From Lysobacteraceae bacterium NML07-0707 (GTDB taxonomy: Bacteria > Pseudomonadota > Gammaproteobacteria > Xanthomonadales > Xanthomonadaceae), in NCBI GenBank assembly GCA_002798295.1, contig NWQT01000019.1, positions 62,001 to 126,000 on the forward strand: a DNA stretch of 64,000 nt. The letters are read 5' to 3'. Shown in pieces: positions 1 to 64,000 of this stretch. The notes beneath the pieces are model-generated. The model was not told the DNA's origin, did not search any database, and saw only the letters and a program-made list of their open reading frames with translations. The stretch's first letter is position 1, and every line of letters begins with the position of its first letter. A program made the translations under genes and the position numbers.

Positions 1-507
1 GCCCTGGCAGAAAATGCCGGTGCGGCCTGGCGCGCCGAAGGCAAGCTGTTTGGCAGCGTGGCGCGTGCCAGCATTGCCGGGCAGGAGGTGTGGCTGCTCA
101 AGCCCGCCACCTTCATGAACCTGTCGGGCAAATCGGTGCTGGCTGCGTTGCAGTTCTGGAAAATTGCGCCGCAGCAGATGCTGGTGGCGCATGACGAGCT
201 TGACTTGGCGCCCGGTGATATCCGCCTGAAGTTCGATGGCGGTCACGGCGGCCAGAACGGCCTGCGCGACATCATGCGCGTGCTCGGCCATGGCGCCTTC
301 CACCGCCTGCGCGTGGGTATCGGTCACCCAGGCCATAAAGAGCGGGTGGTCGGCTGGGTGCTGGGGCGTGCCAGTGGCGAGGACGAGGCATTGACCCGGC
401 GCGCCATCGATGCGGCCATCGACGTGCTGCCGCTGGCGCTGGCTGGCAATTTCAACGAGGCGATGAAGCGCCTGCATACTTCCAATTCCTGCCGCGGCAA
501 GGCCTGA
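1..507 (+). CDS. pth: Peptidyl-tRNA hydrolase, 5'-truncated by the window edge
   Basis: Releases tRNA from prematurely dropped peptidyl-tRNAs in the cytoplasm. The reading frame is open from base 1, so the N-terminal ~20-30 residues lie outside the window. Visible family motifs are WLLKPATFMNLSGKSV, VAHDELDLAPG (with the conserved Asp), KFDGGHGGQNGLRD and RLRVGIGHPG. The C-terminus GNFNEAMKRLHT followed by a short tail is normal for the family. It is followed after 34 bp by ychF in the same direction, the usual pth-ychF pairing. Confidence 0.97.
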   Translation, partial: ALAENAGAAWRAEGKLFGSVARASIAGQEVWLLKPATFMNLSGKSVLAALQFWKIAPQQMLVAHDELDLAPGDIRLKFDGGHGGQNGLRDIMRVLGHGAFHRLRVGIGHPGHKERVVGWVLGRASGEDEALTRRAIDAAIDVLPLALAGNFNEAMKRLHTSNSCRGKA

Positions 508-541
508 AGGCTTTGCGCGGCGATTTTTCTGAGGATTTTTC

Positions 542-1633
542 ATGGCCATTCAATGCGGCATCGTCGGTTTGCCGAACGTCGGCAAGTCCACCCTGTTCAA
601 TGCCCTGACCCGCGCCGGTATCGCTGCGGCCAATTTTCCGTTCTGCACCATCGAGCCGAATGTCGGGGTGGTGCCGGTGCCCGACCCGCGTCTGGATGCG
701 CTGGCTGAAATCGTCAAGCCCGAGCGCACCATCCCCACCGCCGTGGAGTTTGTCGATATCGCCGGGCTGGTCGCCGGGGCGGCCAAGGGCGAGGGGTTGG
801 GCAACAAATTTCTTGCCAATATCCGCGAGGTCGATGCCATCGCCCATGTGGTGCGCTGCTTCGAGCACCCGGACGTGATCCACGTCAGCAACAAGGTTGA
901 CCCGTTGGCCGATATCGAAACCATCGACACCGAGCTGGCGCTGGCTGACCTGGAATCGGTGGAAAAAGCCCTGCAACGCGCCGAGCGCAATGCCAAAAGT
1001 GGCGACAAGGACGCCAAACGGCGCGTGGAAGTGCTGAACCGCGTGCGTGAAGGTCTGGATGCCGGGCGTCCGGTGCGCGCACTGGGGCTGGACGAGGACG
1101 AGCAGGCGGTGATCCGCGACCTGTTCCTGCTCACCATCAAGCCGGTGATGTATGTGGCCAATGTGCTGGAAGATGGCTTCGAGAATAATCCGCATCTGGA
1201 TGCGGTGCGCCGCCATGCCGAGGCCGAAGGCTCGCAGGTGGTGCCGGTATCGGCTGCTATCGAGGAAGAACTCTCGCAGCTGGACGATGCTGACCGCGAC
1301 ACCTTCCTTGCCGACCTCGGCCTTGAAGAACCCGGCCTCAACCGCGTGATTCGCGCTGCCTATACCCTGCTCGGCCTGCAGACCTATTTCACTGCCGGGG
1401 TCAAGGAAGTGCGCGCCTGGACAGTGAAGAAAGGCGCCACCGCGCCGCAGGCCGCTGCGGTGATTCATACCGACTTCGAGAAAGGCTTTATCCGCGCCGA
1501 AACCATCGCCTTTGATGACTTCATCCAATACAAGGGCGAAGCCGGAGCCAAAGAGGCCGGCCGCCTGCGTCTGGAAGGCAAGGAATACCGCGTACAGGAA
1601 GGCGATGTACTGCACTTCCGCTTCAATGTCTGA
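542..1633 (+). CDS. ychF: Ribosome-associated ATPase/GTPase YchF (OLA1 family)
   Basis: Translation-associated P-loop NTPase of 363 aa, full length for the family. The P-loop is GLPNVGKST at residues 9-17. The usual GTPase NKxD is replaced by NVLE (in [10 protein letters not shown]), the NxxE variant that gives OLA1/YchF proteins ATP preference. The C-terminal TGS-like domain ends in [15 protein letters not shown]. The start is the ATG after a GAGG Shine-Dalgarno. A strong terminator follows 9 bp after the stop, so pth-ychF ends here. Confidence 0.98.
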
Positions 1634-1642
1634 TACCGCAAG

Positions 1643-1669
1643 CCCGCCAGCCTGAACTGGCGGGTTTTT
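1643..1669 (+). terminator. Rho-independent terminator after ychF
   Basis: Perfect 8-bp stem CCCGCCAG/CTGGCGGG (1643-1650 with 1657-1664), 6-nt loop, then TTTTT. It lies 9 bp past the ychF stop. Confidence 0.9.
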
Positions 1670-1686
1670 GCTTTGGAGCTGTTGCC

Positions 1687-2460
1687 ATGATGCTGGACGT
1701 ACAGTGGCTGTGGCTGCTTGCCATCGGTTTTGCCGCAGGCCTGATGGATGCGGCGGTGGGCGGTGGCGGCCTGCTGCAATTGCCCGGTCTTATCAATACC
1801 CTGCCTGCCGATACCCGCGTGGCGCAGATCATGGGGATCAACAAGTTTGCCTCGTTCAATGGCACCCTGGTGGCGACCGGCCAATACCTGCGCCGGCTGC
1901 GTGTGCCGTGGACGATGCTGCTGCCTGCCGCGGCGCTGGCCTTCGTGTTTTCCTGGCTGGGGGCAAGGCTGGTGGCGCATATCCCCACTGCCTGGATGAA
2001 GCCGGCCATCTTTGTGCTGCTGGTGGTGATGGCGCTTTACACCTTTCTGAAAAAAGACCTGGGGCAGGTGGTGCGCGAGCGGCAACTCAACCGCCGCGAA
2101 TACGGGTTGGGGCTGCTGCTGGGCGCGGGTATCGGCTTTTACGACGGCATCTTCGGTCCTGGCACCGGCAGTTTGCTGGCCTTTGTTTTTGTGCGCTTCT
2201 ATGCCTTTGACTTTCTGACCGCCACCGCCTCATCCAAAATCATCAACCTCACCACCAACCTCGCCGCGCTGGTGTATTTCGTGCCCGGGGGGCATGTGGT
2301 CTGGGCATGGGCGATACCGCTTGCCGCAGCCAATCTGTGCGGCGGTTTGCTGGGCGCACGGCTTGCGCTGCGCGGTGGCAGCCGCTGGCTGCGGCGCGGC
2401 TTCATGCTGCTGTTGTGCATCATGATTGGCCGCTTTGGCTGGGAGTTGTGGCTGGGCTGA
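1687..2460 (+). CDS. TSUP-family (DUF81/TauE-SafE) inner-membrane permease
   Basis: A 257-aa protein made almost entirely of hydrophobic helices, with the family signature in helix 1 (GLMDAAVGGGGLLQLPGL) and the repeat signature GIGFYDGIFGPGTGS in the second half. This two-repeat layout is typical of TSUP carriers, which move sulfite, sulfoacetate, taurine or other organic anions. Substrate cannot be read from sequence. Start ATG at 1687 (another at 1690) follows GGAG. It sits alone between terminators. Confidence 0.88.
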   Translation: MMLDVQWLWLLAIGFAAGLMDAAVGGGGLLQLPGLINTLPADTRVAQIMGINKFASFNGTLVATGQYLRRLRVPWTMLLPAAALAFVFSWLGARLVAHIPTAWMKPAIFVLLVVMALYTFLKKDLGQVVRERQLNRREYGLGLLLGAGIGFYDGIFGPGTGSLLAFVFVRFYAFDFLTATASSKIINLTTNLAALVYFVPGGHVVWAWAIPLAAANLCGGLLGARLALRGGSRWLRRGFMLLLCIMIGRFGWELWLG

Positions 2461-2617
2461 AGGGGGCTAGTCTGCGGCAGTGGCAGGCAAAAATCTGACA
2501 GCCGCCATGCGCCTTGGCTGTCAGCGGCACAAGCGGCTGGATGATGGTGGCGGGCAGGGGCAATCAGGACACTGAACTTGCCCGGAATGGCCGGGTTGCA
2601 GACATAAGGAGCTGGTC

Positions 2618-2977
2618 ATGAAAACCGTGTTTTTCTCCGTCAAGGCGTTGCTGCTGTCGCTGTGCCTCTTCGCTGCGAATGCCTTTGCCAATGAAGTGGT
2701 GAATATCAATACCGCCGATGCCCAGACCCTCAGCCGCGTGCTGCTGAATGTGGGGCCTGCCAAGGCGCAGGCCATCATTGATTACCGGGAACAAAACGGC
2801 CCGTTCAAGAGCGTGGAGGAATTGGCCAATGTGCGTGGCATCGGTCTTGCCACGGTGGAGCGCAATATCGACCGCATGAGTGTCGGCGGCGCGGCTGCGG
2901 CACAAGGTGCGGCGGCTTCCCGCAGTGCCGCGCAGCCTGCGCAGAGGCGTGTGGCCAGCAATGGTGGCAATAAATAA
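2618..2977 (+). CDS. Small secreted helix-hairpin-helix protein (ComEA-like)
   Basis: 119 aa with a clear Sec signal peptide (MKTVFFSVKALLLSLCLFAA, cleavage near ANA-FA) and one ComEA-type (HhH)2 DNA-binding domain: VVNINTADAQTLSRVLLNVGPAKAQAI and ANVRGIGLATVERN. The tail is low-complexity Ala/Arg/Ser. ComEA-like periplasmic proteins bind incoming DNA in natural transformation. In gammaproteobacteria, single-domain versions like this are common and can also be orphans, so a competence role is inferred. No other competence gene is adjacent. SD AAGGAG precedes the ATG. Confidence 0.85.
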   Translation: MKTVFFSVKALLLSLCLFAANAFANEVVNINTADAQTLSRVLLNVGPAKAQAIIDYREQNGPFKSVEELANVRGIGLATVERNIDRMSVGGAAAAQGAAASRSAAQPAQRRVASNGGNK

Positions 2978-3000
2978 GTCGCCAGCGTGCCGATACGCAA

Positions 3001-3025
3001 ACGCCCGGCAAATCCTGCCGGGCGT
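3001..3025. terminator. Hairpin between convergent genes
   Basis: Perfect 10-bp stem ACGCCCGGCA/TGCCGGGCGT with a 5-nt loop, located between the stops of the ComEA-like gene (+) and the TonB receptor gene (-). No long U-tract on either strand, so termination strength is uncertain. It is placed as a shared bidirectional terminator. Confidence 0.6.
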
Positions 3026-3044
3026 TGCTGTTGGGCTGCGGCAA

Positions 3045-5789
3045 TCATGGCTTGCCGATTTTCCAGCTCAGTTGCAGCCAGTAGCTGCGCCCCACCGAGT
3101 CATACCAGGAAATATCGTAATAGGGGTATGAGCTATAGGTCGGGTCGCGCGGCGGCATCTTGTCCTGCAGATTGTTGACCGACAGGGCGATGCCCAGCTG
3201 CGGGCTGATGTCGTAATGCGCACCGGCATTCAGGCGCCAGCTGGCGGGCGTCCAGGCATTGTTGTCGTAATTGGAAATCCGTCCCAGCCGATGCCCGTAC
3301 AGGCTCAGTCCCATTGGCCCTTTTTCCCAGGCAAGGCCGATATTGGCCTTGCTGCGCGGGATGTACCAGCCGCTATCCACGGCCAGCTGGTTTTCCACCG
3401 GGTCGCCCGGATATTGCTGGCTAGTGTGTTTGTGTACCCAGCTATAGCTGGCGCGGAAGCGGAAATCTCCGGCATTTTTGGTGCGCAGGCGATAGTGGCT
3501 GGCAAGGTCGAGGCCGGAAGTTTCTTCCCGCGAGATATTGATGGGGTTGAAGCGCACGCCGGTGAGCGTAGCGCCATCACGCATCACCCGGGCGATGGCA
3601 TCCACACAGCTGGGGGAGGCGGCATCCACCGGGCTGCCGGTGGGGGTGGTGCCCAGACGGCAGTTGGCTTCTTCGCGTAGCAGGGCATCGATGCTGAAAT
3701 CCTGCACCTGATTGCGGATACGGATGCGGTAATAATCCAGCGAGAGATCGAAATCCGCCGTGGGCGACCAGACGATACCGGCAGTCAGTGAAGTGCTGGT
3801 TTCCACATCCAGATCCGGATTGCCGGTGCGGATATGGGTCACCCGGGCACGGCGCAGGCTGCTGCGGCAGCTGGCAATCGGTGCATCCGGGTTGGCCAGG
3901 CGGCAGCGGTAATGGTCGGTGGCGCGGGTGCGGAAATAGTCCTCGCCGGCAAACAGGTAGTGCAGGTCGGGGGCGCGGAAGCCGGTGCCGTAGGAGCTGC
4001 GCAGCAGCAAGCTGTCCAGCGGCCGCCATTCCAGCCCCAGGTGGTAGGTGAATTTGCCGGGCTGATTGCCGGCATAGCGGTAGCGGTCATAGCGACCGGC
4101 AAGGCTGGCATCGAGTCTGGCAAGCAGCGGGATGCGGGCTTCGCCTGCCACACTCCAGTGATTGCGCTTGCCGCTGCCATCGCCATAGCGGGCACCGTAA
4201 TAGCCGGTAGTGAGTGCCACCGGGTCGGGATGGATGGCATAGGATTGGCGGCCATATTCGAGAACGCCGGCAAAACCGGCATCCCCGGCGGGCATCGAGA
4301 ACAGCGCGGGGTTGTTGACGGTGAACGAGAGCGTGTCGGTCTGTGCCTTCGGGCGGAAGGTCGAGGTCGCGGCAATCGCGTCGTATTCGGCCACACTGAG
4401 CGGGCGGAACAGGCGCTCGGGGTCGGTGTTGTAGATGGCATAACCGTCGCTGTCATAGCCCTGGCGCTCGCCCAGGAACAGGCGATTGGCGGCCTCGGCA
4501 TGGATGCGCGCAAAGCGCACATCGGCCTTGTATTGCGCGTGGTTGAGCGCCGCCTGCCACTGCCAGTCCTCGCCCCAGCTGCCTTCAAGTCCGGTGGCAA
4601 CGGCAAGGGTTTTCTGTGTATTGCGGTTCATGGCGCGACGGATGCCGCCCATTTCTTCCGGCGCAAACTGTCGCCACCAGGCTTCATAACGTCCGCTATG
4701 GGCGTTGTAGAACACATTGGCGTAATTGCGGGTGGAAGCCGGGTCCTGGAAGGCCCAGCGGGTTGGGGTGTTGAGCAGCGCCACTTTGTGCCGCCCCCAT
4801 TGCAGGTCGGCAAACCAATCCAAGCTCTCCGAGAATTGATAGCGCATCGCGGCATAGGCATTGATGCCTTTGCGCTGCTGCTCGATGGTGTTGTAGGCGA
4901 TGGCGCGCGCGCTGCCGCAGTAGGCGCCATAGTCGCCATCAGCCTGTACCGTGGTGCCTTCGTTGAGATGTCCCATGGCGGCGCAGGCATCGCCCGGCGC
5001 GATGTTCCCGCCCGCGTCATCGTCGTAGATTTCGGCAATCAGCCTTGGCAGGCGGCTATCGGCATCGGGGGCATTCAGGGTGGAGTCTTGTACCCCGCGC
5101 CGGGTCGCCCATAGGGGTTTTTTGTTTTGCACTTCCAGCCCGAACACGGCACTGAAGGCATCGCGCTCAACGCCGCCAGTCAGGGTCAGGCGCTGTGACT
5201 GGCCGCCGCCGCGGCTGGTATTGCCATAACGGTAGTCGATGCGGATGCCATCGGCCGATTTTTTCAGGATGAAGTTGATGACCCCGGCCATTGCATCCGA
5301 GCCATAAATGGCCGATGCGCTGCCGGTCAGCACTTCCACGCGCTCAATCATGCCCAGCGGAATATTGCCGACATCGGTGAAATTGCTGCGCCCTTGCAAC
5401 GGCAGCGGGAAGTCGGCCACGCGGCGGCCGTTGATCAATATCAGCGTGTGATTGGCGCCCAGGCCGCGCAGGCTGACCTGTTGCGCGCCCGGCGTGGTGG
5501 CTGCGCCCATTGAGGACTGCTGCCCCTGGGTTTCGCCACCGTTTTGCGTCAGCGAGCGCAACAGCTCCGGCACCGAGGTAAAGCCACTGGCCTGGATTTG
5601 CTCGGCGGAAATCGAGGTAATGGCCGCCGGGCCTTCCACTTGCGTGCGCGGGATGCGCGAGCCGGTGACGGTGACTTTGTCCAGATGTTGTGAGGCTGCG
5701 CCTTCGGCAGCGGTGGTCTGTGCGCATGCCAGCACAGGGGTGAGCGTCAACGCAGAAAAAATGGCATGGCCAAGCGATGTCTTGCGCAT
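3045..5789 (-). CDS. TonB-dependent outer-membrane receptor
   Basis: 914-aa gated outer-membrane transporter. The chosen ATG at 5789 has a GGGAG Shine-Dalgarno and gives a signal peptide (MRKTSLGHAIFSALTLTPVLACA). The frame stays open further upstream, but that extension is Cys/His/Arg-rich and not signal-like. After the signal come a plug domain (DKVTVTGSRIPR, QVSLRGLGANHTLILINGRRV, IERVEVLTGSASAIYGSDAMAGVINFI) and a large beta-barrel ending in an aromatic-rich YWLQLSWKIGKP. The substrate is unknown. It is transcribed away from the cyanophycinase/isoaspartyl-peptidase pair, so uptake of a peptide product is conceivable but unproven. Confidence 0.93.
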   Translation of the reverse strand: MRKTSLGHAIFSALTLTPVLACAQTTAAEGAASQHLDKVTVTGSRIPRTQVEGPAAITSISAEQIQASGFTSVPELLRSLTQNGGETQGQQSSMGAATTPGAQQVSLRGLGANHTLILINGRRVADFPLPLQGRSNFTDVGNIPLGMIERVEVLTGSASAIYGSDAMAGVINFILKKSADGIRIDYRYGNTSRGGGQSQRLTLTGGVERDAFSAVFGLEVQNKKPLWATRRGVQDSTLNAPDADSRLPRLIAEIYDDDAGGNIAPGDACAAMGHLNEGTTVQADGDYGAYCGSARAIAYNTIEQQRKGINAYAAMRYQFSESLDWFADLQWGRHKVALLNTPTRWAFQDPASTRNYANVFYNAHSGRYEAWWRQFAPEEMGGIRRAMNRNTQKTLAVATGLEGSWGEDWQWQAALNHAQYKADVRFARIHAEAANRLFLGERQGYDSDGYAIYNTDPERLFRPLSVAEYDAIAATSTFRPKAQTDTLSFTVNNPALFSMPAGDAGFAGVLEYGRQSYAIHPDPVALTTGYYGARYGDGSGKRNHWSVAGEARIPLLARLDASLAGRYDRYRYAGNQPGKFTYHLGLEWRPLDSLLLRSSYGTGFRAPDLHYLFAGEDYFRTRATDHYRCRLANPDAPIASCRSSLRRARVTHIRTGNPDLDVETSTSLTAGIVWSPTADFDLSLDYYRIRIRNQVQDFSIDALLREEANCRLGTTPTGSPVDAASPSCVDAIARVMRDGATLTGVRFNPINISREETSGLDLASHYRLRTKNAGDFRFRASYSWVHKHTSQQYPGDPVENQLAVDSGWYIPRSKANIGLAWEKGPMGLSLYGHRLGRISNYDNNAWTPASWRLNAGAHYDISPQLGIALSVNNLQDKMPPRDPTYSSYPYYDISWYDSVGRSYWLQLSWKIGKP

Positions 5790-5984
5790 GGAAATCTCCC
5801 GTAAATGGTGCAGGCCGGGACGGGGCAGGCAAGCGCCGGGACGGCCGCATGCCCGCGTCCACGGTGGCAGTGATAACAGAAGTTTTGCCGCCGGTGTTGC
5901 TGCATGGCCGCATGAATGGGCGCCTCGGAATGCTTGGGGTTTCGTGTTAAAACAAACCGGCTTGGCAGGTATTGGGACAGAAGG

Positions 5985-7001
5985 ATGAGGAAAGTCTTTA
6001 GCCACAGTCTGATGCTGCTTTGTGCGCTGCTGGCAGGTTGTGCCAGTGTTTCCGGCAGCCGCCGCGCGGCCTATGACTATTACCAAATCGGCGATGTGGC
6101 TGCGGCAACGCCGGGCAAGGTGCAGCCGGGACTGATGCTGGTGGGGGGCGGTGAGTGGCCGCAGGAGGCCTTTGGCTGGTTTTTTGAGCGCGCAGGTCAC
6201 GGGCATATCGTGGTGTTGCGCGCCTCGATGCAGGACCAGAATCAGCGCGAAATGTACCAGCAGATTGGCGGCGTGACCTCGGTGCGCACACTGGTGTTTC
6301 GCAGCCGCGAAGCCGCATTTGACCCGGAAGTGTTGGCTGTAATTGAAAGCGCCGATGGCATCTTCATTGGTGGCGGCGACCAGGCGCGTTATCTGCGTTT
6401 CTGGCAGGGCACGCCGGTGCAGGCGGCCATCAATCGTCATGTGGCGGCAGGCAAGCCGCTGGGCGGTACCAGCGCCGGGCTGGCCGTACAGGGGCGGCAT
6501 GTGTATGGCGCACTGGATGGCGGCAGCCTGACATCAGCGCAGGCCTTGGCCGATGCGCGCACTTCGGGCATTACTTTGGTGAGCGACTTTTTGCGTCTTG
6601 AGCCGTTGTATTCCAGCGGCATCCTGACCGATACCCATTTCAACGAACGCCAGCGCCAGGCGCGGCTGATGACCATGCTGGCGCATCTGGCCGAGCGCGA
6701 TGGCACAGCGCCGTTGCTCGGCCTTGGCGTGGATGAAGAAACCGCACTGTGCATCGACGCGGCCGGGCAGGGCAGGCTATACAGCCGGATTGGCGGCTAT
6801 GCCTGGTTGTTCCGTCCGGGTGCATTTACCCTGGAGGCAGGCAAGGCGCTGCAGGCGCAAGACTGGCAGGTGACCGGCATTGGCACGCAAAGCCGGGTCA
6901 ATGCGCACACTTGGCAGGTGGAAAATCCGGCGTTTACCGCACAAGCTGCCATCCGTGCCGGGCAGTTGCAGTTTGTCCCGGCTGTTCCCCTGAAACCTTG
7001 A
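5985..7001 (+). CDS. Cyanophycinase-like lipoprotein (peptidase family S51)
   Basis: 338-aa predicted exported serine exopeptidase. The start at 5985 gives a lipoprotein signal with lipobox LLAGC (Cys19); the frame is open upstream but the extension lacks a signal. S51 features are LMLVGGGEW near the start, ADGIFIGGGDQARYLRFW (~123-140) and the nucleophile elbow GGTSAGLA with Ser163. Family members (CphB/CphE) cut multi-L-arginyl-poly-aspartate to beta-Asp-Arg dipeptides. Its stop is 9 bp before the isoaspartyl peptidase start, the enzyme that would take the next step. Exact substrate is inferred from this pairing; a generic S51 peptidase is the alternative. Confidence 0.85.
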   Translation: MRKVFSHSLMLLCALLAGCASVSGSRRAAYDYYQIGDVAAATPGKVQPGLMLVGGGEWPQEAFGWFFERAGHGHIVVLRASMQDQNQREMYQQIGGVTSVRTLVFRSREAAFDPEVLAVIESADGIFIGGGDQARYLRFWQGTPVQAAINRHVAAGKPLGGTSAGLAVQGRHVYGALDGGSLTSAQALADARTSGITLVSDFLRLEPLYSSGILTDTHFNERQRQARLMTMLAHLAERDGTAPLLGLGVDEETALCIDAAGQGRLYSRIGGYAWLFRPGAFTLEAGKALQAQDWQVTGIGTQSRVNAHTWQVENPAFTAQAAIRAGQLQFVPAVPLKP

Positions 7002-7010
7002 GGAGTTCCC

Positions 7011-8087
7011 ATGCGTACCTTGTTGACTGCTGCATTGATGTTGGCTTTGCCTGCTGCAGCACTGGCTGATGAAGCCCCAAAGAAAGCCGTCACCCCGCAG
7101 CTCATCATCCACGGTGGCGCAGGCGTGGCGCCGGGTGATTTGAGCGCGGAAGAAGAACGAGGCGCCCGTGCGGCATTGCAAGAGGCGCTGCTGCGCGGCC
7201 AAGCGATTCTCAAGGCAGGCAAGAGCGCGCAAGAAGCCGTCGTGGCCGCCATCGTGGTGCTGGAAGACAGCCCCTACTTCAATGCCGGGCGTGGCGCGGT
7301 TTTCACCCATGAAGGCCGCAATGAGCTGGATGCCTCGCTGATGCTCGGCAATGGTCAGCGCGCCGGTGCAGTGGCAGGTGTGAGGCGGGTAAAAAACCCG
7401 ATTACCCTGGCGCAGGCAGTGATGGAGCAATCTCCGCATGTGATGCTCACCGGGCAGGGCGCGGAAACTTTTGCCAAAGAAAAAGGCCTGCCCCTGGTAG
7501 AGCCGGACTGGTTCCGTACCGAAAAACGCTGGCAGCAATTGCAGCGCCGCCTGGCAGAAGAAGCCGGCAAGCAGGCCGCACGCAGTGACGAGGCCGAATA
7601 TCGCCGTTATGTGGGCACGGTCGGCGCGGTGGCGATTGATGCACAAGGCCATCTGGCTGCAGGCACTTCCACCGGCGGCATGACCAACAAGCGCTGGAAC
7701 CGGGTCGGCGACAGCCCGGTGATTGGCGCCGGCACCTGGGCGGACAGCCGCTGCGCGGTTTCCGGCACCGGCTGGGGCGAGTTCTATATCCGCAGCGCCG
7801 CCGCACACAATATTTGCGCCCGCGTTGCCCATCGCGGCGAGAGCGCGGCGCAGGCTGGCGGCAAGGTGATCAATGAAGAAATCGTGGCCTTGGGCGGCGA
7901 TGGCGGGGCGCTGGTGATGACCGCCGATGGCGGTTATGCCTTCCCGTTCAATACCCCCGGCATGTATCGCGGCTGGGTGAGCGTGGATGGCACCCCGCAG
8001 GTGGCGATTTATGCCAGCGAAACCTTGCAGGGCGATGTCAAAACCGCTGCCCACAAGGTCGCCGGGGGCGACGCGCCAGCGCATTGA
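7011..8087 (+). CDS. Isoaspartyl peptidase / L-asparaginase, Ntn-hydrolase type, exported
   Basis: 358 aa with a Sec signal peptide (cleavage near ALA-DEAP). The plant-type asparaginase precursor fold is clear: LIIHGGAGVAPG, YFNAGRGAVFT, ELDASLMLG, then the autocleavage site YVGTVGAVA with nucleophile Thr203, followed by HLAAGTSTGGMTNKRWNRVGDSPVIGAGTWAD. The precursor self-cleaves before Thr203 into alpha and beta subunits. It hydrolyses isoaspartyl dipeptides such as beta-Asp-Arg, the product of cyanophycinase. Co-transcribed with the upstream S51 gene (9-bp gap, GAGG SD). Confidence 0.93.
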   Translation: MRTLLTAALMLALPAAALADEAPKKAVTPQLIIHGGAGVAPGDLSAEEERGARAALQEALLRGQAILKAGKSAQEAVVAAIVVLEDSPYFNAGRGAVFTHEGRNELDASLMLGNGQRAGAVAGVRRVKNPITLAQAVMEQSPHVMLTGQGAETFAKEKGLPLVEPDWFRTEKRWQQLQRRLAEEAGKQAARSDEAEYRRYVGTVGAVAIDAQGHLAAGTSTGGMTNKRWNRVGDSPVIGAGTWADSRCAVSGTGWGEFYIRSAAAHNICARVAHRGESAAQAGGKVINEEIVALGGDGGALVMTADGGYAFPFNTPGMYRGWVSVDGTPQVAIYASETLQGDVKTAAHKVAGGDAPAH

Positions 8088-8121
8088 AGCTACAAAGGTG
8101 AAAAATTTTTGTATTGACCCG

Positions 8122-8149
8122 TTGACATCCGCATAAAGCATGGCAGAAT
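8122..8149 (+). promoter_or_regulatory. Predicted sigma-70 promoter of the tRNA-tuf1 operon
   Basis: Consensus -35 TTGACA (8122-8127), 16-bp spacer, -10 CAGAAT (8144-8149), 32 bp before the tRNA-Tyr gene. The region just upstream is A/T-rich (AAAAATTTTT), as in UP elements of stable-RNA promoters. Confidence 0.7.
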
Positions 8150-8181
8150 AGCCAGCTGTTTCGCCCGTCAGCAAAAACGAC

Positions 8182-8267
8182 GGAGGGATACCCAAGCGGC
8201 CAACGGGGGCAGACTGTAAATCTGCTGGCTTACGCCTTCGGTGGTTCGAATCCACCTCCCTCCACCA
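8182..8267 (+). tRNA. tRNA-Tyr (GTA)
   Basis: 86 nt including encoded CCA. The acceptor stem GGAGGGA/TCCCTCC closes, the anticodon loop in GACTGTAAATC gives GTA, a long variable arm marks the class II fold, and the T-arm has GGTTCGAATCC. Confidence 0.96.
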
Positions 8268-8295
8268 TCTTGCTGATGCGCCGAAATCTCCCGGT

Positions 8296-8369
<74 letters not shown>

Positions 8370-8395
8370 TTGAGGTTGTCCTGCATACGCAATTC

Positions 8396-8471
<76 letters not shown>

Positions 8472-8522
8472 TCTTCATCGGTTTATCACCGAAATCATCC
8501 CTGACCAGACCCGAGTAGAGAA

Positions 8523-9713
<1,191 letters not shown>

Positions 9714-9720
9714 TGATAGA

Positions 9721-9749
9721 GTTGCCACCCTTGCTGCAAGGGTGGCAAC
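9721..9749 (+). terminator. Strong hairpin after tuf1 (no U-tract)
   Basis: Perfect 12-bp stem GTTGCCACCCTT/AAGGGTGGCAAC with 5-nt loop, 7 bp past the tuf1 stop. Without a U-run it may be an RNA-processing or 3'-stabilising hairpin, allowing read-through to tRNA-Trp, rather than a full terminator. Confidence 0.6.
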
Positions 9750-9806
9750 GATACGGCAAAGGCGGCGCTTGCCGCCGTTGCCATTTGCAGTAAAGTCAAA
9801 CCACGT

Positions 9807-9882
<76 letters not shown>

Positions 9883-9956
9883 ACCATCCCGGTCGCGGGG
9901 TGGGTGAATGATGCGGAGTGCTTTGGCAGCCGCAGCTCAACCGAGGAACTCGCGGC

Positions 9957-10337
9957 TTGAACACCAAGGTCGTCCAAGACAAAAACGGCACTTCCAGTGC
10001 CGATATCGTCAAGTTTGTGATCGCTGGTCTGCTGGTGGCAGCCGGCGTATTTGCGTATTACTGGTTCCAGAATGAATGGAACAGCTGGCTGCGCGTGACA
10101 GCCGTGGTTGTCGGCCTGATTGCCGCTGCCGCGGTGTTCATGACCTCCAGTCTCGGCCCCAGGCTGCGCGAGTTTTTCTACGAAACCCGTTTTGAATTGC
10201 GCAAGGTGGTCTGGCCGACCCGTCAGGAAACCATGCGTACCACCTGGATCGTGATGATCGTGGTGGTGGTCATCAGCCTGCTGCTGGGCGGCTTTGACCT
10301 TCTGATTTCGCAGCTGACCAAGCTGTTGTGGCGCTGA
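9957..10337 (+). CDS. secE: Preprotein translocase subunit SecE (TTG start)
   Basis: 126-aa inner-membrane subunit that clamps SecY. Three hydrophobic segments plus the conserved cytoplasmic [20 protein letters not shown] motif before the last helix. I chose TTG at 9957: it gives [10 protein letters not shown], resembling remembered relatives, and has GAGGAA 8 bp upstream. The in-frame ATG at 9918 would add 13 unrelated residues and lacks a good SD. Overlaps no gene; nusG follows after 23 bp. Confidence 0.93.
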
Positions 10338-10360
10338 CAAGCAAGGCTCAAGGGATAAAA

Positions 10361-10939
10361 ATGCAAGGCTCGACCGACAACAAGCGCTGGTATGTGGTGC
10401 ATGCCTATTCCGGCTTTGAAAAGACCGTGGCGCAGTCGCTGCGCGACCGTATTGCGCGCATGGAGATGGAATCGCGCTTTGGCGATGTCATCGTGCCGAC
10501 CGAGGAGGTCGTGGAAATGCGTGCCGGGCAAAAACGCCGCTCTGAGCGCAAATTTTTCCCGGGCTATGTGCTGGTGCAAATCGCCACCCACGATGACAAC
10601 GGCATTCCGCGCATTGACAACGAATCCTGGCACTTGGTCAAGGAAACGCCGCGGGTGATGGGCTTTATCGGCGGCACGGCGGACAAGCCGCTGCCGATCA
10701 GCGACCGCGAAGCCGATACCATCCTGCAACGTGTCCAGGACGGCGTCGAGAAGCCGCGTCCCAAGGTGTTGTTCGAGCCGGGCGAAATGGTGCGCGTCAC
10801 CGATGGCCCGTTCAACGACTTCAATGGCGTGGTCGAAGAAGTCAATTACGAAAAGAGCCGTGTCCGTGTCGCGGTGCTGATTTTCGGTCGTTCCACCCCG
10901 GTGGAACTGGAATTTGGTCAGGTGGAAAAGTCCGTCTGA
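10361..10939 (+). CDS. nusG: Transcription termination/antitermination factor NusG
   Basis: 192 aa. N-terminal NGN domain ([30 protein letters not shown]) that binds the RNAP clamp, and a C-terminal KOW domain ([24 protein letters not shown]) that contacts Rho or S10. ATG at 10361 follows AAGGGA and matches the conserved N-terminus; an earlier in-frame ATG overlaps secE and is rejected. Confidence 0.98.
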
Positions 10940-10949
10940 CCTCAAGGTG

Positions 10950-10978
10950 AGGCGCAGCGTTTGGCTGCGCCTTGTTTC
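10950..10978 (+). terminator. Hairpin between nusG and rplK
   Basis: Perfect 9-bp stem AGGCGCAGC/GCTGCGCCT (10950-10958 with 10964-10972), loop GTTTG, followed by TGTTTC. A weak-to-moderate intrinsic terminator or attenuator separating secE-nusG from the rplKAJL genes. Confidence 0.6.
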
Positions 10979-11041
10979 GTGTAACGGAGAAGCCCCGCAG
11001 CCCTGGGCGTGCAGGCGAGAGAACTCCAGGAGAAAACTAAC

Positions 11042-11470
11042 GTGGCAAAGAAAGTCATTGGCTACATCAAGCTGCAGGTGAAGGCGGGTCAAGCCAACCC
11101 GTCGCCGCCGGTCGGCCCCGCGCTTGGCCAGCGCGGCCTCAACATCATGGAATTCTGCAAGGCGTTCAACGCGGCAACCGCCAAGTTGGAGCCGGGTCTG
11201 CCGATTCCGACCGTCATTACTGCCTATTCCGACCGTACCTTCACCTTCATCACCAAGACGCCGCCGGCGACCATCTTGCTGAAGAAGGCGGTGGGCATCC
11301 AGTCTGGCTCCAGCCGTCCCAATACCCAGAAAGTGGGCAAGGTGACCCGTGCCCAGCTGGAAGATATCGCCAAGGCGAAGGAACCGGATCTGACGGCGGC
11401 CGACCTTGACGCAGCAGTGCGCACCATCGCGGGTTCGGCTCGCTCGATGGGTTTGACGGTGGAGGAATAA
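11042..11470 (+). CDS. rplK: 50S ribosomal protein L11 (GTG start)
   Basis: 142 aa, GTPase-centre protein of the large subunit. Start is GTG at 11042 ([16 protein letters not shown]), preceded by AGGAG; the frame remains open upstream from an ATG at 11009 but those residues are not part of L11. Conserved [22 protein letters not shown] and the C-terminal 23S-binding [11 protein letters not shown] are present. Confidence 0.97.
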
Positions 11471-11473
11471 GAC

Positions 11474-12172
11474 ATGGCATTGACCAAACGACAAAAAGCA
11501 ATCGCTGCTGCGGTTGAGCCGGGCAAGGCATACCCGATTGATGAAGCCCTGAAAATCATCAAGGACAACAGCAAGGCCAAGTTCGTCGAAGCGGTGGACG
11601 TCGCCGTGCGTCTGGGCGTGGATGCGCGCAAGTCCGACCAGCAGGTGCGCGGCTCCACCGTGTTGCCGGCCGGTACCGGCAAATCGGTGCGTGTGGCGGT
11701 GTTCGTGCCTGCCGGCGCCAAGGCCGACGAGGCGCTGGCTGCTGGTGCCGATGCGGTCGGCATGGATGACCTGGCCGAGCGCATGCAGGGCGGTGAGCTG
11801 AACTACGACGTGGTGATTGCCACCCCGGACGCGATGCGCGTGGTCGGCAAGCTCGGCACCGTGCTCGGCCCCCGCGGCCTGATGCCGAACCCGAAGGTCG
11901 GCACGGTTTCGGCCAATCCGGCTGAAGCAGTCAAGAATGCCAAGTCCGGTCAGGTGCGCTACCGCACCGACAAGGCCGGCATCATCCACTGCACCATCGG
12001 CAAGGCCGACTTTGACGCTGAAAAGCTGAAGGAAAACCTGACCGCGCTGCTGCTTGACCTGATCAAGGCCAAGCCCTCCAGCGCCAAGGGCACCTATCTG
12101 CAGAAAGTGTCGCTCAGCTCCACCATGGGGCCGGGGGTCACGGTGGATCAGTCCTCGCTGAACCTGAAGTAA
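11474..12172 (+). CDS. rplA: 50S ribosomal protein L1
   Basis: 232 aa, L1-stalk protein and, in E. coli, translational repressor of the L11-L1 mRNA. Signatures [21 protein letters not shown] and [15 protein letters not shown] are present. The ATG is 3 bp after the rplK stop, with GGAGG overlapping the end of rplK, consistent with coupling. Confidence 0.98.
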
Positions 12173-12185
12173 TTTTGAAGTACTG

Positions 12186-12212
12186 CGCCCCGGCGGCTTG
12201 CCGGGGCGTTTT
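12186..12212 (+). terminator. Attenuator/terminator between rplA and rplJ
   Basis: Perfect 9-bp GC stem CGCCCCGGC/GCCGGGGCG with loop GGCTT, followed by TTTT. Starts 13 bp after the rplA stop and separates L11-L1 from L10-L12-rpoBC. Confidence 0.75.
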
Positions 12213-12520
12213 GATGCGGATAAAATCCGCGTCCCGTTTGAAGGCGCTGCGCCTTGCGCAGAGCCATCAAAGACCGCAGGAGTGGTCAGCGCGTATTGAC
12301 GACGGGCAGGGAAGCTCGGCATGGCACGGAATCGCCGTCGATACCAGCGAGGCTGCTTAATCAGCAACAGCGTCCTGCGCAGATGGTTGCCCTTCTGGAA
12401 GTTTCACGGGTTGTCCCGGTTCAGAAGCGCACCAGGGGTTCGTCCCCGGATGTCAGGGAAGGCATCAACACGTCCCGCAAGCCGCTGGAGCGGTCTGCGG
12501 CAATCCCAACAGGAGTGCTT
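12213..12520 (+). promoter_or_regulatory. rplJ leader region (probable L10 autoregulatory leader)
   Basis: Gene-free ~300 bp before rplJ. In related bacteria a long leader here binds L10/L12 and represses translation. Visible structure includes GCGGAT-AAA-ATCCGC (12216-12230) and the self-complementary GGCGCTGCGCC. I could not identify the kink-turn L10 site or a convincing promoter. A 61-codon open frame at 12175-12360 has no family features and is not called. Confidence 0.5.
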
Positions 12521-13045
12521 ATGGCTCTGAATCTGTCCCAAAAGAAAGACGTCGTTGCCGAAGTGGCGGAAGTCGCTGGCAAGGCGCACTCCTTGATTGC
12601 AGCCGAATACGCAGGCACCACGGTCGGACAAATGACCGCGATGCGCAAGAAGGCGCGTGAAACCGGCGTGTACTTGAAAGTCATCAAGAACACCCTGGCC
12701 TCGCGTGCTGTTGAAGGCACGGAATTCGAAGTCGCCAAAAACGACCTCGTCGGTCCGCTGCTGTATGCGTTCTCGACTGAAGAACCCGGTGCTGCCGGTC
12801 GTCTGATCAAGGAGTTCGCCAAAGGCAATGACAAGTTGCAACCGAAACTTGTCGTAGTCGGTGGTCAGCAATACCCCGCCAGCCATGTCGAAGTGCTGGC
12901 CTCGCTGCCGACCCTCGACCAGGCGCTGGGTATGCTGGCCCGCGTGCTGGCCGAACCGGCCTCGATGTTTGCCCGCGCCGTCAAGGCCGTGGCCGACAAA
13001 GAAGGCGGCGACACCGCTGCTGCTGAAGCCCCGGCCGAAGGCTGA
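12521..13045 (+). CDS. rplJ: 50S ribosomal protein L10
   Basis: 174 aa, base of the L12 stalk. The ATG at 12521 gives [17 protein letters not shown] with SD AGGAG; the frame is open 270 bp upstream but that part is leader. Conserved [22 protein letters not shown] and the C-terminal L12-binding helix ([22 protein letters not shown]). Confidence 0.97.
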
Positions 13046-13095
13046 TGCCGGCTTTGGCCCAACAACCCATTTGAAACTACTTTAAGGTAAATCTC

Positions 13096-13470
13096 ATGTC
13101 TCTTACCAACGAACAAATCGTTGATGCCATCGCTGAAAAGAACCTGATGGAAGTGATGGAACTGGTCAAGGCCATCGAAGAAAAGTTTGGCGTGTCCGCT
13201 GCCGCTCCGGTGGCTGTGGCTGCAGGTCCGGCCGCTGCTGCAGGCCCGGCTGAAGAGCAGACCGAATTCGACGTCATCCTGAAGGCTGCCGGCGACAAGA
13301 AGGTTGAAGTGATTAAGGCCGTCCGCGCCATCACCGGCCTGGGTCTGAAGGAAGCCAAGGACATGGTCGAAGGCGCACCGCAGACCGTGAAGGAAGGCGT
13401 GTCCAAGGAAGACGCCGAAAAGATGAAGAAAGATCTGGAAGCCGCTGGCGCTCAGGTCGAACTCAAGTAA
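13096..13470 (+). CDS. rplL: 50S ribosomal protein L7/L12
   Basis: 124 aa stalk protein that recruits translational GTPases. N-terminal dimerisation helix, Ala/Pro/Gly-rich hinge ([20 protein letters not shown]), and C-terminal factor-binding domain with [21 protein letters not shown]. Starts 50 bp after rplJ. Confidence 0.98.
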
Positions 13471-13968
13471 GTGCGATACCGTCGCCGATCTTTGGCGACA
13501 CCCCGAGGCTGGGAGCGCAAAGCGCTCTCGGCCTTTGGTCGTTTGATGGGGCGCAGTTTTTCCTCTGCCCTGCAAACGCCCAAGCGTAGGCCGGTGATCT
13601 GCCCAAGCCGTTGTTTTGACGAAGGTTTGGGCAGGCTTCCTGCCTGATGTTTGTGCGCCTTTCGAATATTCGGAAGGCGCCGTGTTGCTCATGGATGAGC
13701 AACCACGAATCAATCATGCGTGATTGATTCGTGTGAGCCAAGTCAGGACATGTGCCGGACTTGGCGTGGGCTGGCAACGCCAGGATGGCGTTGTTCAGAC
13801 CTTCCTTTTCGGGTCTTGTGCCCGTTGGAGCCAACAGCAGAAGTAGTGGCAGAGGGCGTGCTGGTGCCGGCAATACCAGCAACTTCTTGCTATGGCTCGC
13901 GTCCCCCGGACGGTTCCGGTCAACCTGATGGCGTTCAGGCGTCATCCCGCGACAATGAAGGTGTTTTC
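13471..13968 (+). promoter_or_regulatory. Highly structured rplL-rpoB intergenic leader
   Basis: 498 bp with no gene but many consecutive hairpins: 13481-13499 (GTCGCC/GGCGAC); 13505-13535 (about 14 bp, closing GAGCGC-AAA-GCGCTC); 13630-13644 (GGCAGG/CCTGCC); 13655-13680 (10 bp); 13684-13703 (perfect 9 bp); 13704-13733 (perfect 13 bp, CACGAATCAATCA with a 4-nt loop); 13737-13765 (8 bp); 13775-13793 (perfect 8 bp). In E. coli this gap holds an attenuator and an RNase III site that set the L12:beta ratio. The density here suggests the same job with more elements. Confidence 0.7.
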
Positions 13969-18138
<4,170 letters not shown>

Positions 18139-18208
18139 TGTGGCAGGCGGCGGCCAGACGCTGCCGCCTTTCCCCGCTCACCCTGCTTGCCACTCCCGGA
18201 GATAACCC

Positions 18209-22441
<4,233 letters not shown>

Positions 22442-22458
22442 GCCTTGGGCTTGGGCAC

Positions 22459-22494
22459 CACAACAAAGGCCGGGGAAACCCGGCCTTTGTTGTG
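22459..22494. terminator. Terminator of the rpoBC operon, also facing the defence island
   Basis: Perfect 16-bp stem (22459-22474 with 22479-22494; core AAGGCCGGG/CCCGGCCTT) with tetraloop GAAA, 17 bp after the rpoC stop. It is nearly symmetrical and lies 29 bp past the end of the minus-strand DUF499 gene, so it can stop transcription from both sides. Confidence 0.85.
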
Positions 22495-22523
22495 TGGGTG
22501 TTTATGTTTGAGCTGTTTGAGTT

Positions 22524-25361
22524 TTATTCGTCAAACTCCGCATTTTTGAACTTCAACACATTGCAGTTTTCCTTCACTGCACGCTGCAAGTTGTCAGTGA
22601 AGCCCGAGGAAGCCTCAGCGCGGATCTCAATGGCAATGCTTACCTTGACGCCATGCTGCTGGGTGAACTGCTGGATGACCTCATCTACAACATCGGCAAA
22701 TTGACGCTTGGCCTGGATAGGGTCCAGGTCAATGCTGGCGTAAAACTGCTTTTTGTTGCGCTGGTAGCTTTGAGGCTTGGTTTGCGTGGTGTCAAGGCTG
22801 GCTGTGTGCGGTGCAGATGTATGAGCTTTATCCTCTGTTGCTTGTGCTGAGTCATGCGCACTGCGGGTAGAGGCTTCTTGTTCTGACGCTAGCAAAGCAT
22901 CTGCATAGTTGGATGCAGCTTGTGGATGAATTAATAGCAGCGATGTATCTAGGATGGGTGATGTCGTCTTGCCATAGCTAAAGCCGATATAGCGCAATTC
23001 ACTTTCATCTTGCGCTTTGCCTTGAGCAAGCCCCAAGAACTCTCGGCTCTGTGCAGCCGCCGCCAAAGTGGACTGGAATACAAAGCTGTCTTTAAGGCGC
23101 GGCAAATACAGCTGCTGGCAGCTTTGTTGCCATACATTGAGTGCACTGGTGTCTGGCTCATCCTCTTTCCAGAACCAGTCTTTCAGAATACGCGCCAAAT
23201 GGATCGGCGCCCACTCGCTGATCAGCAGCTCGTTTTCCTTGAGCACACGTTCAATTTCCTGTGACCAGTTGGCAGCCCCCGGATTAAGTGCGAAGTGCTC
23301 CCAGATGACTTCCGACAAGCCCTTGCCCGGGCGCGCTTCCTGCATGGGGGCCAGCAACCATTTATAGGTTTCGCGCACCATGCGGCGCAGTGCTTCATCG
23401 GCCTGATCCAGGCTGGCTTGTGCCTGCTTGGCCATCAGATTGTCCAGCACAATGCGGCCGTCTTTGTAGTCCGCCATGATGCTGCGCCAAGCCAGATAAG
23501 AGCGCACTTGATCCTGCAAACGGCTGATATTGCTGTCATCGGCAGCCACAAACAGCAAGCGGTTTTGTTTGAAGCGGGGTTGCTCGCCGCGCTTTTTCAG
23601 TATCTCTGCGGCTTGCTCATGTGAGCGGTTGGAGCCTGTGCGGCTAAAAGCCGCATCCGGCGGCAATACCACCAAGCGTAATGCCCAGTCATCCGGCACA
23701 TCGCTGCTGCTGGTGAAAACATGTGTGCCGCCAAATACGCCGCTGGCAAAACTGCGCTGGATGCGCTCCCGAATCAGAGGAAATACATCCTCCTGATTGG
23801 AAAAACGGCGTTTGCGCTCTTCCATTTCACGGCGCAGATTGGGGCGTGTGTCCAGCCAAAAGCGGTTATCGGCCACATTCAAGTAATGCAGGCGCTCGCT
23901 CAGGCGACGCAACGCGTCCTTGAATACAGAGGGTTGCTGTCCCGGTTGCGTGGCGGCCAGCATGATGCGCTCCAGCTCCAAGCCGCGCACGCCTTGCTGC
24001 GATGTACTCGGCGCACTGCCCATAAAAATACTGCGTGCCACACGGCGGCAGGCCTGCACACTGCCAAAGCGGGTGTCTTTGTCTTCAATCTCCCAGGTTT
24101 CCGAGCGCTCACCATCCACATCGCGCTCAATCACGGGATCCCAACCCGGCGGCAGGTAATAAATCAGTTCATTGCGGGTATCGGCATCCATCAGCGGAAA
24201 GCTGCCCGGCAGAATCAGTGCATCGTTATTGCCATCGCGCCACAAGCGGTGAATGGCCTTGGCCATCAGTTTCAGCACGCCACGGGTGCGCTGAAAACCA
24301 TCCAGCGTGGCCCAGTCCTCATACAGGCGGTCAAACACTTCCGGATGGATAGGATAGGCTTGGCGCAGCCGTTCCAGATAGCGGCTCTCCTGCGTTTCCT
24401 GCGGAAAATCATCGCGATGTTCCAAGTAATGCGCGGCAAAAGCGCGGCATACCGCCTCCTTGGCCTGGGTGTCATGGATGTGGCTGAACAGGCGGCGGCG
24501 CACGATTTCAAAAGCTTCTTCTGTCGCCACCGGCTTCCACAAAGCTTGCACCCGGCCAAAATAGTGCTGCAAGGCAGCCAATGCTTTTTCACCATGCTGG
24601 CTGCCGGCTTCTTTGACCGATTCCGGCAACGAGGCCAGCAATACTGCCGTCGGTACGGCTTTCAAAGCCTCGGTCAGCGCCTGAATAAAGCTCAGATTGG
24701 AATCAAACGTGCCGCCGGAAAGTGCCTTGCCCTCCTCAAACTGGCGCACATAGGCCACCAATTCATCCATCAAAATCACGCACGGGCTAGCCTGCTGCAA
24801 TAGCTCAACCAACACATCCTTGCCCGGCGACGTACCCGAGGTATCGGCATCGGCAAGCAGGGCATAGCCCGCAGCACCGCCCAATTGCCAGGCCAACTCG
24901 CCCCATAGCGTGTGGATGCGCAAGCCATCCCTGATAACAGGTTGATTGGGAGAGGACTTGATTCCATCAATAACGGCAATACGTGCACGCGGCAGTTCGG
25001 TAATGCCAGCAGCATCCAGAATGGTGGACACGCCCTGCATATCGCTGGCCGGCACCTCGCCTTTGGCCAGGTGATACACCGCCAGCATGGTGTGCGTCTT
25101 GCCGCCGCCAAATGCCGTCTGTAGCTGAATCACCGGCTCGCCGCCCTGGCCTGCCAGGCGCTTGACTACCGAATCCAGCAACAGGCGCATGCCCTCGGTA
25201 ATAAAAGTGCGCTGGAAGAACAGCGTCGCATCTTGGTAGTCCGCTCCTGCCGTACCGGCATGCACACGGGAAATATCGGCGGCAAACTCGGCCTGCTGGA
25301 AGCGGCCCTCACGAACATCAATATGCGGCTCGGCGATTTCACGCCATGGCTTTAAAGTCAT
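22524..25361 (-). CDS. DUF499-family AAA+ ATPase of a helicase-methylase-ATPase defence system
   Basis: 945 aa. Start at 25361 ([16 protein letters not shown]) follows GAAGGAG; upstream in-frame codons overlap the DUF262 gene and are rejected. Walker A is FGGGKTHT (84-91) and Walker B is CVILMDE (194-200), matching DUF499/COG1483 ATPases, which recur beside DUF1156 methylases. As remembered, helicase-methylase-ATPase sets like this are called Hma in PADLOC. The C-terminus contains an Ala/Ser/Thr-rich linker and then a domain ending KNAEFDE. Last gene of a six-gene minus-strand operon; the start is 11 bp after the preceding stop. Molecular role in defence is unknown. Confidence 0.88.
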
Positions 25362-25372
25362 TTCTTGCTCCT

Positions 25373-27073
25373 TCAGGCGAAATCGGAACGCCAGATATGT
25401 ACGGCACGGCGTGCCAATGCCTTTTGTCGTGCATCCAATGAGGCAGGTGTCCAACTATCTTGGCCTTGTGCATGGATTTTATGGGTGAGTTGATACTGGC
25501 TTTGGGCGTAACAAGGCAGTTTTTCTTGAAGTAGCTCATTGCCAACCTCACGATTCAGGCTGGGTTCCAGCAAGGTTAAATTGCCAATGCGGTAAATGAA
25601 GTCTTTTTGCCGTTCGGGATGAAAGTATTCATCCCAAGCAGCTGTGGGATTTTCTGGCAAAATATGTTCAATGCTGCCTGTGTCCACTTCAAAATCACGC
25701 GCAATACCAGATGCATCAGATTCCAGTTTGCACAAAATATATTTTGTCAGTTTTTTTCTTTGGCCATTGGTTTGTAATTGTTTGCTTTCAAAATTTTGTT
25801 GAAATTTTTCGTCTGACACATAAATGCTCTGCAAAAGACTGAAAATATCAGCAGGCTTGGATGCCTTGTTGACCAGAATTGCCTTGGCAGCCAGATGGTA
25901 GGCATGCTCTAGAATATTGGGGTTCAATCCGCTGATGACGTTGTATCGGAATGAAATCACACTGACTAATTTCAATATTTTGACAAAGTTTGCAGTATCA
26001 AATTTTTCATAAGCTGCAAATAATAAAGGCGTCATCTGCTTGATCCGGAACAACAGCAGTTCGCGTACATAGGGCTTGGCATCCGGTATTTCTTGCCAGT
26101 ATTCATGCTCGCTGTCATTCAGTGCGGCGAACAATTCGGCGCGGCGCTCCAGCGCATCCAGCAAATCAAAAACGGCCTGTGGTGAGTGAACCTGATCACG
26201 CACATGCTTGAACAGGCGTTGCTTGCGGATTTGTGGTAGTTCGCACAATAAGTGATAACGCAAAAAATCCGGAAAACGCTCTTGGCGTACAATATTCATC
26301 AGTTTTTGCCAGCGGCGCTGCAGTGCCTGCAGGTCATTTGCCACCCGAATTTTGGAGAATAAATAGTTTTTTAATAAATCGGTGGATGACAATTCCAGCC
26401 CGCGCGCGTTCAAGGTTTCAAAAACCGTATAGGCGCTAATCTCATCTTCAACGCTAATTAGAATGAACAATAACTTGCGCGCAACCGTTTCCGACAGCAG
26501 CAAGGCCAGTTGTTCGCCCGTAAATTTCTTTTCTTCCAACTTTTTTCTGAACCACTGAAAACACTGCCACAACAAGCGGTTAGAGCGCGAGAGTGCGCGC
26601 GGATTATTGGGTGCACGCAGTTGAACTAAATTGTCCTGATAAAAAGCATCGTTTTCCTGATTCAGAAACAGCTTGCTGCTTTCCTGCAATGAAGCCGGAT
26701 CTTTCTCTCCAATAAATCGATGGCGCAAGCCTTGTGCCCGTTCCTGGTTTTGCCGGTACTCTTCTTCACTGCTGCCCAACGTTGGCAGCAAATCAATCAC
26801 GGCAAGTGCCAGCAGGCTCAAAGTGGCAATACGCTGTTGCCCATCGATGACCAGAAATTCACGGTCAGATGTGGCTTCCACCACCAACGCCCCCATATAA
26901 TGCCGGGCGTCAGGGGACGGCGCCAGCTGTTCAATATCGTTCCACAGGTCTTCCCATTGCTCCTCCTCCCACGAATAGTCACGCTGGTAGGGCGGTACAC
27001 GGTATTTCTTGCCGTTGCCAATCAAATCCAGAAAAGTAACATCGGACGTTTTGAGCAAATTGCCAACACTCAT
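25373..27073 (-). CDS. DUF262/DUF1524 (GmrSD-like) putative restriction endonuclease
   Basis: 566 aa. N-terminal DUF262 ParB-like NTPase/DNase module with [17 protein letters not shown] (24-40) and VIDGQQR (75-81); C-terminal DUF1524 HNH-type nuclease with SIEHILPEN (467-475, His470) and [14 protein letters not shown] (494-507). GmrSD-family enzymes cut modified phage DNA; here both halves are in one chain. SD AAGGAG precedes the ATG. Base composition is visibly more A+T-rich than in its neighbours, suggesting separate acquisition into the operon. Target specificity cannot be inferred. Confidence 0.88.
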
Positions 27074-27084
27074 GTCTTAACTCC

Positions 27085-29976
27085 TTAAAAATCCCATTCT
27101 GCCTGGCTGCCCACCACGCCCGCTTCGCTGGCGGCTTGTTCGATGGCGTTCCAGCTGGTGATGAGTTCGTTATAGGCGCGCGCTTCTTCGGCCCAGCCTT
27201 TGCGCTCGCACAGGGTATAGAGGCGATAGGCCAGGGCGCGGATGGGGCCGGCTTTGGCGGCCATATGCGCCAGCAGGCCGCCCGCGGCGGTTTCGCCTTG
27301 CTGGTTCAGGGCGCGGATGAGTTGGTGCAGGGCTTCCCACACAGGCAGGCGCTGGTCGTTTTCAGGCAGCCAGTCGGGGGGCATTTCCGCCCATTTCAAC
27401 AGGCGCGCCTCGCCCTTGGCCGATGCCAGTACACCGGCTTCTACCAGCGCCGACACTGCCGTGCCCTTGGCGCGCGCCAGCACATCGGCATCGCCGTATT
27501 TGCCGCTGGCCCAGCCGTGCTCGTCGAACCAGGCGAGGCAAAACTGGGTATCGGCATCGAAATCGTCTTCGGCCAGAAAGCGGTTAATCAGTTGCAGCGC
27601 GGTTTTTACCCGCATCGGCGTGCCATCGGCCTCCAGCACCGCGCTGTACTGGCTGAAAATCGCCATGCCCGGGCCGATAATGGCCTGCGACAAATCCACC
27701 GGCGCCACCGGCGAATTGACCCCGCCACGGGTCATTTCCGCCAGCGCCTCCGGCAATGCGGCATTGAGCTCACGCACAAATTCACGCCGCGATATGCTGG
27801 GCGCATCGGCTGCGCGTGGGCGGCACACCAGCACAATGCTCGAAGCCAGGGCGTTGGTGCCAGTGGCAATAATGCGTCCAGCCCCCTCGGTACGCACGGG
27901 CCAAGTGCCGGTGAGGGCAAAACCGGCTTGCAATACCGCTTCCAGAAAGGTTTCCCAACCGGTGCTGGAAGTGCCGGTGGCGTCTTGGGTTTCCGACTGC
28001 TTGAAGGCGTAGTAAATGGTGACCGGAAACGCCGGATGCGCTTGCACGGCCAGATTGTGTATGGCGGTGGTCATGCCCTCCAGAAAGAAGCGCTCGGCCT
28101 GTTCTTTGCCGCCATGACGATACGGGGTAGCCACCAGTTCTTCGGCTTTGGGCACGGCCAGAGTAGCAAACAGCCCCGGATAAATCGACTTCAGCGAACG
28201 GCGCAGCCAGACATAGAAAAAATCCGATAAGTCGGCATAGCCGATATTGTCGTAATAAGGTGGGTCGGTGGAAATTAGCTTGTTATGACTGATGGCTTGA
28301 GTTTGTGCGTCAGCTTGCAGGGCAAAGCCTGTTCCAGATTTTGGTAAATCACGGACGGACATTGAGCCTTTATCGACGGCAGTTTCAAAACTTCCTCCTG
28401 CATTAGCAAAAGGATTGGCTTCTGCATAATCCCAAACCATTGGGATGGCTTGTCGCGCAAAGGTTTCTCGAAATGCGCCTCTATCATTCATCCATGAAGC
28501 GATAGAAGAACCGATATTGGCAATCTTGCTAATTGCCATCGCCAAATACACCGCCACCGCTTCGGCATAGGCGGTGGCGCCGCTGCCGCCGGCTTCCAGC
28601 CCGCGGCCATCGTCGGCCATGCTGGCGGCCAGCGCGTCGGCTTTGACCTGCGCTTGCGCTTCCCCCACCAAATCGGAAAAGGTGGACAGCGCCAGCAATT
28701 GGCGCGGGGTAAACAGGTCGCCCCACTCCTTCATGCCGTAAGGGACACAAGTCCCACCAGTTAAGCGCGCAGGCACATCACCGGCGGGCTTCCATGTCGG
28801 CGTAGCCTGCCGGGCAATCGCTTCATGTTCGGCAGTAGGCGCGAGATATATCCGCCCTCGCACACCTTCAGCCACGATTGCCATCAATCGTGCGCCCATG
28901 CGGCCTGCTTGCCCTTCCGCCTTGATGTAGTCGCCGCTGATAGGTGTACTTGAGAGTAGACAATCGAAGTTAGCACCTCGTCCAGCCGCTTTGGTACCGT
29001 TTTTCGCCGCATCCGGCGGTGTCCCGATACGCACTTCAAAGCGGTATTGTTCTCCTTCCACCACGGGTTGTACCCAGGCTTCCTTGCCGGCCTTGCTGGA
29101 AAGCACAAAGGTGGAGGCCAGCGGCACATCAACATGACTGAAGGCAGGGTTGGGGCTACGCACGGTGCGCGCCCACAGCCAGGCAATCACGGTCAGCTTT
29201 TGCCCAATCAGCGGCTGCAAATCGGGGCGCTCGGCGGCCATCTCGGCGGTGATTTCCACTTGCGGATAGAACTGGCCGATGCGTTTTTGCGCCTCGGCAC
29301 GCATCCACGCGCCATAGCGGCGCACGTCTTCGGCCAGCCCCTTGGCGCCGCACCAGTCTTCGCTCAGCTTGGCTTGCTTGTCGTCGGCCAACCGCGGACC
29401 GACCGGGGCAAGACCGGCAAAACGCGGCGGGATTTCAATCATCGCCTTGTTGATGGTGACCGCCACCGGGTTCAAATCGCTGGCGTGGCTTTCCAGCCCC
29501 AGGCGCTGCGCCTCCAGCGGCAGTGCGCCGCCCCCGGCAAAAGGGTCGTGAAAGGCAGGCAGTTTGTCGGGGTTGAAGAGTTCCGCTGCCTGCGGGTGGT
29601 TTTTGTTGAGCGCGCAGGTTTCGCGCCAGGAGCGCCAGATTTCAGCACGCGCCCGCGCCAGCACTTCTTCGTTATTGGTGTTTTCCCACTTGACCAGGTC
29701 TTCGATGATGGCAAACAACCGCTCGCGCTCGGCTTGCGCCTTTTCCTTGTTGACGCCGTATTTGAAACCGCCGCCTTGTTGATAACCGGGGTCATTGACC
29801 ATCTGCGCAAAAATCACCGCCCGCGCCGCCGCCAAAGGCCGGCGCGCCCACCACAAATGCAGGGTGCTGGGGTGGCCGTGGCGGATGGATTTCTCCCTCG
29901 CTGCCGCGGCGTTGATGGCATCCAGCGGCAGCGCGACCTCGATGAGTTTTTTTGGGAGTTTTGATGGGGGGCTCAT
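27085..29976 (-). CDS. DUF1156 adenine-specific DNA methyltransferase
   Basis: 963 aa. N-terminal DUF1156 block ([36 protein letters not shown], 39-54), SAM motif DPFAGGG (144-150) and catalytic [10 protein letters not shown] (571-580), typical of COG1743 N6-adenine methylases. The likely role is to mark self DNA for the helicase/ATPase effectors. The ATG overlaps the ptuB stop by four bases (ATGA). Composition is uneven: about 28260-28520, coding for the part just before DPPY, is lower in GC than flanking parts of the gene, suggesting recombination. An alternative is a stand-alone methylase, but the gene cluster argues against that. Confidence 0.9.
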
Positions 29977-30704
29977 AACAATTCCGGAGCTTGTTGTTGC
30001 AATACCTGTTCTGCCTGTGGGCCAAAGAATTGGCGTGTAAGCGAAAAAAACCGGTACATTTTGTGGTTGATGGGCAATAAATTTATGGCAATCAAATCGG
30101 GCAGGTGCCAGGATTTTTGAAGATGCTCTTCCTCTAAACTCTCCAATTCGCGCCACCATTGGCGGCGACGCGTGACCAAAAAAGGGCAGTTAAGGTTCAG
30201 CATGTCTATGGTGTATTGTGCCCGTGATTTTTCTTGTACGCTTAATGAGATGGCCGGCACGATGCGACCATCGGAAAGATAGGCAAAATAACGCGCACAG
30301 TTTGCCTGGTGGGGGAGAATAAATTGGTTCATATTCACTGGCCCATTTGCCCCGCTCTTGCCCCGGGCATGGCCGCCAAAGGCATTTCCGCTTCTTGTCT
30401 GGGGTTTTTCCAAGTCGTCGCTGCTTAAGGCGCAGGCTGCCAGATTGGTGTAATCGAACGTGCGTCCGGGGTTTTGGCTTTTGTTTTCGATGTGCTCGAT
30501 GTGATAGCCCAGCCCTTCTTCATCTGCACGCAATTCGCTGTAGCAGCAAAGGTGGTATTGCTCATCCAGCAGGTAATTCATGACCTCTGCCTTATGGGCA
30601 AAACTGCGCCAACGATTGGTAGCATCCTGGGGAGAAACAGTCGGAAAGCTATGAGCCTGATTCAGACGATAACCGCCATGCCCTCGTTTGCGAATTACCC
30701 TCAT
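29973..30704 (-). CDS. ptuB: Septu-type HNH nuclease PtuB (TIGR02646-like)
   Basis: 243 aa. HNH core: LCCYSE (52-57), [11 protein letters not shown] (66-76, His68/His71) and DYTNLAAC (84-91, Asn87), then GGHARGK. This resembles the HNH partner of PtuA in Septu and in retron Ec78-type systems; no reverse transcriptase is present here. In Septu, PtuA and PtuB form a complex that degrades nucleic acid during infection. Both ends overlap neighbours by ATGA: with ptuA upstream and the methylase downstream. Confidence 0.85.
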
Positions 30705-32058
30705 GATTGCAGCCTTTTCTGGCGTTCGATACTGCGCTGCAAACGCAAAAGCTGCGGATGCGTTTCTCCCAGTGCTTGCTGTAATGCTGCCATCAGTATT
30801 TGTGCTTCTTCGTCCTGAAAGCGGCCTTGGTCAACCAGTTCGGTGAGCCTTTGCAAATCATTTTTTTCCGCAACCGGTGGCTGTGGATCAACCATCATCA
30901 CGCTGTGCAGTACATCTCCGCTGGGTTCGCCATAAGTGGCTGCGATGGGGCGAGCCGCTATCATTTTGTCTTCATTGTCACGGCCAATGATGCGCACATT
31001 TTCACGCTTGACGGTGCTGAGTACCTGCGGGCTGTGGGTGGTCAAGATAAATTGGGTGTTGGTGAAGGTCTGCATCAAATCCGTGACAATGCGCTGCTGC
31101 CAGCGGGGATGCAGATGCAAATCCACTTCATCAATCAGGGCGATGGCAGGCAAATCCAACGGATTGGTATTTTTCAGTGCTGCAGGTAGCCTGCCAGTAT
31201 TGGCTTCCACCATACGGCGCGCCAAATCCATCACCAGACCAAGTACCACGCGGTAGCCATCGCTTAACTGGGTAATACGTAAAGTAGATGTCGAACCATC
31301 GGGCATGGCTTTGTCGATCACAAAGCGCAAAGGCCGGATCTCGGTGCGTGGGTTTTTATGGCCGGGCAATACGCGCCCAATGGCGTTTCTGACGACTTCC
31401 AGTGCAGGATGACGATAGTCAAAGTCGCGGCGTGTTTCTCTTTCACGGCGCTCTTCATCTTCCAGGGCATTAAACCACTCAAATGCTGCGCGAAAGCGGG
31501 AGTCCGGCTCCAATGCACCATGCAGTGCATCGAAGCGGGAGAAATTTCTCCTAAATCCCCTGCGCCGCTGCACTTCTTCACGAATCGCGCGATTGGTGCC
31601 GTAATAGGCAATCACAGGCAGAAAGAATGGTTGGGCTTCAGATTCGGCCTGAATAATCTCCAGGGCGAATTCATCCATGGCCTTCACCCCGCACAGTAAC
31701 GAGGCAAAGGGTGTTCCATCCACATGCTGCCTGATGGCGGCTGCATTGATGCTGGCATCGCGTTTTCGCTCGCTGGACCAGATTATTTCACGCGCGTCGT
31801 GGGTGCATGCCTTCCAAGCCAGCAGCATAAACGGTGCTTTTCGTTCATCCTCAAGGACGCGCAAATCGGTTTCTTTGCTGGCATGGCCTTTTACACCGGG
31901 GATTTTGGTCAGGTAGCGGGCAAAGCCAAGAGAAATGGCATCCAAAATTGCTGTTTTGCCTGCGCCATTTTCTGCAATGATAACAGTAAGCCGCTTGCCA
32001 AAATCCAGAGTGAGTTCATCAAAACAGCGGAAATTCTTCAGGTATAGGTTTTTTAGTT

Positions 32059-32062
<4 letters not shown>
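30701..32062 (-). CDS. ptuA: Septu-type ATPase PtuA (SMC/ABC-like)
   Basis: 453 aa. Walker [10 protein letters not shown] (29-37) after the typical start [19 protein letters not shown], an ABC signature region ([11 protein letters not shown]), Walker B with D-loop ([12 protein letters not shown]) and H-loop ([12 protein letters not shown]): an AAA_15/AAA_21 ATPase. Immediately followed by ptuB, as in Septu. The ATG overlaps the helicase stop by four bases. The frame is open further 5' inside the helicase gene, but the conserved N-terminus fixes the start at 32062. Confidence 0.88.
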
Positions 32063-35598
<3,536 letters not shown>

Positions 35599-35647
35599 AT
35601 TGGGCACCTCGTCCTTACAGCTGCGGCAGGAGTCCATCAAGTGATGA

Positions 35648-35667
35648 GCCCTATTATGAGATAGGGC
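35648..35667 (-). promoter_or_regulatory. Candidate promoter/operator of the defence-island operon
   Basis: Inverted repeat GCCCTAT/ATAGGGC with a 6-nt centre. On the minus strand the centre and second arm contain CATAAT, a good -10, 55 bp before the helicase ATG. No clear -35 at the right distance. A repressor binding the repeat would cover the -10; no regulator gene is in the island. Confidence 0.4.
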
Positions 35668-35726
35668 AGCGAAAAATGATTTATGGCCTTAAAAGAAGCG
35701 TGCTTCCTGCGCGGGAATCTGCGTGC

Positions 35727-35755
35727 TTGACAGGGCAAAACAGCAATCGTAAACT
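35727..35755 (+). promoter_or_regulatory. Predicted promoter of the str operon (rpsL-rpsG-fusA-tuf2)
   Basis: Perfect -35 TTGACA (35727-35732), 17-bp spacer, -10 TAAACT (35750-35755). Predicted start near 35762, giving a ~230-nt rpsL leader. It lies on the housekeeping side of the island, so the str operon keeps its own promoter. Confidence 0.65.
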
Positions 35756-35767
35756 TCTCGAGTTTTC

Positions 35768-35826
35768 GGTGGCTCTAGTGCCACCCAGTACCCGAAATGA
35801 AGGGCAGGAGGCGCTTCGTGTTCGGC
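35768..35826 (+). promoter_or_regulatory. rpsL leader hairpins, including an element shared with the rpsJ leader
   Basis: First hairpin GGTGGC/GCCACC (35768-35785). Then 35793-35826, which matches 51161-51194 before rpsJ at 28 of 34 positions. Its core is stem GAAGGGC/GCGCTTC (one mismatch) around loop AGGAG; the rpsJ copy has GAGGCGC/GCGCCTC around AGGAA, with one compensatory A-T to G-C change. Function unknown. Confidence 0.55.
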
Positions 35827-35992
35827 ACATGGATGCGCGGGGTTGTGCGGTGGTTGCGTCAAGGCGCAGGCCCGTACGTTTTTGGCAGCTTGCCACGGGT
35901 AAACCGTGTGCAGGCTAAAGTTTTTTGTTTGCCCCGGCTTCGGGGTGAGTCAACTCCCAAGGCCCTCGGGCCGCAGATACAACTGGAAAAGC

Positions 35993-36364
35993 ATGGCAAC
36001 CATCAATCAGCTCGTGCGCAAGCCGCGCAGCCCTGAAACCTACAAGAGCACCTCGCCTGCGCTGCAAAACTGCCCGCAGCGTCGTGGCGTGTGCACCCGC
36101 GTTTACACCACCACCCCGAAAAAGCCGAACTCGGCAATGCGCAAGGTGGCCAAGGTGCGCCTGACCAATGGCTATGAAGTCATTTCTTACATCGGTGGCG
36201 AAGGCCACAACCTGCAAGAACACAGCGTGGTGCTGATCCGCGGTGGTCGTGTGAAGGATCTGCCGGGTGTGCGTTACCACACCGTGCGCGGTTCGCTCGA
36301 CGCCGCCGGTGTGGCCAAGCGTCGCCAGCGCCGTTCCAAGTACGGCGCCAAGCGTCCGAAGTAA
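35993..36364 (+). CDS. rpsL: 30S ribosomal protein S12
   Basis: 123 aa decoding-centre protein. Conserved [19 protein letters not shown] and [13 protein letters not shown]. Lys43 and Lys88, the usual streptomycin-resistance positions, are wild type. The frame is open 5' of the ATG at 35993, but [12 protein letters not shown] is the conserved start. Confidence 0.99.
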
Positions 36365-36455
36365 TCCGGCGCTGCGGCCATTGTGCCGCGCTTTCTTGCA
36401 TCGCTGATGCTTCCCGCGCCTGTTTTTGGCGCAATGAATACACGAGAAGAAATCA

Positions 36456-36923
36456 ATGTCCCGCAAAGGCAATACCCCGCAGCGCTCGGTGCTGCCCGAT
36501 CCCAAGCACGGTAGCGAAACCATCGCCCGCTTCATCAACATGGTCATGTTGAGCGGCAAGAAGTCCGTGGCCGAAAAAATCGTCTATGGCGCCATGGATG
36601 TGATCGGTGAAAAGAACGACAACCCGCTGGAGCTGGTTGAGAAGGCACTGGGCAATGTCGCCCCGACTGTTGAAGTGAAATCCCGCCGCGTTGGTGGTGC
36701 GACCTATCAGGTGCCGGTGGAAGTGCGCGCTTCCCGCCGCATGGCGCTGGCAATGCGCTGGCTGATCGAGTCCGCCCGCAAGCGCGGTGAAAACTCGATG
36801 CCGCGCAAGCTGGCCGCCGAGCTTCTGGACGCTTCGGAAAACCGTGGTGGCGCTATCAAGAAGCGCGAAGAAACCCATCGCATGGCCGATGCCAACAAGG
36901 CGTTTGCGCACTTCCGTTGGTAA
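36456..36923 (+). CDS. rpsG: 30S ribosomal protein S7
   Basis: 155 aa head-domain protein that nucleates 30S assembly and, in E. coli, represses the str operon. Conserved [20 protein letters not shown] and [31 protein letters not shown]; 91 bp after rpsL. Confidence 0.99.
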
Positions 36924-37100
36924 TGGCTTCATGGCCGGCGGCTTGCCGCTGGTCGCAAGCATCGGCATCTGCCGGTGAGTGCATCGCGAAAGCGCGATAC
37001 CAGCGATTTTTCGCGAATTCACCCGGATGCCGCCGTCAAGGCGGCGTCCGGCCATCTGAAAGCCCGGTTTTTTAGGGCAAACAAACAAAGAGAGACGACC

Positions 37101-39200
37101 GTGGCACGCACCACTCCTATTGAGCGTTACCGCAACTTCGGCATCATGGCGCACATCGATGCCGGTAAAACCACCACGTCCGAGCGCATCCTGTTCTACA
37201 CCGGCAAGAGCCACAAGCTCGGTGAAGTGCACGATGGTGCCGCCACCATGGACTGGATGGAGCAGGAACAAGAGCGCGGCATCACCATTCAGTCGGCGGC
37301 AACGACTGCGTTCTGGAAGGGTATGGACAAGTCCATGCCGGAACACCGCTTCAACATCATCGACACCCCCGGGCACGTGGACTTCACCATCGAAGTGGAG
37401 CGCAGCTTGCGTGTGCTCGACGGCGCGGTGTTCGTGCTGTGTGCCGTCGGTGGCGTGCAGCCGCAATCCGAAACCGTGTGGCGTCAGGCCAACAAGTATC
37501 AGGTGCCGCGCATCGCATTCGTGAACAAGATGGACCGTACCGGCGCCAACTTCTTCAAAGTGCGTGACCAGCTGAAGGCGCGTCTGGGTGCCAACCCGGT
37601 GCCGATGCAGGTGCCGATTGGCGCCGAGGACAACTTTGAAGGCGTGGTTGACCTGCTGAAGATGAAGGCCATCCACTGGGACAGCGCTTCGCAGGGTCTG
37701 AGCTTTGAATACCGCGATATCCCGGCCGAGCTTCAAGCCCAGGCGGAAGAAGCCCGCGCTTTCATGGTGGAGTCGGCTGCCGAAGCCAACGAAGAACTGA
37801 TGAACAAGTACCTCGGCGGCGAAGAGCTGAGCGAGGAAGAAATCGTCAGCGCTCTGCGCGAGCGTACCCTGAAGACCGAAATCGTGCCGATGTTCTGCGG
37901 TACTGCGTTCAAGAACAAGGGCGTGCAGGCGATGCTCGATGGCGTCATCAAGCTGCTGCCTTCGCCGGTGGACGTGCCGGCCGTGCGTGGCGTCGATATG
38001 GATGACGAAACCAAGGAACTGACCCGCGAATCCAGCGACAAGGCACCGTTCTCGGCGCTAGCGTTCAAGATCATGACCGACCCGTTCGTGGGCTCGCTGA
38101 CCTTCTTCCGCGTGTACTCGGGTGTGCTGAACGCCGGTGAGCAAGTGCTGAACTCGGTCAAGGGCAAGAAAGAGCGCATTGGTCGCCTGTTGCAGATGCA
38201 CTCCAACCAGCGTGACGAAATCAAGGAAGTGCTGGCCGGTGACATCGCCGCAGCCGTGGGTCTGAAGGATGTCACCACCGGTGACACCCTGTGTGCCCAG
38301 GATGCCCCGATTGTGCTGGAACGCATGAGCTTCCCGGAGCCGGTGATCTCGATGGCGGTCGAGCCCAAGACCAAGTCCGATCAGGAGAAGATGGGCATTG
38401 CACTTGGCCGTCTGGCACAGGAAGACCCCTCGTTCCGCGTGCGTACCGACGAAGAGTCCGGTCAAACCATCATCGCCGGTATGGGTGAGCTGCACCTGGA
38501 CATCATCGTTGACCGCCTGAAGCGCGAATTCAACGTCGAAGCCAACGTCGGCAAGCCGCAGGTGGCCTATCGTGAAACCATCCGCAAGGCCGTCAAGTCC
38601 GAAGGCAAGTTCGTGCGCCAGTCCGGTGGTAAGGGTCAGTTCGGTCACGTCTGGCTGGAAATCGAGCCGCAGGAACCGGGTGCCGGTTATGTGTTCGAAA
38701 ACGCCATCGTCGGTGGCGTGGTGCCGAAGGAATACGTCCCGGCCGTGGACAAGGGTATCCAGGAGGCGATGGCCAACGGCATCCTCGCCGGTTATCCGGT
38801 GGTGGACGTGAAGGTGCGTCTGGTGGACGGCTCCTACCACGAAGTGGACTCCTCGGAAATGGCGTTCAAGATCGCAGGCTCCATGGGCTTCAAGGAAGGC
38901 TTCCACAAGGCCAGCCCGGTGCTGCTCGAACCCATCATGAAGGTCGAAATCGTGACCCCGGAAGACTATCTGGGTGACGTGATGGGTGACGTGAGCCGTC
39001 GTCGCGGCATCCTGCAAGGTCAGGATGACAGCCCCTCGGGCAAGATCATCAATGCCATGATTCCGCTGGGCGAAATGTTCGGCTACGCCACCAGCCTGCG
39101 TTCGATGTCGCAGGGGCGCGCCACCTTCACCATGGAATTTGACCACTACGCTGAAGCGCCGGCCAATATCGCTGAAGCGGCCATGAAGAAAAACGGCTGA
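37101..39200 (+). CDS. fusA: Elongation factor G (GTG start)
   Basis: 699 aa translocation GTPase. GTG at 37101 gives [35 protein letters not shown]; upstream in-frame codons are not part of the family. G1 AHIDAGKT, G3 DTPGHVDF, G4 NKMD; domains II-V complete to EAAMKKNG. Confidence 0.98.
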
Positions 39201-39207
39201 TTGAGCC

Positions 39208-39242
39208 TGGCTGCTGCGGCTCGTGATTGACCGCGGCAGCCA
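39208..39242 (+). promoter_or_regulatory. Intercistronic hairpin between fusA and tuf2
   Basis: 12-bp stem TGGCTGCTGCGG/CCGCGGCAGCCA (one G-U pair) with an 11-nt loop, 7 bp after the fusA stop. No U-tract; more likely an RNA stability or processing element than a terminator, since tuf2 follows. Confidence 0.5.
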
Positions 39243-39295
39243 CCTCTATCATGCTTTCCATCCCAAATTCAATCATCTAAACAGAGGTTCCAGAA

Positions 39296-40486
39296 ATGGC
39301 AAAAGAAAAGTTTGAGCGCACCAAGCCGCACGTGAACGTCGGCACCATCGGTCACGTTGACCACGGCAAGACCACGCTGACCGCAGCCCTGACCAAGGTG
39401 GGCGCAGAGCGCTTCGGTGGCGACTTCAAGGACTATTCCTCGATTGACGCGGCGCCGGAAGAAAAGGCGCGTGGTATCACCATCTCCACCGCACACGTGG
39501 AATACGAGTCCCCGACCCGTCACTACGCGCACGTGGACTGCCCCGGCCACGCCGACTATGTCAAGAACATGATCACCGGCGCGGCTCAGATGGACGGCGC
39601 GATTCTGGTGTGCTCGGCCGCTGACGGCCCGATGCCGCAGACCCGCGAACACATCCTGCTGGCTCGCCAGGTGGGCGTGCCCTACATCGTCGTGTTCCTG
39701 AACAAGGCCGACATGGTGGACGACGCCGAGCTGCTGGAACTGGTGGAAATGGAAGTGCGCGAGCTGCTCAGCAAGTACGACTTCCCGGGTGACGACACCC
39801 CGATCGTCAAGGGTTCGGCACTGAAGGCGCTGGAAGGCGACCAGTCGGAAATCGGCGTGCCGGCCATCTTGCAGCTGGTGGACGCACTGGACAGCTACAT
39901 CCCGGAACCCGAGCGTGACGTGGACAAGCCGTTCCTGATGCCGGTGGAAGACGTGTTCTCGATCTCCGGTCGCGGCACCGTGGTGACCGGCCGTATCGAA
40001 CGCGGCGTGATCAAGGTGGGCGACGAAATCGAAATCGTCGGTATCCGTCCGACCACCAAGACCACCGTGACCGGCGTGGAAATGTTCCGCAAGATGCTGG
40101 ATCAGGGTCAGGCGGGCGACAACGCAGGCCTGCTGCTGCGCGGCACCAAGCGTGACGAAGTGGAGCGCGGCCAAGTGCTGGCCAAGCCGGGCAGCATCAC
40201 CCCGCACACCGACTTCGAAGCCGAAGTGTACGTGCTGTCGAAGGACGAAGGCGGCCGTCACACCCCGTTCTTCAAGGGCTACCGCCCGCAGTTCTACTTC
40301 CGTACCACCGACATCACCGGTGCGGTGGAGCTGCCCGAAGGTGTTGAAATGGTGATGCCGGGCGACAACGTCAAGATGACGGTGAGCCTGATCAACCCGG
40401 TGGCGATGGACGAAGGCCTGCGCTTTGCCATCCGCGAAGGTGGCCGTACCGTCGGCGCCGGCGTGGTCGCCAAGATCATCAAGTAA
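39296..40486 (+). CDS. tuf: Elongation factor Tu, copy 2
   Basis: 396 aa, identical protein to copy 1 at 8523-9713. About 18 scattered synonymous differences at DNA level; flanks are unrelated. Being the last gene of the str operon is typical. The two copies are direct repeats of 1.19 kb about 30.8 kb apart, bracketing rpoBC and the whole first defence island. Confidence 0.99.
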
Positions 40487-40515
40487 TCCTTGATATCTGC
40501 CACAAGGCAATACTC

Positions 40516-40548
40516 AAACCCCCGGCGATAAGCCGGGGGTTTGTTTTT
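40516..40548 (+). terminator. Terminator of the str operon
   Basis: Perfect 11-bp stem AAACCCCCGGC/GCCGGGGGTTT with 5-nt loop, then GTTTTT. 29 bp after tuf2; it insulates the CRISPR-Cas locus from tuf transcription. Confidence 0.92.
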
Positions 40549-40602
40549 GCGCATTTGCAAAGCCGGTGTTGGGCTAAAGTGCGCTCTTTGAAGGGGACTT
40601 TT

Positions 40603-41574
40603 ATGGACGATATCGCCGCTTCCGACCTTAAAACCATCCTGTTATCCAAGCGTGCCAATATTTATTACCTGCAGCATTGCCGGGTGCTGGTCAACGGCGG
40701 GCGGGTGGAATACGTCACCGATGCCGGCAAGCAATCGCTGTACTGGAATATCCCCATTGCCAATACCTCGGTGGTACTGCTTGGCACCGGCACCTCGGTG
40801 ACGCAGGCGGCGATGCGTGAGTTTGCCAAGGCCGGAGTGATGGTGGGCTTTTGTGGCGGTGGCGGCACGCCACTGTTTTCTGCCAACGAGGTGGATATTG
40901 ATGTGGCCTGGTTCAGCCCGCAGAGCGAATACCGCCCCACCGAATATCTGCAAGCCTGGGTATCGTTCTGGTTTGATGATGAGGCCAGGCTTGCGGCGGC
41001 CAAGCAACTACAGCAGGCGCGTTTGCACTGTATTGCACAGCAGTGGCAGAACTCAAAGCCACTGCGCGAGGTCGGTTTCGAGGTGGATGCCGCTGCACTG
41101 AAAAAGCTGCTGGAAAAATCCGCACAAGTGGTTGCCAGTTGCCCCGATATCACCGCACTGCTGACCGAAGAAGCTAGGCTCAGCAAAGCCTTGTTTGCGT
41201 TGGCCGCGCGCACCAGCGGCTATGGCGACTTTAGCCGCGCCAAGCGCGGCACCGGCCTTGACCCTGCCAACCGCTTTCTGGATCACGGCAACTATCTGGC
41301 TTATGGGCTGGCGGCCAGCGCCACCTGGGTGTTGGGGCTGCCGCATGGCTTGGCTGTATTGCATGGCAAGACCCGGCGAGGTGGCTTGGTATTTGATGTG
41401 GCTGACTTGGTCAAGGACGCGGTGGTATTGCCGCAAGCCTTTGTCTCGGCCATGCGTGGCGACGAAGAACAAGCCTTTCGGCAAGCCTGCATTGAGCAGC
41501 TGACCCGCATGGAGGCACTGGATTTCATGATTGAGACCTTGAAAGACATCGTCATGCAGGGACACAGCGCATGA
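40603..41574 (+). CDS. cas1: Type I-F CRISPR integrase Cas1
   Basis: 323 aa, usual length for Cas1f. With Cas2 it inserts new spacers at the leader end of the array. Conserved start region DLKTILLSKRANIYYLQHCRVLVNGGRVEYVT, mid motif VMVGFCGGGGTPLF, and the catalytic domain with NRFLDHGNYLAYGLAASATWVLGLPHGLAVLHGKTRRGGLVFDVADLVKDAVVLPQAF, written here only to locate the Glu/His/Asp active-site segment near 227-285. ATG 40603 has SD AAGGGGA. Overlaps cas2-3 by ATGA. Confidence 0.95.
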   Translation: MDDIAASDLKTILLSKRANIYYLQHCRVLVNGGRVEYVTDAGKQSLYWNIPIANTSVVLLGTGTSVTQAAMREFAKAGVMVGFCGGGGTPLFSANEVDIDVAWFSPQSEYRPTEYLQAWVSFWFDDEARLAAAKQLQQARLHCIAQQWQNSKPLREVGFEVDAAALKKLLEKSAQVVASCPDITALLTEEARLSKALFALAARTSGYGDFSRAKRGTGLDPANRFLDHGNYLAYGLAASATWVLGLPHGLAVLHGKTRRGGLVFDVADLVKDAVVLPQAFVSAMRGDEEQAFRQACIEQLTRMEALDFMIETLKDIVMQGHSA

Positions 41575-44500
41575 ATATCCTGCTGATTTGCGAGTGCCGT
41601 GGCCAGGCGCTGAAGCAGACCCGCCGCATTCTTGATCAGTTTGCCGAGCGGCGCGGCGAGCGCACTTGGCAAACGCCGATAACCCGGGATGGGCTGGATA
41701 CGCTGCGCCGTTTGCTGCGCAAAACGGCGCGTAAAAATACCGCCGTGGCTTGTCACTGGATACGCGGCATCAACCATTCCGAACTGTTGTGGGTGGTGGG
41801 CGATGCCACGCGCTTCAATGCTCAGGGTGCAGTGCCCACCAACACCACGCGAGGCAATGTGATACGCGCCGACGATGAAAACGACTGGCATAGCGCTGAG
41901 GATATCCGTCTGCTGATGCAGATGGCTGCATTGCTGCATGACCTTGGCAAGGCCAGCGTAGCCTTCCAGAAACGACTGCGCAGCCAGCAGTTCGAGCGCA
42001 ATCTGTACCGGCACGAATGGCTGTCACTGCGGCTATTTCTGGCCTTTGTGGGCGCCGATGACGATGCCACCTGGTTGCAGCGTTTGGCCGCGCCCACGGC
42101 AGAAGATGATGCCGCCTGGCTGGATAAGACACGGCTGTTCCGCGATGGTCTGGATGTCGGCAGCAAGCCGCCGTTCAAGGATTTGCCGCCGCTGGCCGCT
42201 GCAATCGCCTGGCTGGTGGTGACGCACCACCGGTTGCTGACTTTGCCGGTCGTCCAGAATACGCAAAACCCCTGGTTTGGGAAGAAGTCTGCAAGTTTCA
42301 ATCCGCAGGATTTGCAGATGGAAAGACTATGGCAAAGCATCCATGCCGGCTGGAACGACTGGAATCCCGAGCTTGCCAATGCATCGCCAAGCCAATTACA
42401 GCCCTATTGGCAAATGGCGGGCGAGCTGCCGGTACTGCTGCCAGCATGGCGGGCGCGTGCCAGCAAGCTTGCCCGGCAGTTGCTGGCGCTGCAAGGCAAA
42501 GCAGGCAAGGGCGGCTGGCTGGAAAACCCGTATGTCATGCATATCGCCCGCATGGGGCTGATGCTGGCCGACCATCACTATTCATCACTGAAGCCAGATG
42601 ATGGCCGCTGTGTTGCCGGGGATGATGCCTGCACTCTGTATGCCAATACCGATAGTGATGGCAGGCTCAAGCAGAAGCTGGACGAGCATCTGCTGGGGGT
42701 GGCGCGAGATGCGGGGCATATTGGCTATCACTTGCCGAGCTTTGCCAAGCAACTGCCACATTTGCCGTGCAAGTCGTTGAGGCGACGCAGCAAAGATGCG
42801 CGCTTTCGCTGGCAGGACAAGGCCTTTGATGCGGCAGAAAGCCTGCGTCACAAAGCAGAAGAACATGGCGCTTTCATCGTCAACATGGCTTCCACTGGAC
42901 GCGGCAAGACGCTGGCCAATGCCCGCATCATGGCGGCGCTGTCTCACCCGCAACGCGGGATGCGTTGCAGCTTTGCCGTCGGCCTGTGCAGCCTGACCCT
43001 GCAAACTGGGCGTGCCTTCCAGAAAGACCTGAACCTGAAGGACGATGACATCGCCATTCGTGTGGGCGGAGCAGCCAGCCGCGAATTGTTCGAGTATCAC
43101 CAACAGCAGGCCGAGCGTAGTGGCTCGGCTTCAAGCCAGTCGCTGATGGAAGAGGCAGGCAGTGTCGTTTACGAAGGCCAGATGGCTGAGCATCCGCTGT
43201 TGCGCATGGCGCTGCACGATGTGCATATCAAGCGTCTGTTGAGTGCGCCGGTGCTGGTGTGCACCATCGACCACCTGACGCCGGCGACCGAAGCGCAGCG
43301 TGCTGGACGGCAAATTGCGCCCATGCTGCGGCTGATGAGCAGCGACCTGGTGCTGGATGAGCCGGACGACTTTGACCTTGACGATATTCCGGCGTTGGCA
43401 AGGCTGGTGCATTGGGCGGGACTCTTGGGCAGCAAGGTTCTGCTGTCATCGGCCACTTTGCCGCCGGACTTGGTGCAGGGGCTGTATCAGGCCTATGCTG
43501 CAGGCCGCGCCCATTATCAGCGCAATCGCGGCGTGCACGGAGGTCAGGCCACCATCCCGGAAGTCGCCTGCCTCTGGGTGGACGAATACGCCGTTGCAGC
43601 GGCTGCATGCAGTGATTTGGCGCAGTTCAAGACGCAGCATCAGGCCTTCATTGCAAAGCGGCTCAAATCATTGAGCCGGGAAGCGCCCAAGCGCAAGGGC
43701 GAGTTGTTGCCGCTGGAGATTGCCGTAGCCAAGTCGGAAATCCGCAAGGCGTTTGCCGTGCAGCTGCAGACGGCCATGTTGCAAGCCCATCAACGCCATG
43801 CACAAACGGATATGGCCAGCGGTAAACAGGTCAGCTTCGGGCTGGTGCGCATGGCAAATATTGACCCATTGCAAGACGTTGCGCGCGAATTGTTCCGGCT
43901 GGGGGCGCCCGCAGATACCCAAATCCATTTGTGTGTGTATCACTCACGCTTCCCGCTGCTTATGCGCTCGGCAATCGAGCAGGTGCTGGACAAAGTGCTG
44001 GATCGTCGCGGAGCAACCGACCCGGTGTTGTCGCGGCCGGAAGTGCGTGAACTATTGGCGCGTTATCCTGCCAAGAATCATGTGTTTGTGGTGCTGGCCA
44101 GTCCAGTGGCCGAGGTGGGGCGTGACCACGATTACGACTGGGCTGTGGTTGAGCCTTCTTCCATGCGCTCGTTGATTCAGCTGGCCGGACGGGTGTGGCG
44201 GCATCGTGAGGGAAGCCCGGATAGCCCGAATGTGCTGATTTTCGAGCGCAACCTGCGCAGTTTCGAGAAGCCGGGGGAGGCGGCATTTATCCGGCCGGGG
44301 TTTGAGGAGGAGCAATCCTCCCTGCTCGATAAAAAAGCACGTCCGCTGCGCATGAGCAGCAACAACTTGCAAATCCTGCTGCCCGACGAGCACTACCAAG
44401 TCCTTGATGCCCGCCCGCGTATCCAGCGGACGGAGGACATAAGAACATTACGGAAGTCGAGATTGGTGGATTTGGAGCATCTCCGCATGTATCTGCTGCT

Positions 44501-44918
44501 GCGCACCGACAAGCCACAGGCGCCCAATGCCAGTACCTTCTGGACATCGCCACTGGCGCACCTGACCTGGGCCATGCCGCAGCAGCAACCATTCCGCGAC
44601 TCGTCCTATGGTGAGCAAACCTTCGTGTTCCTGCCAGACGAAGATGAAATCTGCCTTGAGGCCCACTTCGTTTTGCAAGAGGGAAAGCACAGCCTGTACG
44701 CCTCGGCAAAAGGCGAGGTCAAGCCGTTGCAACTGGAAATTGCCCCCGGTATTTCGCCCTGGATGCAGTTTGACTTGATCGAGCTTTTAAGGCCTTTGGC
44801 AGAAGAAAAGTCCATGAGCCTGATGGATGCGGCCAAACGCTATACCGAAGTTGAAGCCCCGAAGCGCACCGGGCTTAATCAATGGTACTGGGATCCGGTG
44901 CTGGGGGTACTTAGATGA
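41571..44918 (+). CDS. cas3: Cas2-Cas3 fusion nuclease-helicase of type I-F
   Basis: 1115 aa. Residues 1-~95 are a Cas2-like ferredoxin domain (MNILLICECRGQALKQTRRI), the fusion diagnostic of type I-F. Then the HD nuclease (LLHDLGKAS, His123-Asp124; THHR near 219), helicase Walker A STGRGKT (441-447), DEAD-box variant DEPD (596-599) and a C-terminal domain. Degrades Cascade-marked DNA and takes part in primed adaptation with Cas1. Start overlaps the cas1 stop (ATGA). Confidence 0.96.
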   Translation: MNILLICECRGQALKQTRRILDQFAERRGERTWQTPITRDGLDTLRRLLRKTARKNTAVACHWIRGINHSELLWVVGDATRFNAQGAVPTNTTRGNVIRADDENDWHSAEDIRLLMQMAALLHDLGKASVAFQKRLRSQQFERNLYRHEWLSLRLFLAFVGADDDATWLQRLAAPTAEDDAAWLDKTRLFRDGLDVGSKPPFKDLPPLAAAIAWLVVTHHRLLTLPVVQNTQNPWFGKKSASFNPQDLQMERLWQSIHAGWNDWNPELANASPSQLQPYWQMAGELPVLLPAWRARASKLARQLLALQGKAGKGGWLENPYVMHIARMGLMLADHHYSSLKPDDGRCVAGDDACTLYANTDSDGRLKQKLDEHLLGVARDAGHIGYHLPSFAKQLPHLPCKSLRRRSKDARFRWQDKAFDAAESLRHKAEEHGAFIVNMASTGRGKTLANARIMAALSHPQRGMRCSFAVGLCSLTLQTGRAFQKDLNLKDDDIAIRVGGAASRELFEYHQQQAERSGSASSQSLMEEAGSVVYEGQMAEHPLLRMALHDVHIKRLLSAPVLVCTIDHLTPATEAQRAGRQIAPMLRLMSSDLVLDEPDDFDLDDIPALARLVHWAGLLGSKVLLSSATLPPDLVQGLYQAYAAGRAHYQRNRGVHGGQATIPEVACLWVDEYAVAAAACSDLAQFKTQHQAFIAKRLKSLSREAPKRKGELLPLEIAVAKSEIRKAFAVQLQTAMLQAHQRHAQTDMASGKQVSFGLVRMANIDPLQDVARELFRLGAPADTQIHLCVYHSRFPLLMRSAIEQVLDKVLDRRGATDPVLSRPEVRELLARYPAKNHVFVVLASPVAEVGRDHDYDWAVVEPSSMRSLIQLAGRVWRHREGSPDSPNVLIFERNLRSFEKPGEAAFIRPGFEEEQSSLLDKKARPLRMSSNNLQILLPDEHYQVLDARPRIQRTEDIRTLRKSRLVDLEHLRMYLLLRTDKPQAPNASTFWTSPLAHLTWAMPQQQPFRDSSYGEQTFVFLPDEDEICLEAHFVLQEGKHSLYASAKGEVKPLQLEIAPGISPWMQFDLIELLRPLAEEKSMSLMDAAKRYTEVEAPKRTGLNQWYWDPVLGVLR

Positions 44919-44920
44919 GA

Positions 44921-44940
44921 GGGGAAGCTATGTATTCCCC
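44921..44940. terminator. Small hairpin between cas2-3 and the crRNA-like element
   Basis: Perfect 6-bp stem GGGGAA/TTCCCC with 8-nt loop, 2 bp after the cas2-3 stop. No U-run. It could end the leftward crRNA-like RNA and/or protect the cas1-cas3 mRNA end. Confidence 0.45.
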
Positions 44941-44965
44941 GTAAGCTGCCTATGCGGCAGTGGAT
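44938..44965 (-). repeat. Degenerate I-F CRISPR repeat (handle lost)
   Basis: 21 of 28 positions match the array repeat in inverse orientation. The hairpin CTGCC-GCATA-GGCAG is intact. Changes are at the 5' end (ATCC for GTTC) and in the last four bases (CGGG for GAAA). Confidence 0.8.
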
Positions 44966-44991
44966 TAGGGCTTGGAAATCTCCCAAGCAAT

Positions 44992-45019
44992 TTTCTGAGC
45001 TGCCTGTACGGCAGTGTTG
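44992..45019 (-). repeat. Degenerate I-F CRISPR repeat (handle retained)
   Basis: 22 of 28 positions match the array repeat in inverse orientation. Stem CTGCC-GTACA-GGCAG intact; the 3' end CTCAGAAA keeps 7 of 8 handle bases; the 5' end is CAAC instead of GTTC. Confidence 0.82.
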
Positions 45020-45024
45020 ATTGA

Positions 45025-45033
45025 ATTCTACCA
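45025..45033 (-). promoter_or_regulatory. Extended -10 promoter for the crRNA-like RNA
   Basis: Minus-strand TGGTAGAAT: extended -10 (TGn) plus TAGAAT, one mismatch from TATAAT. Predicted start near 45018, the first base of the handle-retaining repeat. No good -35 at 17 bp, as allowed for extended -10 promoters. Confidence 0.55.
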
Positions 45034-45035
45034 GC

Positions 45036-45063
45036 TTGGCTTGTAAATTATCCCAAGCAATGG
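45036..45063 (-). promoter_or_regulatory. Protospacer-like site A for the pseudo-spacer, with CC PAM
   Basis: Minus strand: CC (45063-45062), then 26 nt from 45061 down to 45036. The first 11 nt ATTGCTTGGGA match the pseudo-spacer exactly; first mismatch at position 12. Allowing one inserted base, similarity continues through ATTT.CAAGCC, implying common origin. Confidence 0.7.
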
Positions 45064-45087
45064 ATTAATAAATTTCCCAGGCAATGG
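45060..45087 (-). promoter_or_regulatory. Protospacer-like site B for the pseudo-spacer, with CC PAM, abutting the csy1 -35
   Basis: Minus strand: CC (45087-45086), then ATTGCCTGGGAAATTT (45085-45070). 14 of the first 16 nt match the pseudo-spacer, with mismatches only at positions 6 and 12. The PAM is 1 bp from the -35 box TTGACA, so Cascade bound here would block RNA polymerase. Confidence 0.7.
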
Positions 45088-45088
45088 A

Positions 45089-45116
45089 TTGACATTAAGT
45101 TTTGGGTGGGTAATAT
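45089..45116 (+). promoter_or_regulatory. Predicted promoter driving the csy1-csy2-csy3-cas6f leader
   Basis: Perfect -35 TTGACA (45089-45094), 16-bp spacer, -10 TAATAT (45111-45116). Predicted start near 45122, where a very stable hairpin begins. Confidence 0.65.
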
Positions 45117-45120
45117 AGGC

Positions 45121-45150
45121 GAACGGCTCCCGCTGCAACGGGAGCCGTTC
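45121..45150 (+). promoter_or_regulatory. Perfect hairpin at the predicted 5' end of the csy transcript
   Basis: 12-bp stem GAACGGCTCCCG/CGGGAGCCGTTC with loop CTGCAA, starting at the predicted transcription start; no U-tract after it. Its GGCTCC and GGAGCC segments recur at 45234-45239 and 45245-45250, so a long nested alternative fold enclosing the mini-ORF is possible. Confidence 0.6.
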
Positions 45151-45200
45151 AGAGCAATCTGGTATCCCATCAATTCGGCGAAGAAAGTAAGGAGGTCGAG

Positions 45201-45233
45201 ATGATTGGCACACATCGCGCCTTAAGAGGTTGA
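45201..45233 (+). CDS. 10-codon mini-ORF, possible CreT-like element
   Basis: Reads MIGTHRALRG and stops, preceded by AAGGAGG 5 nt before the ATG, the strongest SD in this gap. Codons 8-9 are TTA-AGA, both codons that look rare in this GC-rich genome. It lies between the Cascade-targeted promoter and csy1. In remembered archaeal CreT, a strong start followed by rare Arg codons sequesters a minor tRNA. It could equally be a leader peptide or chance. Confidence 0.4.
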   Translation: MIGTHRALRG

Positions 45234-45315
45234 GGCTCCGATCAGGAGCCCATCCGTCTAAAACCACTCGCAGCAGATTGCTGCGGGCATTCTATACCAT
45301 GACCACTATGGTCAT
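45234..45315 (+). promoter_or_regulatory. Three consecutive hairpins before csy1
   Basis: GGCTCC/GGAGCC (45234-45250), CGCAGCA/TGCTGCG with a 3-nt loop (45269-45285) and ATGACCA/TGGTCAT with a 3-nt loop (45299-45315). The last one ends directly at the AAGGAG Shine-Dalgarno of csy1. No U-tracts. Confidence 0.5.
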
Positions 45316-45331
45316 AAGGAGTTGATTGCCT

Positions 45332-46696
45332 GTGGATTCACGTAAGCGAAAGTTTTATGAAGCCATCGCCCGCTTTATCAAGGAGCGGCGCGATGCCAAG
45401 CTCAAAGATGCAGAGGCTGCCGATTCAGCACAGGCGGCCAAATATGACTATGACACCTGGCTGGCTGATGCCGCGCGTCGCGTGGCACAAATTCAGATGG
45501 TCACCCATGTGCTGAAAGCGACGCACCCCGATGCCAAGGGCAGCAGCCTGTTTGTGCCGCCTGCCAATTTGCCGGCTCGTGATGAACTTGGCTCGCATGT
45601 ACTGGGCAGGCAGTTTGCCGAAGATGTCGTGGGCAATGCCGCAGCTTTGGATGTTTACAAATTGCTGAAGCTGGAAGTGGAAGGCCAGCGTTTGCTGGAC
45701 TGGTTGCTGCAAGCAGATACCGACCTGCTTGCAGCACTGTCAGACAATCCTGACACCGCCAGGGCTTATGCCGATGCTTTTTGCAGCTTACAGCGTGAGG
45801 CGGACAGCTACGCCAGCCACACCTATGCCAAGCAGTTGTATTGGTGCACAGGCGAGGATGCCTGTGATGACGCCCAATACATTCTGTTGCAGCCGATGTT
45901 TCCAAGCAGCTTGGTGCAAGCGGTACACGAGGCCATTCAATACAGCCGCTTTGATGTGGCCATTGTCGAGGCTCGGCGCGCGCGACGGGAAAAGAAGCCC
46001 AGCGATATGCAAATTCCGGAATATCCCGAACTTGCCATTCGCAAGCTGGGCGGCACCAAACCGCAGAATATTTCGCAGCTCAATAGCGAGCGTGGCGGCA
46101 GCAACTATTTGCTGGCCTCATTCCCCCCGATTTGGGATGGCTACCGTCCACGCAGTTTCTTGAATCTGGATACCGCCTTCATGCGCCTTTTGCATTTCCA
46201 GGATATGCAGCAGCAGCTTGAAGCATTTGCACGACATCTTGGCGCGTATAAGCAGCACCAAATGCAGCAAGACCAGAAGCGCCGTGCCATGGAACAGCGA
46301 CTGGGCGGCACTTTGACTGCCTTTGCGGCTACGGTGCGTGATTCCTATCCGCCCGGCTGGACACGTGATGCCGCCTGCCGGCTTCCTCTTTGCGAGCAAC
46401 TCTGGCTTGACCCGGAGCGTGCCCAGCTGCCCAATCGGGATCAGGCTCAAGACCCGGAAGGCTATGCCGCAGACGAAACCTTCAAGGCCGCTTGGGAGAA
46501 GCAGGATTGGCCGGATGAAATTGCCGAGCGCTTTGCGCAGTGGCTCAATCAATGGCTGCGCGATAACGGCTTTGCCGTCGGCAGTGTCGAGTTGCGGCAT
46601 TTTGCGCGACAGGCGGTGGTGGATGCCAACTGGCCGAACCCGATTCGGCGTGACTTGCCATCCAGCCGCGATTGGCACACGGAGGTATCGGCATGA
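45332..46696 (+). CDS. csy1: Type I-F Cascade large subunit Csy1 (Cas8f)
   Basis: 454 aa from GTG 45332 (VDSRKRKFYEAIARFIKERR). AAGGAG lies 10 nt upstream; an in-frame TTG at 45326 would leave only 4 nt and is less likely. Cas8f reads the CC PAM and opens DNA. Recognisable Csy1 stretches: HPDAKGSSL, KLGGTKPQNISQLNSERGG, LLASFPPIW. First gene of csy1-csy2-csy3-cas6f; overlaps csy2 by ATGA. Confidence 0.93.
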   Translation: MDSRKRKFYEAIARFIKERRDAKLKDAEAADSAQAAKYDYDTWLADAARRVAQIQMVTHVLKATHPDAKGSSLFVPPANLPARDELGSHVLGRQFAEDVVGNAAALDVYKLLKLEVEGQRLLDWLLQADTDLLAALSDNPDTARAYADAFCSLQREADSYASHTYAKQLYWCTGEDACDDAQYILLQPMFPSSLVQAVHEAIQYSRFDVAIVEARRARREKKPSDMQIPEYPELAIRKLGGTKPQNISQLNSERGGSNYLLASFPPIWDGYRPRSFLNLDTAFMRLLHFQDMQQQLEAFARHLGAYKQHQMQQDQKRRAMEQRLGGTLTAFAATVRDSYPPGWTRDAACRLPLCEQLWLDPERAQLPNRDQAQDPEGYAADETFKAAWEKQDWPDEIAERFAQWLNQWLRDNGFAVGSVELRHFARQAVVDANWPNPIRRDLPSSRDWHTEVSA

Positions 46697-47673
46697 GTCG
46701 CTGCCCGGATTACAGTCATTTGCTGGTCTTGCCACGCTTGCAGGTGCAGGCAGCCAATGCCATCTCCAGCCCACTGACCCACGGTTTCCCTTCCATTACG
46801 GCCTTTATCGGCCTGATGTGGGCTTTGCAGCGCAAGCTGGCTGCCTCGGGCATTCCGGGGCTGAAATTCCGAGCCGTGGGTGTGGTCTGCCACCGCCATC
46901 AGGCGCTGGTGAACGATGCCTATATCAAGGCCTTCAGCCTGACGCGCAATCCCATTGGAAGGGATGGCAAAACGGCGGCCATTGTGGAAGAAGGCCGCAT
47001 TCATCTGCAAATCAGTCTGGTGTTGGCCGTGGATTGGGTCAAGCTTGGTATGGATGAAGCGGCGGACCAGGCCTTGGCAGAGCAAATAGCGCAAATGGTG
47101 CAGACCATGCGCATTGCAGGTGGCGTGCTGTTGCCGGCAAAGCGTTACACCGCACCGTACTGGGTGGCGATGACCGGCGATGCGGCTGGCCGGCAGGCAC
47201 TTTTTGAGCGGCTTCGCCTGCGCCTGTTGCCCGGCTTTGCGTTGGTGGCGCGTGATGACCTGCTGGCAGAAGCACTCACTACATTGCGTGAAGAAAACCC
47301 TGAAGCCACGCTGCTGGATGCCTGGCTATCGCGCTCGCGCCTGAACTGGCGTTATGACAAGGGGGAAGGCCGTTGGCAGCATGACCGACCCAAAGGTAGT
47401 GGCTGGGTCGTGCCCATCCCGGTGGGCTATGCCGCGCTGACAGAGAGGCAGGCACCGGGAACGGTCGCCAATGCCCGCGATGAAGGCACGCCGTTCCAAT
47501 TTGTCGAAAGCCTGTATTCGCTGGGTGAATGGGTTAGCCCGCACCGGCTGCAAACCGCAGAGCAACTGCTTTGGTATGCCGATAGCCCGCCCGGGCAAGG
47601 CCTGTATCGCTGCCGCAATGACTACCGCTGTAACGATGACTCGGATGACGAGTTTTATTCCATCTTCGACTGA
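46693..47673 (+). CDS. csy2: Type I-F Cascade subunit Csy2 (Cas5f)
   Basis: 326 aa. Caps the 5' handle of crRNA with Csy1. Conserved [28 protein letters not shown] segment near the start, ending in [13 protein letters not shown] 46693 with SD GGAGG inside csy1; four-base overlap with csy1. Confidence 0.93.
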
Positions 47674-47687
47674 CAAGGAGCTGCATC

Positions 47688-48785
47688 ATGAGTAAAGAAA
47701 CCCCTTCCGTTTTGGCTTTTGAACGCAAACTCGACCCGTCCGATGCACTCTTTCATTCAGGCGATTGGGCGGCGCGTAATGATGACCGGGGCTGGACGCC
47801 GGTGCGCCTTCAGGAAAAATCGGTGCGCGGCACGATTTCCAATCGCCTGAAAGCTGCTGAGCAAGACCCGCTCAAGCTCGATGCCGCGATCGACAAGCCC
47901 AATCTGCAAACCGTGGATGTTGCCGCCCTGCCAATGGATGCCGACACCCTGCGGGTGCGCTTCACCTTGCGCGTATTGCCGGGCGTGGGTCAGCCTTCGG
48001 CTTGTAACAAGGCCGATTATCAAAAAAAGCTCATCACCTTGGCGCAGGACTATGCGGCCCGGCACGGCTTCCGTGAACTGGCGCGCCGCTATGCCATCAA
48101 TCTTGCCAATGGCCGCTTCTTGTGGCGCAACCGCGTGGGCGCAGAAGATGTGGAAGTGGAAGTCGCCCGCTTTCAGCAGGGTCAAGCAGCGCTTGTTGGC
48201 CGTTTTGATGCCCTGAGTTTCTCGCTGCGTGACTTCAATGTGCCTAGTGATGTGCAGGATCAGGTGCAAGCCCTTGCCGATTTGATTGCCCAGGGTTTGC
48301 GTGGCGAAACCCATGTGCTGCTGCAAATCACCGCCTATGTGCGTATCGGAAATGGGCAGGAGGTTTTCCCCTCGCAGGAGTTGATTCTGGATAAAGAAGG
48401 TGGACGAGCTGCAAAAGGTAAAATGGTCGCCAAAGAAAAGGAAGAAGAAAATGAGCAGGCACGAGTGCATAAAAAGAGCAAAACGCTTTATTTTGTAGGT
48501 TCAAAAAAAGACGGCATTGCCGCCATGCACTCGCAGAAAATCGGCAATGCCCTGCGCACCGTGGATGACTGGTATCAAGAGGCGGAGGGTAATGGCCCAA
48601 TTGCCGTGGAGCCTTATGGTTCGGTGACGACCCAAGGCAAAGCCTATCGCCAGCCCAAAGGCAGCAAAGATGACTTCTATACCCTGTTCGATGGCTGGAT
48701 GCTGAAAGACAAAGTGCCGACTGAAGCGCAGCAGCACTATGTCATGGCGGTATTGATTCGTGGTGGCGTATTCGGCGAGGCTTGA
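47688..48785 (+). CDS. csy3: Type I-F Cascade backbone subunit Csy3 (Cas7f)
   Basis: 365 aa RAMP protein; six copies coat the crRNA spacer and flip out every sixth base. Typical start [22 protein letters not shown] and C-terminal [22 protein letters not shown]; 14 bp after csy2. Confidence 0.95.
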
Positions 48786-48786
48786 G

Positions 48787-49347
48787 ATGGATGCATATAT
48801 CGAATTCACCCTGCAACCGGATGATGAATTTCCGCAGCATGTGCTGATGGATGCACTTGTGGCGAAACTTCATCGCGCCTTGGTGATGCTTGAAGAAAAC
48901 AGCATCGGCATCAGCTTTCCCGGCTGGCGTGATGGCGCTTATCCCACCTTGGGCTTGAAGCTACGCTTGCATGGGCAGGAAACGGCGCTTGAGTGCTTGA
49001 TGCAGCAGGACTGGTTGCGCGGGATGCGCGACCACTTGCATAGCACCGGGCTTATGCCTGCACCCAAGCCACAGGGCTGGCTGCAAGTGGGGCGGCGTCA
49101 GGCCAAGAGTGCAAAAAACATGCGCAAGCGTGCCATGCGTCGGCATCGCTTGAGTGCAGATGCAGCACGCGAATGCATCCCTGATGGCTCGGGCGACCGC
49201 CTGGACTTGCCTTTTGTTACCCAGTACAGCCGTAGCACTGGCCAACGCTATCGCCTCTACCTTGATCAGCGCCCAGTCCAACAGCCCAGCCAAGGCGGCT
49301 TCAATAGCCACGGACTCAGCCTTGGCGGCTGCGTCCCCCTGTTTTGA
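48787..49347 (+). CDS. cas6f: CRISPR RNA endonuclease Cas6f (Csy4)
   Basis: 186 aa. Cleaves the repeat at the base of its CTGCC/GGCAG hairpin and stays bound. His29, the catalytic position in P. aeruginosa Csy4, is present (AKLHRAL); an Arg-rich helix (KNMRKRAMRRHR) fits RNA binding; the C-terminal signature is GGFNSHGLSLGGCVPLF. Starts 1 bp after csy3; the array leader follows directly. Confidence 0.95.
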   Translation: MDAYIEFTLQPDDEFPQHVLMDALVAKLHRALVMLEENSIGISFPGWRDGAYPTLGLKLRLHGQETALECLMQQDWLRGMRDHLHSTGLMPAPKPQGWLQVGRRQAKSAKNMRKRAMRRHRLSADAARECIPDGSGDRLDLPFVTQYSRSTGQRYRLYLDQRPVQQPSQGGFNSHGLSLGGCVPLF

Positions 49348-49477
49348 CCCAAAAATTTCAATGGCCAAGGACGGCCTTTGAAATCAATAAAATACAAACC
49401 AAACAGAAAATTGGGTTTGCAAGCGGGAAATCCTCATTGTTCTTTGAAAAACAATTGATTAGAGTGGAGTCGCTCTA
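49348..49477 (+). promoter_or_regulatory. CRISPR leader
   Basis: A+T-rich 130 bp between cas6f and the first repeat. Two IHF-like sites, each one mismatch from WATCAANNNNTTR: AATCAATAAAATA (49382-49394, plus) and AATCAATTGTTTT (minus, about 49447-49459). TAGAG/CTCTA forms a stem ending at the first repeat. IHF bends the leader during I-F spacer integration; leader polarity agrees with repeat decay at the far end. Confidence 0.6.
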
Positions 49478-51056
49478 GTTCACTGCCGAATAGGCAGCTT
49501 AGAAATTGGCGTAGCCGATCTGGTTGAGCGTCGGCCCGTTCACTGCCGAATAGGCAGCTTAGAAAATACTGTTCACACAGCTTCTTCAGTTTGAAGTGTT
49601 CACTGCCGAATAGGCAGCTTAGAAAGAATGTCGGCGCGGGGGAAGCGCGCAAGAGCAGTTCACTGCCGAATAGGCAGCTTAGAAATGCAACCGGAACAAG
49701 AAGAACGCCTGCGTCGCGTTCACTGCCGAATAGGCAGCTTAGAAACGTGACGCGCGTGTTTTTCCCGTTGGCGTGGGGTTCACTGCCGAATAGGCAGCTT
49801 AGAAAGATTCGCCGACGCCATGTTGAAAGTGCGAAAGGTTCACTGCCGAATAGGCAGCTTAGAAAAGCCGCCACGGCCATGCGGCGCGTGGTGTGTAGTT
49901 CACTGCCGAATAGGCAGCTTAGAAAGCGACATACCTGTCGCTCTACGCTTCTGTAGAGTTCACTGCCGAATAGGCAGCTTAGAAATACCACTGCTGCGTA
50001 GTCGTACACCTTCGCCGGTTCACTGCCGAATAGGCAGCTTAGAAACACCCGATGAAATTACCGCAGCGAGGGTTCAAGTTCACTGCCGAATAGGCAGCTT
50101 AGAAAAGTTGGACCTCTATCGGCTGCGGTGTTTTCGCGTTCACTGCCGAATAGGCAGCTTAGAAAGACAGCGCAAACCCCTGCAAAACGTCGTTTTTGTT
50201 CACTGCCGAATAGGCAGCTTAGAAAACGCAGGGCGACGCGGCGGTGCTGGGCGCAGGGTTCACTGCCGAATAGGCAGCTTAGAAATCGCCCGGCGCGCAC
50301 TCAAATGCCTGCGCAACGTTCACTGCCGAATAGGCAGCTTAGAAATTTTTACGGCTCGGATGGTCGGCAACATCTACGTTCACTGCCGAATAGGCAGCTT
50401 AGAAAAGTGAGCACCCGTTACTACATCCTCACCGTAAGTTCACTGCCGAATAGGCAGCTTAGAAATCGACAACCGTCACACGATCCGCAACTGCGCCGTT
50501 CACTGCCGAATAGGCAGCTTAGAAAATTGGATTTGCGGTGTTAGCGTCGCACTCGCAGTTCACTGCCGAATAGGCAGCTTAGAAAGTCGATAGTAGGGGC
50601 AAAATATACAGTCCTATGTTCACTGCCGAATAGGCAGCTTAGAAATTGACATGCTTTGTCCAGTGATCTACCCCGACGTTCACTGCCGAATAGGCAGCTT
50701 AGAAAAGTAACGCGCTTCACAACGCACCCCTCAAGAAGTTCACTGCCGAATAGGCAGCTTAGAAAACGCGGAAAGTGCTGGTCAAAAAGCCAATCGTGTT
50801 CACTGCCGAATAGGCAGCTTAGAAAGGTGAAATCTTGGCGTACAGAAACAAGATGATGTTCACTGCCGAATAGGCAGCTTAGAAACTCAAGAAAGCCCAC
50901 GCCGCCATGAAAGCCGCGTTCACTGCCGAATAGGCAGCTTAGAAAATTGCGTTGATAGGCCGCAGACTGCATTCTCGGTTCACTGCCGCACAGGCAGCTT
51001 AGAAGAGCAAGCGCCACGCCAGCTGGCCGCGAACGGCAGGTTCACTGCCGAATAGG
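49478..51056 (+). CRISPR. Type I-F CRISPR array, 27 repeats (26 full, 1 truncated), 26 spacers
   Basis: 28-nt repeats beginning GTTCACTGCC and ending CTTAGAAA, every 60 bp from 49478. The first 25 (last at 50918) are identical. Repeat 26 (50978) has GCACA in the loop and a final G. Repeat 27 (51040-51056) keeps only GTTCACTGCCGAATAGG. Spacers 1-25 are 32 nt; spacer 26 is 34 nt. Decay at the right end and cas genes/leader at the left put the leader on the left and transcription on the plus strand. No spacer matches DNA in this window that I could see by eye. Confidence 0.98.
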
Positions 51057-51088
51057 TGGAGCAATAGGTATTGGCAGGATGCAGTGGC

Positions 51089-51117
51089 TTGCAATCGCCC
51101 TGAAAGGCTGGCAGAAT
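51089..51117 (+). promoter_or_regulatory. Predicted promoter of the S10 operon
   Basis: -35 TTGCAA (51089-51094), 17-bp spacer, -10 CAGAAT (51112-51117), the same -10 as the tRNA-tuf1 promoter. Begins 33 bp after the last truncated repeat; predicted start near 51124. Confidence 0.55.
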
Positions 51118-51160
51118 GCGCGACCGATTGTGGAAGTGTGTATTGCTTCTGCAGTGCCAG

Positions 51161-51194
51161 CGAAATGAGGCGCAGGAAGCGCCTCGTATTCGCC
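51161..51194 (+). promoter_or_regulatory. rpsJ leader hairpin shared with the rpsL leader
   Basis: Perfect 7-bp stem GAGGCGC/GCGCCTC (51167-51185) around loop AGGAA, within a 34-nt block matching 35793-35826 at 28 positions. It is about 43 nt past the predicted start site; the rpsL copy is about 37 nt past its own. The rest of the 51057-51410 gap shows nothing else I can name. Confidence 0.55.
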
Positions 51195-51410
51195 AGACAA
51201 GGACAGGTTGCGTGGCTTTCCCGTTTGTGGGGATGTTTGCGCGTTTGTTTTTGCTCTGGGCGGGCCGGGTGACCGGGCCGCCATTGTTGTTGAATGGATG
51301 GTTGTAAGGGGTGGGGCGCAAATAGCCGTTTCACCTGTCGCTCTTTTGAACTTCCTGCGTTTGCAGGGGCTTTGCTGAAAGGCAGGGCTATTAACCGAGG
51401 AACTTCCGTC

Positions 51411-51722
51411 ATGACGGACCAAAAAATCCGTATTCGGCTCAAGGCCTTCGATCATCGCCTGATCGATCGCTCGGCCAGCGAGATTGTCGAGACGGCCAAG
51501 CGGACCGGCGCGCAAGTGCGTGGCCCGATTCCGCTGCCGACCAAGACTGAACGCTACACCGTGTTGGTCTCGCCGCACGTCGACAAGGACGCGCGCGACC
51601 AGTACGAAACCCGCACGCACAAGCGTGTGCTCGATATCGTTGACCCCAATGACAAGACCGTGGACGCGCTGATGAAGCTCGAACTGGCTGCCGGTGTTGA
51701 CGTGCAAATCAAGTTGACCTGA
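51411..51722 (+). CDS. rpsJ: 30S ribosomal protein S10
   Basis: 103 aa; also binds NusB and NusG. Start [21 protein letters not shown] at 51411 with SD GAGGAA; conserved [20 protein letters not shown]. First gene of the S10 operon, normally directly behind tuf. Confidence 0.99.
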
Positions 51723-51735
51723 GGAGCGCATCATC

Positions 51736-52392
51736 ATGTCGACGAAAATTCATCAACTGGGTCTGGTCGGGCGCAAGGCCGGCATGAGCCGCGTGTTTAC
51801 CGAAGATGGCAAGTCCATCCCGGTGACGCTGATTGAAGCCACCCCGAACCGCATCACCCAAATCAAGACCGTTGAAAACGACGGCTACAGCGCTGTGCAG
51901 GTCACTGCCGGTGTCAAGCGCGCTGCACTGGTCAACAAGGCGGGCACGGGTCACCTGGCCAAGGCCAAGGTGGAAGCCGGTCGTGGCTTGTGGGAATTCC
52001 GCGTGGCTGACGACAAGCTCTCCGGCTTTGAAGTGGGCGGCGAAATTCGCGCCGACATCTTTGCCGAAGGTCAGCTGGTCGATGTCCAGGGCGTGACCAA
52101 GGGTAAGGGCTTCCAGGGCACCATCAAGCGCTGGAACTTCACCATGGGTGATGCCACCCACGGTAACTCGCTGTCGCATCGTGCCCCGGGTTCGATCGGT
52201 CAGCGTCAGACCCCGGGCCGCGTGTTCCCGGGCAAGAAGATGTCCGGTCACATGGGTGCCGAAACCCAGACCACCCAGAACCTTCAGGTTGTGAAGGTGG
52301 ATGCCGAGCGCGGCCTGATTGCCGTGCGTGGTGCGGTGCCGGGTGCGCCGGGTGGTGATGTCATCGTGCGTCCGGCAAGCAAGGGAGCATGA
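51736..52392 (+). CDS. rplC: 50S ribosomal protein L3
   Basis: 218 aa, early 23S assembly protein near the peptidyl-transferase centre. [14 protein letters not shown] start, [17 protein letters not shown] and [14 protein letters not shown] are present. SD GAGGAG. Confidence 0.99.
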
Positions 52393-52394
52393 GC

Positions 52395-52997
52395 ATGGAA
52401 CTGACCATCAAAAACGGCGGCAAGGTGTCGGTATCCGACGCTGTGTTCGGTCGTGAATTCTCTGAAGACCTGGTGCACCAGGTTGTGGTGGCTTACCGCA
52501 ACGCCGGTCGCGCTGGTACCAAGGCGCAGAAGACCCGTTCGGAAGTCAGTGGTACCACCAAGAAATCCAAGCGCCAGAAGGGCGGCGGCGCCCGTCACGG
52601 TGCGTTGACTGCGCCGATCTTTGTCGGCGGTGGCGTAACCTTCGCGGCCAAGCCGCGCAGCTTCGCGCAGAAAGTCAACCGCAAGATGTATCGCGCTGCG
52701 ATGTCCGCCATCCTGTCGGAACTCAATCGCCAGGATCGCCTGACGGTTGTGGACGCCATCGAAGTGGATTCGCCCAAGACCCGTGGCCTGGTTGGCAAGC
52801 TCAAGGAGCTGGAAGCAGGCAAGCGCCCGCTGCTGGTGATTGAGGAAGCCAGTGAGTCGCTGTATCTGGCCGCTCGCAACCTGCCCTACGTCGAAGTGCG
52901 TGACGTGCAGGGCTTGGATCCGGTGTCGCTGGTAGCCTCCGACTCGGTGATCATCACCACCGATGCGGTGAAGAAGATCGAGGAGTGGCTGGCATGA
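52395..52997 (+). CDS. rplD: 50S ribosomal protein L4
   Basis: 200 aa, exit-tunnel protein and, in E. coli, repressor of the S10 operon. I use ATG 52395 ([15 protein letters not shown]), 7 nt after GGAG and as in remembered relatives; ATG 52389 overlaps the rplC stop and would add two residues. QKGGGARHG tunnel loop present. Confidence 0.97.
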
Positions 52998-53287
52998 CCA
53001 CCAATATCTATGAAGTGATTCGTGCGCCGCGCGTGTCGGAAAAGACTGCGCGCCTGCAGGAAGTATCCAATCAGTACGTCTTTGAAGTGGCAACCACTGC
53101 CACCAAGGCCGATGTCAAGGCTGCTGTTGAGCAAATCTTTGATGTCAAGGTCGAATCGGTGAACGTGGTCAATGTGAAGGGCAAGTCCAAGGCTTTCCGT
53201 TCGCGTATGGGTAGCCGCAAGGACTGGCGCAAGGCTTACGTCAAGTTGGCCGACGGTCAGGCCATCGATGTGACGGCGAAGGCCTAA
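52994..53287 (+). CDS. rplW: 50S ribosomal protein L23
   Basis: 97 aa protein at the tunnel exit that docks trigger factor and SRP. Start [17 protein letters not shown] overlaps the rplD stop by ATGA. Conserved [21 protein letters not shown]. Confidence 0.97.
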
Positions 53288-53297
53288 GGAGTACACC

Positions 53298-54125
53298 ATG
53301 CCTTTGATGACTTTCAAACCGACCTCCGCCGGCCGCCGCAGTGCGGTTCGCGTGGTCACGCCCGACCTGCACAAGGGTGCGCCGTACGCACCGCTTTTGG
53401 AAAAGCAGGGCAAAACCGGCGGCCGTAACCATCACGGTCGCATCACCACCCGCCATATCGGTGGTGGTCACAAGCAGCACTACCGCATCATCGATTTCAA
53501 GCGCAACAAAGAAGGCATCCCGGCCAAGGTTGAGCGCATTGAATATGATCCCAACCGCACTGCGCACATCGCGCTGCTGCTGTATGTGGACGGTGAGCGT
53601 CGCTACATCATCGCCCCGAAAGGGCTGAAGGCGGGCGATCAGGTGCTGGCTGGCGAATCGGCGCCGATTCGTGCCGGCAACACCCTGCCGCTGCGCAATA
53701 TCCCGGTGGGCACCACCATCCACTGCATCGAAATGAAGCCTGGCAAGGGCGCGCAAATGGCGCGTGCTGCCGGCGCCGGTGTGCAGCTGATTGCACGCGA
53801 GCAGGGCTATGCCACGCTGCGCCTGCGTTCGGGCGAAATGCGCAAGGTGCCGGTGGAATGCCGTGCCACCATCGGTGAAGTGGGCAACGTCGAGCACAAC
53901 CTGGAAAAGCTGGGTAAGGCCGGTGCCAAGCGTTGGCGCGGCGTGCGTCCGACCGTCCGCGGTGTGGTGATGAACCCGGTTGACCACCCGCACGGTGGTG
54001 GTGAAGCCAAGGCTGGCCAAGGTAATCCGCACCCGGTCACCCCGTGGGGCGTCCCGACCAAGGGTTACAAGACCCGCAAGAACAAGCGCACCCAGAAGTT
54101 CATTGTGCGCGATCGCAGGAGTTAA
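53298..54125 (+). CDS. rplB: 50S ribosomal protein L2
   Basis: 275 aa, required for subunit joining and peptidyl transfer. [20 protein letters not shown] start; conserved [19 protein letters not shown] and the C-terminal [17 protein letters not shown] carrying the critical His. Confidence 0.99.
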
Positions 54126-54131
54126 TCGGCC

Positions 54132-54401
54132 ATGGCACGTTCACTCAAGAAGGGCCCGTTCATTGATCACCACCTGTTGAAGAAGGTGGAAGAAGCGGGC
54201 AATAACACCAAGAAGCCGATCAAGACCTGGTCGCGTCGCTCGATGATCCTGCCGGAAATGGTGGGTTTCACCATCGCTGTCCACAACGGCAAGAATCATG
54301 TGCCGGTGCTGGTCAACGAAAACATGGTGGGCCACAAGCTCGGCGAATTCGCGCTGACCCGTACCTTCAAAGGTCACGGCGGCGACAAGAAGTCGAAGTA
54401 A
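54132..54401 (+). CDS. rpsS: 30S ribosomal protein S19
   Basis: 89 aa head protein. [43 protein letters not shown], and C-terminal [16 protein letters not shown] are all family-typical. Confidence 0.99.
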
Positions 54402-54413
54402 GGAGAGATGACA

Positions 54414-54749
54414 ATGGAAGCCAAAGCAGTCCTGCGCACCGCGCGCATCTCCCCGCAGAAAGCCCGCCTGGTGGCAGATCAAGTCCGCGGCCTGCCCGCA
54501 GCCCGTGCGCTTGATCTTCTGAAGTTCAGCGACAAGAAGGCCGCTGCCATGATTCACAAGCTGTTGTGGTCGGCAGTCTCCAATGCTGAAAACAATGCCG
54601 GTGCTGATGCTGATGCACTCAAGGTCAAGACCATCATGGTCGATGAAGGCCCCACCCTGAAGCGCTTCATGGCGCGTGCCAAGGGTCGTGGTACTCGCAT
54701 CTTGAAGCGCACCAGCCACATCACCATCGTCGTCGCCGAGGGCAAGTAA
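54414..54749 (+). CDS. rplV: 50S ribosomal protein L22
   Basis: 111 aa tunnel protein. ATG 54414 is 8 nt after AAGGAG; ATG 54408 leaves 2 nt. Conserved [22 protein letters not shown] and hairpin loop [17 protein letters not shown] (macrolide-contact region, no deletion). Confidence 0.97.
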
Positions 54750-54751
54750 TC

Positions 54752-55486
54752 ATGGGTCATAAAGTACATCCCGTAGGCATCCGTCTTGGTATCTCCAAAG
54801 ACTGGAACTCCAAGTGGTACGCCGGCAAGAAGGAATATGCCGAGTTCCTGACCGCTGACCTCAAGGTTCGCGACATGCTGCGCAAGAAGCTGGCCGCAGC
54901 CGGTATCAGCAAGATCACCATCGAGCGTCCGGCCAAGTCTGCCCGCGTCACCATCCACACCGCCCGTCCGGGCGTGGTGATTGGCAAGCGTGGTGAAGAC
55001 ATCGAAAAGCTGCGCAAGGAAGTCTCCGACATGATGGGCGTTCCGGCGCACATCAATGTCAGCGAAGTGCGCAAGCCTGAACTCGATGCACAGCTGGTGG
55101 CCGAATCCATCGCCCAGCAGCTGGAGCGCCGCATCATGTTCCGTCGTGCCATGAAGCGTGCGGTGGGCAATGCCATGCGCCTTGGCGCACTCGGCATCAA
55201 GGTCAATGTTGCTGGCCGCTTGAATGGCGCTGAAATCGCCCGCTCCGAGTGGTACCGCGAAGGTCGCGTGCCGCTGCACACCCTGCGTGCAGACATCGAC
55301 TACGGCTTTGCCGAAGCGCATACCACCTATGGTGTGATCGGCATCAAGGTCTGGATCTACAAGGGCGAAATCTTCGACTTCGCGCAAGTGGGCCAGGAAA
55401 AAAACGAAGAACCGCGCAACGAGCGTAGCGAGCGTCCGGCACGTGGGCCGCGCCAGCCGCGTGCTGAGCGCGAAGCGAGGGGTTAA
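54752..55486 (+). CDS. rpsC: 30S ribosomal protein S3
   Basis: 244 aa mRNA-entry protein. [23 protein letters not shown] start, KH domain with [17 protein letters not shown], and a charged Arg/Glu-rich tail. 2 bp after rplV. Confidence 0.99.
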
Positions 55487-55488
55487 TC

Positions 55489-55902
55489 ATGTTGCAACCC
55501 AAACGTACCAAATATCGCAAGCAGCACAAAGGCCGCAACGAAGGCCTGTCCTGGAGCGCCAATCAGGTGTCGTTCGGCGAGTATGGCCTGCGTGCCACGC
55601 AAACCGGCCGTCTGACTGCGCGCCAGATCGAAGCTGCCCGTCGTGCCATCAGCCGCTACGTCAAGCGTGGCGGCAAGATGTGGATCCGCGTGTTCCCCGA
55701 CAAGCCGATTACCGAAAAGCCGATCGAAGTCCGCATGGGCTCGGGTAAAGGTAATGTGGAATACTGGGTCGCGCAGATTCAGCCCGGCCGTATGATCTAT
55801 GAAATCGAAGGCGTCAGCGAAGAAGTGGCACGCGAAGCGTTCCGCCTGGCTTCTGCCAAGCTTTCGGTGACCACCCAATTTGTGAACCGGACGGTGCGCT
55901 GA
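55489..55902 (+). CDS. rplP: 50S ribosomal protein L16
   Basis: 137 aa, near the A-site tRNA elbow. [19 protein letters not shown] and [18 protein letters not shown] present, including the Arg of the WIRVF loop that is hydroxylated in some bacteria. 2 bp after rpsC. Confidence 0.99.
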
Positions 55903-56090
55903 TGGAACTCAAAGAACTCCGCCAAAAGTCTGGAGCCGAGCTCAAGGCTCACTTGCTGGATCTGCAAAAGGAGCAATTCTCCTTGCGCATGCAGAAAGTG
56001 ACCGGCCAGCTGGCCAAGACCCACGAAGTGCGTCGCGTTCGCCGCGAAATCGCACGTGTCAAAATGCTGCTCGGCGCTGCCGGGCAGTAA
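55902..56090 (+). CDS. rpmC: 50S ribosomal protein L29
   Basis: 62 aa two-helix protein at the tunnel exit. ELKEQSGAEL-like start ([14 protein letters not shown]) and [27 protein letters not shown]. Start and rplP stop share one base (TGATG). Confidence 0.98.
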
Positions 56091-56105
56091 CCCACAGGAT
56101 TGACC

Positions 56106-56369
56106 ATGAATAACACTGATAAAAAGCAGCACACGGTCGAAGGCCGCGTGGTCAGCAACAAGATGGACAAGACGGTGACGGTGCTGGTTGAGCGTCACGT
56201 CAAGCACGCGCTGTACGGCAAGTACATCCGTCGCTCCACCAAGCTGCATGCTCACGACGCTGAAAACGCCTGCAAAGAAGGCGATCTGGTTCGCATTGTC
56301 GAATGCGCGCCGCTGTCGAAAACCAAGAACTGGCGCGTGGTCGAAGTCATCGCCCACGCTGCGGAATAA
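56106..56369 (+). CDS. rpsQ: 30S ribosomal protein S17
   Basis: 87 aa. ATG 56106 ([23 protein letters not shown]); an in-frame TTG two codons earlier is unlikely. [23 protein letters not shown] and [16 protein letters not shown] are conserved. Confidence 0.98.
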
Positions 56370-56385
56370 CTGAGGAGGCCCTACC

Positions 56386-56754
56386 ATGATTCAAATGCAA
56401 AGCCGCCTCGACGTTGCCGACAACTCCGGTGCCAAGGAAGTGATGTGCATCAAGGTGCTGGGTGGTTCCAAGCGCCGTTATGCCGGCATCGGCGACATCA
56501 TCAAGGTGTCGGTGAAGGAAGCCATTCCGCGCGGCAAGGTGAAGAAAGGCGATGTTTACAACGCCGTCGTGGTGCGTACCCGCAAGGGTGTGCGTCGCGC
56601 CGATGGCAGCCTGATTCGCTTCGACGGCAACGCCGCCGTGCTGCTCAACAACAAGCATGAACCCATCGGCACCCGTATCTTCGGGCCGGTCACGCGCGAA
56701 CTTCGCTCGGAAAAGTTCATGAAGATCGTTTCGCTTGCCCCTGAAGTGCTGTAA
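56386..56754 (+). CDS. rplN: 50S ribosomal protein L14
   Basis: 122 aa at the subunit interface, first gene of the spc group. [42 protein letters not shown]. Confidence 0.99.
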
Positions 56755-56767
56755 GGGAGAGGACACC

Positions 56768-57082
56768 ATGAATCGCATCAAGAAAGGCGACCAGGTCGTC
56801 GTTATCACCGGCAAGGACAAGGGCAAGAAAGGCGATGTCATTCGCGTCCTGGGCGACCGCGTGGTCGTGTCCAATATCAACATGGTCAAGCGCCACACCA
56901 AGGCCAACCCGCAAGCCGGGCAGCCCGGTGGCATCATCGAGCGTGAAGCCTCGATCCATGTTTCCAATGTGATGCTGTTCAACCCGGCCACCGGCAAGGG
57001 CGAGCGCATCAAGACCAAGGTGCTGGAGGATGGACGCAAGATTCGCGTGTTCCGCTCCAGCGACGAGGCGGTTGACGCCTGA
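56768..57082 (+). CDS. rplX: 50S ribosomal protein L24
   Basis: 104 aa assembly initiator with a KOW motif ([23 protein letters not shown]). ATG 56768 with SD GGGAGAGG; upstream in-frame codons overlap rplN and are rejected. Confidence 0.98.
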
Positions 57083-57093
57083 GGAATGAAGCT

Positions 57094-57633
57094 ATGACCA
57101 CTCGACTGGAAAAAATCTACAAGGAAGAAGTGGTGCCGGCGCTGATGAAGCGTTTTGGCTACACCAATCCGATGGAAGTGCCGAAGATCACCAAAATCAC
57201 CCTGAACATGGGTGTGGGTGAAGCGGCTACCAACAAGAAAGTGCTGGAAAATGCCGTGGCCGACATGGCCAAGATTTCGGGCCAAAAGCCCGTGGTCACC
57301 AAGTCGCGCATTTCCGTGGCTTCGTTCAAAATCCGTGACGGCTGGCCGATCGGCTGCAAGGTCACCCTGCGTCGTGCGCATATGTACGAGTTTCTTGATC
57401 GCCTGATCAATATCTCGCTGCCGCGCGTGCGTGACTTCCGGGGTGTCTCGGGCAAGTCGTTTGACGGTCGCGGCAACTTCAACATGGGCGTGAAGGAACA
57501 GATCATCTTCCCGGAAATCGACTTCGACCAGATCGATGCGACCCGCGGCATGGATATCGCCATCACCACCACCGCCAAGACCAACGAAGAAGCCAAGGCT
57601 TTGCTTGAAGCCTTCCGCTTCCCGTTCCGCTGA
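57094..57633 (+). CDS. rplE: 50S ribosomal protein L5
   Basis: 179 aa 5S-rRNA-binding protein. [34 protein letters not shown], and [30 protein letters not shown]. Confidence 0.99.
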
Positions 57634-57648
57634 TCAAGAGAGATACGC

Positions 57649-57954
57649 ATGGCCAAGACCAGCATGATCAACCGTGATCTCAAGCGCACCAAGCTTGTCA
57701 ACAAGCACGCCGACAAGCGTGAGGCGCTGAAGAAGATCCTGAAGAGCCAGACCGCTTCCTACGAAGAAAAGATGGAAGCCTCGGTCAAGCTGCAGAAACT
57801 GCCGCGTGACTCTTCGCCTGTCCGCCAGACCACCCGTTGTGCCTTGACGGGGCGTCCGAAGGGCGTTTACAGCAAGTTCGGCCTGGGTCGCAACAAGCTG
57901 CGCGAAGCCACCATGCGTGGTGACGTGCCGGGTCTGCGCAAGGCCTCCTGGTAA
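57649..57954 (+). CDS. rpsN: 30S ribosomal protein S14 (zinc-free form)
   Basis: 101 aa, the long form without CxxC zinc ligands. [19 protein letters not shown] and C-terminal [30 protein letters not shown] region confirm the family. Confidence 0.98.
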
Positions 57955-57967
57955 CCACGGCACAGCC

Positions 57968-57993
57968 ACGGGCAGGCAGCAATGCCTGCCCGT
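57968..57993 (+). promoter_or_regulatory. Hairpin between rpsN and rpsH
   Basis: Perfect 11-bp stem ACGGGCAGGCA/TGCCTGCCCGT capped by a GCAA tetraloop, in the 190-bp gap after rpsN. No U-run; possible attenuator, processing site or S8-responsive element. Confidence 0.5.
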
Positions 57994-58144
57994 TGTTATG
58001 CAAACTTGCGTCCCGGAGCAATCTGGGTGAGAATACCCCGCTTGCCAAAGCGGCAAGCGCCGGCTGGCTTCAAGCCTTCCGGCTTTCATCTATCCACAAG
58101 ATTTCTGCGAAAGCGGATATCGGTGCTGACTCAAGGAATAATTC

Positions 58145-58543
58145 ATGAGCATGACTGATCCCATCGCCGACATGCTGGTGCGCATCAAGAATGCCGCCGC
58201 AGTTGGCAAGCCGACGGTGAAAATGCCGTCCTCCAAGACCAAGGTCGCCATCGCCAACGTCCTCAAGGCCGAAGGCTATATCGCCGACCTGCGTGTTGAA
58301 GACCTGGGCGGCGGCAAGGCCGAGCTCGAGGTCGAACTCAAGTATTTCCAGGGCAAGCCTGTCATCGAAACCCTGAAGCGCGTTTCGCGCTCGGGTTTGC
58401 GCCAGTACCGCGGCAAGAATGACTTGCCGAAAGTGCTGGGCGGCCTCGGCATTGCCATCGTTTCCACCTCCAAGGGCATCATGACCGATGCTGCTGCACG
58501 CCAGGCTGGCGTCGGCGGTGAAGTCCTGTGCTTCGTGGCCTAA
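58145..58543 (+). CDS. rpsH: 30S ribosomal protein S8
   Basis: 132 aa 16S binder and, in E. coli, repressor of the spc operon. [18 protein letters not shown]-terminal [26 protein letters not shown]. Confidence 0.98.
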
Positions 58544-58557
58544 CAGGAGGGAATCCC

Positions 58558-59085
58558 ATGTCTCGCGTAGCCAAGAAGCCGATCGCCCTGCCCAAGGGCG
58601 TGGAAATCAAGAACGAAAACGGCCAGATCAATGTCAAGGGTGGCAAGGGCAACCTGTCCATCGCCCATCCCGAAGGGATTGACCTGAAGGTTGAAAACAA
58701 CGAAATCCTGCTGAATGCAGCCAGCCCCGAGCGCGTTGCCATGACCGGCACGCTGCGTGCCATCCTGGCCAATATGGTCAAGGGTGTCTCCGAAGGTTTC
58801 GAGCGCAAGCTGGAGCTGGTCGGCGTGGGTTACCGTGCCTCGATGCAGGGCAAGGATCTGAACCTGGCGCTGGGTTTCTCGCACCCGGTGGTGTTCAACA
58901 CCCCCGAAGGCATCACCATCACCACCCCGACCCAGACGGAAATCGTCGTGGCCGGTGCTGACAAGCAACTGGTGGGTCAGGTCGCCGCCAAGATTCGTGC
59001 CTATCGTCCGCCGGAGCCTTACAAGGGCAAGGGTGTGAAATATTCCGACGAAGTCATCATCCGCAAGGAAGCCAAGAAAGCCTAA
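58558..59085 (+). CDS. rplF: 50S ribosomal protein L6
   Basis: 175 aa near the sarcin-ricin loop. ATG 58558 ([17 protein letters not shown]) follows [30 protein letters not shown] and C-terminal [16 protein letters not shown] conserved. Confidence 0.98.
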
Positions 59086-59156
59086 GGCGCTCGCGGGTGA
59101 AGTGTTGAAACTTCACCCTGGCATCCCATGTTTTCAGCTTCCAAGAGAGTATAGAA

Positions 59157-59510
59157 ATGGACAAGAAATCCGCCCGTCTGCGTCGTGCCAAGAGCACCCG
59201 CGCCCATATCCGCAAGCTCGGCGTGCCGCGCCTGTCGGTGCTGCGTACCGGCCAGCATCTGTATGCCCAGCTGTTTACTGCTGATGGCTCCAAGGTGCTG
59301 GCTTCGGCTTCCACCACCCAGTCCGATGTGATGGATGGCCTGAAGAACGGCAAGAACATCGAAGCTGCTGCCAAGGTCGGTCGCCTCATTGGTGAGCGTG
59401 CCAAGGCTGCCGGCATCGAGTCCTGCGCCTTTGACCGCTCCGGTTACCGCTACCACGGTCGCATCAAGGCGCTGGCCGATGCGGCGCGTGAAGCCGGCCT
59501 GCAGTTCTAA
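59157..59510 (+). CDS. rplR: 50S ribosomal protein L18
   Basis: 117 aa 5S-rRNA protein with an Arg/Lys-rich N-terminus ([18 protein letters not shown]) and the C-terminal [26 protein letters not shown] family block. Confidence 0.98.
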
Positions 59511-59613
59511 GATTCCCATTCGGGTGGCTGCCTTGCGCGGCCGCCCGTGATGGCTATGTGTCACCCAACAACGATAAGCGGCAATGCCGCAAGTAACCCA
59601 TAAGGAATTCACA

Positions 59614-60159
59614 ATGGCAGAAGAACGTCAATCGCGTGGCCGTGATCGTGATCGCGCCCCGCGTGAAGAAATCGATGACGGCATGATTGAAAAGCTGGTG
59701 GCGGTCAACCGCGTCAGCAAGACCGTCAAGGGCGGTCGTCAGTTCACCTTTACCGCACTGACCGTGGTCGGTGATGGCAATGGCAAAGTTGGCTTCGGCT
59801 ATGGCAAGGCGCGCGAAGTGCCGGTGGCCATCCAGAAGTCGATGGAACAGGCACGCAAGAGCCTGAAGACGGTTGACCTCAACAACGGCACCCTGTGGCA
59901 CTCGGTGAAATCCGGCCACGGTGCGGCTCGTGTTTACATGCAGCCCGCTTCCGAAGGTACCGGCGTGATTGCCGGTGGTGCGATGCGCGCCGTGCTCGAG
60001 GCGGTCGGTGTCAAGAACGTGCTGGCCAAGGCAACCGGCTCGCGCAACCCGATCAATCTGGTGCGCGCCACGCTGAAGGGGCTGACTGCCATGCACTCGC
60101 CTGCCAATATCGCTGCCAAGCGCGGCAAGAAGGTCGAGGAGATTCTCCATGTCCAATAA
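59614..60159 (+). CDS. rpsE: 30S ribosomal protein S5
   Basis: 181 aa accuracy protein. Longer charged N-terminus ([15 protein letters not shown]) before the RNA-binding domain [23 protein letters not shown] 59614 follows AAGGAA. Overlaps rpmD by 11 bp. Confidence 0.98.
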
Positions 60160-60343
60160 CAACAATACGGGCACCGTGAAGGTGCGTCTGGTCAAGGGTC
60201 TGCGCGGCTCGCAGGCCAAGCATCGCCTGTCGGTGCGTGCGCTGGGCCTGAACAAGCTCAATGACGTGCGCGAACTCAAAGACAGCCCGCAAGTACGTGG
60301 CCTGATCAACAAGGTTCACTACTTGGTGCGCGTGGAGGAATAA
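60149..60343 (+). CDS. rpmD: 50S ribosomal protein L30
   Basis: 64 aa. Start lies inside the last codons of rpsE, with GAGGAG upstream. [25 protein letters not shown] and C-terminal [16 protein letters not shown] are family-typical. Confidence 0.97.
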
Positions 60344-60346
60344 TTC

Positions 60347-60784
60347 ATGAAACTCAATACGTTGAAACCCGCACCGGGTGCCCGTACCGAGCGCGTGCGC
60401 GTTGGTCGCGGTATTGGTTCCGGCCTTGGCAAGACCGCCGGTCGCGGTCACAAGGGTTCGTTTGCCCGTTCCGGCAAGGGCAAGATCAAGGCCGGCTTTG
60501 AGGGCGGCCAGATGCCGATGTATATGCGCCTGCCGAAGATCGGCTTCCGCTCGCGCATGGCCAAGGACACTGCCGAAGTGCTGCTATATCAGCTGGACAA
60601 GCTCGAAGCGGGTGAAGTCGATTTCGCCGCGCTGCGTGCTGCCAAGCTGGTTCCGGCTGGCGTCAAGAAGGTGAAGCTGGTCAAGAAGGGTGAAGTCACC
60701 AAGGCTTTCGTGTTGAAGGACGTGGTGGCAACGGCTGGTGCCAAGGCGGCGATTGAAGCCGCTGGCGGCAAGGTCGAGGAGTAA
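60347..60784 (+). CDS. rplO: 50S ribosomal protein L15
   Basis: 145 aa assembly protein with the Gly/Lys-rich N-terminal extension ([19 protein letters not shown]) and [15 protein letters not shown]. 3 bp after rpmD; SD GGAGGAA. Confidence 0.98.
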
Positions 60785-60791
60785 TCCCGCG

Positions 60792-62135
60792 ATGTCGCGC
60801 AGCGCAAGTGCGTTGGCCGGCATGGCAGGCGCTGGCAAGTTCACTGAACTTCGCCAGCGTTTGCTGTTTGTGCTGGGTGCCCTGATTGTTTACCGCATCG
60901 GCTGTCATATCCCGGTTCCGGGTGTGAACCCCGAGGCGATGACCGCCTTCATGTCGGATCAGCAGGGCATTGTGAACATGATGAACATGTTCTCGGGCGG
61001 TGCTCTGGAGCGTCTGTCGCTGCTGGCATTGAACGTGATGCCTTACATCACGGCGTCGATCATCATGCAGCTGTGCGTGCAGATCTTCCCGACCCTGAAA
61101 GCCATCCAGAAAGAGGGTGAGTCTGGTCGTCGCAAGATTACCCAGTGGTCGCGCCGTGGGGCGATTCCGTTGGCGGTATTCCAGGCCATCGGTATTGCCA
61201 CCGCGCTGCAAGGGCAGCATGCCCCCGATGGCACCCCCGTGGTGACCAACCCGGGAATGGGGTTTGTATTCACCGCTGTGGTGGCGCTGACTGCTGGCAG
61301 CATGTTCCTGATGTGGCTGGGTGAGCAAATCACCGAACGCGGTATTGGCAATGGCGTATCGCTGATTATCTTTGCCGGTATCGTGGCGGGTCTGCCGTCT
61401 GCGGTAGTGCAAACTTTCGAACAGATCAAGAATGGCGATATGGGGGTGCCAACCGCCATACTGGTTGCCGCACTGGTCTTGGGCTTTACCTGGTTCGTGG
61501 TGTTTGTCGAGCGTGGCCAGCGCCGGATTACGGTCAACTATGCCCGTCGCCAGGGCGGACGTGGTGGTTATCAAAACCAGTCCTCGTTCCTGCCGCTCAA
61601 GCTCAATATGGCCGGGGTGATTCCGCCGATTTTTGCCAGCTCCATCATCATGTTCCCGGCCACTGCCGCGCAGTGGTTTGGTAACGATGGCGGTGCAGGC
61701 ATCATGCAGCGTATCGCAGCGGCACTTACGCCCGGGCAGCCGCTGTACATGATTTTGCTGGCGGCGATGATCATGGGCTTTGCGTTTTTCTACACCGCGC
61801 TGGTGTTCAACTCGCAAGAAACCGCCGATAACCTCAAGAAGTCGGGCGCATTGATTCCGGGCATTCGTCCGGGCAAGGCGACCGGTGACTATATCGACGG
61901 CGTGCTGACACGGCTGACGCTGGCAGGCTCCATTTACCTCGTCATCGTCTGCTTGCTGCCGGAGTTCATGCGTACCGAGCTCTCCACCCAGTTCTATTTT
62001 GGCGGGACTTCGCTGCTGATTGTGGTGGTGGTGGTGATGGACTTCATCGCCCAGCTGCAGGCGCATTTGATGTCGCACCAGTACGAAAGCCTGCTGAAAA
62101 AAGCCAATCTCAGGGGCGGTACTCGCGGACGCTGA
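60792..62135 (+). CDS. secY: Preprotein translocase channel SecY
   Basis: 447 aa, ten hydrophobic helices forming the Sec pore with SecE and SecG. ATG 60792 ([37 protein letters not shown]). Plug and lateral-gate region [27 protein letters not shown]; conserved cytoplasmic loop [13 protein letters not shown]. rpmJ, often next, is absent here. Confidence 0.98.
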
Positions 62136-62157
62136 TTAGTCAGCATAGTCATAACAG

Positions 62158-62178
62158 GCTGCCGGGTTTTCCGGCAGC
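62158..62178 (+). terminator. Hairpin after secY
   Basis: Perfect 8-bp stem GCTGCCGG/CCGGCAGC with loop GTTTT, 22 bp past secY. No U-tract; partial terminator or attenuator between the spc and alpha groups. Confidence 0.55.
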
Positions 62179-62413
62179 CGCACACACGCGCCGAAGTCTG
62201 TTATGCTTTGGCACCTTATTCGCGCCGATGTTTCTCACGCATCGGTTTGATGGGCGACCCGGGCGGCATCCCGCGCACGGGTGGATTTCTGTCATGCACC
62301 TGCAAGAGTAGCGGGTGTGGCTTGCGCCTCGCAGAGATTCGTTCGCCGGAGCATGGGCACACTCCCCATGCCGAAGCTGTGTGGCTTGCAGCTTTATGTG
62401 AACCCGGGATATT

Positions 62414-62422
62414 TGTTATCAT
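62414..62422 (+). promoter_or_regulatory. Possible extended -10 promoter of the alpha operon
   Basis: TGTTATCAT: TGn plus TATCAT (one mismatch from TATAAT), 62 bp before rpsM. No good -35. The 349-bp gap 62136-62484 otherwise holds the secY hairpin and no gene I can support. Confidence 0.4.
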
Positions 62423-62484
62423 TTTCCGTTTCCCCGGTCATTTGCTGCGCATTTGGCCAAAATCAACCGATTGGAGACCGCGTT

Positions 62485-62841
62485 ATGGCGCGAATTGCAG
62501 GTGTCAACCTGCCTGCCCAGAAGCATATCTGGGTGGGGCTGCAAAGCATCTACGGCATTGGCCGTACCCGTTCCAAAAAGGTCTGCGAAGACGCTGGTGT
62601 GTCGGTAAGCACCAAAGTCCGTGACCTGTCCGAATCCGAAGTCGAGCGCCTGCGCGCCGAAGTCGGCAAGTACATCGTCGAAGGCGACCTGCGTCGTGAA
62701 GTCGGCATGTCCATCAAGCGTCTGATGGACCTGGGCTGCTATCGCGGCCTGCGTCACCGTCGTGGCCTGCCGCTGCGCGGCCAGCGTACCAAGACCAATG
62801 CACGTACCCGCAAGGGCCCGCGCAAGGCTATCAAGAAGTAA
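62485..62841 (+). CDS. rpsM: 30S ribosomal protein S13
   Basis: 118 aa head protein contacting P-site tRNA. ATG 62485 gives [19 protein letters not shown] with SD TTGGAG; C-terminal [20 protein letters not shown] conserved. The open frame upstream is leader. Confidence 0.99.
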
Positions 62842-62850
62842 GGAATCGAC

Positions 62851-63243
62851 ATGGCCAAGCCTACTGCTAACAAGACCAAGAAGAAGGTCAAGCGCGTCGT
62901 CACCGATGGCATCGCGCACGTCCATGCTTCGTTCAACAACACCATCGTGACCATCACCGACCGTCAGGGCAACGCCCTGTCCTGGGCCACTTCCGGCGGC
63001 TCCGGTTTCCGTGGCTCGCGCAAGTCCACCCCGTTCGCGGCACAGGTCGCTGCGGAAAAGGCCGGCAAGGCAGCACTTGATTACGGCGTGAAGGCGCTGG
63101 AAGTGCGCATCAAGGGTCCGGGTCCGGGCCGTGAATCGGCCGTGCGTTCTTTGAACAACGTCGGCTACAAAATCCTCAACATCATCGACGTGACGCCGAT
63201 CCCGCACAACGGGTGCCGTCCGCCGAAGAAGCGTCGCGTCTAA
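62851..63243 (+). CDS. rpsK: 30S ribosomal protein S11
   Basis: 130 aa platform protein. [28 protein letters not shown] region and C-terminal [18 protein letters not shown]. 9 bp after rpsM, SD AAGGAA. Confidence 0.99.
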
Positions 63244-63258
63244 AGGAGCTGAAAGACA

Positions 63259-63888
63259 ATGGCTCGTTATATTGGTCCTACCTGTAAGCTCGCCCGCCGC
63301 GAAGGCGCCGACTTGTCGCTGAAATCGCCGGCGCGTGCGCTGGACTCCAAGTGCAAACTGGAGCAAAAGCCCGGTCAGCATGGCCCGAACGCCCGCAAGG
63401 GCAAGATGTCCGATTACGCTACCCAGCTGCGTGAAAAGCAGAAGGTCAAGCGTATCTATGGCCTGCTGGAACGCCAGTTCCGCAACTACTACAAGAAGGC
63501 TTCCAACAAGAAGGGCAACACCGGCGAAAACCTGTTGCAACTTCTGGAAACCCGTCTGGACAACGTCGTTTACCGCATGGGCTTTGCCGTGACCCGCGCT
63601 TCGGCGCGCCAGCTGGTATCGCATCGCGGCGTGCTGGTGAATGGCAAGTACGTCAACCTGCCGTCCTATGCGGTCAAGGCCGGTGACGAAATCAGCCTCT
63701 CCGAACGCGCCCAGAAGCAACTGCGCGTGCAGGAAGCGCTGACCGTTGCCCAGCAGATGGATCTTTCGCCTTCGTGGGTGGAAGTGGACGCCAAGAAGTT
63801 CGCTGGCGTGTTCAAGGCTGTGCCAGATCGCGCTGATCTGCCTGCCGACATCAACGAAGCGCTGATCATCGAGTTGTACTCGAAGTAA
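63259..63888 (+). CDS. rpsD: 30S ribosomal protein S4
   Basis: 209 aa primary 16S binder and, in E. coli, repressor of the alpha operon. [19 protein letters not shown] start and S4 domain [31 protein letters not shown] region. SD AAGGAG. Confidence 0.99.
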
Positions 63889-63900
63889 TCCCCTCAACCA

Positions 63901-63926
63901 CGAATCCCCGGCACGCCGGGGATTCG
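63901..63926 (+). promoter_or_regulatory. Perfect hairpin between rpsD and rpoA
   Basis: Arms CGAATCCCCGGC/GCCGGGGATTCG form a perfect inverted repeat just after rpsD. No U-run, and rpoA follows with its SD only a few bases downstream, so it probably adjusts rpoA yield rather than terminating. Confidence 0.55.
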
Positions 63927-63942
63927 TCAGGAGATGCCCTAC

Positions 63943-64000
63943 ATGACGGCTACTGCCCACCAAGTGCTGCGTCCGCGCGCGCCCCAAATCGAACGTACCA
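63943..64000 (+). CDS. rpoA: DNA-directed RNA polymerase subunit alpha, 3'-truncated by the window edge
   Basis: Only the first 19 residues are visible (MTATAHQVLRPRAPQIERT), with SD CAGGAG. The N-terminus and position after rpsD identify it; rplQ would be expected beyond the window. Confidence 0.93.
   Translation, partial: MTATAHQVLRPRAPQIERT

Follow-up and report, generated by a model that had tools for sequence, protein, structure and literature searches.

A 2023 survey by Shmakov (NAR) reportedly describes mini-arrays that partially match cas gene promoters, notably that of cas8, and the promoters of toxin–antitoxin cargo; one I-F1 case is said to have been tested, and the locus that we analyse here may already be in the survey. 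Type I-F CreTA modules have been reported in the cas3–csy1 gap of three Acinetobacter strains, WCHA45, LoGeW2-3 and ANC3789 (PMC10097628). There they are arranged as psiR1–psiS–psiR2, use a CC PAM and carry a Shine–Dalgarno (SD) sequence and a 33-bp mini-ORF divergent from creA, and a bactericidal CreT is repressed in a manner that depends on CreA and Csy. The LoGeW2-3 creT was toxic, whereas the ANC3789 creT was not toxic in strain AYE; in WCHA45 the U4–G12 pair of the 5-bp start-codon hairpin was needed, and a U4-to-A change abolished toxicity. The CreTA of Haloarcula hispanica and Halobacterium hubeiense, according to an excerpt of PMC8501985, is haloarchaeal and, unlike the module described below, has a TTC PAM and a tRNA-sequestering CreT. 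CreR (Liu 2023, Cell Host Microbe, as cited in an excerpt of PMC13131331) is reported to provide autorepression in types I-B, I-E and V-A.

The window, by which we mean the whole 64,000-nucleotide stretch of DNA analysed here, carries a complete type I-F system (cas1f, cas3f and csy1-4, plus a CRISPR array). This Lysobacteraceae genome probably carries a CreTA-type module of type I-F at the locus between cas3 and csy1. Its features, by position in the window, are as follows.

41571..44918, plus strand: cas3f (Cas2-3), TIGR02562
44938..44965, minus strand: psiR1, degenerate repeat on the creA 3′ side of the pseudo-spacer, 21/28 against the array repeat
44966..44991, minus strand: psiS, the creA pseudo-spacer, 26 nt by repeat alignment, between psiR2 and psiR1
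44992..45019, minus strand: psiR2, degenerate repeat and predicted source of the 5′ handle, 22/28 against the array repeat
45045..45063, minus strand: Site A, CC PAM (45063-45062) and 17-nt core, 14/17 matched
45069..45087, minus strand: Site B, CC PAM (45087-45086) and 17-nt core, 14/17 matched
45089..45116, plus strand: predicted creT promoter, TTGACA - 16 bp - TAATAT, by consensus scan (−35 at 45089-45094)
45121..45150, plus strand: P1, 12-bp hairpin at the predicted transcript 5′ end, by RNA folding
45190..45195, plus strand: SD AGGAGG of the mini-ORF, by sequence
45201..45233, plus strand: 33-bp mini-ORF MIGTHRALRG, candidate creT core, sequence ATGATTGGCACACATCGCGCCTTAAGAGGTTGA
45234..45250, plus strand: 6-bp GC hairpin after the mini-ORF stop, lacking a U tract, a weak terminator at best
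45269..45294, plus strand: P5 hairpin and ATTCTA, recurring upstream of csy1 in relatives, by folding and alignment
45326..46696, plus strand: csy1 (cas8f), TIGR02564, start as in the ORF listing
49478..51005, plus strand: canonical CRISPR array (26 repeats; repeat sequence GTTCACTGCCGAATAGGCAGCTTAGAAA)

The genes with TIGR02562 and TIGR02564 matches are separated by about 407 bp, which is where CreTA is located, and this gap contains two degenerate repeats around a psiS, the arrangement of creA in type I-F CreTA. Read leftward from 44991 on the minus strand, psiS begins ATTGCTTGGGAGATTTCC. The psiR2 handle is CTCAGAAA, compared with CTTAGAAA in the array, and processed creA would carry the 8-nt handle CUCAGAAA. 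Rfam scored psiR2 and psiR1 as CRISPR-DR4 at 33.2 and 24.8 bits, both below the gathering score of 35, and a search of 44800-51200 returned, besides CRISPR-DR4, one poor lncRNA match. Consensus scanning gave no clear minus-strand promoter for creA. The same scan showed that the psiS inverted repeat and a plus-strand T run form a terminator-like site at 44970-44988 (+), just after cas3. At the far end of the system, an additional partial CRISPR repeat lies at 51040-51056, past the degenerate last repeat of the array.

Both target sites had been proposed in the first-pass annotation, and direct reading of the letters bears out its description of each. Site A consists of a CC and an exact match to psiS at positions 1-11, the 11-nt seed, with mismatches at 12, 14 and 17. 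Site B has a CC followed by identity over 16 nt save positions 6 and 12, and in the whole core it departs from psiS at 6, 12 and 17 alone. Type I effectors leave every sixth nucleotide of a target unread. As had also been noted, Site B adjoins the −35 TTGACA, from which its PAM is separated by 1 bp. When psiS was shuffled 100,000 times, 2 shuffles scored 14/17 or better next to a CC somewhere in the 312-bp region, and none yielded an exact 11-nt seed. A search of all 54 contigs of the genome (2.39 Mb) with the pattern CCATTGCNTGGGANATTT, positions 6 and 12 being open, gave a match without mismatch only at Site B and a match with one mismatch only at Site A; the next best matches carry two. On these shuffle counts, and on the genome-wide uniqueness of Sites A and B, a chance match between psiS and the sites was rejected. 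The locus has a partial psiS match to a CC-flanked site at the creT promoter, this promoter being called by consensus alone.

The predicted creT promoter was the only sigma-70-like site in 44850-45450, a region in which shuffles gave a mean of 0.6. It had been labelled the csy1 promoter, a label that needs correcting: the −10 ends 210 bp upstream of the listed csy1 start, and the SD-preceded 33-bp mini-ORF intervenes. This candidate creT is divergent from creA, as is the SD and 33-bp mini-ORF of LoGeW2-3 (NZ_CP024012.1, locus L166), which we used as a positive control and equated with the published locus by strain name and content. With psiR2 taken as the repeat nearest csy1, the control psiS matched its site at 14/17, with mismatches at 6, 12 and 14, a score reached in none of 1000 shuffles. 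Its mini-ORF, ATGTTTAGCACACATTTAGTTAGAAGGGTCTAG, also has 33 bp and agrees with that of the window at 13 of the first 15 nt and at 19 of all 33. A locus from the window's genus (L004) shares 13/15 with LoGeW2-3 and 11/15 with the window, and has no stop at codon 11. The psiS match was 15/17 in each of two plasmid loci, from Acinetobacter sp. ANC 7970 (L167) and from Vitreoscilla filiformis (L168), again with none of 1000 shuffles as high; no mini-array was found in the gaps of about 33 and 15 bp of two others (L169 and L170).

Set against the Acinetobacter modules, the window is similar in the size of its gap (about 400 bp), its two degenerate repeats, short psiS, CC PAM and partial match, in the divergence of creT from creA, and in an SD and a 33-bp mini-ORF with potential pairing between the AUG and the codon 5 CAU. 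It differs in host (Lysobacteraceae, not Acinetobacter), in the putative status of its creT toxicity and in the length of psiS, which is 26 nt by repeat alignment and 20 in WCHA45. The window has two tandem targets upstream of the −35, whereas the WCHA45 target lies downstream of the creT start site; the window also lacks the 4/12 hairpin pair of WCHA45 and has the long 5′ hairpin P1. The start-codon stem that could form in the window has 4 bp (gAUG/CAUc) and a 9-nt loop, with A4 and A12 unpaired and an outer pair G(−1)–C16. Because A4 stands opposite A12, the WCHA45 rule would predict weak or no toxicity, unless the outer pair compensates. In the minimum-energy fold the AUG–CAU hairpin is absent, the start-region UGAU pairing instead with an upstream AUCA, and among relatives shuffles reached the observed start-codon stem 30% of the time on average, which is within chance per locus. 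The absence of the hairpin from the minimum-energy fold and the different placement of the WCHA45 target both count against a CreTA-type module, as do three loci without a target among the relatives described below.

We surveyed csy1 loci from 60 relatives and from genomes of the genus (17), family (297), order (398) and class (369), sets that overlap; further loci were taken from genome contigs (80 of 104 named loci). Among the matches listed, the nearest named relatives were Lysobacteraceae bacterium NML08-0793 and NML95-0200, with Csy1 identities of 99 and 95%. Collapsing identical upstream sequence reduced at least 162 loci with a Csy1 match to 129. In 56 of these psiR2 scored 12.3 or higher, a cut-off chosen after the list was viewed. 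Seven of the 56 (L014, L051, L056, L086, L095, L130 and L145) were dropped for want of a psiR1-like stem, leaving 49, and position counts were confined to the 46 with a psiS match of at least 11/17. These comprise 35 long-gap loci, in which 198-285 bp separate the site from csy1, and a remaining 11 (L047, L050, L055, L060, L061, L107, L108, L111, L121, L153 and L163); L050 and L061 (216 and 214 bp) were grouped with the 11 by eye because their csy1 frame seemingly begins further upstream. The plasmid loci L166-L170 stand outside the 129. For L166-L168 we took psiR2 as the repeat nearest csy1, the survey having picked the better-scoring copy; because scoring misassigned psiR2 in these three, loci in which psiR1 is better than psiR2 may have escaped the survey.

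In 46 of the 49 mini-array loci, psiS matched a CC-flanked site of its own gap at 11-17 of 17 positions; the other three (L096, L109 and L159) had no target in their own gap (8, 7 and 7 of 17). Shuffled psiS equalled the score of its own locus in at most 3 of 200 cases for each of the 46. The score was reached in none of the other 48 gaps for 37 loci and in one to three of them for nine (L001, L084, L087, L099, L103, L121, L127, L128 and L141). Positions 6, 12 and 18 were mismatched in 37, 41 and 38 of the 46 loci, and every other position from 1 to 17 in 0-15; position 18 lies outside the 17-nt window used for choosing the site. At positions 19-26, mismatches occurred in at least 50% of the loci still having spacer there. 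Among 37 non-redundant psiS, which share fewer than 12/17 bases, mismatches numbered 64 of 74 at positions 6 and 12 versus 55 of 555 at the other fifteen of positions 1-17 (Fisher p 2.4e-43, to be taken as a guide only because loci share ancestry). In the same set, the 31, 33 and 29 mismatches at positions 6, 12 and 18 equal the expectation for independent bases (30.4, 30.2 and 28.1).

Judged from these sequences, the 6-nt mismatch period is the footprint of Cascade reading. A partial literature search, with the Shmakov survey outside its scope, found no earlier position-wise mismatch count for type I-F. The excerpt of PMC8501985 reports that positions 6 and 12 of H. hubeiense CreA could be mutated without effect; the window resembles that CreTA in its two degenerate repeats and in the apparent dispensability of these psiS positions. 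Guide-directed binding through a PAM and limited pairing, with mismatches at flipped-out positions, had been proposed from the window's letters, and the proposal gains support from the joint change of psiS and site across the 49 loci and from the 6-nt period. The family serves as a natural read-out, in 37 non-redundant guide–target pairs, of how the Csy complex reads DNA at regulatory targets.

A TTG-type −35 (at least 4/6) begins 0-3 nt from the PAM in 30 of the 46 loci (3.2 expected), and eight loci have two tandem sites 18-24 bp apart (the near relatives L001 and L085, and L007, L099, L112, L118, L125 and L148). By eye, Site A of L085 matches the psiS of L084 at 15/17 versus 13/17 for its own psiS, which points to tandem sites that were duplicated at different times. 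Twenty-five of the 35 long-gap loci (4.2 expected) have a stem of at least 8 bp close to the start of the transcript, the place of P1.

In the window, 45120-45325 folds at z = −5.4. RNAalifold returned one short helix from 35 MAFFT-aligned sequences and only the P5 hairpin from 23 aligned loci, so P1 to P3 lack covariation support from these alignments. In the P5 consensus hairpin, 3 of 8 pairs changed on both sides among 23 aligned relatives, a set with the window outside it. P5 is GC-rich and is followed by ATTCTA, without the U run of a terminator. In alignment A2, which comprises 23 of the 35 long-gap loci, picked by eye, ATTCT could alternatively pair with the ribosome-binding region of csy1 in 84% of the cells.

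As far as sequence comparison goes, RNA-guided repression of the promoter beside creA is very likely. For processing, binding, repression and toxicity at the window locus, we infer the following course. Csy4 would cut the creA transcript in psiR2 and psiR1 and so produce a crRNA-like guide. A guide-loaded Csy complex would then find the CC at Site B or A and pair as far as about position 17; sitting at Site B, whose PAM is 1 bp from the −35, it would block RNA polymerase. Binding would be expected to occur without Cas3 recruitment, because pairing covers about 17 nt, positions 6, 12 and 18 are unread and a full R-loop is missing. The promoter would drive creT, predicted to be a structured RNA with a strong SD and the 33-bp mini-ORF. 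Whenever Csy is absent, inhibited or occupied by other crRNAs, creT would be transcribed and, by analogy with Acinetobacter CreT, translation would be jammed. A creT that jams translation upon Csy loss or block would leave the cell addicted to its CRISPR system; if the window creT is toxic, this system would protect itself by addiction against both loss and anti-CRISPRs. The module is of a known kind; what this analysis adds is a pair of tandem sites lying upstream of the −35, a natural footprint and two wirings within type I-F. The lineage would be a further addition unless the supplements of earlier reports already include it, and it may be among the 19 further modules mentioned in PMC10097628.

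A CreTA-type module could also control more than its toxin. Autorepression of the Csy genes had been predicted for this promoter, and part of that prediction may stand. Between the mini-ORF and csy1, consensus scans of the window gave no strong terminator or terminator-like site on the plus strand: the hairpin at 45234..45250 was not called, and the other terminator-like site in the scan lies at 45285-45269 (−). Read-through into csy is thus possible, and because no strong terminator follows it, the mini-ORF could be a csy1 leader and csy autorepression may ride on the same switch. The unsupported part is that the controlled unit would simply be csy1-4, since an SD and mini-ORF come first; with a creT-like transcript ahead of csy1, derepression would release the toxic RNA first and csy expression second at most. 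That the Csy-occupied promoter governs both the CreT toxin and the csy1-4 operon, creT having no strong terminator, is a possibility that we hold tentatively. Were it true, Csy loss or an anti-CRISPR block would first lead to fresh Csy and would kill only cells unable to restore it, and the tandem sites would tune the threshold. Read-through into csy1-4 is what decides between pure addiction and addiction with autorepression.

Autorepression by itself, as in CreR, was how the first-pass annotation saw the locus, with the guide repressing a csy1-4 promoter; on this reading the mini-ORF stretch would be a non-toxic 5′ leader. Such regulation is known from the types in the excerpt cited above, and the window shares with CreR, as described there, a crRNA-like guide and limited pairing to a promoter in a cas locus; CreR is generally not toxin-coupled, whereas the window has a CreT-type mini-ORF between promoter and csy1. 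The terminator scan of the window and the absence of the AUG–CAU hairpin from its minimum-energy fold both fit this reading, and just 4 of the 35 long-gap loci had a terminator-like site beyond the SD. Five loci (L055, L060, L108, L121 and L153) also fit it, having a CC-flanked site 40-80 bp from csy1 that leaves little room for a CreT. One of them, L121, is from Betaproteobacteria bacterium MS502, and L060 has a broken csy1. In L108 and L121 the promoter TTGACA begins directly after the PAM, and these two, and also L055, L060 and L153, look like direct csy1 autorepression in type I-F. For the long-gap loci the evidence points the other way. Between site and csy1, 33 of the 35 have a start codon with an SD matching at least 5/6 (12.8 expected), and 22 have one with the exact AGGAGG (1.0 expected). 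The gap has a median of 441 bp where a mini-array pair is present (n = 45) versus 92 bp where the psiR2 score is below 12 (n = 67), which indicates that the extra stretch comes with the module. The window mini-ORF, moreover, has the 33-bp length of the published modules and the near-identical start that it shares with the toxic creT of LoGeW2-3. Autorepression as the sole function of the window locus is therefore unlikely. With CreT-like long gaps and direct csy1 control at short gaps in one subtype, the step between autorepression and addiction becomes testable in either direction.

Decay of the mini-array to a remnant without present function might explain why both repeats are degenerate and why 3 of the 49 loci have no recognisable target, but the window retains 14/17 at both of its sites, and across loci the pairing positions are held in psiS and target while 6, 12 and 18 drift, which argues for continued selection for RNA-guided reading; we rejected this explanation as very improbable. 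Least probable of all, and likewise rejected, is that the repeated CCATTGC.TGGGA is the operator of a protein repressor, an alternative that the first-pass annotation had itself named and that is contradicted by the relatives: two tandem near-identical copies beside a −35 are a classical operator layout, but the motif has no constant recognition sequence, varying widely among relatives in step with each locus's own psiS, and it starts exactly at spacer position 1 beside the CC, is free to differ at 6, 12 and 18 and, at position 10, follows the guide even among close relatives, psiS and Site B alike having G in the window and in L085, and A in L084.

Three loci, the window included, gave information on genomic context. 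The whole I-F system of the window (39296-52389) is flanked by tuf on one side and by ribosomal protein genes on the other, with rplC at 51736. A further locus from the window's genus (L165) has fusA and tuf on one flank and rplC and rplD on the other. L164 has fusA and tuf on one flank, with no rplC match in about 4.2 kb beyond csy4. Elsewhere in the survey, seven loci (L107, L112, L127, L139, L159, L087 and L155) carry protein toxin–antitoxin genes between cas3 and creA, encoded on the opposite strand to csy1. Pfam identified a FitA-like antitoxin and a PIN toxin in L107, a PIN protein in L087 and a HepT-like protein in L155; by eye, L112, L127, L139 and L159 resemble L107. The putative protein toxins of these seven loci are possibly repressed by CRISPR.
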